This document shows positions 1 through 64,000 of a stretch of DNA of 64,000 nt, piece by piece. The stretch is taken from assembly GCF_009730915.1 (NCBI RefSeq), contig NC_052477.1, positions 620,001 through 684,000 of the forward strand, in the 5' to 3' direction. The notes under the pieces are model-generated. The model was not told where the DNA came from. It did no database searches and saw only the letters and a program-made list of their open reading frames with translations. Source of the DNA: Dioscorea cayenensis subsp. rotundata (taxonomy: Eukaryota; Streptophyta; Magnoliopsida; Dioscoreales; Dioscoreaceae). Each line of letters begins with the position of its first letter. Positions within the stretch are counted from its first letter, which is position 1. Both the position numbers and the translations under genes were made by a program.

Positions 1-1042
1 AGTGTGCTTAATGCTCCAAGTAAAGAATCTACTTGTTCTTATATTTTCCTTTCAATATGAATTTCTTATTGGGTTCTTAAATCAGTTGTAATTTCTATCT
101 CATTTCTTTTTACCTGCTGTCAAAAGAAGCAACTTTTTACAGTTCTTTGCATCGTGGCAGTTTCAGAAGTTCTCTTATTAATTGCTCAAGCCGACTGATT
201 ATTGTCCAACTACACCATTTGTTTTTTGTACATGTTCTCTTAATATTCATATCACTACTTTGATACACATGGAAGCAAAAATTTAATGACATTTTTCCTG
301 ATGATTCCATTATTAATTAGCTGGATCTTGTTTGTTTTTTGCACAATTCTGTTTTCATTCTATGTTGTGATATTGTTGAGAAATGTTCTCATGCTGGCCA
401 TCAGACCATTGGGATAATTATGCAAAATTAACAATCTTGACAATATATTTTCCATTTGCCTAGCTTTTGCAAGTATGGTTGCACATTTCTTGTTGTTAAT
501 GAATTTCCATTTTGCCAGGCACTTGGATTGTAGATGTGGGACTTGCATGTGTTTGTGTTTGTGTATCTGGTCACAACAGGAGTTGTTTGGTCAATCGCAG
601 TGATATTCACCAACCAAAGGGATGATAAAATGTAACAAGTTTCAACAGTGTGAGATCTGTAAACATTTTCCATCCGTTTTTGTATAACGGACCAGTGCAT
701 GACCATAAATGAACATGTTTGGTTGTAATTAATGATTAGAATTTCATCCAGTAGATCATACTAGCACCCTATTTTAATCCTTTGACTTTTAACCAAATTG
801 AGATATATCTCTGGCTAATGGTTTCAAACTGATACACTAGTGTCATAGATCTTAACTTCCCAGGATGCAGGTTTTGAAAGCCAAAGACAGTGGAGAAACC
901 AACAAAGTTCAACTTAGGAAAGCATGACATGTAACAAAGTATGAGATGAAATTCTACTGCTAATAGTACCGGAAGAACAAGTAATCAACCATGACGCCGA
1001 CCAGATAGCAATGGCTTCATCATCTATTTTATGTCTAACCAT
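1..1042. other. intergenic, no gene recognised
   Basis: About 1 kb of AT-rich DNA. The short open frames here (for example near 360-706 on the minus strand) have no recognisable domain and no plausible splice structure. It could include the 3' flank of a gene lying off the left edge, but nothing in the sequence proves that. Confidence 0.5.
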
Positions 1043-1483
1043 TCAATTTTGCTCCTTCTTCAGGTCCTCCTCGAGCTCAAAGGCCACCCTCGGGAAAGTC
1101 CTAAACAGGCCAGCCGGGGTCTTGAATGTCATCTTTGGTGAGTCGTCGCCAGTGATCTCACTAATAGTGATCCAAATCAAGAGTTCCTTAGCCTTAACTC
1201 CAGTAAGGTTCTTGATCTTATTTTTCTCTACATAGGCAGTGATCTCAGTTGCATAAGATACCAGTTTTCCTATCTTTTCATAGTAGTGTTCTATCTTCTT
1301 CTTTTGTTTGAGCCACACAAAGCCAGTCTCTTCAACATAACCACACTCTATGATGTCCTTCAATGGCAGGAGCCCTCTTGGCAGGCCTACTTCTTGAAGC
1401 AGGAACTTGGACTTTACCTGGCATATCTCATCTCCTAGGTAAACCTCTGCCTTGGCTTTCAGCTCTTCTGTGATAATTGTCAT
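1043..1483 (-). CDS. DUF538 family protein
   Basis: Single-exon gene of 146 codons. The protein fits the plant-specific DUF538 family: an N-terminal helix-like stretch (MTIITEELKAKAEVYLGDE), the conserved LLQEVGLPRGLLPLKDIIECG block at about residues 29-49, an aromatic VEETGFVWLKQKKK strand, and a late TPAGLFRTFPRVAFE block. Family members are small, single-domain proteins; some Arabidopsis members affect trichome or stress phenotypes, but the biochemical role is not settled. The length is typical of the short, leaderless subgroup and I see no signal peptide. The ATG at 1483 is the first in frame and lies about 78 bp downstream of a TATA-like box. The terminal part is charged (ELEEDLKKEQN). 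Confidence 0.9.
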   Translation of the reverse strand: MTIITEELKAKAEVYLGDEICQVKSKFLLQEVGLPRGLLPLKDIIECGYVEETGFVWLKQKKKIEHYYEKIGKLVSYATEITAYVEKNKIKNLTGVKAKELLIWITISEITGDDSPKMTFKTPAGLFRTFPRVAFELEEDLKKEQN

Positions 1484-1560
1484 ATTTTTCTCTCTATCTA
1501 TGTTTCTCTCACTAAAACAGAAGTCTTTAGATTTGCAAATGAGAGCATGCCAATGTGAAC

Positions 1561-1568
1561 ATTTATAG
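1561..1568 (-). promoter_or_regulatory. TATA box of the DUF538 gene
   Basis: On the minus strand the sequence reads CTATAAAT, 78 bp upstream of the ATG at 1483. That spacing would leave a leader of roughly 45-50 nt, normal for a plant gene. No other TATA-like motif is as well placed. Confidence 0.55.
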
Positions 1569-1808
1569 GAAGGGAGTTATTTCTTTGCCCCTTGGCTTAG
1601 ATAGATTTGCTAGTATGCCCCTTAAATTGGAGAGGACAAAGGGTAGTTAGCTAGTCATGTGACTCTGCTGCCAATTAAAGCTTTAATTTAATGCTCATGT
1701 TCTGAAAGAAGTATCGAAAGGTGGAAATAAATAAACTTTATTAGATATTGGTAGTGTGTGGCACTCAGGAATAATCAAAGTTTTATAATGATCCCGATCA
1801 AAGTTTTA

Positions 1809-2123
1809 CTCTCACCGTTTTTTTCTTGTCACATTTTGATTTTTTTTTAATTTCTTTTTATTCATTCATAAAGAAATTTTGTGTAACATTAAATAATATT
1901 TTTTCAAATTTATCTTTTAATTTGATATAATTGTATAATTTTCAATAAATCACAATCAATTAAGCATTAAACCATATACTCCACTTAGTGGAGTTTTAAA
2001 TAGAGGTAGATTTAGAATGTAAATGAAATTTTTTATAAAATTTAGATTGCAAACTAACTTCAACCGATTTTGTTAATTAGTGTAAATTAAATAAAATTGA
2101 CAAGTAAAAAAGAACGAATGGAG
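1809..2123. mobile_element. Stowaway-like (Tc1/mariner) MITE
   Basis: Imperfect terminal inverted repeats face each other across about 315 bp. The left end reads CTCTCACCGTTTTTTTCTTG and the right end, on the other strand, reads CTCCATTCGTTCTTTTTTAC, followed on both by a similar TTGTCA motif. A TA dinucleotide sits at each side (1807-1808 and 2124-2125), as expected for Stowaway elements. No coding capacity. Ends are diverged, so this is an old copy. Confidence 0.65.
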
Positions 2124-2125
2124 TA

Positions 2126-3460
2126 CAATTTAAGGGCCTTTTGTTGTTAATATTGGCTCTTTTTTTTAAGATGTCATTAATGGCTTTAAATTATGGCCTT
2201 TGTTGGTTGCAACCCCTCAATTTAAGGGTTATTAAAAAAATTTTTGTTTTACTCTGAAAAGGCCAAGTATGTTCGGTCCAATGCATTTTGTGTTATCTGC
2301 TCACAGGCCTGAATTTTACGTTGATGTGGTCTTTGATGTGGTTGCATATACATGGACCTATTAATTTGCTGGCTTCAGCAGATATGACAATGTTTTTGGA
2401 ATAAAGAGGTAAGTAAAACAAATAAAATTTTGAAAACTAATAAATAAATAAATATATATATATATATTTTTAATTGAGGGATAAAACCATGGTCTCCCAT
2501 GTTAGGCTTATTTGTTGCTCTACTTGTTTGTTTATTCATTTCTATCTCGTCATGCTCTTATGGTTTCGTAAGGGCAGATTAGAGTTAGCTGTGAGTAATA
2601 AGTTAAAAGCTGGACAAGGATTAGAATAAAGATTTCCAGGAAAAATTTCTTTAAGGTAGGGACATTATTGATAGCGAAGTACTTCAGGAGATTAAATGGA
2701 GGGCAAGGAAGGGATTTCATCAATTTGTTATAAATGGGCATGGTTGGGAGACATAAAGAAGGCAGTTGGGATGTATCCCAAATTCAATAATGGAATATGA
2801 CGTTCAGTAAATAGACGTGTTCTTCCAAGATGTTCATTTTTGCCCTCAATTATTTTTTCTCTTAAAAATGGCCCTATAGTTTCATTATTATGTTTATTTC
2901 CCTTTATATTATCTGTTTCTTTGCAAAAAAAAGTGTACCAATGTTAAAATATGTTACATAGCTACTTCTTGTGACCTGCCCACCAACCTTATTTACTAGT
3001 TATGGTGGTCAACATCAGACTCCATGAATCCCCTTTGGTTTTTCAAACAGGTTTAGATTGTGATTGAACACAATGCATGTGGCCAATTAAAACCTTAACA
3101 TAAAGTTTTACCGGTCAATTGGTTGAGTTCATTGGTTGAAAAAATGGATTGGTCATGAAAATGTGCAAACTAGGCCCATGTCATTGAGAAAGTTTCTTTC
3201 TTGTTTTCCAAAGATGGGCCTTATAGTTAGCCATACTGTCCCAATGGCTTTTTAGTGCTTCTATCACTCTTTTGTTTTTTTTATAGTGTACAAGACTCTT
3301 TATCTCTAAATGCTAATAAGATTGGTTGTAAAAATTATGAGAATGGTGTGAAGGTACAAGAATCACACACACAATTAGATAAGAGTGTTAAGTGTTGTGT
3401 TATATTAAGGGCTCCATTAAAAGGGTGATGTGACTTTTGTAAATTTTATTTTTTTAATAA
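2126..3460. other. intergenic, AT-rich
   Basis: Holds a (TA)n tract near 2452-2468 and no supported gene. The open frame at 2550-2741 on the minus strand is low-complexity and unrecognised. Confidence 0.5.
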
Positions 3461-3812
3461 GTTGGTAGGCAAAGCCACGGTTCGGGTGGATACTGTATTA
3501 ACTCCGAATCCCTTAAGAGAGGGGAAAGATGGTGAGAGTTTAAATCGTACGAAAGGTGCATGAGGTATTAACTCCGTGTATGTCTCTCGACTAACTTTAG
3601 GACTTGTCCTCTTTCTCAGAAGAAAAAAAGGACAAAAGTTGGTAGGCAAAACCACGGTTCGGGTGGATACTGTATTAACTCCGAATCCCTTAAGAGAGGG
3701 GAAAGATGGTGAGAGTTTAAATCGTACGAAAGGTGCATGAGGTATTAACTCCATGTACGTCTCTCGACTAACTTAGGACTTGTCCTCTTTCTCAGAAGAA
3801 AAAAGGACAAAA
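3461..3812. repeat. 177-bp tandem duplication
   Basis: Two near-identical copies lie head to tail (3461-3637 and 3638-3812), differing at a few single bases. Each unit begins GTTGGTAGGCAAA, contains an internal repeated phrase TATTAACTCCG twice, and ends with GGACAAAA. The open frame across it is only the repeat read through twice. The origin is unknown; a short retroposon ancestry is possible but not shown. Confidence 0.85.
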
Positions 3813-4708
3813 GTTGGCATTTATATAATGATTTAAGAATATGGGTTGTACATATTGAGAAAGAAAAAAAAAATAGTTATTATTCATTATGGAAGCTTAG
3901 CTAGTAAGAATAGCATTGTTCAAATTAAAAAAAAAATAAAATAATACATTCATAAATTATGAAAATAGAATCAATGTCTCTGGAGTAATGAAACTATACT
4001 TAGAAATTATACATGTCGCTTTTGCCAGTAATTTTCCTAGTTTCTGCGGGCCCTAGTAAGAGCACCGACATTTCTTTGGTGATCTTTCCTTCTCTTCATT
4101 ATGTTACGATATTGATGAGTTGAATGTTCCAAGTCGCTGTCTAGTAATGCTTGAATATTGTTTTATTTATTTATTTATTATTTTTATTATTTATTTTCCT
4201 AGTATTCTTAGTTTAAGTCAGGCTTAGTTTTATCGGCTACCTATATGCTCATTAATGTCAAAAATAAGCTTGAGCAATAAATTATATGCTTCCTCCGTTA
4301 AGCTAACTTCCTCTAAAATATTAGATACAAAAGTTCTTTATGCTTTTTAAGAAAAAGTCTCAATTATAATGTATCATATAATCTCTCTCTCTCTAACTCG
4401 TCTTAGGGTCTGCTTGATTGAAGATTTTGGGAGGTAATGTAAAGTAAACTTTTGGGAATAACCTTGCTTGGGGGAGGAAGGAAGTAAGGATGGAGGTAAA
4501 GGTTTAGAGGGTTAGGTTTAATACCCTACCAAGCAAAAATGTAACATTTGCAATATATATATATATATATGAAAATATAAAGCGTCTGTAGTTGAGTATC
4601 TTTCTTTAGTAGTGTATAAATTGGATGGCCCAAGTATAATAATGCATTTATTGACAAAGAATCTGCTGAATTTTCTACTACTTTCCTAGGCTTCTAAAGC
4701 TCACATTG
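3813..4708. other. intergenic, AT-rich
   Basis: No coding or RNA gene recognised. Contains a (TA)n tract near 4552-4570 and a short CT tract near 4384. Confidence 0.5.
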
Positions 4709-4822
4709 ATGATATGATGATTAATATGTGATTTAAATTAGAACCAAGTTGATAAGAATCCTGATATGATATACGATTAATACATGAATTAAACTAAACT
4801 GGACCCAAGTTGATAAGTATCT
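4709..4822. repeat. degenerate ~60-bp tandem repeat
   Basis: Two diverged units share the order GATATGAT..., TTAAT, AATTAAA/TTTAAATTA, then AAGTTGATAAG. The unit ends fall near 4756 and 4818. It is imperfect and could be coincidental drift of a simple AT-rich sequence, but the shared CCAAGTTGATAAG ending supports duplication. Confidence 0.5.
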
Positions 4823-4868
4823 TGGCGTTAAAGTGCACCTTTCAAGTCTAGATCTAGATACCATCACT

Positions 4869-4998
4869 AAGTTATGGTCTGATTACTTTTATGCAGAATA
4901 TCAGAAGCTCGGCATCATTCCAAAATCCGATTTAAGTTATGGTCTAATTACTTTTAAGCAGAATATCAAAAGCTCGGCACCCTTCCAAAACCCGATTG
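4869..4998. repeat. 65-bp tandem duplication
   Basis: The unit beginning AAGTTATGGTCT occurs twice in a row (near 4869 and 4933). Both copies share TTACTTTTA.GCAGAATATC and AAGCTCGGCA, with a few substitutions. The open frame covering it is only the repeat. Confidence 0.8.
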
Positions 4999-6073
4999 AG
5001 AATTTAAAGTGTAAGATGATTTATCCACTTTATTAATATATATATATATATATATGAAATGGTTGAATTCTAATTTAATTATATCAAAGAGTAAAAAAAA
5101 AATAATAATAAATAAAAGCTAAACAATAGTAGAAAACACTTTGTTTAATGTTGTTGTCACACAGACTGCATCAAACCTGTTTAAAAAAAAACACGGATCA
5201 ATAAAATAATAATCAACTTAATGCTTCGTTATTAAAAATTCTAGTTAATTTTTAACTGGAATTCTTCATCTCCGCCTTCCATCTCACTTACAATATGAAG
5301 ATATGAAAATGGCAACAAAACAAGAAAGCCAAAGATAAATGTCTAAATTTTTTGAAGAAACATAAATTGTTATGTATATGTATGTATATAAATCATATGA
5401 ATGTCTTTGCCTGTCTGAAACTCTTCGGCAAGAGATCATTGTTTGGCCAAAAGCCTTCATTAAATTCTTCACATGCACATTCATTTTTCTTCCTCTGTTG
5501 TTAATTTCTTCCTATCTTTTCATAAAAAAAAGGACAATACCTCCTAGTGATATGAATTTATGGACATTCTGTACAACATTATGATGGCCTAACAACATCT
5601 CTATTACATATTTATACAGTGTTACGCTGAAAAATTATTTAACTTGTCACAGAATCAAACAAACATTAGCATGAATTTACTGCATATATATATTTATGTA
5701 TGAGCAATATGTAAGGATAAGAATGGCTGGTTTCATTTAATGGAGACGCAAAAAGAGTTTTACTAAACCTCAAGAAAGCGAACACCTTTAATGCAACGCC
5801 AACCACTGGATATTTGCGAAAGAGACATATCTTGTGATCACTGATGTGCTATAAATCCATGAAGAGTTCTACTGTTCTATAAGACATAGGAATATCAATA
5901 TTATTTTATTAACAGCTAAAGATTTTCTAAGTATTTTCATGGTGAATCTGTGATTGGTTAGATAGTTCATGCCTCTTTGATGAGTTTCTTATGTGCCTGA
6001 ATTTTCCACTTTGAAGGTCACTAAAGAGTGTTGCACTTTGTGTCAAGAATTGTAAGTAAAAAAGAGAAGAACA
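4999..6073. other. intergenic and LACS upstream region
   Basis: AT-rich with (TA)n tracts near 5035-5055 and 5685. The last few hundred bases should hold the promoter and leader of the acyl-CoA synthetase gene. I do not see a convincing TATA box or a clear 5'UTR intron. Confidence 0.4.
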
Positions 6074-9000
6074 ATGATGAAAACTTGTGCTGTACAAGTG
6101 GAGAATGGAAAGCAAGGTGAAAATGACGAACCTTCGGTCGGTCCAGTGTACCGAAGTATCCTCGCAAAGGATGGCTTCCCACCTCCTGATTCCAATATGA
6201 GCACCTCATGGGAAGTATTCAGGTATCAGTTGTTCAATTCCATATCTCTTTTCCTGATAATGAAGAATGCTGATCAAGAACAAATCATCTTTTCTGCAGA
6301 TATGCAGCAGAAAAGTATCCTCAAAATAAAATGCTTGGTTGGCGAGAATTTACTAATGAAAAGGTACTTATCTAAAGACCTCTTGTTTGTGTTACTAGAA
6401 CTTAATTGATGATCATGTTGCAGGCTGGACATTATTTATGGAAAACATACAAGGAAATATACGAGGAAGTGCTGAATGCTGGTTCAGCTTTGCAGCAGCT
6501 TGGTGCACAAAGAGTAAGCCACATTACATTGATTTTAGTTTATCGAACCATTAATTAATGGTATTGTTTGCTTTTGTAGGGTTCACGAATCGGTATCTAT
6601 GGAGTAAACTGTCCTCAGTGGGTGGTAGCAATGGAGGTTTGCTTCTAGATCTTCGGCGGTCTCCATTTGGTTCTCATATACCTGTAATTGCTAACTAGAT
6701 TCAGCTATTTTCAGGCTTGCAATGGGTATAGTTTAATCTGTGTTCCTCTCTATGATACTCTTGGTAAGCAATTCAAAGTAATTCCCACTTGAATTTTGTC
6801 TATAAGCTACTAATATTTCATGCATGAAAACAGGGGCTGGAGCTGTTGATTACATAATAGACCATGCAGAAATAGAGTTTGTGTTTGTGCAAGATAAGAA
6901 AGTGGAACAAGTGAGAAGTTTAATATATCTTCATGGTCGGTGTTTCATTTTTTTTTTCTATTTGACCTTCTGTTAAATATACCTTATCTGCAGCTGTTGT
7001 CCTCTGATTGCAATTCTGCCAAGAAACTCAAAGGTATGAACTTATAGTATTGTGAGATTAAGCGTGAATAATTAATATTCTAATGATGTTCACTCCTTAA
7101 TTAATCACAGCAATGGTTTCATTCACTTTACTAACAAGGGAGCGAAGTTCTAATGCTGCAAAAAATGGAATCAAAGTGTATTCATGGAATGAGTTTCTCC
7201 ATATGGTTTGTTTCTTTACTTGTACTCATAAACAGTGAATTGAAGTGTATTTCTCATGATAATTTCTAAGATTTCAGTCCTAAATTAGCTATTTCTCTGT
7301 TCTTGTTCTCATAAATAATTTTAATTGAAAACATAAGGGAAAAGAGTACCCATGTGATCCATATCCTCCTAGGCCTCTTGACATTTGCACTATAATGTAC
7401 ACAAGTGGAACAAGTGGAAATCCAAAAGGAGTCATCCTCACTCATGAAAACCATGCAACATGCATAAAAGGAATTGATCTTTTCTTAGAGCAATTTGAAG
7501 ACAAGGTAAAAGCTTTATCTCATTCTGAATTTCCATTCGAACTCAATAACTTATTCCAAATTTGCAAAATCTTAGATGACAGTGGATGATGTTTATCTCT
7601 CCTTCCTCCCCTTGGCTCATGTCATTGACCGTGTGGTTGAGGAGTATTTCTTCCACAAAGGTGCCTCTGTAGGCTACTATCAAGGGGTACATTCAACCAT
7701 AAAATTATAAAATAAACACTTCATTTTGGATTTCTGAAACTCACTGGTAACTCAAGTGATTCTTATTCTAAGGATGTCAATGCTTTGAGAGATGATCTCA
7801 TGGAACTGAAACCAACTGTTTTTGCCGGAGTTCCTAGAGTTTTTGAAAGAATACATGAAGGTACATACATATACTAACGTGTTTGCATTAAAAAATGAAC
7901 TCCTTTTTCTCTCTCTCTATGGACATCATATATTTTCTTGATGTTCAGGAGTTCTCAAGGCCTTGCAAGAACTCAGGCCACTGAGAAGGATGATCTTCAA
8001 TATTTTATACAATCAGTAAGTGTCCATCTCTATCTCCATCTCTTTCTCTCTAAAAATTGATTCTGTATTCATTATTTATTTATTTATCTTTGCATTGCAG
8101 TAAACTGTTCTGGATGAGATCAGGCTATAAACACAAGAACGCCTCACCTTTGGCAGACTTCTTGGCATTTCACAAGGTTTTCCTTTGTGTTTGCTCTGCA
8201 CTCTACTCAAACTTCAAGAGAAAAAATTAACAATAATATTTTTGTTTTTGGTCTTTTTTGCACACGTACCAGAACCATAAATATATAGTTGAATGCGAGC
8301 ACATGGTAACAGTACTTTCTAGGGGTATTTACATGATTTTCAATTTATTTTATGCGTCTATATACGACAAAATCCTCTGTTCTATTATTTACCCCACTAA
8401 ATCAAAGACATATACACATATACACAAATAACCACTGTTGCAGGGTAACATGACATTTTTCCTTGGTTCTTAAAACCTAACTATTTTTTCTACTAATTTA
8501 GGTGCATGCCCAATTGGGAGGTAGAATTCGTTTACTAATATCTGGTGGTGCTCCATTGAGTACTGAGATCGAAGAATTCTTAAAGGTTACAAGCTGTGCT
8601 TTTTTCGTGCAAGCCTATGGTGATTACTGAGCACTGACTAGCCTTTTTTTACATTTTAGTCCCTGTGAGTTTTGCATAAATATCCCTAGAAAGTAGTCAA
8701 ATTTACTTGTAAAAGAAAATTTCAGGGCTAACAGAAACCTGTGGACCAAGTACAGCTGGATTACCTGATGAGATGACCATGGTTGGAACTGTCGGTGTTC
8801 CTTCTGCATATGTTGATCTTCGGCTGGAAGCCGTGCCAGAGATGGGTTATGATCCTCTTGGCATTCCTTCACGGGGGGAGGTCTGCATCAGAGGGAAGAC
8901 TGTTTTCACTGGGTACTACAAGAACCCTGAGTTGACAAAAGAGGTCATCAGAGATGGCTGGTTTCATACAGGTGCAACAATGGCCGTTTCATCATGCAGT

Positions 9001-9841
9001 CAAGTAAATGAAGAATTCAATTGAAACCCTAACCATTTTGTTTGCTTCACCAGGGGATATAGGGGAGATGAATTCTGATGGAGTGTTGAAGATCATTGAC
9101 AGGAAGAAGAACATCTTTAAGCTTTCTCAAGGGGAGTATGTTGCAGTTGAGTACCTGGAGAAAGTATACAGTTGTGCTTCAATTCTTGAAGATGTATGTC
9201 TGTACAGTCATTCTTTTTATTTTTCACAAGGTCTTTTGCAATTTTCTCAAGCTTTCTTGATAATGGTAAGCATCTTCTTGTAGATTTGGGTTTATGGAGA
9301 CAGCTTCCAATCAAAGCTTGTGGCAGTGGTTAATCCACATGAAGGCAATACGAGAATTTGGGCAAAATCAACCGGACACGCTGGTTCATTCACAGAACTC
9401 TGCTCTCTTGATGCCCTAAAAAAACACATTCTCAATGAGCTCAAGACAATTGCCGAAAAGAACAAGGTATGAAATTTTGATAAGACTTATCTATTTTTTA
9501 AAGAAGTGACATTCGATCATTTAGAATAGCTTTCAGGAATTTATACAATATTTGGAATAATACGATTTTTCATGCGAGACCTGGATGACAATTAATTCTG
9601 TCACTAAAACAGCTGAAAGGTTTTGAGTACATTAAAGGGGTTGTGCTTGAGCCTGTGCCCTTCAGTGTAGAAAGAGATCAAGTAACTCCTACGATGAAGA
9701 AGAAAAGAGCTCAGATGCTAAAATACTATCAAGTCAGCAATCCATTTTCCTCTTAAATTCCAATATCTGCTGTTTCCTTATTATTAACCATGTTGATCTT
9801 TTGTGTAGGCTGAAATTGATAAAGTCTACAAGAATCTCTGA
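6074..9841 (+). CDS. LACS1: long-chain acyl-CoA synthetase, LACS1-like
   Basis: Nineteen exons with GT-AG borders join into one open frame of 656 aa: 6074-6222, 6300-6363, 6424-6513, 6580-6636, 6715-6763, 6834-6910, 6994-7033, 7111-7205, 7338-7505, 7576-7686, 7773-7860, 7949-8015, 8101-8176, 8502-8619, 8726-8971, 9054-9193, 9284-9466, 9613-9732, 9809-9841. The AMP-binding P-loop [11 protein letters not shown] lies near residues 228-238, YGLTET near 416-421, GWFHTGD near 494-500 and the DRKKN hinge near 514. The enzyme activates long and very-long-chain fatty acids with ATP and CoA. The wording ([30 protein letters not shown]) fits plant LACS1, which feeds cuticular wax and cutin synthesis at the ER. 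Two ATGs in tandem (6074, 6077) could start it. No defect seen. Confidence 0.93.
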
Positions 9842-10508
9842 TGAACTCCAAATGTATTCAATACTATGTATCGAGATTACCTTCTCGCTTTTAATTTGAA
9901 TGATGTTACGATGTTTGTATGAAACTAATAAGTTGTAGACATATTGTGCCATAAGCATTATGTCAAACCTAAGGTTCATTGTGTGTCTGTTGTATCGTTT
10001 CATGTTTGAAAGAAATAACAATAATAAAAAATCTACCGGTTTTGATCAGACATGACGTCCTATTTAGATAAAAATAAATGAGACCGAGACCGGGGCTTTG
10101 TTAAATTGTTCAAAAACCATGGTATGGATTTAAATAATAAGGAAACTATTTATTCATGTGTTTATTAGCAAGGAAGACATGGCACGAATTTGCAATGCAT
10201 CCGGATTTAGAGTAGCAGACACACCTGCTCGAGTCATCCCGTCAGTTATTATGCAAGGACTGCCCCGATCCGCAGCTTTTCACTGAATTTTCAGGTGATA
10301 CCAGTAAAAACAAACTGCCTTTCTGCAAATGGATTATGAATTAAAAAATGATTCTGGTATGTATTGCTTCTGATTCCCCAGAGCTCTTAACTAATGCAAG
10401 TTCAAACCATGCAAACAATTCCCGACGATCACACAGTACAACTGGATTAACTGCTAGAAAATTCAGAGCTTTAGTAATCTTTAAAAACTATACATCATTC
10501 GAACTTCC
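9842..10508. other. convergent 3' interval between LACS1 and PPR genes
   Basis: Holds the 3'UTR of the acyl-CoA synthetase on the left and of the PPR gene on the right. No additional gene seen. Confidence 0.5.
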
Positions 10509-12498
10509 CTATATTAGCCTTTCACCCAGAAGATCGTCCAATGAATTTACAGCCATAGCAATACCGACATTTTCAAAAATAGCTCGTACCATTACATTCC
10601 ATGTGGCAGCATTTGGAGGAACACCTTCATTTATCATCCTTACAAGGCAGACAACAGAATCTTCTAATCTCTGTTGACCACAAAGCCCGGATATAATAGT
10701 AGTGTATGTAAACACATCCCGTTGACAATTTTTCTGTCGCCATTCTGCCAAGAATTTCAGCGGCTGACCTAAGTTTGCCTTCCTTAGAGTAAGCATGAAT
10801 GATCGAATTGAATGTAACAAAATCAGGGGAAACTCCCCTAATTATCATCTTTCCTAATATTAGTAAAGCCTCCTTGACCCTATTGTCCCCGGCAAGGGCA
10901 TATATTATAGTGTTGTATGTCACTAGGCTAAAGTCCACTCCATTTTCTAACATCTCATTTACTAATTGGGACACTTCCATCATCTTTCCTTCTTTACAGA
11001 AACCATCAATCAGCTCATTATATGTCTGAGAACTTGGTACACAGCCTCGTTCTTTCATCTCACATAATATATTCAAGGCCTCGGCACTCCTGCTGCTGTC
11101 ACATAGACCTTTAATTAAAATGTTGAAGGTTATTGTGTTTGGAGGGCAGTTGTCTTCAAACATGATCTTAATAAGACGCTGAGCTTGATCAAAGATAGAA
11201 TTCCTGCAAAGAGCATCCACCATGCATGTGTATACAACAACATTAGGCTTGCAGCCACTGCTTAACATTTTATTCCACATCATTGTAGCGCTTTCCAAGT
11301 CTCCCGCTTTGGAGAAACCATCAATAAGAGCACCGTAGGTCCTGACATTAGGGATATAGCTCTTTCTTTCCATATCCTCAAAGACAACCATAGCTTTATT
11401 CAGATTTCCATTGCAGCAGAGACCGTGAATAAGAACATTATAAGCGATGACATTAGGCATGCATCCTTCTTGGAGCATTTGATTCCAAACTTCAAGAGCC
11501 TCAGGTACTCTACATTCATCAAGAAATCCCTTCATCAAAGAAGTAAAAGTCAAAACGTTCGGGCAACAACCCCTAGCAAACATCTGGGCTAAAACGCCAA
11601 GAGACAGCTTGATGTCCGCCGTCTTGCATAGTGCACTAATTATTGTGGTATAAGTAATAACATTAGGGCATATTCCCTTAATCGACATTTCATCAACTAA
11701 ACAGAACACTTCTCTCATTCTAAATTCTCCACACATGCCATTTATCAAAGCATTATAAGCAGGCACTGACGGAGCTATACTCCTAGTCAGCTCCCTCGCA
11801 TCATCCAACTTCCCATCCTGGCAAAGCTTGGATACTATTGTTGTATAGCTCACCCCATCCGGACAATGCCCCTTATTCGTCATCTCCCTCAGTAGTTTAC
11901 AGGCTGCATCAACCCGATCATTCTGGCACAACCCTTTAATAAGCATATTATAAGTAAACACATTCGGCTCCAATCCATCTTTCTTCATGTTGTTATATAT
12001 AGGATTGATCATGCTAAACCTGTTCTCCTTGAGCAAGGCATCCAAAAGATGGTTGTAAATCTTCACAGTTGGTTGCGAACCAAGGTCCCGGATTCTGTAA
12101 AATGTTTTCAAGGCTTGTTCAGCAGACCCTATTCGAGCATACGAATTTATGACACTAACAAAGATCTCTTCGGAACACGCTAATCCTTCCAACTTCATCT
12201 GCTGCAGAAGATACTGAACAGCATCCATCTGATCTTCCTTCCCCAGCTTCTCAATCATTACCTGAAACGTTCGTGTCGTGTGCTTGAAAGCTCTTGAATC
12301 TGCCACCGACTTGAAATACTCAAGTGCCGTGCTAATATCCCTCTCGTGTTGTAGCCTCTTCACAACATCAAACTCCCTTAATCGAAATCCTTGCACATGT
12401 TTCGTGCTCTCGGGGATCAAATTCATGTTAAGGACTACCTGCATTGCCGGTTTTCTGGCTTTCAACAACAGATCACAACCTTCTTTCAAGTACATCAT
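10509..12498 (-). CDS. P-class pentatricopeptide repeat protein (At3g48810-like)
   Basis: One coding exon of about 660 codons, built almost wholly of 35-residue PPR units. Typical cores are PNVFTYNMLIKGLCQNDRVD, PNVITYTTIISALCKTADI and PNVVVYTCMVDALCRNS. The start MMYLKEGCDLLL and the overall order match Arabidopsis At3g48810. P-class PPR proteins bind organellar RNA in sequence-specific fashion; the target here is unknown. The frame is broken once near 10735: frame one continues to a stop at 10627, while the second frame (CQRDVFTYTTIISGLCG..., stop at 10509) carries the final PPR units. Reading the run of five A as four would restore one protein. The ATG directly follows a splice acceptor (TTAATGTAG), and an upstream GC-rich exon near 12890-13010 ends in AAG|GTAGAC, so the leader probably contains an intron. 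Confidence 0.9.
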
Positions 12499-12889
12499 CT
12501 ACATTAAACAGAGATACAATTTTCACTCATCTGTTTCATTACTGCACAAAAGTATTAAATTTTCTCTAAAAATGATAAATTAAAACAACATAGTAAGGAT
12601 TCCAACCTATCTGCAGAAATATCAGTTCCAAATTCAGGGTTTTAACAAACTGAATTCCATGCAAACTTATGATGTAGAAAAAAATCAACTAAAAAAATTC
12701 CAAAATTTGGAAACATTATCAATTGAAAGTTTGAAACTACACTTGCATGCATTGAAATTCAAATAGAAAAAAATTAGAAATTAAACAAAGATCAAAAAAG
12801 GAAAGGCCCTAATCATGCCCTAATCATAAACAACAATTGGCGGGCATAGACGGAGACAACACGGTCCAAATTGAAACGATTGGTCTACC

Positions 12890-13010
12890 TTATTATGGAC
12901 AGGATTCGACGGGAGCGAGAAGCAAAGCGGAGAGGATGGCAAGGAGGCGACGGCGACGGCGACGGCGACGGCAACGGCAGCGCTCGGACCACCCGTGGGA
13001 ACAGCGGAAC
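12890..13010 (-). promoter_or_regulatory. putative 5'UTR exon of the PPR gene with GCC-rich hexamer repeat
   Basis: GC-rich stretch in AT-rich surroundings. On the minus strand it holds four to five copies of a GTCGCC hexamer (plus-strand positions about 12945-12971) and ends in ATAAG|GTAGAC, a good splice donor. No ATG lies in it on that strand. It pairs with the acceptor at 12499 to give a 5'UTR intron of about 390 nt. Inferred, not proven. Confidence 0.5.
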
Positions 13011-14047
13011 TAGACTGTCACACACTATGTTTAACATTCTGATGTGAATAATAATATCCTTTTTTTAAAATTAATTGTATATATATATATATATATCTGA
13101 TATTTAATGACATGTATTGAAAAATTATTTTATATACATAAAAAATAAAAAAAAATAAATGATTTTAATTATCGGGAAAATAATTTTGCTATTTTGTAGG
13201 CTGTAAATAGGAAAACCTAAAAAAAAAAAGTTTTTTTTTCACATCTGTGCAAATTAAAATACTGGCTAGTCTAATAGAAACTAATATTTTAGATGCTGAT
13301 ATTATATATATATATAGAATATGTCAACTGTATATGTCAACTGTAGAGAGATTAGTGTTAGATTTTGATTTTTTTATAATTGCTATAGGTATAACAGATA
13401 TAAGATTGAACAGTTGAAAAAAATTGTTGAGACATCTGTCCACTAGTAGATTGAACAGTTTGGATCAAATTACTGTACTGATGCAAACATCTGTAGATTT
13501 TTTTAAATTCAAAATCTACATACAAACGTTCGTAGATGATGGATGCTCGTGTATATATATATTAATTATTCATATATTTTTGAAAATGTGAAGTGTCTAC
13601 TCTCTAGTCATCAAAAAAGCTTTAGAACTTGATAACATTCTATAAATAAGACATGAATATGTTCCATACTCAATGAAAAAATGTTAAGAAATCTGTCAAA
13701 ATTTGACCAATCAAACATGATCAAAGTAAATTCATTAACACTCAGTGCTAAGGAAGATATTAGCAACTTTGATTTCATACAGAAAAAAATACAGATAAAA
13801 AAGAACACTGGATGCCATGAACATGACACAATCCAACAGGGAGATTACAATTCTCAAATACATGAAAGACAAACAAGTATAGCAGTCTGTCATATAAAAA
13901 CTAATTCATAAACCAATGCAATTAAAAAAATTAATAAAAAAAAAAATCCCTGATCCTTTGGCAGGAAAATTAAGTATTGAAACAGGATGAATGTGTTCTA
14001 GCAAAAAAACACCTATTGAGTTGTGAAAACAAGATATTTGGGTACAA
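13011..14047. other. intergenic between PPR promoter and importin-alpha 3' end
   Basis: AT-rich with (TA)n tracts near 13077-13096, 13302 and 13551. The right part should include the 3'UTR of importin-alpha. No gene recognised. Confidence 0.5.
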
Positions 14048-17000
14048 TCAGCCAAATTTGAATCCACCATTAGGAAGAGCTGGCTGGCCTCCGCCGAAAT
14101 GAAATACTTGTTCTTCGTCATTAGGGCCTGCTCCATTTCGTTCTTCCTCTTCGTCCTCAACCCAATATGTCTCCAAGATCTTAATGGTCTTTTCATATAT
14201 GTCATTGTTGTCGTGGCCCTGGAGATTCTCGATTTTATCCAAACCCTCACAATCGTCGATCATCTGAGCGTAGATATTCACTCCATCAGTTTTCCCCAGT
14301 TCTTTTTCGGCCTCACCCACCTTTAGGATGTTCTCAAGGCCTTCAAGGCAGACTGTTACAATCCTCGGGTCTGGGCAGACAAGAAGATCACATAGTGGCT
14401 TAATGCAGCCTTGACTCACCAAGTAGCTGCAAACACCATTAAGAGTCTTGAGTTAATGACACAATATGCCAAACCACTGGTGGTCAGTGGATAATATAAT
14501 CTAACATTCAGTTCAATCAGATCTTTGCGTTTGGAACATATGATCATAAATTTGGGTTTTGAGCAAAAATAAAAGGCATCAACTATTTTTATCATTGGTA
14601 ACCAGATGAATTCAGAAGCTTAGATAGTGATATTTAAGAAACATCTATTTAACTAAAACATAAGTGCAGGGGTTTAACCATCTTGTGAATAACTTTGTAA
14701 TAAACTAAATATTTATGAAGCCATCTGCATTCCAACATGATAATTATAACTATAAGTAAACAAAGAATTTGATACACATAGAGGAACAATGTAACATACT
14801 GAATCTGCTCACTTGAACCACCGGAAGTTGCATTTGATATGGCCCATGCAGCTTCTTTCTTGATGTCAAATTCTGCATGTTGCAGTAGATGCACTAGAGG
14901 ACTGATGATGTTTGCATCAATGACAGCCTGTAAAGGAGCATCAAAATCAGCGCTAATTTCAAGGTTTTTTATCCCACAGAATATAATGCAAACTCAAGAC
15001 AAATCTTTGCCTGGATCTGAGCTCTATTTCCAGCAGTGATGTTTGAAATGGTCCAACAAGCTTCTTTCTTGATGCTCTTTTTGTAGCTTTGGGTCAGAAG
15101 TTGGAGGAGACAAGGGAGTACCCCGTTGTCTATTATGAACTATGGAAACAATAAACCAATCAATTAGAAGCTATAGCATCAGAAAGGAAATGCATATATT
15201 AGAAATTAAATATCAACATCAATATTTTCGGCGAAAGTAAAATCAAAGCAACCTAATGCAGTCTGCATGAAGATGGCAGATAAGCAGGCTATAACTGAAA
15301 AAGATGTTGAAAAGTAAATGATAACAGGGATCTCTTATGGTCAACTAAAAATGACATATTTTGTTTTAAGAGAAGGAAATGTCATTACTTTTGGGACAGA
15401 AAATATGAAAGTATCCAGCTAGATGAGCAACAGTAGCTCAAAGTGTACAATTTGATTCATATAAAATTCCAGTTGAATAACAACCATGCCATCTACTTGG
15501 ATATCTGAATATGATAGATACCTGAGTCTGAGAATCATCTCCGGTGACAATGTTACCCACTGTCCTCAGAGCAGGGAATTAGGACTGTAGGAGATGGATG
15601 ACTGGATAAAACATGAATCATATTAGTTGAATAAATTAACCAAATTATCAATGGTTGGCTAAGAAAGAACTAAAGCAAACAGTAGTCACTTACAGCAGAA
15701 GCTCCACAAGCCTTGGACAGACACCAGCCTCAATCACCGCTTGAATTTTGTCATTGGTTCCATCAGAAAGGTAGGAAAGAGCCCAACAAGCATCAGTTAG
15801 AACTTCCTCATCAGTTGAGTGAATTAGGTGCTGAAGTGCTTGCAGCGCAGGTCTTGTCTGAAACCAATCAATGGGAATAGCACCCAACAGCAAATAAGTT
15901 TGTGTCAAAAAAAAAAAAAAAATCTTTTTTTAGGTACTCTCACAGCTCTCACCTGCTCAAATGGTGCTGGTGGCTTTCCTCGGCAAAAGTTAGATAGTGT
16001 CCAGGTAGCATTCCGCAGCATAGATATTTTTGAATGCTCATTCAACTGAGCCAGCAACGGGATCAGGGCACCATGACCAAGAACAAGATCCCTACAACTT
16101 GGGGAGTCACCAGCTACATTACCTAGGGCCCATACAGCCTGTTCAACAGAACAAGTAACCATGGAGAAAAAGTTGACTAGCAAAGGAGTTTATGTTGTCA
16201 TTTTACATCTAAAGTGAACATCACTAAGAAAGATTAGCATGAGAGAACCAACCTGTTCCCTAACATCATCACTTGGAGAGCTCAGAAGCTGCACAAACTT
16301 TGGGACAGCACCATGTTCTATCACAACTCTTGTATGTTCAGAAGTTCCAGAAGCAACATTTGTCAGTGCCCAAGCAGCCTCAAACTAGAAGGAAAATACT
16401 ATTAAGTTTAAAATCTCAACATAAAAACTTTAACACAAGCGAGTACAAAACTATAACAAGGACATGCAGACACTGACCCATAAATGGGGTGTCATTAAAT
16501 GCTAAAGACAAACAAACCTGCAGTTGTGGCAGATCATGTCTTGAAAGAAATTCAACAAACCGTGGGACAACCCCTGCCTTGATGACTTCCTCAATTGGAG
16601 GACTGCGCTCTAAAAAACATATACCAAAATTGATTACAAATAACAAAAATAACATAAATCCACAAAAGAAGAAAAACCAAATTATGAATTCATGCAAACG
16701 AAGACAAACCAAATTATGAATCCATACCGATTGATAAGAGCTTCCTGAACTGAGTGGTGGCTTCCAACTGTAAAGTGGGATTCTCAGACCATACCCCTTG
16801 TACCATTGCAGGAAGGCTTTCCAACTGCAAGAGGATAGCGCAACTAGATTTATTTTAGGTCCAACAAAAAGACAACAGATATGGTTATAGTATAGACCAT
16901 TCTTCAGAAAATCTTCAGAGGCATATATATATATATATATATATATTTAGCAAAAGGAGTTACAAGTAACTAAGGAATCTTCAGAAGCATATTTGATGGT

Positions 17001-18392
17001 CCGCTTTAAGATCTTACCAGAATAACTTCTAAGAAACCACATACTTTTGGCACAAGAAGGAAAGAGTCATTATTATCACAATCAAGAATGCAAAACAAAT
17101 TAAAAAGAAACCTGATGCAAGACAATTGCATCTAACCATGTAATTCAGGACTGGTTTTGTAGTTAAAAAAATTCCAATGCTACTGATTTAGATGACAAAC
17201 TGAGGCATTTAGTTTAGAAAAATAAAAAAATTAAAACACTCGGTAATCTTATTTATACTCAAACACTCAAATGCTCCATAATTGGTCCACAGAGGATTGA
17301 TCTTCACACAACTTAACAAATAAATCAAAGCCTTTTATTCATCAAAAGAAGTTTGCTACTTGAAGCATTCACGTGTTTATATAAACCTAATTATTCACAA
17401 AACAAACACAACTAGAAAAAGATAAGAAACTTCTAATTTGATATCAAACCCCATGTCTCCATTTAGATGTCTGCCTAGTATGCTTTTATATACCTTTGGC
17501 TTCATTGTCCGCAATAAACCCACTCAACAAATTCATTTGAACAAATAAGAAACCCAAAGTTTAAGAAATGTTGACAAGAAAAAAACAAAATCATCATTAC
17601 AAAAATAGTCACCACCTCCACCCCCTCCACAGTAGGAGAGTAATATTTCATTTTTCTCCCAAGTCCAAGGTCAAGAGTTTGCATCCCTCCCAACTTAATG
17701 GTTGAGGGATAGTGACTTGTCCGAAACTAGAGTGATCTAAAAAATTTTAAAACAAGTAAAAGGCCTTAACTTAATCACTGTCAGAAGGAAAAATTCATCA
17801 ATAATCAGATGCATAGAAATAAAAAAACTTGATTTTTTTTCACAATGATGAAATTTTCAATTCCTCAAAAATATTATAATAGAGAAAGCACATGAACAAG
17901 CCCCTGTTCTATTCAAATGCAACTCCAAACTAGCCGATCTATACCAACCAAACAGAACGCATTCGCTAAATCAATCACAAATCAAAACAATTCAGTGAAT
18001 TCACGCGTGATCCGATGCTACAATGGCAAAATCTAATAAATCAAACAAATCAGCAAATCTCAACACATTTCAAACCAGAATTCCAAGTGATCTACGATAT
18101 CAATAGATCTATATCTCTATTATTGCATTACAACGAAAATCACCAAAAACAATCAAAAGAGCACCTTCTTATCGATCGGGGCGGAGGGGAGGGAAGCGGG
18201 ATCGAGAGAGGGAGCGGCAGAGGCGGCGAGGAGGATAGCCTCGCGGCGCTTTTTGAGGAGGTTGTCTTCGCGCTTGTTTTTGCGGATCTCGACAAGGTTG
18301 TCCTCCCGGCGCCTCCGCGCCTCCTCCACGTCCACCCCCGTCTTGTACCCCTTCTTCCGCACCTCCACCCGCGTTCCCGGCCGCAACGACAT
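14048..18392 (-). CDS. importin subunit alpha (karyopherin alpha)
   Basis: Ten exons read on the minus strand: 18165-18392, 16728-16824, 16518-16609, 16253-16384, 15953-16138, 15694-15857, 15522-15601, 15011-15139, 14800-14927, 14048-14426; about 537 aa. Residues 1-76 are the arginine-rich importin-beta-binding domain ([18 protein letters not shown]). They are followed by about ten armadillo repeats with the NLS-binding W..SN / W.LTN ladder ([66 protein letters not shown]). The protein carries NLS cargo with importin-beta through the nuclear pore. Two oddities: exon 7 has one surplus base in a CCC run near 15573 that breaks [13 protein letters not shown], and intron 8 has a GC donor (CAG|GCAAAG). 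The rest is fully conserved, so the surplus base is probably a sequence error. Confidence 0.95.
17020..18164 (-). other. large first intron of importin-alpha
   Basis: This stretch lies within the first intron (16825-18164). It is AT-rich, with no coding segment. A faint tRNA-like phrase near 17690 was not strong enough to call a SINE. Confidence 0.6.
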
Positions 18393-19681
18393 CTCCGACG
18401 AGATCGCCGGCGACGAGATTTAGCTCACTTTCTCACCGTCGCGCTCTTTTTTTTGGAGTAGAAGGCAAGCAATGATTGAATGAGTAGAACCAACGGCGGA
18501 TGGAGCCCAAAAAAGGCTGGACTTATTGTCACCGAGAAAATAGACACTAAAAAAGGACTGACCAATAATAATGAGACACGTGTCTAAGGAAGAGGTTGTC
18601 CGCCGTGAAGAGTGACCCCAAAGTCGAATGTTTGGGTGGAGTTTGTATTAAAGATCTTTTAGATCGACACACGATTAACGCTGTTCCCATCGCGTAGTGG
18701 TCTAGTGGGTGACGATGGCGTGGTTTGTGGGACCCACCTGTGTAGCCACGTGGCGTGCCTTGGGATCATGACTTGATCTTTAATGTTTGTGATCTCGAGG
18801 TTGTTTTATTATTTCTTAAAACCGTGCCTCGGGATCAGGATGATTATCTTCGAGACGTTCACTCTTAAAATATATATATATATATATATATAAATCTTGA
18901 GGATTCATTATCATCAAAGCCGTCTTTACAATCCAATGAGTTCATATTGTCTGTTTCAAGAACCAGAAAATACTTTGATTCTAGTCTAGTATAGACTGAC
19001 ATATATTTTAAAAAAAATTAACTATAACATAAAAAAAAAATAAAAATACACATGTCAACTTGTTATAGATATGAACTCATCCATAATAACAATCGAATTA
19101 TTATCCAATCTAAAAAATAATGCCAAACAGTATTAGGAGTGGTGGGCAGTAATTACAAACAGTAAATATATACAGTATACAGTATCTATATAAATAATAG
19201 TCGTTGATCATCATCCAATAATTATAAACAAATATTTCTAATAAAACAATAATCTGTTAGATGACTTAAACCCATATATATATATATATATATAAATATA
19301 TTTCACCAAATCAAACACACTTCACTTTGTGTAAACATACAAAATGCAACTGGAATGCTTCAACTGAGTTTGCGGTTCAAAACGAAACCAATAACTTTAA
19401 TTTATGCAAATTACAGAGTTTGAGAATTTTAAATTCTCACAAAACAAATTGAGTTGAGTTGAGTTGAGTTGCAGTGAAAAATATGAAACATATATGAATG
19501 TAAACATGGTCTAAACCTGTAGATAATGTATCATCTTCTAATGTTTAAGATGATATCTCATAAACAACACACGCTAAAACCAAGTATAAACACACAGATA
19601 TCTCCAATGTTTGAGATGATATCCCATAAACAACACAAGCTATTTCGCTCTGTTTCATGTCGAATTCCAACCAATCTCCTG
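18393..19681. other. intergenic: importin-alpha promoter and helicase 3' flank
   Basis: The first 300 bp should contain the importin-alpha promoter and leader. The remainder is AT-rich with (TA)n at about 18869-18891 and 19275-19292 and a short GAGTT tandem near 19450. No gene seen. Confidence 0.5.
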
Positions 19682-23072
<3,391 letters not shown>

Positions 23073-23210
23073 CTCGCCGGAGATCCGGTGATCTCCAACG
23101 ATGCCAAAGAGGATTTGCCGGCAAGAGAAACTCAGCCACAAGTAGTCGGTGGGGACTAGAATCAAACGTTTTAATTGATATAATAAACTAATTGAACGAG
23201 AGCAACAACA

Positions 23211-23282
23211 GCGTTTGTAGTCCAACGGTTAGGATAATTGCCTTCCAAGCAATAGACCCAGGTTCGACTCCCGGCAAACGCA
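23211..23282 (+). tRNA. tRNA-Gly (anticodon TCC)
   Basis: A 72-nt cloverleaf fits: acceptor stem GCGTTTG with CAAACGC, D arm GTCC...GGAT, anticodon stem ATTGC/GCAAT around loop CTTCCAA (anticodon TCC), T arm with TTCGACT, discriminator A. Box A and box B (GGTTCGACTCC) are intact. CAACAACA immediately upstream, a TATA-like GATATAATAA about 35 bp upstream and a T-rich run from 23289 fit plant Pol III signals. From memory of plant tRNA-Gly(UCC), the acceptor pair here is T-A rather than C-G, a compensated change, and one T-stem pair is mismatched (CCAGG/CCCGG). Confidence 0.93.
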
Positions 23283-23320
23283 CATTTGAATTTTCTTTTT
23301 TTGGTTTCAAATTGTTCTAT

Positions 23321-23329
23321 AATTTTTTT
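23321..23329 (+). repeat. left target-site duplication of MULE-A
   Basis: AATTTTTTT, repeated exactly at 30526-30534 on the other side of the element. Nine base pairs is the hallmark duplication length of Mutator-like elements. Confidence 0.9.
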
Positions 23330-23434
23330 GAGTAATGCTATATGAGGCGAAGAAATCACATGAACCAGCCACACGACTGATGTGGCTGGTGACGTGGATT
23401 TCCATTTTTAAATCGAAAAGTAAAAAGGGGAGAG

Positions 23435-23820
23435 GCGTTCTTTCACTTCTCTCTCTCGTGTCTCCATCATCTCCCACTCCCGGCCGTAGCTTCCCTCCGC
23501 CGCCGTCGATTCCATCCCCCGCTCCCCGCCGCTGTTTTCATCACCCTCTCCCGGCTCCCCGTTCGGGCGGCCGCGCTCTCCCCCGTTCCCCGGTCCCCAG
23601 CCCGGTTGCAGCCTCCCTCTCTCGTTCCCGACCGCTTCCATCCCCGCTCCCCGCCGCTGTTTTCATCACCCTCTCCCGGCTCCCCGTTCAGGCCGACGCC
23701 GCTCTCCCCATTCCCGGTCCCCGGCCGGTTCGACCTCCCTCTCTCGTTCCCGACTGCTTCCATCCCCCGCTGGGGAACGCTTCACTCCCCTGCTCCCGGT
23801 ACCCATACCCGCCAATTTTA
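23435..23820 (+). repeat. GC-rich subterminal repeat block of MULE-A (left)
   Basis: CpG-rich sequence with a tandem duplication of about 127 bp (starting near 23510 and 23637). Each copy contains CTCCCCGCCGCTGTTTTCAT and TCTCTCGTTCCCGAC. Related blocks lie in inverted orientation at 29930-30420. Overlapping open frames on both strands here are by-products of base composition. It may act as the transposase promoter or as transposase-binding arrays; this is inference. Confidence 0.8.
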
Positions 23821-24270
23821 TAAATTTAGAAAATTTATTTATTTTTTCCTAGTTAAACTAATCTTAATTTAATCATCATGACCTCTTTATAAACCAAAAT
23901 ACTTGTAAAACCAAAAAATTCTGATTAGTATTGTGCAGGTGCAGGAAAACAGAATTAGTTACAAGTATTACCAAAAGTTTTTTATTAGTATTGTGTAGGA
24001 AACATAATTAATTACAATTATTGTGGTTTTACAAGGAGATCATTGTAGGTGATTAAGTTTGTACTTATTATTTTGGTTTATAAAGAGATTATGGTGGGTG
24101 ATTACGCTTATACTTATTATTTTTGTTTATAAATAGATCATGGTGGGTGATTAAATTTATATGTTGTAAAAAAAAAATGTGAGTGTTTATTGCTTGTTTA
24201 ACTTGTAAATTTATTGTTTGTCTAATTTGTGTTTCTAATTTGTGTTTAGAAGTATACTTAAAGCAAGAAC

Positions 24271-26767
24271 ATGGAAGAAGTGATACTTGGGTGTTATGAG
24301 CAAGGAAATAATGATGTCGAAGTTGGATGTTCAAGTTATGAAATACATGGCAAAGAAAAACCGGTAGATTTGGATTTAGTTGAAAATATTGTGCCGGAGG
24401 CCGGTATGATACTTGACTCCGAAGAAGAAGTTTATGAATTGTATGTCAAGTATGCGCGGCATGAAGGGTTTGGCATCACCAAAAAAAGCACAAGATTAGG
24501 TGATGATGAAAAACTGAAATATTACACGCTAGCATGTTCAAGAGGTGGCAAACGAATATCTACTTCAAAAAACTCCTTCAACCCAAGGCTATCTACTAAA
24601 GTAAATTGTCCGGCGAAGATTAATGTCATTGTTAGCAATAATGGGAGATTTACCATTTCAAGTGTCAATTTAGAGCATAATCATGCACTTAGCCCAAAAA
24701 AAGCTCGTTTCCAAAAGTGTAATAAAAACATTGATACATGTGTCAAAAGAAGGCTTGAATTAAACGACCAAGCGGGGATAAGCCTAAGCAAAAATTTTCA
24801 TTCCTTAGCTGTTGAAAGTGGGGGTTATGAAAATTTAACATATACTGAAAAAGATTGTAGGAATTATATTGCGAAAGCAAGGCAATTTAGGCTTGGTGTT
24901 GGTGATGTGGTTGCACTTGGAAAATATTTCTCCCGCATGCAACAAAGAAACACAGAATTTTTCCATTTGATTGACATGGATGAGGAAGGTCGTTTGAGAA
25001 ATGTGTTTTGGGAGGATGCGAGGTCTATAGCGGCTTATGAAGCTTTTGGTGACATAATTTCCTTTGATACAACATACTTGACAAATAAGTATGACATGCC
25101 ATTTGCTCCGTTCGTCGGTGTAAATCATCATGGGCAAACGGTATTGTTTGGGTGTGGTTTATTGTCGAAGGAAGATACAGAAACATATGTTTGGCTCTTC
25201 AAAACTTGGTTGGAGTGTATGTCAGGCAAGGCTCCTAAAGCAATTATTACAGACCAGTGTATGGCTATTCAGGGTGCAGTTAGATTGGTTTTTCCAAATT
25301 CTCATCACCGCCTTTGCCTTTGGCATATCATGAAGAAGGTTCCCGAGAAGCTTGGAGGTTTAAATGAATACAAAGCAATCAAGAAGATTTTGAAACGCAT
25401 CACGTATGAAGTAGTGGATACTCAAGAGTTTGAAGACACGTACTTGAAGATGATGGCGGACTATAACATTAAGAGCAATGAATGGCTGAATTCTCTATTC
25501 AAAATTCGTGATCGTTGGGCTCCAGTTTATGTTAGAGGCATATTTTGGGCTGGAATGTCTACCACGCAAAGAAGTGAAAGCGTTAATGCATTTTTCGATG
25601 GTTATGTTGGTCCGACGACTTCATTGAAGCAGTTTGTTGAGCAATATGATAATGCCTTGAAAAGTAAGATTGAGAAAGAGAACAAAGCTGATTTTGCTTC
25701 ATTTAACTCATGTTTTCCATTGATCACTGATTGCTATTTTGAGAAGCAACTTCAAGAAGCATACACAAATGAGATTTTTAAATTGTTTCAAGATGAGTTG
25801 CGAGGGATGATATATTGCAATCTTACTATCACTGGTGTGCATGGGGCAGTCTGCTCATTTTCAGGTGTCTGATGTTGTCAAAGGGAAAGAAAGTGCATTC
25901 AGAAAACAAGTGGTATATAATGTTTACACTAATGAGGAAGAATTTGACATTAAATGCTCTTGTCAGCTGTTTGAGTTCAGGGGGATTATTTGTAGGCACA
26001 TTTGCAAGGTGCTTATTGAGAAGAATGTTAACGACATTCCTTCTAGGTACATTTTACCACGATGGAGGAAGGACATCAAACACATGCATACATATGTACA
26101 GAATTGTTATGATGACCCACAGACCAATGGTGAGAAACTGCGGTACAATAAATTGTGTTCTCATTTTACTAAAGCCGCAGAACTTGGAGCAATGTCAGAT
26201 GACAAATACATGTCCTTGATAAAACATGTGGACGAGGCAATTGAGAAGTTGATGGACAACACAACTTGCAAGGAAAACTTTACACATACGTTGTCGGAGG
26301 CGACTAATGTGCCACACCAAAAATTTCTCACCCCTTTAAAGGTGCGGAGCAAGGGTCGTCCACCATCTAAGAGGAAGAAGTCAAAAGTTGAAGAAATAAT
26401 AATCAAAAACAAGAAAAAGGTATGTTAATGTAGTATCATATCCATTACGGCCTTAGTTTTTTTTGTTTTTGAATTTTTTTTATTTGATGGTGTAACATCC
26501 ATGTTATTATTGGCAGAAGTCACAATCAAAGGGAGATGCATTAGCTCAAAGAATTATACAAGATGATCATTGCACACAAGAGAGTGTGGTAATTCTCTTG
26601 TAATTCTCATTAATGTCCAACTTACGTATTTGAATCATTTAATTTTAAGTAATGATTTATTTGTTTATAATCTCTTTTCTTAGGTGAATTCAAATTCTAT
26701 ATCGATCAATCTGGACATGCATCACAGCTCGTCTTTAGGTTTTACAAGCCAATGCAATGAGCTCTGA
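24271..26767 (+). CDS. FAR1-type Mutator-like transposase
   Basis: Three exons (24271-26419, 26517-26588, 26684-26767) encode about 767 aa. In order: a FAR1 DNA-binding domain (YVKYARHEGFGITKKS at about 58-73, SVNLEHNHALSPKK ahead of 150); the MULE transposase core with catalytic aspartates in SFDTTYLTNKYDMPFAPFVG and IITDQCMAIQGAV, then HRLCLWHI; and a SWIM zinc finger (CSCQLFEFRGIICRHICKVL). The tail is basic (KGRPPSKRKKSKVEE). Such proteins bind the element ends and move it; relatives were domesticated as FAR1/FHY3 light-signalling factors. One surplus base in a GGGG run near 25848 shifts the frame ahead of QVSDVVKGKE. Apart from that it looks whole, and the element rather than the host appears to own it. 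Confidence 0.92.
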
Positions 26768-26988
26768 TTATGGTGAGTTGCAAGATGTATATATTTATTT
26801 TCGTATTTAATACTTAGTGATTAAGATTGTTGGTGATATGAAGTTGTGATGTATTATTCATTTTCACTTTTCAGGGAATCGTATTGAGGTGCAAGTTACT
26901 CATATATCGATCAATTTTTGTGTTCATATTCATGTTCATGCTCCTGGAGGAAAATCAGAAATTTCATGCTCACGTTCATGCTCATGTT

Positions 26989-27450
26989 ATAAGATTTTTG
27001 TGTTTGTTGCTTATGTTTGATGAAGAGATGGTTCATTTGAGTAGTGATGTATTTGTGTTCATGTTATAATGTTTGTTGCTTATGTTTGATGAAGAGATGG
27101 TTCATTTGAGTAGTGATGTATTTGTGTTCATGGTTCATTTGAGTAGTGATGTATTTGTGTTCATGTTATAATGTTTGTTGCTTATGTTTGATGAAGAGAT
27201 GGTTCATTTGAGTAGTGATGTATTTGTGTTCATGGTTCATTTGAGTAGTGATGTATTTGTGTTCATGTTATAATGTTTGTTGCTTATGTTTGATGAAGAG
27301 ATTGTTCATTTGAGTAATGATGTATTTGTGTTCATGTTATAATGTTTGTTGCTTATGTTTGATGAAGAGATGGTTCATTTGAGTTATGATGTATTTGTGT
27401 TCATGTTATAAGATTTTTGTGTTTGTTGCTTATGTTTGATGAAGATAATT
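26989..27450 (+). repeat. 69-bp minisatellite inside MULE-A
   Basis: About six copies of a unit containing GTTTGTTGCTTATGTTTGAT and ATGTATTTGTGTTCATG. Twice an extra 33-bp half unit (GTTCATTTGAG...) is inserted, giving 69-33-69-33-69 spacing. The first and last copies share the variant TTATAAGATTTTTGTG, so the array is mirror-marked. No coding function is supported. Confidence 0.85.
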
Positions 27451-29588
27451 GATTTGTAATTTTAATTTGCAGTGATGAATACGAAAATTTGTCAATCCCC
27501 ATAGAGCTGGAGAAACCTGTGAAACCTCCACTACATAGAATACAACATGCCAAACATCTCAATCTAGTACATTTTTTCTCAAACTAAACATATTTGCTCA
27601 ATCTAGTACATTTATCATAATTCCTAGCAAAATAATGTTTATAGGAATGGAACATTTGTCATACAACATGCCAAACATATTTGCAGGAATGGAACATCCT
27701 TCTTGAAGCCAGTTTCCGCACATAAATTTCTGCACATATGCTCCCAGTTTCTGAACATCAGCTCCCAGTTTCTGAACATCCTTCCAGTACATGCTGCTAT
27801 CAGCTCCCAGTTTATGCACATAAATTTCTTACATCAGTCCAGGGGACTTACAAATGCTCTGGAAGCTCCCCATTGTAATGATGCATGTTGAAGTCCAGTG
27901 GCTCAAGAGCAATGTTTTAATGACATCGGCACATCTTTCCTGCGCATAGACCAAGCAGCTAAAAATTTGTCAAAATCAACTTAAAGTTCCATAGAGTGTA
28001 GTAAATAATTTTTCGAGAAACACAAGTCAAACAGATTACAAAAATTAACAAATTGATCAAAAGTAACAATATCTTCATCTTGTACATCAGCGGTACAAAC
28101 ATTTCATCATTTGTCTAACATAAATTGCTAGCAGCTAATACATACCACACTTACTAGAACAAACACCAAGAGAAAAAGTTTATCATACAATTGTAACAAT
28201 AAAAGCAATGTATTAATGACTTACAAAGTACAGATGAGCAAAAGAGGATACTGTCATCAGGATCAAAGGCCAAAATCCCAATAGACAAAAAGTACCTAAC
28301 AACCTCTAAACCTCTCGATAACATATGTAAACAAATATAAGTCAAGATAATACTTTTTCAGCAGAACAATACTTTTACTAATTTTGGGTTGCTTGCCAGA
28401 TTACACACAAAAGTATCCTGCTTATTCAAGTTCAGTTCAAAGCAATAATTACTTCATCGAATAACCATCCAACAACCATATCAAACCTAGAGACCAATCA
28501 ACAGGTATGAACCAAGATCCACAATCTCCCTGAAAAAACCTGTCAGAGTTGATTAGCAAAAAAGAAAAAGGTAACAGTTCCATAGCTTATTCTATATATT
28601 CCACAATACTTGTTCATTCATACCCAACAAAAATTATATCTTTTGGAAAAACTCAGAAACAATTGCTCCAAATGGACAAAAATTTTACACATGAACCGAA
28701 CATAAGGTGAAGAAAACCAAGTCCAAACAACAAACACTCTACAATTCCTCAATGTAAGAAATTCCAATAATTCTAACCATCCTTTTCATAGTAATTGGAG
28801 CAAGACCTTGAAGGTTCAGGCCAAAATCTAAGATATCACAAATGGAACACTCAACTTGGAAAAAGGATTAAATATGATAAGTAAGAGTAACTAAAAAAAA
28901 AACATCAAAGCAATGCCTATAACTCAAAAGCACATATTGCAGCACTCTATATCCCATGTCACAAAATAAAGAAGTGTCACAGTAGATTAAATGAAAAATT
29001 AAAACTCAGAATTTTTTTTTTCGTTTTTGAAAAACAAAAAAGGATAAAGTGATAACCTACATGTAATTAACAAATTAAAAGTCAGAACTTGAATCAACTA
29101 TGAAACTCACCAAAACTCCATGAATTAACTACCGAAAGGCACTCAGATGATTCCAAATCCGCAACTCAAGTAACATGGCAATAAACATAAATCAAAGGGA
29201 GAACAAAATCAAATTCCAGGACACCTATGTTCCTTTGAATTGCAAGTGAAAACCATAATTTCATAAGAAAAACCTCAAATAGGGAACTTGCATGCTTGTA
29301 AGTCCCCGATGTCATTCCGATCCCATGCTACGTCCCACCTCCCTGCTCCCGACTATCTTCTCTTCCATCTGCGAGCTTTACATCAAACTTGATAGATATC
29401 AAGAAATAACAAAAGAAACAAACAGTTTAAGAAGAATAAAAAAAGGCTCGGATCTTGCCCCTCCTGTTCTTTTGCATGGATAAACATCGAATCAAGGGTC
29501 AGCAACTAAAGTTGCCACGCCACCCAATTTCTATACTCTTTTTATAGGGCAAATCATCATGGCCAAGACCATCATTACTAAAAGAGTA
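27451..29588. other. MULE-A interior, no recognised gene
   Basis: AT-rich. Near 27700-27830 the phrase CTCCCAGTTTCTGAACAT recurs three times with variants; this makes a repetitive minus-strand frame (VQKLGA units) that I do not regard as a gene. Some of this could be captured host sequence, but nothing recognisable remains. Confidence 0.5.
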
Positions 29589-29637
29589 GAGTAGTGCTAT
29601 ATGAGGCGTAAGAAATCACACGAACCCGACCCACATC
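29589..29637 (+). repeat. internal copy of the MULE-A terminus
   Basis: GAGTAGTGCTATATGAGGCG followed by AAGAAATCACACGAACC closely matches the left-facing tip of MULE-A (GAGTAATGCTATATGAGGCG). Paired with the right end at 30525 it would define a 0.94-kb unit nested in, or shared with, the larger element. Confidence 0.75.
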
Positions 29638-29885
29638 GATAGAAAGAAATACATGATGCAACAAAAATATATCAACCAACATAATTAAAACAGAGGCTCG
29701 ATTCTCATGAAATGATGTTCTCCCATCCTTCCTCCCTCTACTAACAATAACAAGTGGCGGTTGCCTACTAGGCCATCCAAGCCACTATGCAATCGTTAGA
29801 GAGACGAAGCGTGGATAGAAATTTTTAGGGCATCATTGCCTCCCTAGACTCGATTTCAAGCCGAGCCGGGCTTTTGTGCCAAGAA

Positions 29886-29889
<4 letters not shown>

Positions 29890-29919
<30 letters not shown>
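29890..29919 (+). repeat. (GA)n microsatellite
   Basis: About fifteen GA units at the inner edge of the right GC-rich block of MULE-A. Confidence 0.9.
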
Positions 29920-29920
<1 letters not shown>

Positions 29921-29929
29921 CTTCAAAGC

Positions 29930-30420
29930 CAAACGAGAGAGGCAGGCCTGGGAGCGGGGAGGAAGCGTCGGCCAGAACGGGTACCGTCATCGAGGAGGGA
30001 AGTGGCAGCCGGAACGGGTACCAGGAGCAGGGGAGTGAAGCGACCAAGAGCGGGGGAGTGAAGCGGCCGGGAGCGGGGGAGGGAAGCGGTCAGGAGCAGG
30101 GGCGAGAAGCAGTCGGGGGAGCGGGGAAGGGACGCGATGAGCGCAGAGAGGAGGCGGGCAACCCGGTCGGGGACCGGGAACGGGGAGAGCAGGCGTCGGC
30201 ACGAGCGGGAGCCGGGAGATGGTGATGAAAAACAAGGCGGGAGCTGGGGATGGAATCGCCAGCGGTGGAGAAGCCGGGAACAGTGCCCGGAGCAGTGGGA
30301 GTGAATCGCACGGAGCGAGGGAGGATGCGGGGCTTGAGCGGCCGCCGAGAGACCGCTGCCCTAATATTTCGAGAGAGAGGGAGAGGACCCCGAGAGTGAG
30401 AGAGATGCCCTAGTTTATTT
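29930..30420 (-). repeat. GC-rich subterminal repeat block of MULE-A (right)
   Basis: On the minus strand it reads as CCGCTCCCGG / TTCACTCCCC / GGTACCCG repeats, with TTTTTCATCACC and CTCCCGGCTCCCG phrases shared with the left block. It extends the inverted symmetry of the element beyond the strict terminal repeat. Open frames on both strands here are compositional. Confidence 0.8.
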
Positions 30421-30525
30421 CTCCCCTTTTTATTTTTTTCGATTTAAAAAGGAAATCACGCTACCGACCCACATCGGGTCGTGGTGGTCGGTTCGGTGAT
30501 TTCTTCGCCTCATATAGCATTACTC

Positions 30526-30536
30526 AATTTTTTTAT
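30526..30536 (+). repeat. overlapping target duplications of MULE-A and MULE-B
   Basis: The 11-bp AATTTTTTTAT contains the right duplication of MULE-A (AATTTTTTT, 30526-30534) and the left duplication of MULE-B (TTTTTTTAT, 30528-30536). The uninserted site would have read AATTTTTTTATAATATATAT. Confidence 0.9.
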
Positions 30537-32052
30537 GAATAATGCTATATTGTGCGAATAGCTTTGCCGAATTCATGACACGAATGAGGTGGCAGCCAGG
30601 TGTCATCCATTATTATCTCTCCTAATCAGCAACATTTAAAAAATAATAATAAATCAAGTCCTACTTCCTCTTTTCTCTCTTTGTCTTCACACCGCTGCCA
30701 TCTCACATCCCACGCTACCAAACTCGTCACCCGCCGTCGCTGCCGCCACCGACTTCGAGGAACCCCCATCACCTGTCCCCTACAAAAAAAACTATGGTCA
30801 CCCACGCCATCCCGTCTTCGCTCTTGCCCGCAAACGAACCTATCGCTGTCGTCACCGACGCCGATGAACTTTATCACTCGTCGCCCACAAACAATCCCTA
30901 ATGCCCGCGCCATCCCATATGTTTCTACAAGTTTTTTTTTTCTGCTTTGAGAATTATTTTTTCTTTTGTCTCTAATTCACAAATTGATAGAGAACATGCT
31001 GAACTATCAAGGACAAAATTTTCCTTTTTGAGGAAAGAGGCTCTTACTTCTTTCATTGAAGTGTTCTTTTCTTTAAATCAAGGTTTTAAATTCTTAATCC
31101 AAATATAGTGATTTTGATGAGTAATTGAAGTAATTCTAGTTAGTGAGTGATGAGTAAATATCAATTATGATGGTTTTGTAAATTACCTCAACTGTTTTAA
31201 ATTCAATTGGAAGTGTTCATCTAATGGTTGTTTATAAGAGTTTTATTGAGAGATAATGCACAGAAAAGCAACACACCAATGACCATCTCCACACTGAAAG
31301 CTCATTGGCAGAACTCACAAATAGTTAATAGTGAAATCATTATCATTACTAATCAATAGATTATTATTAATGAAATTATGTAAATCATACTTCATCTGCA
31401 AGCAAATCCCATAATGCATTGAAAATTCATTCAAAATGCTGATGTCAATGGAGGAACGAGTGGATCCAATTGCAAACAACACCATCTGAACAATTTCTAT
31501 GGTCATCCCTAAGAGAATGGTCTACATTATTCCACCCCACAATAGACACTTTGGCATCAACTTTCGGTGTGAGTATGTTTTTAAGAGAGATTAGAGAGAG
31601 TGACAGGGTGCGTTGGCCGGCGAAGATGCAGATGCAAACACAGACAAAGATGAAGACGAAGAAGAAGAAGAATATGGGATGGTGCGGGCGATAGGGTTTG
31701 TTTGCGGGAGACGAGTGATGGAGTTTGTCGGCGTCAGTGACGGCAATGATAGGTTCGTTTGGGGGTGAGAGTGAAGACGGGATGATGTGGGTGACCATAT
31801 TTTTTTGCGAGCGATGGGTGATGGGGGTTCGTCGGAGTCGGTAGCCGCAGTGACGGCGGATGACGAGTTTGGTAGCGTGGATGTGAGATGGTGATGATGT
31901 GAAGACGAAGAGAGAAGAGAGGAAGTAGGGCTTGATTTGTTTTTTTTTTTTAAATGTTGTTGATTATGAGAGATAATAATGGATGACACCTGGCTGCCAC
32001 CTTATTTGTGTCATGAATTCGGCCAAGCTATTCGCCCGATATAGCATTACTC
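30537..32052. mobile_element. MULE-B: non-autonomous Mutator-like element with long TIRs
   Basis: A 1.5-kb element with terminal inverted repeats of about 380 bp (30537-30920 and 31671-32052), roughly 85-90% identical by eye, and a perfect 9-bp duplication TTTTTTTAT (30528-30536, 32053-32061). The tips GAATAATGCTATATTGTGCG and GAGTAATGCTATATCGGGCG resemble the tip of MULE-A. The long repeats are C-rich and the central 750 bp is single-copy, AT-rich and without a transposase. It may be mobilised in trans by an enzyme like that of MULE-A; that is inference from the shared tip. Confidence 0.9.
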
Positions 32053-32387
32053 TTTTTTTATAATATATATCACTGCAAAATAATTATATTAAATTTTGCT
32101 GTAAAAACAGAAAATTAAGAATAAAAACCATCTGACAACGACATAAATAAAAATGAACTATAAAAAAATTCAAAATAAACAGGAAATAATTTTGCTATTT
32201 TTCAAGGGGCGCCAAGTAAACAATTTCACGCATTTAAATTTCCCGGGCTTTAGCCCACAGGCCTTTTAGCCATACAAAGCCCATTCCCATATTCGCCCAT
32301 TCTTCGCGAAGCTTCTACAACAAGAAAACACTACACGTTTCAAAGACCCAAAGGGCCATTTTCGTAATTTCACACCATTTCCCGCGA

Positions 32388-32394
32388 TATAAAA
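32388..32394 (+). promoter_or_regulatory. TATA box of the poly(A) polymerase gene
   Basis: TATAAAA within GCGATATAAAACCCC, 98 bp before the ATG at 32492. That predicts a leader of about 65-70 nt. It lies 327 bp beyond the right duplication of MULE-B, so the core promoter is undisturbed. Confidence 0.65.
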
Positions 32395-32491
32395 CCCCAG
32401 CATGCCTTCTTTTCGCTTTCCTTTCATCTGAAATTCCATCTCTCTGATTTCGTTAGATCACAACCGTCCATTTTCAATCCAACGTCTGTAT

Positions 32492-35400
32492 ATGGCCTAT
32501 GCTCATCCAGTTCAAAGAAGGGTCGTCGTCCCCGGTCAAGCTCCCTTGATCGTCGTCGATCCGAGAACCCTAGTCTTCTCTCCGGCCCCTCCGCCGCCGC
32601 CGGTTGGCTACCTCCCCGGAGCTATCCCAGCAATTGCGAGCCCTGCTTTCCCTGGAGTCGTTGTTGCTCCTGTTGCTTTGAGGCTGAATCCTGCTTCCTT
32701 ATTGAGGATCGACGAGCAGAGGACTCACGAGCTGATCCAGGTGATTTTCTTTTTGCTCTTCTTTTTAGATTTTTTTTTTTTGTGTAGTTTTAATCGATTG
32801 TGTTATTGTAGTTTATGGTGAGCGAGGGCTTGGTGCCTACGCCGGAGGAGGATATGAAGAGGCGAGATGCGATGGAGCAATTGAAACAGGTCTGATTGTG
32901 CAAATTTTATGAGTTTTTATGTCCTATTTTGGCTTAATTGTGCTCATTCGAACTCGGAAATGGTATGATTTAGGTTTGAAAATGAATCAACTTTGATAGA
33001 GAGGGGACGAAACATGTTGTTTAGAGTTGAGAGAAGTAAGCCTTTTGATGATTGATTGGGGTGCGGCAGAAATGCTGAGCTTAAGTAGTTTGATTTTAAG
33101 TGTGGAGGTTTTTGTAGCATCGAATCTGCTTGTTTGAATAGTTTATATGATTGCACAAGTTTTCGTGGATAAATTTAACATTTTTATAACATTTTGCAGA
33201 TTGTCTTGGCATGGATTAAGCTCGTTGCTTGCCGGCATGGGCTGCCAAAAGAAGTGATCAGTAGTACAAGTGCAACGATTTTGCCATTTGGATCATATGG
33301 TTTGGGAGTGAGTTCTCGCCATTTGTTCCCATTTCTTCTTTGAATTGTTCTTTAATGGTGACTAGTTTCGAGGCAATCTTAGATGTAAAACTTTATGTGG
33401 CTGTTTATTTGCAAGCTCTTAAACAGATTCTTCATCATTATGGTGACATGGGTTTATTTTTTTCTTCCAGGTTCATGGCTCTGATTCTGATATTGATGCT
33501 TTATGCATTGGTCCTTCTTTTGCAACTCTGGAAGTAAGTTTAATCATGATCCCGCTACTTGTTATTGTTTTGGGGACTAATTGAGAGCCATTCTGTCTAA
33601 TCTAATTGTTTACATCCCAGGAGGACTTTTTTGATGTCCTAAAAAATATGATTCAGAGCAGGCCGGAAGTATCTGAAGTTCACTGTGTCAAGAGTGCTAA
33701 AGTGCCTCTCATGCGTTTTAAATTCGGTGGGATTAATATTGATTTTCCATACACTCAGCTTCAAGCTATCTCTGTTCCTGAAGTAAGTGCGCTTTGCTAA
33801 TTTTAGTTCATTGTTTGTTTCAGTCTCTCGGTTTTTTCCTCTGGTCTCCGTCTTGAGTTCCGAATAAAAATCTTTTGGAAATTCCATTGGAATGAATGCC
33901 ATGCTAGATTTTGGAAATAATAAATGGAGTGCTAACGGCCATTATTTATTTGGCATATACTCTACCTTAAGTACCATTCTATGATAATATTTTTGGTTTC
34001 AAGCCTAGTGCATTGAAGTGCTTGACTCCAAAAACTGAAAGTTTTTAAATTTTGACTTGATATGGTGAAGGTGTAAGAATGGATCAGCTTAGTTTTAAAT
34101 TGCTAGATTTTTTTGTAACCATCAACATATCTGGGAATAAGGTTTACTTATTTATTTTTATTGTGAAATTGCAGTTTGTTGATATCTTTGATCCCTACTT
34201 AGTTGTATCAAATGAAACCAGTTGGCGAAGCCTTTCTGGTGTTCGTGCAAATATACGCATTCTTCAGCTGGTTCCAAGTCTGAAGGTATGACCTCTGTTC
34301 TATTTTATACGTAAGATACATTGTGTCTCGGCTTTCTTTTGTCCCTTCTGGAATATTTATTTTTGTCTGGTTTATGTAATAGACATATCTATGTCTGGGA
34401 TTAACTTGTCTTTGTATTATGCAATGGTTTGCCTTTTAAAAGGTTGAAAATGACAGCCAATTCTTTTACTAGATTCAGAGCATCTTATTATCCTCTTTGA
34501 CCTTTTAATGGATTATGTTGAATGTGTATATTTTTGCAAGGTATAATGGTCTTTGTTGTTATGACACAAATACTCTAAGCAATCACATTTAGAAGAAAGG
34601 GCAATCACACTGTCAAATAAAGCATTAAGCTAAAAAAAACTGAGAATAGTTCATTGACTGATTTCCTATGAAGACATTTTTTTAATATAGATTTGAGAAC
34701 TTACCTAAGCAAAATTTCCAAATAGAAGAAAGCCTTTATAAAATAAAGCTTATCTAGACTTTTAAACTTCTTCATAAACTCAACTTGTAATAAAATTCAA
34801 GACAGATCCACATGATTTGCTACACTTATGTAAGCCAAAAATTGAAATTATGAAAATGTCTCTAACACCTATGTGCATGATCTTTATTTTTAAACTTCTC
34901 ACCCTAATTAAGAATAGCAGCCCATGTTCTGTGTCACATTTGACTCGAAAATATTTATATCAGTAGTAATGATTCACTTTTTATCCATTCTTGGCCTAGT
35001 GATAATATTGTGCATTGTGCACTAATCTGGATGTTTTGCTTGTTCTCCCCCAACAATTATTCCAAAGTATGCAGAGGCTGAATTGTGATGCATAAGATAC
35101 TATTTTCTTCAACAAAGTCTTGTCTTTTTTAATGCTGCTATATTTGTCTCAAATTTTTTAACATTAAAAATCATGTGTGCAGAATTTTCAGTCTATGCTT
35201 CGGTGCATCAAAACTCTGGGCAAGAAGGCGTGGAGTTTATTCACATGTGGGTCATATCTTATTCTTACCTCATAGTACTTTTTACCTTTCATACAAGTTG
35301 TGTCTTACTTTGATGAAGATCTTGTTTGGATCATCTTTGACTTTTTGCAGTTGCTTGGGTTCTTTGGAGGAATTCATCTGGCTATCCTCGCTGCTCATGT

Positions 35401-36940
35401 TTGCCAGAGATATCCAAATGCCAGTATAAGTGCTTTGATGGCTATTTTCTTTGAGTACTTTTGGCTTTGGCGTTGGCCTGAGCCAGTGATCCTGCTAGAT
35501 AATTCTATACCTTTCAAGTATCCAGATGGCCGTGCTCTTATGCCAATTTTGATGCCATGTAGTCCATTTGAGTGGTGCAACTCTAATATTACAAAAAGCA
35601 CTTTCACCAAAATCAAGGCAGAATTTCAGCGAGGGCATTTTTTGACCAGGGTAAGTCCTAAAATGTATTATCTCTTCTGTTATTTTTCCTTAATTAAATC
35701 AGTTTTTTTGAAAAAGCCATACCTCTCATTTCTATTATGTTTCAATTTACCTTTGGTATGTAGTTGAGGGTGGCGTTGATTACTGCACTGTGGATGCAGT
35801 GGTTCTTATGTTGATATGAATTTGCCTGCATGAATTGTAACAAGAATTTCATGTTGTTTCAGGATCTTGCAAGGCCAGATTTTGATTGGACATTTTTGTT
35901 CAAACCTTTTCCTTATGTGGAGAAGTACTCTCATTTTCTTCGGATTCTCCTTACTGCTCATGATGGTGATGAACTTAGGGACTGGGTGGGCTGGGTGAAG
36001 TCACGTTTTCGCAGTCTTCTACTGAAGGTTATACCTTTAAACCTTGTTCTGGTCTTCTTTTATATTCACCTTACTTTACTTTCTTACTTTTTAGAGTGAT
36101 GCTAGGACTTTTACACACATAATAATCTTTTACTCATATCATCTGCTGGCAACAACTCATACAATGCAAAGTCTGAAGCACTTCCCTGACCTCCTTATTG
36201 AAAACATCACTCGTGACACCAATTTTCTGGCGGATGCTCTTGCTCACTTTGGGAGGCTTAACCCTATGATTTCCCTCTTCTCTCAGGGCCGGGATAGGCC
36301 TCACTGGTGTGAAGACCTGTGTGCTCAGATGAACCTCTCCTTTTTAAATTTTTTTGTTTTGGTTAGCTTGTGCTCTCTTTTGCAAAAACAACTCATTCAA
36401 TGCATGCCTCAAGTTTTATATATATATATATATATATATGCAATTTAAATGCCTAGAAATCCTCCCCACAATTTTTTTCTGAAATTCAATCATGTTTATT
36501 TCCTAGCTTTTCTTTTTGGAGTCTTACTGTTTTTTTTCTTTTAAAACTAATCTATGTCATGCTTAATTCTGCTGCAGCTTGAGGCAGTGCAAGGATATTG
36601 TGATCCCAATCCTATTGAGTACATGGATCATAATGTGGCTGAACCAAATGTTGTATTCTATTGGGGATTGTCACCCAATGGATGCTTTTCCATTAGTGTT
36701 GACGCTATAAAGGAGGACTTCATGAAAAGTGTCAATAAGGATGATACATATTCAGCATACCAAGGATCTACATGTAAATTGGACATGTTGATTGTTGAGT
36801 CTTGCCAACTTCCAAAGTACATCCATCTTGACAAAGGAAGCACAAAGGAACTTAAGGCATGCTGGAAAATTCTGGATTACAGCAATCACATGAAACCAAT
36901 CTATTCCCAATATACACCACAATATTCTGGTGGCACATAG
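32492..36940 (+). CDS. nuclear-type poly(A) polymerase, short PAPS3-like form
   Basis: Ten exons: 32492-32740, 32812-32889, 33200-33307, 33471-33533, 33621-33782, 34175-34285, 35183-35246, 35351-35650, 35863-36027, 36578-36940; about 553 aa. The nucleotidyltransferase signature GSYGLG then GSDSDIDALC puts catalytic aspartates at about 152 and 154, and the third in INIDFPY near 207. The middle domain (RRGVYSHLLGFFGGIHLAIL, WRWPEPVILLD) and the RNA-binding domain follow, ending at YSQYTPQYSGGT. The long Ser/Thr-rich, NLS-bearing tail of PAPS1/2/4 is absent, as in Arabidopsis PAPS3, so a cytoplasmic or specialised role is likely. The first 80 residues are proline-rich. Exon 7 has one surplus A in an AAAA run near 35210, breaking CIKLWARRRG. 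Confidence 0.92.
36161..36345 (+). mobile_element. LINE remnant (RNase H-like end) in intron 9 of the polymerase gene
   Basis: An open stretch reads TRDTNFLADALAHFGR and later SLFSQGRDRPHWCEDLC. This resembles the C-terminal RNase H-like (RVT_3) segment of plant LINE retrotransposons, where a residue pattern such as R..N..AD.LA..G is typical. Only this fragment remains; the rest of the element is missing. It lies in a 550-bp intron and does not disturb the host exons. Confidence 0.55.
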
Positions 36941-37426
36941 GAGGGATCCTCTTGCAGTGGTATGAGGGATTATCCAAGAAAAAACAGTTGCGTGGTTTTG
37001 GTTTGTTTAAGTTGAAAATGTGAAAATACTACCATGTCTGAGCTTCCGCCGTCCATCTTCACATGGAAGAACCTGCCTGACAGGTTCCACCCACACACAC
37101 ACACAAAACATAGCAACAGCAAAGTTTTTGCTGTTTTTACATCAAGGGTAATTAATTTTTTTCCTGTTATTATCCTTGGATCATATGTACATCTGTTGTA
37201 AGGTTTGATTATTCTTTTCTCAATGTTTCTCCTGTACATTGCCGAAATAGAAATTCACTGTTTGCTTTAAACATGCAATCATTTCTTTTATAACTCTGCT
37301 TTATGTTACCAAGTAAGACACATCGAAGAATCTCTCAAGCTCTGAAAGGGAAAAAGAGGCACATATACAACAAGTTTACTTCTATAAAAGGTGAGTTCTC
37401 TGATTTCTCTCTTTTATCACTCTCTT
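36941..37426. other. convergent 3' interval between polymerase and GPAT genes
   Basis: Contains the 3'UTRs of both genes. A short (CA)n tract lies near 37089-37106. No gene seen. Confidence 0.5.
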
Positions 37427-39534
37427 CTAGTTTTTCTTGACTTTTCCTTCATTATCTGCAAGCATTAGGTACTTGGACCTTCTGGTGAGAGTTGTGCAAG
37501 TGAATCCCAAGGCCTTCCCCATCTCTCTCTGAATATGGTTGGCAACTTCAATGCTGTTATAACTCTTGTTTCCAGCCCAATCAGTAGGTACTTTCTCCAG
37601 ATACTCTATTTGATATTCAGGCCAAGGATTCATCAGGAAAAACAGTGAATCAAAGCACTTGAAGCCACTCGCTGTCGTGCCATAGAACATGCTCACATTT
37701 GTCGACATAGCCACTGGAACGACTTCTTCTGTTAGCTCAGCAAACAATGGACTGAACCTGAGAAGAAATGGCTCTCTGCATGTTGTACCTTCAGGGCAAA
37801 CGACGAGATCTCCCTGGCTCAGCAACTTTAGCCATTCTTCTCCTGTCTTCATCTCTGTTTCGTGTTAATCGTACTGTTTTTATAGGCGATAACATCTCGG
37901 AGATTCTACTCAGGCTGTAAGTAACTGCTGTAACCTTTCTGTTAAGTCCGGCGGAGATGTACACTGGGTCAAGAAGGGTCCTGTGATTGCATACATAGAG
38001 CCGGTTCTTCGAGAATTGACGCGCGGTAATGCTTGTAGATGCTATATCCCGGGATGTCATTCCAGTGAATACGCCAATAGGAAGAGCTATCTTATAGGGA
38101 AGGAGAAGGTAAACAATAGCTCGGAAGATGGCGAGGAGGATACTGAACGGTAGCCATAAGTACATTGCTAGTGTCGCTGCCGGAGTTGGCCGGAAAGCTA
38201 TTCGGCCGTCATGAAATATTATCGGTTTGGGGTAGTTCTCTCTTGGCAAAGGTTGCCAATTCTTCTTCTCCTTTTTGCTAACTAGACATAGTTCCTGTAA
38301 TGTATTTGCGGCTTCATCAGTTCAAGATCTCATTTGGTGTTATATGTGTGTGTATGTACCAAATTAGTATTATTATTTTGTATTATCTAGTGTTGTAAAT
38401 TATAAAATCTTGACTAATATGTAGTGTTTTAATATAACTAAAGAAATAATTCAAGCAAGATTATGTCACTAAATATCCTGAATATTCATGTATATTATCT
38501 AGAGAACAATTTGTATTTTGTTTTCTAGACTTTTAAGATTATAAAGTCTTCATTGTTGGTGTGATGTCACTAGAAACAATTTTAAATAATATTAAATCAC
38601 AAAATAAATAAATAAATATCCTTGTGATTTTTTTATATATTTTCCAGAGAACAATTGATTATACAAGACAATAATATTTCCTAGTCTTGTGAATTATATA
38701 TCAACCAACCAACATTAATATTCATTTATAAAGAGAAACAATTATAATGTTTAATTTCTTAAACCATAAAAAACATTAAAACAAAACTACACCACCAAAA
38801 TAATAAATAAATAAATAACCAACCTTGCAATGATAGAAGAAGCCATGAAGAAGAGCATTAGAGAAAGTAGCAAACCCTAAAACTCCATTATCATCCATCT
38901 CAACCTCTCTCTGAATCCTCTTCACAAAACCACCATCATCTTCCTCCATGAAACCAGTAAAGAACCCTCCAAACACCTTCAACTCCCTCCCAACCACCAC
39001 CTCCACCTCCAAACACTCCTTCAAAAACCCTTCCACCATTAAAGTTGGCATCAAGCTCACACACACCCTCTTCTTCCAACCCTTCTTCTTCTTCTTCAAA
39101 ACCTCATACCCTTCAACTCCCACATCCTCCATGAAATACTTAACTAACACTGTTTTCCCTACCCTAAACCCTTTCTCTCTTAACCCACAAAAACTCACCA
39201 TAACCATCACTTTGAGTCCTACTTCTTGATTTAAAAAACAAAGCAAAGGATACAAAACAAGAAGAACAAACCCTCTAATGAAACCACCTGCCTCTAAAGC
39301 CACAAGCATGAAGTATGGAAAGATTGAAGATGATCTTAGTAACACTCCCTCCACATCAACCAACAAAGTCTCACTTGATGATACCTTCTTCTCAAGAGAA
39401 GAAGAATGATACAACTTGTTCATTAGTTTTGCATGGCCATCACTTGTACTACTTCTTCTTGAGATCTTGATTAGCCTTCTTAGAAGAACAAGGTATAAGG
39501 ATTGAAAGCACTTGCAAATCTCCTTCAAAGCCAT
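37427..39534 (-). CDS. glycerol-3-phosphate acyltransferase (land-plant GPAT family)
   Basis: Two exons on the minus strand, 38824-39534 and 37427-38294; about 525 aa. An N-terminal HAD-like phosphatase domain has the degenerate motif VDVEGVLLRSS at about 59-69 where active bifunctional members have DLDGT, pointing to the GPAT1-3 side of the family. Hydrophobic segments lie near 72-110 and 275-310. The acyltransferase boxes are NHRTLLDP (about 340-347) and VVCPEGTTCREP. Such enzymes acylate glycerol-3-phosphate, mostly at sn-2, for cutin, suberin or tapetal lipids at the ER. The second exon contains one surplus base near 37823 (AAAG run), splitting RMAK from LLSQGDLVV. No recognised partner adjoins, although LACS1-like upstream in the window serves the same lipid area. 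Confidence 0.9.
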
Positions 39535-41357
39535 GCTTAATTTTCTATTTTTCTAATTTTTTTTTTCCTTCAATGGTGGTTGAACAAGATGGAAGAGGAT
39601 GGTGTGGGTGTATATATATATATATATATAGATGGTGGTTTTTATTTGAGTGTTAAGATGGAAGAAATGGTGAAGTTGACAACCAACTTAACCTAACTAT
39701 TTTATTTGAGTGTTAAGATTGAAGTATGGAGCTCCATTAGGGTTTTGTGAATGATCACCATGACTAGCTAGTTAGCTGCATGTGTATATATATATGTGAC
39801 CTTTAATTTTCATACATTTAACTCAGTCAACCTTTGAGACATGTTCTTCATCTTTTGATCAACTTTACCGACATGCATGGCTGAATTTATCATTTGCTTC
39901 TTTATTCTTTAATTTACTGAAATGATTTATTAGTTTATTTTAATTTAAAATTCATTATATGATAATAAGAGGTTTATTATCATGCATATATGTCCATGCA
40001 ATTTTATACAATATACGGTTTGAATGTAACCGTTAAATATTAATGGTCATATATTCCATGAATGTTCCTTGATTGATTCAATCAATCAAAAAATAATTTT
40101 AAAATAAAAACTATTCATACAAAAACAGTAAATAAACCAGAGCTTAATTATGAAGTTCGATAAAATCTATGTTATATTGTTATCTTAATTATAATGTTGT
40201 CTTGTTTTAGTTAAACACTTCTTATTTTCTTACAAGTAAGCACAATATATTTTTCTTCATTTAAAAAAAAAAATCTTTTAGTTTTGACTTTTTATTCTCC
40301 ACCGCAACACTATATATATAACTTTTTTTTTTAAAAGAAAAAATAACATGTTTAGCTTCATGAAATAAAACAAACAAACAAACTTGTGAATTAAATTGTT
40401 GAAAATGTATCCAGACAGGAAGTCAATGGTCAAAATAGTCAACCTTTTGGTGAAGTTTCAAAGTGAGTAACACGTATATGCTTCTTTGCTTAACTTGCAA
40501 GTGCCTTAAATATGAAGTAACATAGACCCTTCACATTTTGTATCTTTTAACCAGTTATCAAAAAAATAATAAACAAAATTCTGGTATAACTAATTTCATA
40601 TATATATATATATATAAGTGACTTATAAATCTTAATTATTTGATGAGTAATTCGAAACAAATTTTTACACACTTCTTTATTAATTAACTAACAATAATAA
40701 TATTTATTATTATTGTAATTTAGCTATCTTTTATTAATTATCGGTTGAAACTATTAAAAAGATGAATTGATTGCTTAAAATTTATAACAAGAACTCATAA
40801 ATATTCATCATGTATAAATATATATTACCAATATATTACTTATATAATGCACCTTGATAAAAATCAGATTGTTTCTGTACTCATTAAAAAAATTTCTATT
40901 TAATTAAATACCCTTATCAGTTATCATTAATAGTCAACTTACAAATTTTATAAAAGCATAGTTTCATCATTCATTGGTATATTTATTTTTTTTTAAAGCG
41001 AATAAAGAGAATAGGATAAATGATAGTTTAGTTTTTTTAAAAAAAATAAATTAAATTAACTCATGAACTTATGATGATAGTGGCATATAAACAAATAGAA
41101 ATGATTGTTTAGGATAGGTAAATAACTATACATTTTATAGGGATATAATTTTTATTTTTTTGTAATTTTCAATATAGATAAAATTCAAAATTACATTAAA
41201 CTTTTTGTGGAAAAAGATGAAAGAAACTTATGGTAATTACTTAATTAAGGACGGTGAAAGTATTAATTAATAATATCAATGAAAGTAATCTTGTATCATG
41301 AAAAGAAAATATCTGATATAAATCTTATAAGTTTTCAACCTTCAAACTTGTTTGCAG

Positions 41358-41411
<54 letters not shown>

Positions 41412-42360
41412 GACTGATTAAATTGGAGAAAGTTTCAAATTTTTTTTTTTAACCTTGTTCTTTATAGGTTTGACAATAGGCACAGATTCTTTCTTGCAAG
41501 TTATATCTTGTGACGAATTACATTGCTAGTAAAAATGAAAAGATTGATGTTACATATTACCATTAACTTTATGTGTTTTATGAGTTGAATGTTCAATTGA
41601 CATTTTTATTTTTAACTTTACATTGTACTTATCTGATCCTTGTATGGTCTCTCCATATATATATATATATATATATATGAAAATTCCAACTTTACAAAAA
41701 TATTTTGAAATAGGACAAATTAAAAAATATTTTTAAAGTTTAAAATTGTGACTCAATACTTAGTAAAACTTGTGATAAATTTAACTTAATATCTCATCTA
41801 TATGAAAATAAGCTAAATTTCATTTAAACACATATATCTCGTTTATCCAGCATCTCAAAAATAAATCTCAAACATAATTATTTGTTCATAATTTATTTCT
41901 ATTTTTAAAAATAAAACAAAAAAATGAAGATCAAACTCAAAAAGCAACTTATGTACAAATTAAAATTAAAAAAAAAAGGAAAAGAAAGAAACATTAATGA
42001 TCAAAATAGAACAAAATTCCAGTCAAACAAGAACAGAGTAACACATGCTGAATAATTCCAAAACTCTTTTGTTCCACTTTTTATTTTTAATTAATAAAAA
42101 AATAAAATAAAGAAGACAAAAGTAGTGGCCATAGTGGATCCGGTGTGAATGAGTTTCCCGGCCAAGTGACACCCAAAAAGCCGACAAAAAACCCCAAAAA
42201 AAACCCATTACTCGTAAAGGTCAAAACCGTCATTTACACCCCTTCATGCCCATTAACGTAACTTCACTTCAACCCTTCCAAATCTCATACTCATTCTTCT
42301 TCCACGTCTCCTTCTTCTCATTCACTGAACTCCCGCTTCATTTGCCACGTCACCTTCTTC
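39535..42360. other. 2.8-kb AT-rich intergenic region
   Basis: Very AT-rich with many TA tracts (39611, 40599, 41658) and a compound (TA)n(TG)n array at 41358-41409. No gene, RNA or intact transposon recognised. The left few hundred bases should contain the GPAT promoter. Confidence 0.5.
41358..41409 (+). repeat. compound (TA)n(TG)n microsatellite
   Basis: About ten TA units run directly into about fifteen TG units. Confidence 0.9.
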
Positions 42361-42362
42361 TC

Positions 42363-43140
42363 CTCTCTCTCTCTCTCTCTCTCTCTCAACACTCACATTC
42401 TCTTCCTCTCTAGAAACCCCATTCATTTGTCATATAGCTATATATATATACTTTTAATTAGTTATATATATAGTGGTCTCTTGCAATTGGCTTTCACTTT
42501 CTCTCTTTCACTGTATGTCGTCTCTCTCAGCCGCCCGAATACCCGGGAGGCTGTTTTCCATTAGAGAGAGTCCTTGTTGACAGCTGCACACTCCCACAAT
42601 TACAGTGCTTCATTCCTTCTTCATTACAAACTCCAGTTGAACTTCTTCTCCTTCTCTCTCTCTAAACCCTATACAAGACCTCATTCTTTTCTCTAACTGT
42701 TCACCTTTTCTCTCTCTCTCCAAAGCCATGGATTCTGGGTTGAAGTTTCTTCAACTATCACATCCCCACTCATACCCTACCACCCTCTTTTAAGTTTCTT
42801 CAATATATATATATATATATATATATACACACCTTACCAAGCTTTGAGATGTTCCTTCTTTCTCTCTTTCTTTCTTTTTCATCTTATATATTTAGCAGGA
42901 TATATTCCCTACAAAACTCAAAGTTCTCTCTTCTTGTCCCTCTCTCTTTCTGATCTGTAAACCCTACAAACCTCTCTTGACCTAACTGTTCCTTTTTCCC
43001 TTCTTCTTCTTCTTCTTCTTCTTCTTCTTCTACAAACCCTATAAACCTCTGTTGACCCAACAGTACTCAACCTTAATATCCATATATATAAGGTTTGCAA
43101 GCAGTACTAGCTATCTATACTTCATTGTTTCATAGAGATC
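42363..43140 (+). promoter_or_regulatory. CT-rich leader and promoter of the AP2 gene
   Basis: Pyrimidine-rich on the plus strand: (CT)n at 42363-42387, further CTCTCTCT runs near 42650-42720, 42860 and 42940, and (CTT)n at 43001-43031. Long CT-rich leaders and GAGA-type sites are common ahead of plant developmental regulators. A TATA-like stretch lies at 43083-43090, but given the long pyrimidine leader the real start may be several hundred bases upstream. Confidence 0.45.
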
Positions 43141-46100
43141 ATGGCACCAGAGACAAACTGGATCTCATTCTCAACACCAAAACCACCACTTGTTTCCTTC
43201 TCATCACCATCTCCACCTTCTCACCACTTCCTCAAGCTCGAAGACTACTTCCTTCCCACCTCTCGTTCCTGGCCGTTGGATTGGTTTTCCCATCCTCCTC
43301 AAGAGTTCTCATCCCAATGCGTTCCTCCTATCATCACCGCCGTCCCTGCCAACTCCTCCAACTCCGTCGTTGAAGACTCCGCTTCTGCAACCGGTGAGGT
43401 CGTTGAAAAGTCTTCCCCTTCTCCTGTGGGCCCCATCTCCGGTCAACGCACTTCCGTTTACCGTGGGGTCACTCGGTGAGTTCTCTCACCGCCCTTCTTC
43501 CCACTTCCTCTATGCTCTCTCTGTGTGTTTCTCTTCATTGCTGACGTGGCTCTCACGTGCGGGAACAGACACAGGTGGACTGGTAGGTTCGAGGCCCATC
43601 TCTGGGACAACACGTGCAAGCGCGAAGGCCAGAAGCGCAAAGGTCGACAAGGTTCGCTTCCTCTCACCTCCCACGCTAACTTAAGCTACCCTTCACTTCA
43701 CTAGCTACTGTAAATTATACATATAAACATATAAATATATATATAATTGTTATGATATTGATGTGAAGATGCAAAGGACGTTTGATGGTATAATTTGGTA
43801 CAGAACTACGGCACACTGAGATGCCGCCGTTTGAGACCATTAATGGCATGCAAAGTGTTTGACTGATTTGACCTCTTGGCGGTGACCCTACCTGCCGGTA
43901 CCCAGACCATATATACTCTCCTACGTAGTATATATATATACACGAATGACATTGATATTGTGATTGAGATGATGGACATTAGACAGTATCAACGTGTTGT
44001 AGTAGTAGTAATAGTACTGCTACTTAGTATATATATAGTATATAATGATAGTATATATATACGCGAATGACATTGATATTGTGACTGAGATGATGGACAT
44101 TAGACAGTATCACTGTGCAGTAGTAGTAGTAGTAGTAGTACTGCTACGTAGTATATATAGTATATAATGACAGTATATATATACAAATGACATTGAGATT
44201 GAGATTGAGATGATGGACATTAGACAGTATCACTGTGAAGGAGTAGTAGTACTGCCACTGGAAAACACTACTCCTGCTGGTAATATAGTACTTGCTGTGT
44301 TTGTGATTGGATTGGGAGAGAGAGAGAGAGAGAGAGAGAGTGGCAAAGGCTGGAGTGTGTCATGTATGTGGGGTGGGCTATATATATGAGAGAGAGAGAA
44401 AGAGAAAGAGAGAGAGATCTCTCGTCAAAGTTTTGATGATAAAAGGCACCTGAGAATCAGGGTGACAAGACTATTCCATATGGGTTTTTAAGGCTAGCAT
44501 GCATGTAGACTTGTAGCTTATCCGTCAAAGTACAACTCTATTTCTTTTCTCTCTTTCATTAGGGTTTTCATTTATTTCAATGCAGTTCTGCATGTGTTGC
44601 CTTGGTATTACTTGCACTGTTTGGTAGAGGTGACATTCAGATATTGCTTCTTTTTATCTCTTGGAATTGATGTTTTTTTTAATTCTTTTTACTGTTTAGT
44701 GTCATTTTCAAGGTGTTGTTGTTAGTGATACTAATTAATTATCTCTTTTCTAATTATTTTTGTTTTTGTTTCATGTGCATGGTTCTGTTGGCTGGCTAAA
44801 ATTCACTGCTGTGTTCAGTGTACTTAGGTGAGTAAGATGATGAACTTATGGTTTTGATTCAGTTTTTGGGAATTTGATAAATTTTGATTCATGAATTCAG
44901 GTGGATATGACAAAGAAGAGAAGGCTGCCAGAGCTTATGATCTTGCAGCGTTGAAATATTGGGGACTGACTGCAACTACAAACTTCCCAGTAAATCATTA
45001 ATTTGTCCTCTAAGTTCATGGATTCATTGGATTTATATTGTTCAAGTCTTGATAATTTAAGTTGTGTTTCTTAGGTGAAAAATTATGCTAAGGAAATTGA
45101 GGAGATGAAGCACATGTCCAAGCAAGAATTCATTGCATCACTAAGAAGGTACACCATTTCAAATGGACATGATATATACATATATATCTTAATTCGTGTC
45201 CTTGTGATTGCAAATATTTCCAAAGTTCATTCTGTTTCAATTAATCTGCATAATTTCACAGGAAAAGCAGTGGTTTTTCGAGAGGAGCTTCCATATTTAG
45301 AGGAGTAACAAGGTAAAAAACCGAACTCTGATATTGTGTATATATATATATATATCTATATAAATCTATCTGTATGTATATATATGAGCTTTCTTTTTTA
45401 TTTCCTAATGGTGATATGATTCATGTTGTAATTTAACTTGTTAGGCATCATCAACATGGCCGATGGCAAGCAAGAATTGGTCGTGTTGCCGGCAACAAAG
45501 ATCTCTATCTAGGAACATTTGGTATATATGTTGATCCAATTCTCATTTATGAAATCTAATTTGTTTCATTAATAATCATCAAACTTGTTCTGATATGTTT
45601 GATTATTTGATCATTTCTGCTACCATGTATTTGTGTTGCAGTAATCCATATTAATTTTGATTCAGTACTCATCCCATTGATCATCTAAAATCTAACATTT
45701 GATGCAAATGCTCTGAACTTTTATCAGCAACTGAAGAAGAAGCTGCCGAAGCATACGATGTTGCAGCAATCAAATTCAGGGGTGTTAATGCAGTCACAAA
45801 CTTTGAGCTAAGCCGATACGACATGGAAGCGATCGCAAGCACTGAATTACCGATCGGAGGATCAGCGAAAAGAATCAAACAAACAAATCAATCTAACAGT
45901 GACTACCAGTTCACCGAAAACAACGTCAGCTCAGCCATAGCATTGCAGACAAACAACTACTCGTCCGGATTCATCCGCAATCTCCTTGAGCTCCCTTCGA
46001 CGGTAGCAAATTCATCGGTCCCTATGGCTTGTCTCAGCTTTGGAGGCAATGCCGGAGCCAATGTATGCATCCCAAGTTTGAACTGGTTGGCTGCTACTAA

Positions 46101-46185
46101 CTCTCAGTATGATAATCAGATCAACTGCAATGAATCAACAGCACTGGAAACTGATCCTACATTGATGGAGCTTCTCCATAGCTGA
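43141..46185 (+). CDS. AINTEGUMENTA-like AP2 transcription factor (AIL6/7, PLETHORA clade)
   Basis: Eight exons, frame intact, 391 aa: 43141-43475, 43569-43651, 44819-44827, 44901-44989, 45075-45148, 45262-45312, 45445-45521, 45728-46185. Exon 3 is the 9-nt microexon TGTACTTAG (VYL of [20 protein letters not shown]) known in this family. Two AP2 domains: [20 protein letters not shown] starts near residue 103 and [20 protein letters not shown] follows, joined by a linker with [20 protein letters not shown]. The ten-residue insert [10 protein letters not shown] in domain 1 marks the ANT lineage; [12 protein letters not shown] and the PIGG.AKR tail fit AIL6/AIL7. These factors maintain meristems and organ growth. 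The start [11 protein letters not shown] matches the family, but the N-terminal region is only about 100 residues, much shorter than in Arabidopsis AIL6. Confidence 0.92.
43925..44262 (+). repeat. three ~120-bp tandem repeats in AP2 gene intron 2
   Basis: Three consecutive units (starting near 43941, 44061 and 44182) contain GAATGACATTG or AAATGACATTG, GAGATGATGGACATTAGACA and GTAGTAGTA plus TATATA tails. They sit in the 1.17-kb intron before the 9-nt microexon. Confidence 0.85.
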
Positions 46186-47052
46186 TGTCTCACTGAGCAT
46201 TGATCTTTTGGTAGCTCAAAGTAGTTAATCTTTTGGGTCTTTGGATGATATGGGATAATTTTGATAACTCAATCTACTTCTCACTTTATATGATCATGTA
46301 TGTAGATGCACTGATCTGTTTGTACTTGGATGTTATTAGCTTCCTAATCAAAGAGTTTTAACTCTGTTAATCCTTCAGCTTTGTGAAGAACTATTACTCA
46401 AAAATAAATAATAAATTTACGAAGTATAAAGTTATAAACCACCTAATTTTAATAAATTTTTTATATTTATTAAATTTTTTATTTTTATTTTGAGTAAAGT
46501 GGATAAACCATGTTTTATTAAAAAAGAGTACTAAGAAAATTGAGAAGATTACAACATGAAAGAAAGGAGGAGAAGAAATGGGATGATTACTAGAAGTAGA
46601 TTTGTCCTACTGACAGACAGAGAACAAAAAAAAAGGACTAAAAATATTAAATAGAGATGAACTGCTGGAGCTCAGAAGAATTCTAGCATGATAAGATGTG
46701 TATTTTTTGTTTTCTAAACAAACCTATGAAGGAAAAGTTATGAAAAATATAAATATTTTTAAAAAATTTTAGTGAGAAATTATATATATATTTATTTATA
46801 TTTATAAAAATTCCAGAAATAATTCTTATAAAATTTATGATGTATTTTTATTTTTTTAAAAGCATCCTTGAGATAGAAATAATAATTTTTGAAAATTTTG
46901 AACTCTAGTATAGAAATTTCCCTTTAATTTTTATTTTTCTCTTGAATAATTTGGAAATGTTATCGGATTCGGGTCTAACCCGACCCGTTAATGGAGATCC
47001 ATTTGCGGGGTTTCTTCTCTAGAATCCACGCAAGCCCGCATCACGAACTCTC
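46186..47052. other. intergenic: AP2 3' flank and next promoter
   Basis: AT-rich. Near the right end the GC content rises, with CGGGTCTAACCCGACCCG just before the next gene, probably its core promoter. No gene recognised. Confidence 0.5.
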
Positions 47053-48671
47053 ATGGCGCTCTTGTCTCTCTCATGGCGGCGGCTCATCGCCGGTGCTGGC
47101 GGAACCTCCGGCACTTCCCCGATGATATCTCGCATCTCCTCTGCCGGCGCTCATCACCAGCCCAGATACATAGGTTTGCCTCCATTTCATCTCGTCTGAT
47201 TCTCTTTCGTTTGGGTGTTTAGGATTGGCTAGGGTTTTGATTGGTTTCGTTTGCCATGTTTTTGGTGGCGGTGATGATTGAGGAACAGAGAAGGTGGGCA
47301 TCCCGGAGTTTCTGAAGGGGATTGGGAACGGAGTGGAGACGCATATGGCGAAGCTTGAGACGGAGATCGGGGACATTGAGAAGCTTCTTGTTACTCGAAC
47401 TCTCCGCCTGAAGAAGCTCGGAATTCCCTGCAAACACGTAAGTTTATTTTATCCTCTTTCTTTTGTTGAATTAATAGAAAAATCTCTCCTTTTTCACAGT
47501 ACTTATTAAAAGAAGCATTTTTGGGATCAAATGGTAATGCTGGGTAACTATATATTATGTTGAATGAGATTGAACTTAGGATAACTTGTTTTGGAGTTTT
47601 GGATGAGGGAATGTGGATTATATATGCTCAAGCAATGGATCAGATGTTTAAGAAAACCATAATTTAGAGAAATTCAAATGTTTTGATTATTTATGTGGAT
47701 GTTGTTGATTACTTTGTTTTTTCTGCTATATGTCACACCTAAAGTTTAGTGTTTTTCTTCTTAAGTCTCTTTGATTAATTTGAAATGTTAAGTGTGAATT
47801 TGCCATTATTTCACAATATGATTAACAGCAGTCGCAAATCACAACAGTTGCTATATTCTTTTTGGATGTTCTGATTATTTCAAGTAATTATCTTCTTGCT
47901 TGTGTTTAGTAGCCACTTGAATGTCTGATCTTGGTTTATCTAGTCTTTTAGTCCTTAATACAGCAATGTGAAAGGGAAGGATTCATGTAGCTGAGCTCAA
48001 ACAGTTTAGACTGACGGCTTCTTGTTGTGTTCGGTAGTCACTTGAATGTTCTTTGGAGGAAAACAAAAAATAGTTAATGTTGGTGCATTTAGATGAAGTT
48101 CTTCTCTCATCATTTTTAAGACTAAAAGCTGGAGGCAATATATTAGGATCATTTGCTTCACCAAAAAATATCACATTTGCTGAGCATCCTCTCTGTTTAC
48201 TGATAGTTCCTTGTATTTGTATACAAGGCAATACCAATGGTAGAAGTTAATGATACTGTTTCACCCATGTTTCTAATCATTAGAAATCAAAACTAAATCA
48301 TTAGCATCATTTGATAAAACAAATGCTGAAATTTCACTGCCACTATTTAAATGGCTGCAGTCCTGGTTTTTCTGATGTTACCATCACTATTATGAATCTT
48401 GTAATCATCCAAATGGTCTTATGTACTGATTTGTGGTCAGTTTCATCTCCAGTATTTTGTTAATCAAGTTTTCACGATAAGATCTCATTTTTCACGATAA
48501 AATATAGATACATTAAATTAAGAGGGAAGGCAACTTTCCGGCTTTCCGGCTTTCTTTGCTTACTATGGTTCATGATTTTTGCAGAGGAAGTTGATTTTGA
48601 ATTATGCCCAGAAGTACAGGTTAGGACTCTGGAGACCTCGAGCTGATTTACCGAAGCCACAGGCTGCTTAA
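47053..48671 (+). CDS. small conserved plant protein, possibly mitoribosomal
   Basis: Three exons, 47053-47173, 47289-47437 and 48585-48671, encode 118 aa with no frame problem. The first 40 residues are Ser/Ala/Arg-rich with few acids (MALLSLSWRRLIAGAGG), like a mitochondrial presequence. The rest is basic: KVGIPEFLKGIGNGVETHMA, then TRTLRLKKLGIPCKHRKLIL and YRLGLWRPRA. I recall similar plant proteins annotated as mitochondrial (39S-like) ribosomal proteins, but I cannot assign a universal name. The intron 2 region from about 48270 onward is the start of a tandem segmental duplication; the second unit lacks exon 3, so this gene exists once. Confidence 0.75.
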
Positions 48672-48949
48672 ATTTGGGCGAGAGCTGTCATGCGGCAAGC
48701 TGATGACTCACCTTCATCTCTGATGTGGATGATCTTTCCATCCTGCCTGTTTTTGATGAGATATGTTTGTTCATGAAACTCTAGATATGCATAACCAAAA
48801 AATGGACTTGGACTTGTAAACTTCTATTTCAGTTTGCTGTGTAGTTGACATGTTAATGCAATCTTAGATAATTTTTTATGCTTTTCTCTACCTTATTCTG
48901 AAGAGGTTATATATCCATTATTATATACACAGTTTTTTGGGTGTGAGCC

Positions 48950-49640
48950 TTTTATCTCCAACCCACAATCCCAAATTTCTATCCCAAATCCCAAATTTGG
49001 TCTTACTACAGGAAATTTTACTCCAACCATAAATCTCAATTTTATCCCAAAAAGAATATTCTTATAATATTCTTTTCATATATTATTTTTCCTATAACAA
49101 CCACCTTCTTCATCATCAAATCCATTCTGAGTCTATTTCGATAATATAGTGGAAGTCTTTAGCTGATTTACTTTGAATATTAGTTTTAATTTAATTAGTT
49201 TTTTACATTGTATTAGCTTTTTATTAAGGTTATTTTTCAATAAAAATTTCAACTATTCCTGCTTTTATAAATTTATTATATATTAATAATTATCAATTTT
49301 AGTTATTAATTAAATAATAATTATTATTGATTATTAATTAATTACACACAAATTAATATTATAAATAACTACTTATAATTATATTAATGAAATAATAATT
49401 TTTATATTTTTTTCATTACAATAATAAAAAAACAATAAAATAAAAATAATAAAAAAAATAAAAAAAATAATGTGGGACCCCAAATTTGAGGTTGCAATAG
49501 TGTGACCCCAAATTTGGGAGTTGCACTATTGCAAAACCCAAATTTGGGGTGGGATTTGGGTGTGGGTTGGAGTACTCTACACCCAAATCCCACCCCAAAT
49601 TTGGGATTTGGGTGTAAGGTTGGAGATGGTCTAACTTACC
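48950..49640. mobile_element. unclassified MITE-like inverted-repeat element
   Basis: Ends share CATCTCCAACC (right end, minus strand) and TATCTCCAACCC (left end), each followed by CCCAAATCCCAAATTTGG-type sequence. The right half contains further internal inverted repeats of the AAATTTGGGG motif. The equivalent place in duplication unit 2 (near 53740) lacks it. Boundaries are approximate and no target duplication was identified, so the superfamily is open. Confidence 0.55.
49537..49605. repeat. perfect 27-bp stem hairpin
   Basis: Positions 49537-49563 (CCCAAATTTGGGGTGGGATT...) are the exact reverse complement of 49579-49605, with a 15-nt loop. It lies inside the MITE-like element. Confidence 0.92.
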
Positions 49641-49775
49641 CATTTTTCAGGCTTTTGTGGACAGAAATCTCTTTAATTATTTAAGCCTATTTGTGTTACT
49701 ATGCTCATGCTCCAGTTCTCAAAACAAAAATGCTCCAATGATAAGAATTTATGTGTGTGTATATATATATAGAGA

Positions 49776-49996
49776 GAGGTAAAACATCTTCTATGAACGT
49801 CCATGAATAAAAAATCTATGGACGTTCAATTATCATTCGTTGAATCATAGCTAAACTGGCAACATTGATGAACAGTAGTATTGTATGATGTAGTGTTCCA
49901 AACAATAATTATTGTATTTATTACCGTATAAATTACTGTTTGTCAATATTGATTGCTAGATTGAGATCTATGGATGTTCATAGATAAGTGGTCCTC
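49776..49996. mobile_element. 221-bp MITE in duplication unit 1
   Basis: Inverted ends: left GAGGTAAAACATCTTCTATG then AACGTCCAT, right (minus strand) GAGGACCACTTATCTATGAA then CATCCATAG. It sits in a TA repeat, so the target duplication cannot be measured. Unit 2 (53820-53845) has the uninterrupted TA tract, i.e. an empty site. Confidence 0.7.
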
Positions 49997-50310
49997 ATAT
50001 ATATATATATATATATTGTAAGCTTGTGCTCGAGTTCTCAAAACTAAAATCAAATCGAATGTGAGTAAATTTTATTGAACTAGTTTGAAACTCAAGTGGA
50101 GATTTACTTAGTTTTCAAGGTGAGCTCAAGTTGGACATGGTCCAATCAAAAGTGGGCCCTTTGGTTTGGGCTTAGGCAGACATTTGCTACATTGGGCCGA
50201 GTTGAATAGGGCCCAATCAATATCGGTCCATTTCCAAGCTTTTCTCTCATCTATCGATAAACGAAAAAGCTCAGCTTGAATTCGTTCCAGTGGTCATCGC
50301 GATCGGTACG

Positions 50311-52869
50311 ATGTTCCGGAGGATCTTAACGAGTGCCGCCGCCGGCGTGCTGCGGGCGAAGGTGAAGGAGACGACGGGCATCGTCGGGTTGGATGTCATG
50401 CCGAACGCGAGGGAGGTCCTGATATCGCTCTACACGAAGACTCTGAAGGAGATCCAGGCCGTGCCGGAGGGGGAGGGCTACCGGAAGGCGGTGGAGACCT
50501 TCACGAAACACCGGCTTCAGGTGTGCCAGGAGGAGGAGGACTGGGAGATGATTGAGAAGCGGATCGGGTGTGGCCAGGTCGAAGAGCTTGTTGAGGAGGC
50601 TCAGGATGAGCTTAAACTCATCGCCAAAATGATCGGTTTGTTCTTCTTCATGATTTCGATGTTGATTTAATTTTTTGTTGCTGGATTTTGTTATGTGTGC
50701 TTGAATTGCTTCTGTTCAATTGGGTTGGATGAATGCATGGCAGAATGCTTTGATAAATTTCAAATTTTGAGCCGTGTGAGTGTTTGCATTGGTTTTTAGA
50801 GTTGATTTTGATGGGGGTTAGGTATTAAATCTTGGTTCCTTTGATGGGGTTCTACATTATTAGTGAATGGTTTAAAAGATTTTGTGGTAAAGATGGGTTT
50901 TTTAGAGCTTTTGCTGGAAAGAGTAAAGGGGTTTTGGAGTGGTGGAGACTGGAGGAGATTTTGATAGGCTTGATTTTGCTCTTTTGATTCTTTGGTTGGT
51001 TTAACTATGGATTCTGTTCATGCTATTTTATTCAATTGTTATGTTTTTGGTTAAATGAGCATTCATTGGGTTGTGATACATTGGTGATGGGATTTGCTAT
51101 TAGTATTAAATTTTTATACCATAGAAAGTAATAGTTTTGATGTTGCAAGTGTTTGTTGGCTATGTCTTGCTTGCCTGTGGATTTGCTAGTTGTGATAAAC
51201 ATGAGAGATTTTGGTGAGTGGTTGTGCCATGTTATTGGCTGATTTAACTGCAATCCATGACTTGTAGAGAACTCAGTTTAGAATTTGTCTGATTGTATGC
51301 TCTGTTTTCAGTATTCTGATCTTTTTTTTTTTTTAATTTGGTTTCGTAATTATAGAAGTAGACATCTCTTAGTGGACTTTTTGAAAAATAAAAAATATAA
51401 ATGAGATTTTGGTGATTTTCTAGAACTTTGTAAAAATGGGAATCAATTTGTGTGGAGGGGTTCTATACTTCTATCATTCAGTTTTATTTATTGATTATTG
51501 ACTGATTTGAACTTGTTTGCAATATTCTATTTTTTTTTTTTTTGGGATACTTTTGAAAGAAGAGATTAATCATGTAGTGTCTTTTACTAAAAAGGTGACT
51601 TTGGCAAGTGTGTGGAACCATTTACAAATAGGAGTCAGTTTGTGAGGAGAGGGCTGCCATTTGGATTTATTTCTTGATTACTGAGTAGTGTCATTGGATA
51701 ACTTTGGTTGGTTCTCTTGCAAATTCTAGGTACTCTCTAGTGGTTAGCAATGGACATACTCATAAGGAAACTGATTTTGGATTGACAACCATGATCTGGT
51801 CCAAGGCATGCCTTTTCCCTATTAGTATCTTGCCTCAATGTTGATTTATTATTATATTTTATTATTACAGCTTTTCTTCGGGAAATGTTCTTTGGTTGAA
51901 GATTTTGGATCCTCGCATCTTCTTCTGTATAGGTATTTCTTGTTGCAGGTATTATTTAAAACAATTCCCTTTTAGCTTTTACCAGTGAAAAATTGTCTCC
52001 TACTGTCGAAGAGCCGGCTAAAACCTGATTCAATTTAAGGCAGTTACTGTTCCATGCTTATATGCCACATTTGTTCCCCAATATATTTTTGTTAATTTCC
52101 CCTAATCACTTGCTTGAATGTGATTTAGTCATTCCCCCATGCCCCAAAAAACATCACCTTGTTTTTTTTTTTCAATTTTGAATCCTCTCTGGAAGAAGTA
52201 TTATGTCCTGCTGTATTAAATGTATTCGTTTTGCTTGTATTCATAACTTAATTTGGTTTGGGAGTATGACTCTACTAGTGTCTTGAATAATTAAAGCATG
52301 TTCTATTGATTGATGGACATGAAACTCAGTAACCAACTGATAATGTTTATAACTAGACATTAATCATTCTTCTGTTTGTTTCTGGGAACTGGTGTTTGAA
52401 ATTTAAGCTTATAGCTTTAGCATTGTATCATGTTAACTCAATGTCCTATCTCATTTACATAATCCTCCTTACACCTTATCCTGTTTCTTACTATGATTTA
52501 TGTGGTCAGCTCATGCTTTGACAGTAAATTTTTCTGGCAAAAATTTTCATGAACAGTATCAAAGTCACAATTATGATCTCTGATTTTCACATATGATCTG
52601 CTTGTCATGTTTTTTAGCCATTGTCAAATGAAATGCATGGTTCACATTCTAAAGTGATTACTCTGACCTTGTCTTTGTTCTGGTCTGTAGAATGGGATCC
52701 ATGGGGTGTGCCGGAAGACTACGAATGCGAAGTCATTGAAGACGATACTCCGATACCAAGCCACGTCCCTCACCACCGGCCACCTCCTCTACCTGAAGAG
52801 TTCTACAAGACGCTCGAGGCACTTACCACTAAGCCATCGACAAAAGACATGCCACCGTCCACCCAATAA
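50311..52869 (+). CDS. complex I subunit NDUFA5 (B13), copy 1
   Basis: Two exons, 50311-50635 and 52691-52869, encode 167 aa. The protein matches the accessory subunit of mitochondrial NADH:ubiquinone oxidoreductase known as NDUFA5/B13 (plant ETC complex I subunit): KVKETTGIVGLDVMPNAREV, YTKTLKEIQAVPEGEGYRKA, EEEDWEMIEKRIGCGQVEEL, then exon 2 EWDPWGVPEDYECEVIEDDT with the HVPHHRPPPLPEEFYKTLE tail. It sits in the hydrophilic matrix arm at the inner membrane. Length and all blocks fit Arabidopsis At5g52840, so this is the likely functional copy. The ATG at 50311 follows a short leader TATCGATAAACGA shared with copy 2. Intron 1 is 2.05 kb. Confidence 0.93.
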
Positions 52870-54556
52870 ACAATCAAACATTATGCTTGGCTTGATCATC
52901 CCTGTTTATTGTTGTTCCCTTTTTTTTAAACACTTTGAAACATGTTAATGGGCTTTCTTTCAAACTTTCAAAGCAAATAATGGTAGTAGTCATGTACTTT
53001 GATACTCAAGATTTTATCAGTTCCTTTTGATACCAGTGACAATGTTCCAGTAGAGAATCTCTCATCTCTGAGAAGTGCCCCATGTTTAAGATCTTTGAAA
53101 TCTAATAAGAAAACAAAAATAAATTTATCTAGCTAATGAACTTCAGGTCTATTGGTACACGGGTCACCGATAGAGCTCTTACCGAGTGGTGAGAGTTCGA
53201 TTCTCTGCTGAGGGCATATTCCTGGGAGTTGTGAATAGTGGTTATGTATGGGTGGTTCCGGCGCTCACGTGAGTGCGGCCCTGTCCCCACTTGTTCCACC
53301 GGCGTCATGCACGTCCCATGGGTCTCAGTGGATTAGCCCGCTCCTCTTCCCAAAAATTTATCTAGATCCAAACTTAAAAGATGGTCAAAATCTAGATCTT
53401 CTCAAAGATCCAATGACCCCGTAACATTGCCTCTCCTTAAATCAAACCAGGGTTTAACTCAGTGTTTCTAATCATTAAATCAAAACTACATCTGATAAAC
53501 AAATGCTTAAATTTCACTGCATTCTTTAAATGGTTGCAATCCTTGGTTTTTTTTCTGATGTTACCATCAAAATATTATGAGTCTTGTGACCATTCATATG
53601 GTCTTATGTAATGATTTGTGGTCAGTTTCATAGTAAGTATTTTATTAATCAAGTTTTTAATGATGAGATATGTTAGTCCATGAAACTCTAGATATGTATA
53701 ACAAAAGGCTGGACTTGGACTTATGTAACTAACACATTCTTCAAGTTCTGCAGCTGATTTGTATTACTGTATGCTCATGCTCTAGTTCTCAAAACAAAAA
53801 TTGCTCTTATGATAAGAATATATGTATATATATATATATTGTAAGCTTGTGTTCAAGTTCTCAAAACTAAAATCAAATCTAATGCGAGTAAATTTTATTG
53901 GCAGCTAATTTCCGACTTTAGTAGAGATTTACTAAGCTGGGCTTGGCCCAATCAAAACTAGGCCACTTTTGGGTATTGCTGACAATTGCGAGAGAGAGGA
54001 TAAGATCGTAATAAGGATTAGAGAAATTACAAAGGATTAACTATATCTTCAAATTTGAACCTTAAAAATTTTTAAATTCTTAAATTTTTTTAAAAAAAAT
54101 TATAAAACTATATCTAAAATCATAAACCCAAATACTACAAAATCCACATCATTCATAAAACCTATTCGGAAAATCTATTCGATAAAAATATCTTTACTCT
54201 TACTTATAGTAAAATAAAAGAGAGAAAAAGAGAGACCAGAGTAGGGAGAAGAGAGAAAGATAAGATAAGATAATATATAAAAAAAGATAAAAAAAAAAAT
54301 TATAGAAAAAAAAAAGTCAGATCTCAATGAAAACACTAATTATAAGATAAGATAAGATAGAATCTGAATAAGAATGAGAGAAATTACAGAGAATTAGCCT
54401 AATATGGGTCTAATTCTAAGGCCCAATCAAAAGATCGGCCCATTTCCTGGCTTTTCTCTTAAAAAAAGCTTTTATTTATCTATATATCTATTTATCGATA
54501 AACGACAAAAAGCTCGGTTTTATAAATTCGTTTCAGTGATCAACGCGAGCGGTACG
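52870..54556. other. intergenic across the duplication junction
   Basis: Includes the 3' flank of copy 1, a SINE (53133-53353), the junction between duplication units near 53461, and a unit-2-specific insertion at about 53985-54395 bounded by similar phrases (GAGAAATTACA.AG.ATTA at both sides). No gene. Confidence 0.6.
53133..53353 (+). mobile_element. tRNA-derived SINE
   Basis: A 221-bp body flanked by a perfect 12-bp duplication AAATTTATCTAG (53121-53132 and 53354-53365). The 5' part has a tRNA-like region with a good Pol III box B (GAGTTCGATTCTC) about 60-75 bp in, and a weaker box A around 53150-53165. The remainder is GC-rich (GGCGCTCACGTGAGTGCGGC). Absent from the matching place in duplication unit 2, so it inserted after the duplication. 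Confidence 0.88.
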
Positions 54557-57500
54557 ATGTTCCGGAGGATCTTAACGAGTGCCGCCGCCGGCGTGCTGCG
54601 GTCGAAGGTGAAGGAGACGACGGGCTTCGTCGGGTTGGATGCCGTGCCGACCAGGCGGGAGGTCCTGGCATCGCTCTACACGAAGACTCTGAAGAAGATC
54701 CAGGCCGTGGAGACCTTTACGAAGCTCCGGCTTGAGGTGTGCCAGGAGGAGGAGGACTGGGAGATGATTGTGGAGCAGTATGGGTGTGACCAGATCGATA
54801 ATCTTATCGAGAGGGCTCAGAATGAGCTTAAATTCATCTCCAAGATGATGGGTTCGTTCTTCTTCACGATCTCGATGTGGATTTTATTTTTATTGCTGGA
54901 TTTTGTGTGTTTGTGTTTGGATTGTTTCTGTTTAATTGGGTTGAATGAATGGATGGCAGAATGCTTTGCTAAGTTTGGGTTTTCGAGCTGTGTGAGTGTT
55001 TGCATTGGTTTTTAGATTTAATTTTGATGGGCATTAGGTATTAAATCTTGGTTCTTTTGATCGGATTTTGCAATGTAAGTGAATTTTCTAATAGATTTGT
55101 GGAAAAGATGGGATTTTTAGAGGTTTTTTTGCTGGAAAGAGTAAAGGGGTGGTTTTTGGAGTGGTGAAGAGGAGATTTTGATAGGCTTGATTTAACTATT
55201 TTGATTCTTTGATTTTTAGCTATGGACTCTGTTCATACTATGTTGTTCTATTGTTGGGTTATTTGTTAAATGAGGAATTTTGTCAACTTATTTTGTGTGT
55301 TCCTAGTATCAAATTTTATGATGATAGAAAGTAATTGTTTTGATGTTGCAAGTGTTTGTTGACTATTCCTGGAATGCTTGTGTATTTGCTAATTGTGATA
55401 AACATGAGATTTTGGTGAGTGGTTGCACCATGTTATTGTCTGATTCAGGTGCAATCCATGGTTTGTAAAGAACTCTGTTTACAAATGCTCTGACTTTATG
55501 CTCGGTTTTTAGTATTCTGATCATTTTAATTTGTTTGGTGATTATGGAAGTAGAGGTCTCCTAGTGGATTTTCTTAACTAAAAATGTGATTTTAGTGATT
55601 ATCTAGAACCTTATAACAATGGGGATCAGTTCAGTGTGGAGGGGTTCTATCTTTCAGATTTATTCCTTGATTGTTGATTGATTTGAGGCTTGTGTGCAAT
55701 ATATTTTTTTTTTTTTTTGGGTATTTTTCTAAAAATGTGACTTTGGTATGAATGGGAGTCAGGTTGTGAGGGGAGGGCTGCCATTTGGGTCTATTTCTTG
55801 GTTATTGAGTAGTGTCATTGGTTGAAGAGAGTTGGTACTCTCTAGTGGTTAGCAATGAACATACTGGTAAGGAAACTAATTTTGGAAACTCAAGCCTTTG
55901 CCCTATTAGTATCTTGCCTCAACGTTGATTTATTATCTTTGGTGGTTATTACAACTTTTCTCCTGGAAATGTTCTTTGGTTGAAGATTTTGAATCCTTGC
56001 ATATTCTTTTGTATATGTATTTCTGGTAGCGATTATTATTTAAAGCAATTCTCTTTTATCTTTTACTAGTAAAATATTGTCTCCTTTTTACTAGTAAAAT
56101 ATTGTCTCCTGCTACTGTTAAAGAACTGGCTAAACCCTGATACAATGCAAGGCAATTACTGGTATATGCTTATATGCAACATTTGTTCCATGATTTATTT
56201 TTTTATTAATTTCATCTAATCACTTGCTTCAATGTGATTGAGTCATTCACCCATTCCCGAAAAACATCAATTTTTCAATTTTGGGTCCTCTTTGGATAAA
56301 GTATCATAAAACTAGAGTATTAAATTTCTTGAATGCGTTGTAACTTGTAAGTTGTAACACCTGTTTTCTTTCCGTATAATATTTTGATTAACTCATTTTA
56401 CTTGCATTCATAACTTATCTCTAGGTTTTGGTATGACTGTACTATCATCTTGAACAATTTAAGGATGTTATATTGATACTAGATCACTTATCTTTTATGT
56501 CTGGTCTGGAAAGAGGAGAACAAGAGTGACGGCATGAAGCTTGGTAACCCACTGATTATGTATATAACTAGTTATTGAATTTTTCTGTTTTTGTTTCTGG
56601 TAACTGATGTCTAAACTTTTAGCTTATAACATTAGTATTATATCATGTTACCTCAATGCTTTATCTCATTTACATAATAATTTTTATACCTTATTCTGTT
56701 TCTTGCTATGATCTAATGGTCAATGCATATTTGATGGTAAATCTTGTCAGCAAAAATTTCATGAACAGTATCATAGTCACAATTATGATCTCTGATTTTC
56801 ACATATAATAATTTGCCTGTCATGTTTATAGCCATTGTCAAGTGAAATGCAAGGTTTCCATGCTCAAGTGATTACTCTGATCATTTTTTTGCTACTTTTC
56901 CGGCTCTGTCTTTGTTCCGGTTTGCAGAATGGGGTTCATGGGTTGTGCCGGATTACAACGAATACAAAGTCATTGAAGACGACACTCTCAAACCAAAGCA
57001 CGTCCCTGACTCTGGACCTGGAAAGTGTTTTAAGGATCTAAAAGAATCTCTTGAAGTAAGTTAATTATTCCTTGCATAATAGGTGTTACTGCATCTTGAG
57101 ATCCTAATTGCCATAATTCTGCTGAAACTCAAGCTATCCGAAGCTCAGAAACCAAAGCTCTTCACTCGAAGATTTGAAAATTTTGCGGATGTCAGAGAAT
57201 CTTTTGAAGTAAGCCAATTATTCCTTGCATAATACTCCCTCCGTCCCTTTTTATTTGTCACAAATCCATGTTCATTTTTATCTGTCATTTGTTTAACATC
57301 AAGAAGCATTTTTTTATTTTTTTCCTCAAATTACCTTTAACACTCTATTTAATTCTTTTTCTATAATTAAATATGAGAGAGAAATGTGAAAATATATAAA
57401 TTTGGGGTAATTTTAGAAAAATAATTATTTTTTTATAAAATTTTGTGAAATAACTAAGTTTTTTTGTATGTGAGATTCGGTTAACCACAACAAGTAAAAA

Positions 57501-57734
57501 AGAATGGAGGGAATAGATATTACTGCATCTTGAAATCCTAATTGCCATAATTCTGCAGGATGATGAGTTATCCGAAGCTCAAAGACCAAAGCATTTCTTT
57601 GATGCCGAATTATATGATACTTTTGATAAGGAGATGTTTGAATATCTTAGAGTAAGTCAATTATTCCTTGCATAATAGGTGTTACTGCATCTTGAGATCC
57701 TAATTGTGCCATAATTCTGCAGAAAGACGACTAG
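54557..57734 (+). CDS. NDUFA5-like copy 2 with remodelled C-terminus
   Basis: Tandem duplicate of the gene at 50311. Exon 1 (54557-54851) keeps MFRRILTSAAAGVLRSKVKE and EEEDWEMI but lacks exactly ten codons (VPEGEGYRKA of copy 1), in frame. Exon 2 (56928-57055) begins EWGSWVVPDY... and then diverges at PDSGPGKCFKDLKESLE. It is followed by GTAAG and a tandem array of short exons: possible 57134-57208 (LSEAQKPKLFTRRFENFADV...), 57559-57651 (DDELSEAQRPKHFFDAELYD...) and 57723-57734 (KDD, stop). All joins keep frame. The old C-terminus (TLTTKPSAKD.PP) survives as untranslated sequence near 57800. Several conserved residues are changed, so it may be a decaying copy or a diverging isoform. Confidence 0.75.
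57056..57734 (+). repeat. tandem exon-intron repeat array in NDUFA5 copy 2
   Basis: Three units start at 57056, 57209 and 57652 with GTAAG..AATTATTCCTTGCAT, continue with TTACTGCATCTTGA and CCATAATTCTGC, and (units 1 and 2) end in an exon with LSEAQ.PK. The splice acceptor CTGCAG is present in units 2 and 3; unit 1 reads CTGCTG instead. A MITE splits unit 2. Confidence 0.88.
57235..57513. mobile_element. Stowaway MITE
   Basis: Left end CTCCCTCCGTCCCTTTTTAT, right end (minus strand) TTCCCTCCATTCTTTTTTAC, flanked by TA on both sides (57233-57234 and 57514-57515). These are the classic Stowaway ends. It lies within an intron of the repeat array, and the other repeat units show the empty site CATAATAGGTGTTACTG. 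Confidence 0.9.
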
Positions 57735-59000
57735 TAGCTCGAAAAGCCTCATCCAAACAATAGCTCTCTGTATACGACCAAGCAAAGCCTAACTTTGAGA
57801 CACTTACCACCAAGCCATCGGCAAAAGACACGCCACCGTTCACCCAATAAACAATCATGGTTTAGTCGATTTGTTTTCAAACTTTTAAGGATTGTTTATT
57901 TCGCAGTGATGATATATTATCCATGGTAATGAGATCGGGAATGCTATATGCTCTGATAAACCTTCCAGTAATTTGTTATGATTATATTTTTAGTTGGGAA
58001 TTTATATTACATAATAATCAACTAATTAATGTTCTAAATTTCTTAAAATATTTTTATATTTATAATTTTGAATAAATTTAAATTTAAAGTTAAATAAAAT
58101 TTATGATTAAAATAATTAAATTATAAAATTAATTTCTGCACATTTTTCTCAGTTGAAATCGAAAGTTAAGGATATTTTTACATGAAAAAAAAAATTAATT
58201 ATAATATAAGAAGTTTTTTTTTTGAAGTCGAAGATCTTTTTAAATAAAGTTATTAAAAAAAAATTTATCGTATGCAATTTTTTTAAATTATTTTTTAAAA
58301 CAAAGAATATATTTATCCCAAAAAAAAATATCATATTATAATTTAGCAATTTAACAAAATAGCCACATATTTTAGTAGTAATAAGATATTACTAAGTTTT
58401 TTTAAGTAATATTTCAAAATTCGTAAACACATTACCATGGAAAATAACAGTAGTAGTCATAGTCAAGATTTAATCAGTTCCCTTTGATATCAGTGGCAAT
58501 GTTCCAATAGGGAAATCTCTCATCTCTAAGAAGTGCCCATGCTTAGATCTTTGAAATCTAATAAAAAATATATATATATATATATAAATTAAAAAAAAAT
58601 CTCAAAATCTAGATCCAAACTTAAAGATGTCAAAATCTAGATCTTCTCCAAGATCCAAAGACCCCATAACATCACCTCACCTTAAATCAAACCATGGTCC
58701 AACCACACGTGCCATCCCATCAAGCCACATTGAAAACGCTCTCAACCCGGCCCAACAAAACAACTCCACCGACGAGCCCATTGGGCCCCAAAAGAATATT
58801 CCATATTGATGCACGAATCTCAAGGCACATCAGCGTTAGGTCAATGTCTACTTGTTTTAATTCTATAAATTTGGTGGTCTTTTATTCATAATTTTCCAGA
58901 GATTTTAGGGGTGTTTCGTTAATTTTACCACTTCGTCTCGTTCTATGCGGACGGCATAGCTGTACGAAAAGTCCTCGAAAAAATTAGGTTTTCTTTGAGA
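57735..59000. other. intergenic, end of duplication unit 2
   Basis: Contains the orphaned old 3' coding end of NDUFA5 (about 57790-57850), an AT-rich insertion at 58000-58430 and the right edge of duplication unit 2 near 58696. No gene. Confidence 0.6.
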
Positions 59001-59840
59001 ACCCTTCTCTCTGGTTCCCTTTGTCCTCTTCTTCGAGTTCGTTCTTATCCTCTCTCGTGCTTTCTCTTTCTCTCTCTCTCTCAATTGGAATGGTAAGCGG
59101 CTTCTTTGATCTTCTTTGCTTGATTGATTGATTAATTTTGCTGGATTGTGTGATTTGGGGGTTTGGATTTTGAGAAAAAGAAGGAAATTTTGTTTGTGGG
59201 TGTTGGTGATTTGGCATTGACTTTCGGAGAAAGTGGGGAGATAGGATTGAGATTGTTACGTTTCTGGTAGGGATTATTATTCTTCATTTTAAGTTAGAGG
59301 TTTTTGTTTTTCTTTTTTTTTTATAATAAAATTCTGGTTTTGAGATTTGTGAGGATTTTGAGCTTTTTTTTGTGTTTGGTTTCTTATTCTTTTGCAAAAA
59401 GATGTTATTTTTATTTTTTTAATTTATTTGTGTGGGGTTTGTGTTGTTTCTGTTATTTGGGAGCTGCATTTTGTGATATTTGCTATAAGATTTACTTTAT
59501 TTTTCTCTGGATCCAATCACACATTGAATGTTTGATTGAATGCTTTTCTAGGTAATTTTTCTCAATGTTGTGTGTGGTTTCTTAGATTGAGACATAGTGT
59601 GCATTAGATCATTTTGATGTTGTTCTTCATAAGGAAAGCTTGGTTTTTTCCTTGATTCGTTTGTATGTTTCCTTCTTTGCATTCAGGGTTGCAATTTCTA
59701 GGCCAACTTAAGTGCTTCCTTTAACTGATTTGTTGGAATGGAGACTTTTGTAACAACAGGTTCTCAGAGAATATCCTTGTTGCCAGGCTAAGAAAGCACT
59801 ATTGTTATTCTGAAATTTGTTTTGTTTGATTATGGTTTTT
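59001..59840 (+). promoter_or_regulatory. leader and 5'UTR intron of the membrane protein gene
   Basis: A CT-rich stretch ends in GGAATG|GTAAGCGG, a strong donor at 59092-59093, so a 5'UTR exon with an intron of about 600-670 nt is likely. The ATG touching the donor leads to stops with every plausible acceptor before 59841, so it would be a small upstream ORF. Confidence 0.5.
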
Positions 59841-61511
59841 ATGGATCCTAAGAGCTTAGAAAAAGAACTTTTCATTGATCTTGAAAGTGGAAAACATGCT
59901 GTAGTAAATGAAGTTTTGTCAGAGGATAGTTGTTCTAGTGTTGAACTTGGGAGGCAAATACCAAATAAATTCTGCAGTGAGGTTGCTAGTGATTCTGGTT
60001 TATTAAAAGGTGAAGAAGAACATACTAGTGTGCAATATTACTCATTGAGTTTGTCAGATGGGTCTTCGAAAAATGTGGATGATATTGGGAAGAAAAGTCA
60101 TGGAGGAGAGGAAAAGATGGTTCATTTGAAGAAGGCTGGAACTGAGAAACCAAGGAAGAAGAAGTGCAAGAAACCTCCTAGACCTCCCCGACCACCGTCT
60201 TTGGATTCTACTGAGCAGAAATTCGCAAAAGAGATATCTGAACTAGCTATGTTAAAGCGAGCAAGGATTGAAAGAATGAAAGCATTGAAGAATATGAAGA
60301 ATGCCAAGCAAGCAGCATCAAACAACAGTCTTTGTGCGCTGGTCATTACCGTTCTCTTTTGCCTCGTGATTGTCTGGCAAGGTATGAAAATTATGTTTTT
60401 TTTTAAAAAAATTTCTATAACTAGTCAGCTCTTTGTTGTGAATGCATATTTATGTGTTGTAAATTGCTAATTCAAATGGTTGGAAACTTGGAATAATTGC
60501 CAATTTGTGATGATGTTTAAGAGAATATATATATGGGCAATGTGGTTGAGGGTTGTGTAGTAAATTAAAACGTTACCGCCTTATTGGGCAAAGGAGGTTA
60601 GTTGGTTGAGTTGTTCTAGCTTGTCTGCAAGCTGGCTTAATCATTAAGTTCTCTATTTGGTAAAGCTGTATGGAGTTGTAAGGCACAAGACGATATGAAA
60701 TCTTCACTATGAGCTACTCAAGCACATGGTAACCAACGTAAAGAGGAAAATAAGCCATTATAGAGATGCAAACTATCGTGATATATATGATTATTATGAA
60801 TATGTGACTATAGGTGAAATTACGTCATAATAAATTATTACTTGGTTCTTAACTTAACTTTTCTAAGAACAATAGCTTGACATAATTATCAAGGAGGAGA
60901 AGCTGAATTCCTGACATACTTAAGTGTTTTGCATAGAAGATGTTATAGTTTGTATAAGATCTGTGTGGTGGAATTGAAAGTATATTTTATCATTGGTTGA
61001 CTGTTATAAAAAATTTTCTATTGAATGTGCTTTCTCATAAAAAATTAAAGCTAGTTCACATAAAAGGATGGAATTCATTTGCCTGCTTCTTTTGATTTTT
61101 TTACACATTCTTGTAATCTCTTTGTAGGAGTTTTCTCACGAGACGTGTCAAGCCTTAGTTTTCATGGTTCTCCTGAATCATCCCATGAGGCCGGTGCCAG
61201 CCTGATCTCAGTTCAATTTTACAAGAATGTATCGGCGTCTCCCAAGTATGCTCCTCCACATTTTATTGCATTTCTACACACTAAGTAACACATGAGCAAT
61301 ACGTCAAAAGCCTAATCGAGGATTGAAATTGTTCAGATGCACTATAATTGATCTATTAATTTACAACATCAAAACAGTTTCATTTTTCTTCTTGTTCTAT
61401 TAAATGCTACTGCAAAAGGCTAACCAGATGAAAATTAAAACTTCATGCAGCATTGTAGAACAAGCATATGGTGTGGATGTTCATAAAGGAGCAGAAAGTG
61501 ATGGCCATTAA
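59841..61511 (+). CDS. plant single-pass membrane protein, function unknown
   Basis: Three exons, 59841-60381, 61128-61245 and 61451-61511, give 239 aa with frame kept. The start MDPKSLEKELFIDLESGKHA is preferred over two further in-frame upstream starts at 59817-59832. Order of features: an acidic, Ser-rich N-terminal half; a basic proline segment (KPRKKKCKKPPRPPRPPSLD, about 103-122); a helical, possibly coiled region with ISELAMLKRARIERMKALKN; one hydrophobic span SLCALVITVLFCLVIVW (about 164-180); and a short tail ending QAYGVDVHKGAESDGH. The basic/PP segment plus a single TM near the C-terminus recurs in a plant-only family without a known role. It probably faces the cytosol with most of its length. 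Confidence 0.8.
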
Positions 61512-62117
61512 GAATAAATTAAAAATTCCTAAGTGACTACAACCTTGAATCAGCGTATTGATCTTTTAGTTTATTTTTATGTGTTCTGTTCCCCTTTGGG
61601 AATTATGGATGTATATATATATATATATATGTTAAGAGTCTTGTAACCATGAACACCTCCAACATTTGTAGTCAGGCATCCGATGTAAATGAACATGAGC
61701 TTACATTAGGAAATTTATACTTGATATATTATCTTCACAATTTCATGGCTCTTATTTAATCTTATTATAATCTGCAGAGAATAAATATATGACTATGCTT
61801 CATATCATTTATTTTTTTTAAAAAAAAAAAACTGAGGTAAAGAAAAGTAAAGATTCAACAGAGTTGAGCTTAATACAGTTAAAACATTTTTAATATTATC
61901 AATCTTTTTGGTTATAAGTTTTAATTAAAATGTTAAATTTTGTTATTCTTATATAAAATATGTACTAATATTATATTATTAGAATGAAATATATGATTAA
62001 GCCTCGTTGGTAATTGAAAATTAAAAAAAACATATTAAAATAAATTCTATAATTATTTTTATAAACTATCATTTAATTATTATAAAAAGACCTACTTGTG
62101 TGCATATGTATTACAAT
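61512..62117. other. intergenic, AT-rich
   Basis: 3'UTR of the membrane protein gene, then AT-rich sequence with a (TA)n tract near 61613-61630. Nothing else seen. Confidence 0.5.
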
Positions 62118-62682
62118 TAGGGGTGGCAATAATCTGTCCGGACCACGTGGCCCGGTTTTTGTCCGTCCGAATAAAAAGGGTTTTAGACATAAGGGTTTTC
62201 AAATCGCGGTAGGGTTCGGACGTGAGCTAGTTGTCCGGATTTAAATCCGGGCAGGGTCCCGGACGTAGAAATTCGGACAATCGGGCCCTTTTTAACCCCT
62301 AAAACTTTACAGTCACGACCTTAGCCGCATTTGTTTTAAGAGCTATTCTTCAAAAAACTTTAAACATATATTGTTTTTCTATTAAAGACTTAGATTTTTT
62401 CATAATTTGAGTTGAGTTTTTGGATTATTGATGTTTTTTTGCAGTTTAATGTGAATTAAATTATTTTTTGTATAATTTAATATTTGAGTGACTTTAAAAA
62501 TAAACTTTTATAGAATTCGAGACAATTTGGACATCCGGACAACCCGGTTTTAAAAATAAACCGGGTTTGGACATGCTAAGTTTGTCCGGATTCACTCGAC
62601 GGGTTCGGACACAAGTTTTTCTATTTATATTAGTAGTTGTCCGAACCCGGTTTTGTCCGAACCCGAATTTTTGCCACCCCTA
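62118..62682. mobile_element. hAT-type non-autonomous element
   Basis: A 565-bp element with short inverted tips TAGGGGTGGCAA / TTGCCACCCCTA and a perfect 8-bp target duplication ATTACAAT (62110-62117 and 62683-62690), the hAT length. The subterminal regions are crowded with GTCCGGA / TTCGGAC motifs in both orientations, as expected for hAT transposase binding sites. The middle is AT-rich and non-coding. Confidence 0.92.
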
Positions 62683-62690
62683 ATTACAAT

Positions 62691-64000
62691 GAGCCTTGAT
62701 CTTCTGTTAATAACTTAATCTAACTTTTATACTAATAATTGATGTCTAATTAATTAAATTTTGTTTTTAAAAAAATGGTGTCACTATCCCAAAACTCATC
62801 ATCGAATTAGTAAACAAATGGGACCTAAATCAGATTAGATATTATATAAAATTCTGGTTGAAAAAAGTAACTAAGAACCAAACAACTTGATAGTGTTCTC
62901 AATGCCCCACTTCATCATCACCAGTGTTTTTGCCTCTTCTGTTCCCATCTATGTTGTGTTGTTGCAAAACCTTTTCTTTTCATAAAGAAATAATTCTCTT
63001 TATTTGAGATTTACATATTCTTAGCTAAAACATGTTTCACAGTTTTTTAAAAATTAATAAATCATAATTTATGAAAAAAAATAACAAGTTTAAAATAATT
63101 GAACAAAACACTGATGACACAAACAAAAAAAAAATCAGAAACTAAACATCCACCAGCAGTAAAATAAGAAAAACACAATAATAAAAAAAAGTGAAAAAAA
63201 AATATTTATATATACTTCATGGATGCCGCGAGTAGGTCATATACTGCATATTTCATAATTCGAATTTTTATAAAAGATAAATTATTATGAAAACAAAAAA
63301 TTTAGGTAAACTGTGGCCATTATCTTTTAAAATTCAATACTAACTTCACTAAAGTCAACATTAAAAAAATAAAAAAAAACAATTTGATAAAGAGATTTCG
63401 TACAATAATTGTGATTCTTTTACTTTCTTATCTTCTAAGAAAATTATGAATTACTCATTCTTCTTATTTATTATTTTTAAAAATTATAATAACTTATCTT
63501 TGTTGATACAATAACACTTACAGAGTTCAGCCTGTCCATATATATATATATACAGTTAAAGATTTCAAAGAGTGGGAAAAACATTGAAAAAGGCTTCTGA
63601 AATGTTCATGAACACACTTTAACTCTTTGATGCTTTTTTATTTTTTTTTTCTCATAAAGAGAAAAAGTGGAAGAGAATAACGGCGAGCATGTTGTTCCAT
63701 TTAACTTTACTTCCTAGTTGCACCAGAACCTTCACATTGACAATGAAATCCAATTCACTGTGAAACATGTGACACCCCAAACAAAAACAATCAAGATTGA
63801 CCTCTCAATATAACATTAATTAATTGTAAGAAAATATCCAGTAGCCGCTAAATTTGTATTAATTATAATTGTTCATAATATCTAACAATATATATAATTA
63901 TGACACATCTCATGTCTAGTGATCTATCTCCTCTGTCTTTTTTTTTTATTACTTTTTATTTCTTTTACAATGCATCAACGGTTCATCTATATATATCATT
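62691..64000. other. intergenic, AT-rich right end of window
   Basis: AT-rich with homopolymer runs and (TA)n tracts near 63537-63551. No gene, RNA or transposon recognised. Confidence 0.5.

Follow-up and report, generated by a model that had tools for sequence, protein, structure and literature searches.

The singed-weak double P-element insertion of Drosophila combines two elements with one target duplication. P elements belong to another superfamily than elements A and B, the pair from yam that we describe here, and their duplication is 8 bp long.

Closer counterparts are found among plant MULEs, and the comparisons that follow draw on parts of the papers cited. The SaTar elements and autonomous SaTar-MULEs of guayule and rice are end-to-end, non-nested MULEs of different families, both coding and non-coding (PMC5907723). 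Our pair lies in a stretch of 64,000 nucleotides from Dioscorea cayenensis subsp. rotundata, hereafter the window (C7:620001-684000 in a host assembly of 584 Mb and 2249 contigs), and resembles them in its use of a simple-sequence site and in that no element interrupts another. However, SaTar elements are linked by microsatellites and often have flanks without a clean duplication in the portions of that report drawn on here, whereas the yam junctions have spacers of 3 or 9-11 bp and perfect duplications wherever these are delimited, which is at 7 of 9 junctions. The Ac-mMITEs of pineapple, which are likely derived from MULEs, are likewise clustered by adjacent, non-nested insertion, but in the available parts of their description they are short MITEs at (TA)n microsatellite targets for which no transposase-bearing partner was found (PMC8449440). 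The MuTAnT family of Medicago also unites coding with many short non-coding MULEs, prefers simple-sequence targets and makes 9-bp duplications outside perfect microsatellites; it differs in targeting TA microsatellites, and tip-to-tip pairs are not described in the sections of that paper used here (PMC4486113). Abermu, of barley and other plants, is a large MULE with 9-bp duplications and TA-rich targets, and a relative in Carex has the listed duplication TTTTTTTTA, although Abermu ends read GGG...CCC and its partial account does not describe tip-to-tip pairs (PMC9168764).

A further likeness concerns an additional tip inside element A. Ferguson and Jiang (2012, PMC3310237) described multiple-TIR MULEs that have an extra internal TIR without a duplication of its own, and one tomato element with a solo extra TIR shows transposase similarity. 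As far as the consulted parts of that study extend, a TIR similarity of at least 100 bp was required and in tomato only 1 of the 12 distinct solo-TIR elements had another copy. The inner tip of A is alike over about 47 bp, short of that 100-bp criterion, and, unlike the tomato solo TIRs, it is kept together with a fixed neighbouring block across diverged elements.

The window pair is a variant of the published side-by-side MULE arrays at microsatellites. To judge from the parts of these papers cited, earlier work already describes extra TIRs (PMC3310237), targets of simple sequence (PMC4486113) and MULEs in non-nested arrays (PMC5907723, PMC8449440). In the open-licence literature searched, and within the portions of it available to us, we did not find a spacer peak with overlapping clean duplications or a three-tip end common to a whole group. 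Matches to the exact tip sequence were unrelated by title, those to overlapping target duplications included no title on plants or MULEs, and none was recovered for a single target hit by a double or tandem insertion.

The paired elements of the yam locus

Element A (23330-30525, + strand, 7196 bp) is a transposase-bearing MULE with three tips, and has the 9-bp duplication AATTTTTTT on either side, at 23321-23329 and 30526-30534. Element B (30537-32052, + strand, 1516 bp) is a MULE without recognised coding, and is flanked by the 9-bp duplication TTTTTTTAT at 30528-30536 and 32053-32061. Both duplications are perfect, and they overlap by 7 bp inside the single 11-bp spacer AATTTTTTTAT that separates the tips of A and B (30526-30536); the duplications and the spacer are assigned no strand. 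The coordinates and letters given for these features in the initial annotation hold letter for letter, as does its ancestral site: deletion of both elements leaves AATTTTTTTAT followed by AATATATAT. Exact 9-bp identity at a spacing of 7196 bp occurs at 1 of 56,786 window positions, and at a spacing of 1516 bp at 2 of 62,466, the true one being included in each count. When the empty site was sought in the same genome with the right flank, only the locus itself and a stray 48-bp match were recovered. A tRNA-Gly(TCC) gene at 23211-23283 ends 37 bp ahead of the target duplication of A.

The terminal inverted repeats of A lie at 23330-23812 (+) and 30008-30525 (-). Their outermost 50-bp arms are 84% complementary, and inward of this arm the left repeat is GC-rich and broken by indels. 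A first transposase frame (24262-25872, +) contains FAR1 DNA-binding, MULE and ZSWIM RNaseH-like domains according to Pfam, and a continuation in a different frame (25811-26428, +) carries a SWIM zinc finger; the Pfam values are 4.3e-37 for MULE, 1e-15 for FAR1 and 2e-8 for SWIM. No relative of solved structure was found for the first frame. Because the gene is split over two frames, the window copy is frame-interrupted, which could be an assembly error. A is classed as a MULE by its MULE/MURA-type transposase, its terminal inverted repeats and a duplication within 8-11 bp. Among nine frames at 26.8-29.8 kb, none has a Pfam match at or above the curated cut-off that would indicate a captured host gene. 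The element also contains a minisatellite of 69/33-bp units (27001-27411, +), whose unit holds a tip-like word. We do not count these words as real tips, since they mostly have 2-3 mismatches and are taken as a single chance-level repeat unit; the likeness is probably due to chance.

Element B has inverted repeats of about 390 bp, at 30537-30926 (+) and 31666-32052 (-), in which 334 of 387 aligned bases are identical (86.3%). The one interior frame tested has no Pfam match at or above the curated cut-off. Its assignment to the MULEs comes from these long inverted repeats together with a duplication within 8-11 bp, found in the window and at four independent places.

The two elements had been called related MULEs, a description that holds mainly for their ends. 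When the tip of A was compared with the window (22 bp, both strands), the best matches were 22, 22, 20, 20 and 18 of 22, and the next was 15. Between A and B, 18-20 of the 22 outermost bp are identical, and a weak colinear stretch follows at about bp 42-81, beyond the shared tips. In one of four comparisons its score was reached by 12 of 2000 shuffles, and in the other three by 331, 412 and 242 of 2000. Judged by their sequences, A and B are MULEs with the common terminal sequence GA(G/A)TAATGCTATAT and little else alike. The autonomous/non-autonomous pair raised in the initial annotation, in which an A-type transposase would move B in trans, is conjectural, as clear likeness is confined to the tips and the transposase frame of this A copy is broken.

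Each element also occurs without the other. Near-complete B copies, each between perfect 9-bp duplications, are present at four independent places in the assembly (ATGTTGAAA, AATAAACAT, TTTTGACAA and TTATGAAAA, at two sites on C5 and one each on C16 and C1447), where the two C16 copies have identical flanks and are counted once. No second good tip was found in the 0.7-1.5 kb of flank examined beside these copies. On C14, the duplication of one copy is imperfect (7 of 9 bases), and for one C5 copy the left tip was not found in the stretch examined. Scoring of 37 among 759 candidates showed whole or partial matches to the transposase region of A, with 86-94% identity, at no fewer than 36 other places. 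Two whole copies of A have perfect duplications, TTTATTAAA at C16:19796029-19803084 and TTCATCAAA at C2:3352535-3359871, and the 0.8-1.4 kb of flank examined beside them contains no foreign tip of good quality. Given that A and B are each found without a partner and with 9-bp duplications of their own, they are separate transposons. The proposal of two separate insertions on one shared target is supported by these copies, and the pattern that was to have overturned it, A and B always together, does not exist in this genome.

Tip-to-tip junctions across the assembly

A search for a right tip followed after 0-30 bp by a left tip gave 8 junctions in the assembly, and a looser tip pattern gave 12, namely the same 8, one at C10 and three at C2, C11 and C19. 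The spacer measures 9-11 bp in seven of these 12, 3 bp in two, and 5, 28 and 29 bp in the others. We accept nine junctions, with spacers of 11 bp in the window, 10 bp at C4, C5, C21 and two places on C17, 9 bp at C6, and 3 bp at C10 and C13. Those at C2, C11 and C19 (28, 5 and 29 bp) were excluded by a post hoc judgement, because one or both tips are off consensus; the C10 junction was retained, though its second tip is off consensus, because a perfect duplication backs it. If all spacers from 0 to 30 bp are given equal chance, the concentration at 9-11 bp has a binomial probability of 5.8e-7 for the first pattern (7 of 8), 2.4e-6 for the accepted set (7 of 9) and 4.1e-5 with none excluded (7 of 12). 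A stricter 9+9 tip pattern gave 6 junctions, and its control at 31-60 bp gave 3, at 34, 43 and 52 bp; over the range 0-60, 5 of 9 fall at 9-11 bp (P 3.1e-5). Reversed-pattern controls gave no junction in the 0-30, strict, strict 31-60 or loose searches. The strict tips in the assembly number 440 (220 forward and 220 reverse), and all counts from these searches are minimum values. On C6, two tips that are identical in letters and orientation lie 36 bp apart (C6:2889767 and 2889803).

At these junctions the facing tips agree at 12-14 of their first 14 bp, and agreement drops to 9-19 over the 26 that follow. The closest facing tips are those of the C4 pair and of the C17 pair at 18.96 Mb (19 of 26), and the farthest are those of A and B (9 of 26). 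This divergence past the first 14 bp indicates that the members of a pair belong to different families or subfamilies. The pairs are non-nested, modular neighbours in the window and at the 8 other junctions, and because elements have landed back to back at several other places, the arrangement looks like a recurring habit of the group and not a one-off accident. The local preference or attraction suggested at the outset is supported in a stronger form, as junctions that recur with 9-11-bp spacers, mostly in A/T tracts.

Duplications were found for both members at 2 of 9 junctions (the window and C10), for one member at 5 (C4, C5, C6 and both on C17) and for neither at C13 and C21, so that 7 of the 9 have at least one member without a delimited far end. 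Every delimited junction duplication matches at 9 of 9 bases. The first element of the C4 pair is 464 bp long with the duplication TTAAAAAAA, and the far end of its partner is absent from the 2.7 kb examined. Elsewhere it is the second element that is delimited: 1006 bp with TTAAAAAAT at C5, 1212 bp with TTATATTAT at C6, 1003 bp with TTTTTTTAT on C17 at 17.59 Mb and 752 bp with TATTTTTTT on C17 at 18.96 Mb. Neither far end was found for the C21 pair. In the C10 pair, the first element has TTTTAACTA on both sides when the second is set aside, and the second (499 bp) has the duplication TTACTCTTT, which opens with six letters from the tip of the first. With these last 6 bp of the resident tip inside the later duplication, the order of insertion is fixed at C10. 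The strict-control match at 43 bp is the tip of a third element past the C6 pair, in locus L023 (C6:16657842-16660872), and this locus may be a cluster of three elements.

The inner tip of A-like elements

The initial annotation recognised the outer tips of A correctly and overlooked a third one, at 29589-29635 (+). This inner tip is oriented like the left tip, with 937 bp from it to the outer right tip. Beside it lies a conserved block of about 150 bp (29430-29588, - strand), which holds GGGCAAATCATCATGGCC on the + strand and is common to A-like elements, with 77-84% identity among four elements compared. The inner tip is a trait of the group and no peculiarity of the window copy: the same neighbouring motif accompanies it in 13 of 14 elements examined, although five of these were noticed owing to the inner tip and block themselves (window, C6, C13, and C17 at 17.59 and 3.09 Mb). 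For the element on C17 at 3.09 Mb, the outer right tip was not found. Four others were chosen on different grounds, namely the complete copies of A from C16 and C2, and the elements at C3:3567872-3574319 and C4:16932088-16939729, for which a strict search had given two outer tips without an inner one; inner tip and block are present in all four. Five more, chosen for having three tips in the right order, come from the initial 100 of the 440 strict tips, and the block is present in four of them but not in the element on C1 at 13.95 Mb. The inner tip is close to its own outer tip in the window, C2, C16, C6 and C17 (17.59 Mb) elements and less so in that of C13. A transposase stands beside the junction end in the window and at C13, the two inspected.

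An inner tip might have arisen by a nested, independent insertion. This was rejected, because the 9 bp before 29589 and those after 30525 are not duplicates and the same arrangement recurs in other elements. The C16 and C2 copies have their outer duplications, and their inner flank is the conserved block, with no duplication. In 5 of the first 7 elements inspected (window, C2, C16 and two on C17), the sequence ATCATTACT lies 2 to 15 bp ahead of the inner tip, and it is also found ahead of that tip in 2 of the 4 block-bearing elements picked from the strict tips; the exact sequence is absent from this position in C6, C13, C3 and C4. In appearance, ATCATTACT resembles a worn right tip. One or two tandem GAGTAA hexamers lie directly outside the inner tip in several A-like elements (L026, L067 and L070).

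Probable successive insertion and its alternatives

We consider it probable that A and B inserted successively at practically one staggered cut, and that the duplicated target is re-used recurrently, mostly in A/T tracts. Insertion of the first element would duplicate its 9-bp target and so leave a fresh target copy at each end. A later element would re-use one of these copies with a shift of 0, 1 or 2 bp, and the result would be tip-to-tip neighbours whose spacer equals 9 plus the shift. The spacer peak would then reflect re-use of the duplicated target, which might be favoured by transposases that recognise the shared tip, perhaps the same ones for A and B.

The composition of the spacers bears on this proposal. 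An A/T run of at least 6 is present in 5 of the 7 spacers of 9-11 bp versus none of 8 lone-element duplications (Fisher P 0.007), which are A/T-rich though they lack such a run. A preference for T tracts, which the initial annotation proposed looking for, is for this reason not supported as a general rule. The C21 and C6 spacers are not homopolymer tracts, a point against the proposal. The eight lone duplications come from four elements of the B family, two of the A family, and L037 and L048, the last of these an element with weak inverted repeats (18 of 30). From 20 stretches considered for the lone sample, 14 were left out in which no element with a duplication matching at 8 or 9 bases was delimited; of the remaining six, L037 and L048 entered the sample, L040 and L044 were excluded because their duplications match at only 8 of 9 bases, and L030 is a pair. 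L029 and the rest yielded no delimited duplication. Since 9-mers with an A/T run of at least 6 make up 1.95% of the window outside the elements, insertion confined to them would yield 0.64 pairs at 9-11 bp, assuming 2200 tips (5 x 440 strict tips), whereas 7 are seen. Tract preference by itself seems insufficient for the observed pairs, and some feature of a resident end or its neighbourhood probably helps.

One possible form of such help, though on balance we doubt it, is that a transposase bound to a resident tip would target DNA roughly one helical turn beyond it, irrespective of sequence; sequential insertion would stand in this case as well. Simple re-use predicts a modal spacer of 9 bp, whereas the observed mode is 10 (5 of 9 junctions), and the two junctions with spacers of 3 bp do not fit it, one of them having a later duplication that runs into the resident tip. 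Both observations favour insertion directed by the end, as does the excess of pairs over the random and tract-only expectations. Furthermore, among the 9 junctions the three-tip end faces the junction in 4 of 4 cases (window, C6, C13 and one on C17). However, three of these four were recognised by that very end, which happened to lie in the stretch examined, and a result of four in four has a two-sided probability of 1 in 8 even in the absence of this bias. The A/T-tract excess at the 9-11-bp junctions also favours target sequence, and the cases are few for a reading that derives from sequence comparison.

An extension of end-directed insertion, to which we give little credence, treats the three-tip right end as the fossil of a fused MULE pair and MULE ends as docking sites about one helical turn out. 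Resident ends of the tip group would attract other members of the group to that distance outside the tip, fused pairs could turn into composite elements, and the segment from inner to outer tip would be a ready-made mini-element of 0.6-0.95 kb. The basis for such a composite origin is ATCATTACT, with its likeness to a worn right tip ahead of the inner tip. The other strand of the block reads CTATAAAA in many copies, which we take to be TATA-box-like, and a leftward promoter would be a simpler reason for the conservation of the block.

Successive insertion also has to be set against two accounts that we regard as very unlikely. An A-bearing and a B-bearing haplotype could have been joined by recombination within the shared tract, and a crossover there yields exactly the observed string; even so, a double hit is still needed, plus a crossover within 11 bp, and the C10 pair is a true sequential insertion. 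It is similarly improbable that the pair is a coincidence surfaced by scanning much sequence. Transposons are many in large genomes and only striking cases get reported, but against this stand the nine junctions with their sharp spacer peak, the lack of any in the reversed-pattern controls, and a random expectation of 0.005 to 0.13 pairs at spacers of 0-30 bp (for 440 to 2200 tips). That A and B form one composite element moving with outer duplications only, as the TTTTTTT common to the outer flanks might suggest, is exceedingly improbable and already refuted in this genome, given that the outer 9-mers differ (AATTTTTTT versus TTTTTTTAT), each element has its own perfect duplication and both families are present elsewhere without the partner.

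With these junctions, one odd locus becomes a countable phenomenon, that of tip-to-tip MULE pairs with nearly fixed spacing. The three-tip end, being conserved, adds a second peculiarity that can be tested, given that the solo extra TIRs published so far seemed, in the parts of that work considered here, to be dead ends. Should either target re-use or end-directed insertion prove real, it would offer a route to non-nested transposon arrays and composite transposons, and spacer length would be a simple genome-wide readout of the process.
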